Assembly (NCBI GenBank): GCA_946699065.1
Contig: CAMPDV010001489.1
Location: 1-64,000, forward strand
DNA length: 64,000 nt
Reading direction: 5' to 3'
From: Loxodes magnus
Lineage: Eukaryota > Ciliophora > Karyorelictea > Loxodida > Loxodidae
Every line of letters begins with the position of its first letter. Positions within the stretch are counted from its first letter, which is position 1. The position numbers and the translations under genes were made by a program. The notes beneath the pieces are model-generated. The model was not told the DNA's origin. It saw only the letters and a list, made by a program, of their open reading frames with translations, and did not search any database. Below are positions 1-64,000 of this stretch, in pieces.

Positions 1-3000
1 CCATAGTCTCACCGTCTAATCTCCACTTCCCGATACGATGAACTCTGAATCACTGGATATAGCCACAGCATATACATAACTAGTGTGACCACTCATGGTC
101 TTACAGGTACCTGTCTTGACGTCCCATAGTCTCACCGTATAATCTCCACTTCCCGATACGATGAACTCTGAATCACTGGATATAGTCACAGCACATACAT
201 AACTAGTGTGACCACTCATGGTCTTACAGGTACCTGTCTTGACGTCCCATAGTCTCACCGTCTAATCTCCACTTCCCGATACGATGAACTCTGAATCACT
301 GGATATAGCCACAGCATATACATAACTAGTGTGACCACTCATGGTCTTACAGGTACCTGTCTTGACGTCCCATAGTCTCACCGTCTAATCTCCACTTCCC
401 GATACGATGAACTCTGAATCACTGGATATAGCCACAGCACATACCTAATGTGTGTGACCACTCATGGTCTTACAGGTACCTGTCTTGACGTCCCATAGTC
501 TCACCGTCTAATCTCCACTTCCCGATACGATGAACTCTGAATCACTGGATATAGTCACAGTACATACCTAATGTGTGTGACCACTCATGGTCTTACAGGT
601 ACCTGTCTTGACGTCCCATAGTCTCACCGTCTAATCTCCACTTCCCGATACGATGAACTCTGAATCACTGGATATAGCCACAGCATATACATAACTAGTG
701 TGACCACTCATGGTCTTACAGGTACCTGTCTTGACGTCCCATAGTCTCACCGTATAATCTCCACTTCCCGATACGATGAACTCTGAATCACTGGATATAG
801 CCACAGCATATACATAACTAGTGTGACCACTCATGGTCTTACAGGTACCTGTCTTGACGTCCCATAGTCTCACCGTCTAATCTCCACTTCCCGATACGAT
901 GAACTCTGAATCACTGGATATAGCCACAACATATACAGAATTAGTGTGACCACTCATGGTCTTACAGGTACCTGTCTTGACGTCCCATAGTCTCACCGTA
1001 TAATCTCCACTTCCCGATACGATGAACTCTGAATCACTGGATATAGTCACAGCACATACATAACTAGTGTGACCACTCATGGTCTTACAGGTACCTGTCT
1101 TGACGTCCCATAGTCTCACCGTCTAATCTCCACTTCCCGATACGATGAACTCTGAATCACTGGATATAGCCACAGCATATACATAACTAGTGTGACCACT
1201 CATGGTCTTACAGGTACCTGTCTTGACGTCCCATAGTCTCACCGTATAATCTCCACTTCCCGATACGATGAACTCTGAATCACTGGATATAGTCACAGCA
1301 CATACCTAATGTGTGTGACCACTCATGGTCTTACAGGTACCTGTCTTGACGTCCCATAGTCTCACCGTCTAATCTCCACTTCCCGATACGATGAACTCTG
1401 AATCACTGGATATAGCCACAGCATATACATAACTAGTGTGACCACTCATGGTCTTACAGGTACCTGTCTTGACGTCCCATAGTCTCACCGTCTAATCTCC
1501 ACTTCCCGATACGATGAACTCTGAATCACTGGATATAGCCACAGCATATACATAACTAGTGTGACCACTCATGGTCTTACAGGTACCTGTCTTGACGTCC
1601 CATAGTCTCACCGTATAATCTCCACTTCCCGATACGATGAACTCTGAATCACTGGATATAGTCACAGCACATACATAACTAGTGTGACCACTCATGGTCT
1701 TACAGGTACCTGTCTTGACGTCCCATAGTCTCACCGTATTATCATAACTTCCCGATACGATGAACTCTGAATCACTTGATATAGCCACAACATATACATA
1801 ACTAGTGTGACCACTCATGGTCTTACAGGTACCTGTCTTGACGTCCCATAGTCTCACCGTATAATCTCCACTTCCCGATACGATGAACTCTGAATCACTG
1901 GATATAACCACGGCATATACATAACTAGTGTGACCACTCATGGTCTTACAGGTACCTGTCTTGACGTCCCATAGTCTCACCGTATAATCTGCACTTCCCG
2001 ATACGATGAACTCTGAATCACTGGATATAGCCACAGCATATACATAACTAGTGTGACCACTCATGGTCTTACAGGTACCTGTCTTGACGTCCCATAGTCT
2101 CACCGTATTATCATAACTTCCCGATACGATGAACTCTGAATCACTGGATATAGTCACAGCACATACCTAATGTGTGTGACCACTCATGGTCTTACAGGTA
2201 CCTGTCTTGACGTCCCATAGTCTCACCGTATAATCTCCACTTCCCGATACGATGAACTCTGAATCACTGGATATAGCCACAGCATATACCTAATGTGTGT
2301 GACCACTCATGGTCTTACAGATACCTGTCTTGACGTCCCATAGTCTCACCGTCTAATCTCCACTTCCCGATACGATGAACTCTGAATCACTGGATATAGC
2401 CACAGCATATACATAACTAGTGTGACCACTCATGGTCTTACAGGTACCTGTCTTGACGTCCCATAGTCTCACCGTATAATCTCCACTTCCCGATACGATG
2501 AACTCTGAATCACTGGATATAGTCACAGCACATACATAACTAGTGTGACCACTCATGGTCTTACAGGTACCTGTCTTGACGTCCCATAGTCTCACCGTCT
2601 AATCTCCACTTCCCGATACGATGAACTCTGAATCACTGGATATAGCCACAGCATATACATAACTAGTGTGACCACTCATGGTCTTACAGGTACCTGTCTT
2701 GACGTCCCATAGTCTCACCGTATAATCTCCACTTCCCGATACGATGAACTCTGAATCACTGGATATAGTCACAGCACATACCTAATGTGTGTGACCACTC
2801 ATGGTCTTACAGGTACCTGTCTTGACGTCCCATAGTCTCACCGTATAATCTGCACTTCCCGATACGATGAACTCTGAATCACTGGATATAGCCACAGCAT
2901 ATACATAACTAGTGTGACCACTCATGGTCTTACAGGTACCTGTCTTGACGTCCCATAGTCTCACCGTCTAATCTCCACTTCCCGATACGATGAACTCTGA

Positions 3001-6000
3001 ATCACTGGATATAGCCACAGCATATACATAACTAGTGTGACCACTCATGGTCTTACAGGTACCTGTCTTGACGTCCCATAGTCTCACCGTATAATCTCCA
3101 CTTCCCGATACGATGAACTCTGAATCACTGGATATAGCCACAGATCTTACTAAACTAGTGTGACCACTCATGGTCTTACAGGTACCTGTCTTGACGTCCC
3201 ATAGTCTCACCGTCTAATCTCCACTTCCCGATACGATGAACTCTGAATCACTGGATATAGCCACAGCATATACATAACTAGTGTGACCACTCATGGTCTT
3301 ACAGGTACCTGTCTTGACGTCCCATAGTCTCACCGTATAATCTCCACTTCCCGATACGATGAACTCTGAATCACTGGATATAGTCACAGCACATACCTAA
3401 TGTGTGTGACCACTCATGGTCTTACAGGTACCTGTCTTGACGTCCCATAGTCTCACCGTCTAATCTCCACTTCCCGATACGATGAACTCTGAATCACTGG
3501 ATATAGCCACAGCATATACCTAATGTGTGTGACCACTCATGGTCTTACAGGTACCTGTCTTGACGTCCCATAGTCTCACCGTCTAATCTCCACTTCCCGA
3601 TACGATGAACTCTGAATCACTGGATATAGCCACAGCATATACATAACTAGTGTGACCACTCATGGTCTTACAGGTACCTGTCTTGACGTCCCATAGTCTC
3701 ACCGTATTATCATAACTTCCCGATACGATGAACTCTGAATCACTGGATATAGTCACAGCACATACCTAATGTGTGTGACCACTCATGGTCTTACAGGTAC
3801 CTGTCTTGACGTCCCATAGTCTCACCGTCTAATCTCCACTTCCCGATACGATGAACTCTGAATCACTGGATATAGCCACAGCATATACCTAATGTGTGTG
3901 ACCACTCATGGTCTTACAGATACCTGTCTTGACGTCCCATAGTCTCACCGTCTAATCTCCACTTCCCGATACGATGAACTCTGAATCACTGGATATAGCC
4001 ACAGCATATACATAACTAGTGTGACCACTCATGGTCTTACAGGTACCTGTCTTGACGTCCCATAGTCTCACCGTATAATCTCCACTTCCCGATACGATGA
4101 ACTCTGAATCACTGGATATAGTCACAGCACATACCTAATGTGTGTGACCACTCATGGTCTTACAGGTACCTGTCTTGACGTCCCATAGTCTCACCGTATA
4201 ATCTCCACTTCCCGATACGATGAACTCTGAATCACTGGATATAGCCACAGCATATACATAACTAGTGTGACCACTCATGGTCTTACAGGTACCTGTCTTG
4301 ACGTCCCATAGTCTCACCGTCTAATCTCCACTTCCCGATACGATGAACTCTGAATCACTGGATATAGCCACAGCATATACATAACTAGTGTGACCACTCA
4401 TGGTCTTACAGGTACCTGTCTTGACGTCCCATAGTCTCACCGTATAATCTCCACTTCCCGATACGATGAACTCTGAATCACTGGATATAGTCACAGCACA
4501 TACCTAATGTGTGTGACCACTCATGGTCTTACAGGTACCTGTCTTGACGTCCCATAGTCTCACCGTCTAATCTCCACTTCCCGATACGATGAACTCTGAA
4601 TCACTGGATATAGCCACAGCATATACCTAATGTGTGTGACCACTCATGGTCTTACAGATACCTGTCTTGACGTCCCATAGTCTCACCGTCTAATCTCCAC
4701 TTCCCGATACGATGAACTCTGAATCACTGGATATAGCCACAGCATATACATAACTAGTGTGACCACTCATGGTCTTACAGGTACCTGTCTTGACGTCCCA
4801 TAGTCTCACCGTATAATCTCCACTTCCCGATACGATGAACTCTGAATCACTGGATATAGTCACAGCACATACATAACTAGTGTGACCACTCATGGTCTTA
4901 CAGGTACCTGTCTTGACGTCCCATAGTCTCACCGTATTATCATAACTTCCCGATACGATGAACTCTGAATCACTTGATATAGCCACAACATATACATAAC
5001 TAGTGTGACCACTCATGGTCTTACAGGTACCTGTCTTGACGTCCCATAGTCTCACCGTCTAATCTCCACTTCCCGATACGATGAACTCTGAATCACTGGA
5101 TATAGCCACAGCATATACCTAATGTGTGTGACCACTCATGGTCTTACAGGTACCTGTCTTGACGTCCCATAGTCTCACCGTATAATCTGCACTTCCCGAT
5201 ACGATGAACTCTGAATCACTGGATATAGCCACAGCATATACATAACTAGTGTGACCACTCATGGTCTTACAGGTACCTGTCTTGACGTCCCATAGTCTCA
5301 CCGTATTATCATAACTTCCCGATACGATGAACTCTGAATCACTGGATATAGTCACAGCACATACCTAATGTGTGTGACCACTCATGGTCTTACAGGTACC
5401 TGTCTTGACGTCCCATAGTCTCACCGTATAATCTCCACTTCCCGATACGATGAACTCTGAATCACTGGATATAGCCACAGCATATACCTAATGTGTGTGA
5501 CCACTCATGGTCTTACAGATACCTGTCTTGACGTCCCATAGTCTCACCGTCTAATCTCCACTTCCCGATACGATGAACTCTGAATCACTGGATATAGCCA
5601 CAGCATATACATAACTAGTGTGACCACTCATGGTCTTACAGGTACCTGTCTTGACGTCCCATAGTCTCACCGTATAATCTCCACTTCCCGATACGATGAA
5701 CTCTGAATCACTGGATATAGCCACAGCATATACCTAATGTGTGTGACCACTCATGGTCTTACAGGTACCTGTCTTGACGTCCCATAGTCTCACCGTCTAA
5801 TCTCCACTTCCCGATACGATGAACTCTGAATCACTGGATATAGCCACAGCATATACATAACTAGTGTGACCACTCATGGTCTTACAGGTACCTGTCTTGA
5901 CGTCCCATAGTCTCACCGTATAATCTCCACTTCCCGATACGATGAACTCTGAATCACTGGATATAGTCACAGCACATACCTAATGTGTGTGACCACTCAT

Positions 6001-8805
6001 GGTCTTACAGGTACCTGTCTTGACGTCCCATAGTCTCACCGTATAATCTGCACTTCCCGATACGATGAACTCTGAATCACTGGATATAGCCACAGCATAT
6101 ACATAACTAGTGTGACCACTCATGGTCTTACAGGTACCTGTCTTGACGTCCCATAGTCTCACCGTCTAATCTCCACTTCCCGATACGATGAACTCTGAAT
6201 CACTGGATATAGCCACAGCATATACATAACTAGTGTGACCACTCATGGTCTTACAGGTACCTGTCTTGACGTCCCATAGTCTCACCGTATAATCTCCACT
6301 TCCCGATACGATGAACTCTGAATCACTGGATATAGCCACAGATCTTACTAAACTAGTGTGACCACTCATGGTCTTACAGGTACCTGTCTTGACGTCCCAT
6401 AGTCTCACCGTCTAATCTCCACTTCCCGATACGATGAACTCTGAATCACTGGATATAGCCACAGCATATACATAACTAGTGTGACCACTCATGGTCTTAC
6501 AGGTACCTGTCTTGACGTCCCATAGTCTCACCGTATAATCTCCACTTCCCGATACGATGAACTCTGAATCACTGGATATAGTCACAGCACATACCTAATG
6601 TGTGTGACCACTCATGGTCTTACAGGTACCTGTCTTGACGTCCCATAGTCTCACCGTCTAATCTCCACTTCCCGATACGATGAACTCTGAATCACTGGAT
6701 ATAGCCACAGCATATACCTAATGTGTGTGACCACTCATGGTCTTACAGGTACCTGTCTTGACGTCCCATAGTCTCACCGTCTAATCTCCACTTCCCGATA
6801 CGATGAACTCTGAATCACTGGATATAGCCACAGCATATACATAACTAGTGTGACCACTCATGGTCTTACAGGTACCTGTCTTGACGTCCCATAGTCTCAC
6901 CGTATTATCATAACTTCCCGATACGATGAACTCTGAATCACTGGATATAGTCACAGCACATACCTAATGTGTGTGACCACTCATGGTCTTACAGGTACCT
7001 GTCTTGACGTCCCATAGTCTCACCGTCTAATCTCCACTTCCCGATACGATGAACTCTGAATCACTGGATATAGCCACAGCATATACCTAATGTGTGTGAC
7101 CACTCATGGTCTTACAGATACCTGTCTTGACGTCCCATAGTCTCACCGTCTAATCTCCACTTCCCGATACGATGAACTCTGAATCACTGGATATAGCCAC
7201 AGCATATACATAACTAGTGTGACCACTCATGGTCTTACAGGTACCTGTCTTGACGTCCCATAGTCTCACCGTATAATCTCCACTTCCCGATACGATGAAC
7301 TCTGAATCACTGGATATAGCCACAGATCTTACTAAACTAGTGTGACCACTCATGGTCTTACAGGTACCTGTCTTGACGTCCCATAGTCTCACCGTCTAAT
7401 CTCCACTTCCCGATACGATGAACTCTGAATCACTGGATATAGCCACAGCATATACATAACTAGTGTGACCACTCATGGTCTTACAGGTACCTGTCTTGAC
7501 GTCCCATAGTCTCACCGTATAATCTCCACTTCCCGATACGATGAACTCTGAATCACTGGATATAGTCACAGCACATACCTAATGTGTGTGACCACTCATG
7601 GTCTTACAGGTACCTGTCTTGACGTCCCATAGTCTCACCGTCTAATCTCCACTTCCCGATACGATGAACTCTGAATCACTGGATATAGCCACAGCATATA
7701 CCTAATGTGTGTGACCACTCATGGTCTTACAGGTACCTGTCTTGACGTCCCATAGTCTCACCGTATAATCTGCACTTCCCGATACGATGAACTCTGAATC
7801 ACTGGATATAGCCACAGCATATACATAACTAGTGTGACCACTCATGGTCTTACAGGTACCTGTCTTGACGTCCCATAGTCTCACCGTATTATCATAACTT
7901 CCCGATACGATGAACTCTGAATCACTGGATATAGCCACAGCACATACCTAATGTGTGTGACCACTCATGGTCTTACAGGTACCTGTCTTGACGTCCCATA
8001 GTCTCACCGTATAATCTCCACTTCCCGATACGATGAACTCTGAATCACTGGATATAGCCACAGCATATACCTAATATGTGTGACCACTCATGGTCTTACA
8101 GGTACCTGTCTTGACGTCCCATAGTCTCACCGTATAATCTGCACTTCCCGATACGATGAACTCTGAATCACTGGATATAGCCACAGCATATACATAACTA
8201 GTGTGACCACTCATGGTCTTACAGGTACCTGTCTTGACGTCCCATAGTCTCACCGTATTATCATAACTTCCCGATACGATGAACTCTGAATCACTGGATA
8301 TAGTCACAGCACATACCTAATGTGTGTGACCACTCATGGTCTTACAGGTACCTGTCTTGACGTCCCATAGTCTCACCGTCTAATCTCCACTTCCCGATAC
8401 GATGAACTCTGAATCACTGGATATAGCCACAGCATATACATAACTAGTGTGACCACTCATGGTCTTACAGGTACCTGTCTTGACGTCCCATAGTCTCACC
8501 GTATAATCATAACTTCCCGATACGATGAACTCTGAATCACTGGATATAGTCACAGCACATACATAACTAGTGTGACCACTCATGGTCTTACAGGTACCTG
8601 TCTTGACGTCCCATAGTCTCACCGTCTAATCTCCACTTCCCGATACGATGAACTCTGAATCACTGGATATAGCCACAGCATATACATAACTAGTGTGACC
8701 ACTCATGGTCTTACAGGTACCTGTCTTGACGTCCCATAGTCTCACAGTCTAATCTCCACTTCCCGATACGATGAACTCTGAATCACTGGATATAGCCACA
8801 GCATA
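1..8805 (-). CDS. Giant WD40-repeat protein, frame block 5 (C-terminal-most part in window, partial)
   Basis: About 71.6 blades running off base 1, so the natural stop codon is not seen. All in-frame stops I noticed here are TAG, at D-x-T (plus GTCTAATC) and HTH- or HTY-x-V (plus TACCTAAT). I saw no TGA. The variant set is narrower than further right: GDYT, YDNT and ADYT, with T-S-Y, N-S-V and S-L-V-R-S openings. A shared G-to-I change at residue 36 (plus ACAGATACC) marks units near 2,318, 3,918, 4,657, 5,517 and 7,116. The block is separated from block 4 by a single-base loss near 8,805. If TAG is sense, this block is fully open. Confidence 0.6.
1123..7290 (-). repeat. Higher-order repeat, 26 units (3,198 bp), two copies
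   Basis: Rare markers recur 3,198 bp apart: CACTTGATAT (1,773 and 4,971), the GATCTTACTAAAC blade (3,143 and 6,341), and the ADYT and SLVRS pair (2,782-3,210 and 5,980-6,408). A few units differ between copies, so the duplication is followed by some conversion or mutation. A further 8-unit shift (984 bp) copies the 6,166-6,408 segment to 7,150-7,392. Confidence 0.85.
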
Positions 8806-42638
<33,833 letters not shown>

Positions 42639-42640
<2 letters not shown>

Positions 42641-42648
42641 TGTGTGTG
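42639..42648 (-). other. Frame change: 4-nt gain (GT dinucleotide expansion)
   Basis: Plus strand reads CTAGTGTGTGTGACC where other units read CTAGTGTGACC, a gain of four bases in a GT run. It looks like a hybrid of the two common haplotypes, CTAGTGTGACC (TSY) and TAATGTGTGTGACC (HTH), joined out of register, or a two-repeat slippage. It moves the frame by +1. Confidence 0.85.
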
Positions 42649-60477
<17,829 letters not shown>

Positions 60478-60479
<2 letters not shown>

Positions 60480-60487
60480 TGTGTGTG
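60478..60487 (-). other. Frame change: second identical 4-nt gain
   Basis: Same CTAGTGTGTGTGACC junction as at 42.6 kb, but in a different neighbourhood: the left-hand side here carries GATAATAC, while the first carries GATCATAC. It therefore arose separately, or was moved by conversion over a tract shorter than one unit. Confidence 0.85.
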
Positions 60488-62328
60488 ACCACTCATGGTC
60501 TTACAGGTACCTGTCTTGACGTCCCATAGTCTCACCGTCTAATCTCCACTTCCCGATACGATGAACTCTGAATCACTGGATATAGCCACAGCATATACTC
60601 AATCTGTGTGCCCACTCATGGTCTTACAGGTACCTGTCTTGACGTCCCATAGTCTCACCGTATAATCTCCACTTCCCGATACGATGAACTCTGAATCACT
60701 GGATATAGCCACAGCATATACATAACTAGTGTGACCACTCATGGTCTTACAGGTACCTGTCTTGACGTCCCATAGTCTCACCGTATAATCTCCACTTCCC
60801 GATACGATGAACTCTGAATCACTGGATATAGCCACAGCATATACATAACTAGTGTGACCACTCATGGTCTTACAGGTACCTGTCTTGACGTCCCATAGTC
60901 TCACCGTATAATCTCCACTTCCCGATACGATGAACTCTGAATCACTGGATATAGCCACAGATCATACATAACTAGTGTGACCACTCATGGTCTTACAGGT
61001 ACCTGTCTTGACGTCCCATAGTCTCACCGTATAATCTCCACTTCCCGATACGATGAACTCTGAATCACTGGATATAGCCACAGCATATACCTAATGTGTG
61101 TGACCACTCATGGTCTTACAGGTACCTGTCTTGACGTCCCATAGTCTCACCGTCTAATCATAACTTCCCGATACGATGAACTCTGAATCACTGGATATAG
61201 CCACAGATCATACCTAATGTGTGTGACCACTCATGGTCTTACAGGTACCTGTCTTGACGTCCCATAGTCTCACCGTCTTATCTGCACAACCAGATACGAT
61301 GAACTCTGAATCAATGGATATAGCCACAGCATATACATAACTAGTGTGACCACTCATGGTCTTACAGGTACCTGTCTTGACGTCCCATAGTCTCACCGTA
61401 TAATCTGCACTTCCCGATACGATGAACTCTGAATCACTGGATATAGCCACAGCATATACATAACTAGTGTGACCACTCATGGTCTTACAGGTACCTGTCT
61501 TGACGTTCCATAGTCTCACCGTATAATCTCCACTTCCCGATACGATGAACTCTGAATCACTGGATATAACCACGGCATATACATAACTAGTGTGACCACT
61601 CATGGTCTTACAGGTACCTGTCTTGACGTCCCATAGTCTCACCGTCTAATCATAACTTCCCGATACGATGAACTCTGAATCACTGGATATAACCACGGCA
61701 TATACATAACTAGTGTGACCACTCATGGTCTTACAGGTACCTGTCTTGACGTCCCATAGTCTCACCGTATAATCTCCACTTCCCGATACGATGAACTCTG
61801 AATCACTGGATATAACCACGGCATATACATAATGTGTGTGACCACTCATGGTCTTACAGGTACCTGTCTTGACGTCCCATAGTCTCACCGTCTTATCTGC
61901 ACTTCCCGATACGATGAACTCTGAATCACTGGATATAGCCACAGCATATACATAACTAGTGTGACCACTCATGGTCTTACAGGTACCTGTCTTGACGTCC
62001 CATAGTCTCACCGTATAATCTCCACTTCCCGATACGATGAACTCTGAATCACTGGATATAGTCACAGCAGATACATAACTAGTGTGACCACTCATGGTCT
62101 TACAGGTACCTGTCTTGACGTCCCATAGTCTCACCGTCTAATCATAACTTCCCGATACGATGAACTCTGAATCACTGGATATAGCCACAGCATATACATA
62201 ACTAGTGTGACCACTCATGGTCTTACAGGTACCTGTCTTGACGTCCCATAGTCTCACCGTATAATCTCCACTTCCCGATACGATGAACTCTGAATCACTG
62301 GATATAACCACGGCATATACATAACTAG
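60488..62328 (-). CDS. Giant WD40-repeat protein, frame block 2 (partial)
   Basis: Exactly 15 blades lie between two identical 4-nt gains. It carries some of the rarer variants of the array. A unit at about 61,280-61,300 reads S-G-C-A-D-K-T (S22 changed to C, with both flanking bases altered). A unit near 62,068 has V-S-AVT instead of V-C-AVT. TGA at HTD-x-V is linked to a synonymous GGT to GGG change in Gly1 near 60,610; the same haplotype recurs at 11,150, 20,260 and several later sites, so it is a propagated variant and not a one-off error. The short length of this block compared with its neighbours makes it the best place to test whether the frame changes are real. Confidence 0.55.
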
Positions 62329-62336
62329 TGTGTGTG
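62327..62336 (-). other. Frame change: third identical 4-nt gain
   Basis: Same junction again, 15 units from the second one and on yet another haplotype (CGGCATATAC to the left). Together the last two changes sum to +8, so the blocks outside them also stay out of register with each other. Confidence 0.85.
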
Positions 62337-64000
62337 ACCACTCATGGTCTTACAGGTACCTGTCTTGACGTCCCATAGTCTCACCGTCTTATCTGCACTT
62401 CCCGATACGATGAACTCTGAATCACTGGATATAACCACGGCATATACATAACTAGTGTGACCACTCATGGTCTTACAGGTACCTGTCTTGACGTCCCATA
62501 GTCTCACCGTATAATCTGCACTTCCCGATACGATGAACTCTGAATCACTGGATATAGCCACAGATAATACATAACTAGTGTGACCACTCATGGTCTTACA
62601 GGTACCTGTCTTGACGTCCCATAGTCTCACCGTATAATCTGCACTTCCCGATACGATGAACTCTGAATCACTGGATATAGCCACAGATAATACATAACTA
62701 GTGTGACCACTCATGGTCTTACAGGTACCTGTCTTGACGTCCCATAGTCTCACCGTATAATCTGCACTTCCCGATACGATGAACTCTGAATCACTGGATA
62801 TAGCCACAGATAATACATAACTAGTGTGACCACTCATGGTCTTACAGGTACCTGTCTTGACGTCCCATAGTCTCACCGTATAATCTCCACTTCCCGATAC
62901 GATGAACTCTGAATCACTGGATATAGCCACAGATCATACATAACTAGTGTGACCACTCATGGTCTTACAGGTACCTGTCTTGACGTCCCATAGTCTCACC
63001 GTATAATCTGCACTTCCCGATACGATGAACTCTGAATCACTGGATATAGCCACAGCATATACTCAATCTGTGTGACCACTCATGGTCTTACAGGTACCTG
63101 TCTTGACGTCCCATAGTCTCACCGTATAATCATAACTTCCCGATACGATGAACTCTGAATCACTGGATATAGCCACAGATAATACATAACTAGTGTGACC
63201 ACTCATGGTCTTACAGGTACCTGTCTTGACGTTCCATAGTCTCACCGTCTAATCATAACTTCCCGATACGATGAACTCTGAATCACTGGATATAGCCACA
63301 GATCATACATAACTAGTGTGACCACTCATGGTCTTACAGGTACCTGTCTTGACGTCCCATAGTCTCACCGTCTTATCATAACTTCCCGATACGATGAACT
63401 CTGAATCACTGGATATAACCACGGCATATACATAACTAGTGTGACCACTCATGGTCTTACAGGTACCTGTCTTGACGTCCCATAGTCTCACCGTATAATC
63501 TCCACTTCCCGATACGATGAACTCTGAATCACTGGATATAGCCACAGCATATACTCAATCTGTGTGACCACTCATGGTCTTACAGGTACCTGTCTTGACG
63601 TCCCATAGTCTCACCGTATTATCATAACTTCCCGATACGATGAACTCTGAATCACTGGATATAGTCACAGCACATACATAACTAGTGTGACCACTCATGG
63701 TCTTACAGGTACCTGTCTTGACGTCCCATAGTCTCACCGTATAATCTCCACTTCCCGATACGATGAACTCTGAATCACTGGATATAGCCACAGATCATAC
63801 ATAACTAGTGTGACCACTCATGGTCTTACAGGTACCTGTCTTGACGTCCCATAGTCTCACCGTATAATCTCCACTTCCCGATACGATGAACTCTGAATCA
63901 CTGGATATAGCCACGGCATATACATAACTAGTGTGACCACTCATGGTCTTACAGGTACCTGTCTTGACGTCCCATAGTCTCACCGTATAATCTCCACTTC
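62337..64000 (-). CDS. Giant WD40-repeat protein, frame block 1 (N-terminal-most part in window, partial)
   Basis: About 13.5 WD40 blades. The coding sequence enters from beyond base 64,000, so its start codon and any N-terminal domain are outside the window. The block includes a run of near-identical blades with V-L-SVA and A-D-Y-T (62,515-62,883), evidence of recent single-unit duplication. TAG interrupts the standard frame at D-x-T. TGA occurs at HTD-x-V and at V-x-SVA (for example 63,301-63,303 and 63,793-63,795). Read as Gln and Trp these give ordinary WD40 residues. One unit has W30-N31 instead of WD (GACGTT on plus, near 63,230), a change found in several dozen units of the array. The block ends on the left at a 4-nt gain at 62,329-62,336, which puts the next block in another frame. 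If that gain is an assembly error, this block and the next are one reading frame. Confidence 0.6.

Follow-up and report, generated by a model that had tools for sequence, protein, structure and literature searches.

The window (the whole stretch of DNA that was analysed, 64,000 nucleotides in length) is occupied from end to end by a tandem array of WD40 blades, the in-frame TAG and TGA codons of which are concentrated in a few hypervariable surface columns. We infer, at roughly even confidence, that the array derives from a hypervariable WD40 receptor-type gene, and that UAG and UGA are decoded within it as amino acids, most likely Gln and Trp, respectively. This reading is somewhat favoured over that of a decayed standard-code array, in which function was lost and neutral stops were multiplied by unequal crossing-over into a satellite-like block of >500 units; the latter is a serious contender, to which we would give rather less than an even chance.

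The array is a single tandem repeat spanning positions 1–64000, with a period of 123, 520.2 copies and 94% matches. Segmentation of the minus strand (1..64000) yields 519 full units and a partial one at either end; each 123-nt unit encodes a 41-residue WD40 blade with the GH...WD pattern, and both ends of the window lie inside the array, which extends past each. Of the full units, 515 are 123 nt long, three 127 nt and one 122 nt, and the 515 that are in register contribute 21,115 codons; all codon counts given here omit the remaining four, in which the frame is broken. Within the latter, unit 12 (62285..62411, minus strand, 127 nt) carries a +4 insertion in a CA-tract, which recurs identically in unit 27 (60436..60562, minus strand, 127 nt) on another background and in unit 172 (42597..42723, minus strand, 127 nt) on a third; unit 447 (8773..8894, minus strand, 122 nt) has a −1 deletion (an assembly error is possible). 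These four units were absent from the original prediction. Under the standard code, the longest open stretch (30825..31991, minus strand) runs to 388 residues and matches the Pfam WD40 family (PF00400) with an E-value of 6.5e-97 over nine matched stretches; the remaining five reading frames were ruled out, with at least 1,160 stops in each. When its stops are read through, a seven-blade stretch is predicted to form an all-strand propeller of 28 strands (mean pLDDT 96.2), albeit that so high a score would be expected equally for stop-free blades. Scans of the whole window for tRNAs, and against Rfam at the gathering threshold, gave no match.

The in-register units contain 278 TAG, 112 TGA and no TAA codons, and at least one TAG or TGA is present in 288 of the 515. 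Thus, the hundreds of in-frame TAG and TGA codons of the original prediction, and its want of TAA, are both borne out; the 'about six positions' to which it confined them become seven, namely, columns 6 (TGA, 4), 8 (TAG, 152), 20 (TGA, 5), 29 (TAG, 118; TGA, 29), 31 (TGA, 72), 39 (TGA, 2) and 40 (TAG, 8). The clustering is nonetheless strong: columns 6, 8, 29 and 31 together account for 375 of the 390. Examples on the minus strand are the TGA at column 31 of the first full unit, unit 0 (63765..63887; codon at 63795–63797), a TGA at column 29 adjoining Asp28 (GHTD-TGA-V; 63555..63557) and a TAG at column 8 (D-TAG-TVRLW; 63249..63251). As had been cautioned at the outset, duplication lowers the number of independent events, the 390 codons tracing to some eight column-level origins.

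The placement of these codons supports their being read as sense. Among variants present in at least 25 units, 18 lie in seven variable columns (four of them stops), as against one elsewhere, which is synonymous; moreover, every stop variant found in at least 10 units falls in columns 6, 8, 29 or 31. Since the seven columns were picked from the same data, the placement test was rerun using only four columns defined from the literature: a neutral-decay null then gives P-values between 5e-5 and 2e-3 at eight copy-number thresholds (set after inspection of the data), and 0.017 when placement is judged by nonsense opportunity alone. Of the 35 changes within the variable columns, 1 is synonymous (P 0.012); 23 are nonsynonymous, and 11 create or remove a stop. 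Stops scattered regardless of function, as a decayed array would be expected to show, were therefore not what was found; neutral stops have no reason to favour four surface codons, and it is unlikely that neutral decay placed them there.

The four columns come from the HNWD receptors of Podospora anserina, of which codons 7, 9, 25 and 27 are under strong positive selection according to the excerpted text of the source (PMC1805685). Columns 29, 31, 47 and 49 of the array reproduce their 2/16/2 spacing; the correspondence is thus inferred from spacing, rather than from alignment. The excerpt describes the NWD/HNWD genes (het-d, het-e and het-r) as likewise having near-identical blades in concerted evolution, with pairs of variable codons flanking a conserved residue (PMC1805685), and the array shares the trait of near-identical blades that are diverse at four surface codons, again by spacing only. 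Seven positions are used for HNWD classification (10, 11, 12, 14, 30, 32 and 39) in the available part of a second report (PMC12222747); by spacing, 11, 12, 14, 30 and 32 fall on columns 28, 29, 31, 6 and 8, whereas 10 and 39 are scarcely variable in amino acid here, and columns 32 and 34 of the array lie outside the seven. There are further differences. The reactive Podospora alleles have ∼10–11 blades of 42 residues, as excerpted (PMC12222747), whereas there are at least 519 of 41 residues here, with both ends open; the HET or NACHT domain of HNWD is absent within the window, which lies wholly inside the array; and TAG and TGA sit at the HNWD-type selected codons, unlike in the Podospora receptors. 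A WD40 block of this size (>500 blades), the variable codons of which are HNWD-like, is unusual.

Several features of the array speak for decay. Besides the four frame-breaking units and the lack of any standard open reading frame longer than 388 residues, the changes outside the variable columns (22 nonsynonymous, 3 nonsense and 11 synonymous) appear relaxed: they include three nonsense origins, show no significant synonymous excess (P 0.18 for constraint) and extend to the structural residues G4, W13, D14 and H26. Moreover, CAA and CAG are absent from the in-register units, and all 514 TGG codons are confined to column 13, so that the variable columns have none. Together with the small number of stop origins, these observations count against reassignment, and the frameshifts, like the relaxed variants of low copy number, suggest that a portion of the present >500-blade array is not translated as one protein. 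A RIP-like or deamination origin was not adopted, given that TGG13 is intact in 514 and CAC26 in 502 of the 515 units. Both composition indices (TpA/ApT, 0.95; (CpA+TpG)/(ApC+GpT), 0.92) lie beyond the usual cut-offs in the direction of RIP but, in a 123-nt repeat, they mirror the unit.

The original prediction also held that the absence of TAA argues against decay. The count of zero stands, but per independent event it is weak evidence for reassignment: about 0.7 TAA would be expected among 71 changes (P of none, 0.49), and the probability of none is 0.18–0.20 for the variable columns, 0.20 given eight stop origins and 0.07 given the five in variable columns. Under decay, the missing TAA requires no special cause. 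Indeed, the unread frames of the sense strand contain 13 and 620 TAA, and, therefore, a TAA-poor frame is not unusual per se in this array. TAA also bears on whether recombination within polymorphic codons (e.g. TAT with AAG giving TAG) could have made the stops in the variable columns, without their being sense. TAG8, TGA6 and TGA31 are each derivable in this way from two same-column sense codons with at least 10 units apiece; however, TAG29 has no suitable parent codons, TAA is predicted above TGA yet is unseen, and 57% of the recombinants should be sense codons, each listed one of which occurs in no unit. We consider this origin very unlikely.

The amino acids assigned to the two codons rest on a blade profile of this one repeat family, drawn from other genomes. 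Relatives of the blade were fetched from 28 loci (10 from plasmids, 9 from genome contigs and 9 from viral contigs, the last searched with an alignment), the identities being 28–55% among the matches listed, which for plasmids were 60 of the 340 matching records. Once duplicate blades and those with more than four gaps had been dropped, 26 of the 28 loci were left (L010 and L027 gave none); their 223 blades, in genomes assumed to use the standard code, contain no in-frame stops. The closest relatives among the matches listed are bacterial NB-ARC, NACHT and caspase WD40 proteins (from cyanobacteria, Streptomyces and others), with 49% identity over the full query and 55% over 79% of the query in pieces; these likewise lack in-frame stops in the examined blades, and the aligned relatives have blades mostly of 42 residues (41 in L010). 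At the nucleotide level, a 39-base exact unit pattern had no match in viral or genome contigs, nor did 3,000 of the 64,000 bases when compared with phages by blastn; viral contigs likewise gave no match to a degenerate DNA pattern or in a peptide search.

In these blades, column 8 is 22% Gln and 15% Lys (156 blades), or 21% Lys and 17% Gln (222 distinct blades, smoothed), whereas Trp makes up 22–30% of column 29 and 27–35% of column 31. When all 20 residues are compared with one vote per column, TAG scores 0.53 for Gln, 0.23 for Lys and 0.18 for Arg; from columns 8 and 29 alone, the values are 0.30 for Gln, 0.29 for Arg and 0.16 for Gly. For TGA, Trp scores 0.79 over columns 6, 29 and 31, but over all five columns the better score is that of Gly (0.86, against 0.03 for Trp), the seven units with TGA at columns 20 and 39 fitting Cys and Gly, respectively, rather than Trp; column 20 of the profile is itself skewed to Cys, because the loci were found with queries derived from the window. 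TAG lies on Gln-rich columns more often than by chance (P 0.02), whereas the corresponding test for TGA and Trp-rich columns falls short of significance (P 0.09). The claim that the stops fall on consensus Trp and Gln sites is partly supported, in so far as both residues are common there. By the profile, TAG is not separable from Lys or Arg, and the best fit is most likely Gln for TAG (with Lys and Arg close) and Trp for TGA.

The profile also bears on two other ways of reading the codons. A single A-to-I edit turns TAG and TGA, but not TAA, into TGG, and so one rule operating on RNA under the standard code would give TAG and TGA without TAA; strong stop readthrough would be another such bypass. 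Editing to Trp is at odds with the other genomes' blades, in which the probability of Trp is 0.001 at each of the TAG columns 8 and 40, and an RNA-level bypass seems to us slightly less probable even than recombination within codons. Least probable of all is another pair of sense meanings, such as Tyr for TAG and Cys for TGA. The nearest one-step origins are indeed TAT to TAG and TGT to TGA, such that five of the eight stop origins, including TGA at Cys20, would become silent third-base changes. However, in the test that used preselected candidates only, Tyr scores 0.0002 for TAG over columns 8, 29 and 40 (0.08 over columns 8 and 29), and the score of Cys for TGA, taken over columns 6, 20, 29 and 31, is 0.014. 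TAG encodes Tyr in Mesodinium and TGA encodes Cys in Euplotes; we know of no code that pairs the two.

The codes of Condylostoma magnum and Parduczia sp. are NCBI 28 and 27, respectively, and that of Blastocrithidia is NCBI 31. All three stops are translatable in the first two, as excerpted (PMC4967479); in C. magnum, UGA was assigned to Trp by mass spectrometry, and UAA and UAG are predicted to be Gln (PMC4967479). UAA is also sense in both, unlike in the array with its zero TAA. Amoebophrya sp. ex Karlodinium veneficum has a nuclear code in which UAA and UAG encode Gln and UGA encodes Trp, contextually, in the excerpted accounts (PMC12005148, PMC6394959); it shares in-frame UAG and UGA, with the meanings proposed here, but UAA is the commonest there (58%, with 32.3% UAG and 9.7% UGA; PMC12005148) and absent from the array, although that absence is weak evidence. 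Blastocrithidia reads UGA as Trp and has UAA as its sole genuine terminator, with UAR as Glu (from the available text of PMC12153298), whereas Glu scores 0.01–0.02 for TAG in the array. Hence, nuclear codes that combine UAG as Gln with UGA as Trp are already known. The suggestion that the array uses a code like NCBI 27 or 28 is favoured by the placement at hypervariable codons, and weakened by the fit of TGA, the frameshifts and the lack of a clear purifying signal. Improbable, in our estimation, is the fuller proposition of a nuclear code with UAG as Gln, UGA as Trp and UAA as the only stop, in which receptor blades use the freed codons as diversity over a run of >500; to our knowledge, it has no nuclear precedent.

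If UAG and UGA are sense codons, the blades would evolve in concert through unequal crossing-over, with diversifying selection acting on surface codons 6 and 8, in the b–c turn, and 29 and 31, which would lie at and just past the d–a loop, on the propeller's binding face. TAG and TGA would belong to the normal sense-codon repertoire of these columns and, therefore, we propose, be copied along with the blades that carry them.

Should this be correct, the array would represent another organism with reassigned stops, one in which the freed codons feed the diversity of a receptor of the self/non-self type. If, instead, the array has decayed, it serves as a warning: stops that gather where the codons of a concerted repeat vary can mimic reassignment, and code inference must, therefore, count independent origins, not copies.

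One tandem array (period 123, 520.2 copies, 94% matches) fills the window from end to end; read on the minus strand, it comprises 519 full units, 515 of them at 123 nt, each encoding one 41-residue WD40 blade. The remaining five frames each carry at least 1,160 stops, and scans of the window for tRNAs and, at the gathering threshold, for Rfam families found none. Similarity at whole-unit lags drops from 94% at one unit to 80% at 33, the latter value being partly due to indel phase. Composition also shifts along the array: between in-register units 0–353 and the later ones, TGA at column 31 of the blade (TGA31) goes from 72/351 to 0/164, TAG8 from 78/351 to 74/164 and ACT34 from 26/351 to 45/164. 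Most aligned relatives have blades of 42 residues, the extra one following the Cys of TGTC, whereas those of L010, one of 28 fetched loci with related blades from other genomes, are also of 41; L020–L028 are IMG/VR contigs with WD40 array proteins (32–48% identity).

Four units are off frame, through a +4 insertion in the CA tract of units 12, 27 and 172 and a −1 change at unit 447, and hence no one frame spans the whole window; in-frame segments reach at most 274 units. The same insertion, CACACACACTAGTTATG, is found on three differing unit backgrounds, in unit 12 (62285–62411), unit 27 (60436–60562) and unit 172 (42597–42723). It looks like the product of out-of-register exchange between units of the ACT-AGT and ACA-CAT types, or of assembly consensus errors; assembly error is a possible source of the frame-breaking units in general.

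The 515 in-register units comprise 21,115 codons, of which 278 are TAG, 112 TGA and none TAA, bearing out the original observation of in-frame TAG and TGA without TAA. Seven columns are involved: TAG occurs at columns 8 (152), 29 (118) and 40 (8), and TGA at columns 6 (4), 20 (5), 29 (29), 31 (72) and 39 (2), such that columns 6, 8, 29 and 31 hold 375 of the 390. At least one stop is present in 288/515 units, and runs of clean units never exceed eight. By minimum spanning trees for each column, these reduce to eight stop-codon origins among 71 changes, a slight excess over the 5.5% that random change would give (P 0.04). The absence of TAA, on which the original prediction leaned, is weak evidence: by events, ∼0.7 TAA would be expected (P of none 0.49). 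Within the variable columns, P of none is 0.18–0.20; conditioned on the eight stop origins it is 0.20, and on the five located in those columns 0.07. TAA counts in the two unread sense-strand frames are 13 and 620. TAA could terminate translation, encode an amino acid or simply have escaped sampling.

Diversity is focused on columns 6, 8, 28, 29, 31, 32 and 34, the intervening D7, V30 and V33 being nearly invariant. In the coding frame, grouping by codon explains 0.60 of the variance, versus 0.47 and 0.50 in the shifted frames, and only 1/35 changes in variable columns is synonymous (17% expected, P 0.012); elsewhere, there are 22 nonsynonymous, 3 nonsense and 11 synonymous changes, and neutrality is not rejected (P 0.18). 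In the first blade of an AlphaFold model of a seven-blade stretch, with stops translated, columns 6–8 form the turn between strands 2–5 and 9–13, while column 29 immediately precedes, and column 31 is the second residue of, strand 30–35.

Of the variants present in at least 25 units, 18 lie within the seven variable columns, including four stops (TAG8, TAG29, TGA29 and TGA31), and one lies elsewhere, the synonymous ACA27. The latter is nearly always linked to CAT28, GAT28 or TAT28 (164/165 units); thus, codon 27 varies at its third base by hitchhiking with variable codon 28. Decay of a standard-code array, an alternative that we would put somewhat short of even, accounts for the indels as well as for the relaxed columns, but a neutral phase as the stop source should have left many more neutral variants in other columns, and the placement of the abundant stops goes unexplained. 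A neutral-decay null over four literature-defined columns gives P 5e-5 to 2e-3 across eight thresholds, and a test on nonsense opportunities only, which makes fewer assumptions, gives P 0.017. In a control set of 223 blades, drawn from 26 of the 28 fetched loci, there are 0 in-frame stops. Intra-codon recombination is a very improbable source of the stops: it predicts mainly sense recombinants, each listed one of which is seen in 0 units, and TAA above TGA, yet TAA is in 0 units. The predicted sense reading of TAG and TGA is plausible and somewhat favoured over decay, at about an even chance, with few independent events behind it.

As to which amino acids would be specified, profiles of 156 blades and of 222 distinct blades (the latter smoothed) from other genomes give, as ranges, Q 17–22% and K 15–21% at column 8, W 22–30% and Q 5–8% at column 29, W 27–35% at column 31, and K 24–34% and Q 20–23% at column 40. 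When all 20 residues are compared with one vote per column, TAG scores Q 0.53, K 0.23 and R 0.18 (Q 0.30, R 0.29 and G 0.16 from columns 8 and 29 alone). TGA scores W 0.79 over columns 6, 29 and 31, but G 0.86 and W 0.03 over all five of its columns, because column 39 is almost invariably Gly; TGA at Cys20 and Ser39 matches Trp poorly. Under random one-step placement, a fit as good as that observed has P 0.02 for TAG/Gln and P 0.09 for TGA/Trp. It is thus the high-copy columns, together with precedent, that underlie the Gln/Trp assignment. CAA and CAG are both absent as Gln codons from the in-register units, and TGG is confined to column 13 (514/515). RNA editing to Trp, a very improbable explanation, fits columns 8 and 40 poorly.

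In Podospora NWD genes, strong positive selection is reported at codons 7, 9, 25 and 27, which lie on the binding face in pairs flanking a conserved site (PMC1805685); their 2/16/2 spacing is that of columns 29, 31, 47 (=6) and 49 (=8) here, a correspondence suggested by spacing rather than by sequence alignment. Five of the seven positions used in PMC12222747 coincide with variable columns, the exceptions being 10 and 39; columns 32 and 34 match none of the seven. The array appears to behave as does the WD40 sensor of HNWD receptors, hypervariable and evolving in concert (see also PMC4986451 and PMC2873952). The likeness lies in the WD40 array, whereas membership of that family would turn on the domains upstream of it, and blades are far more numerous here. 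A narrow search of literature on codes and WD40 arrays, in sources available in part, found no comparable array described. If UAG and UGA are sense codons here, the code would join those of Amoebophrya Kv (PMC12005148, PMC6394959), Condylostoma and Parduczia (PMC4967479), and Blastocrithidia (PMC12153298).
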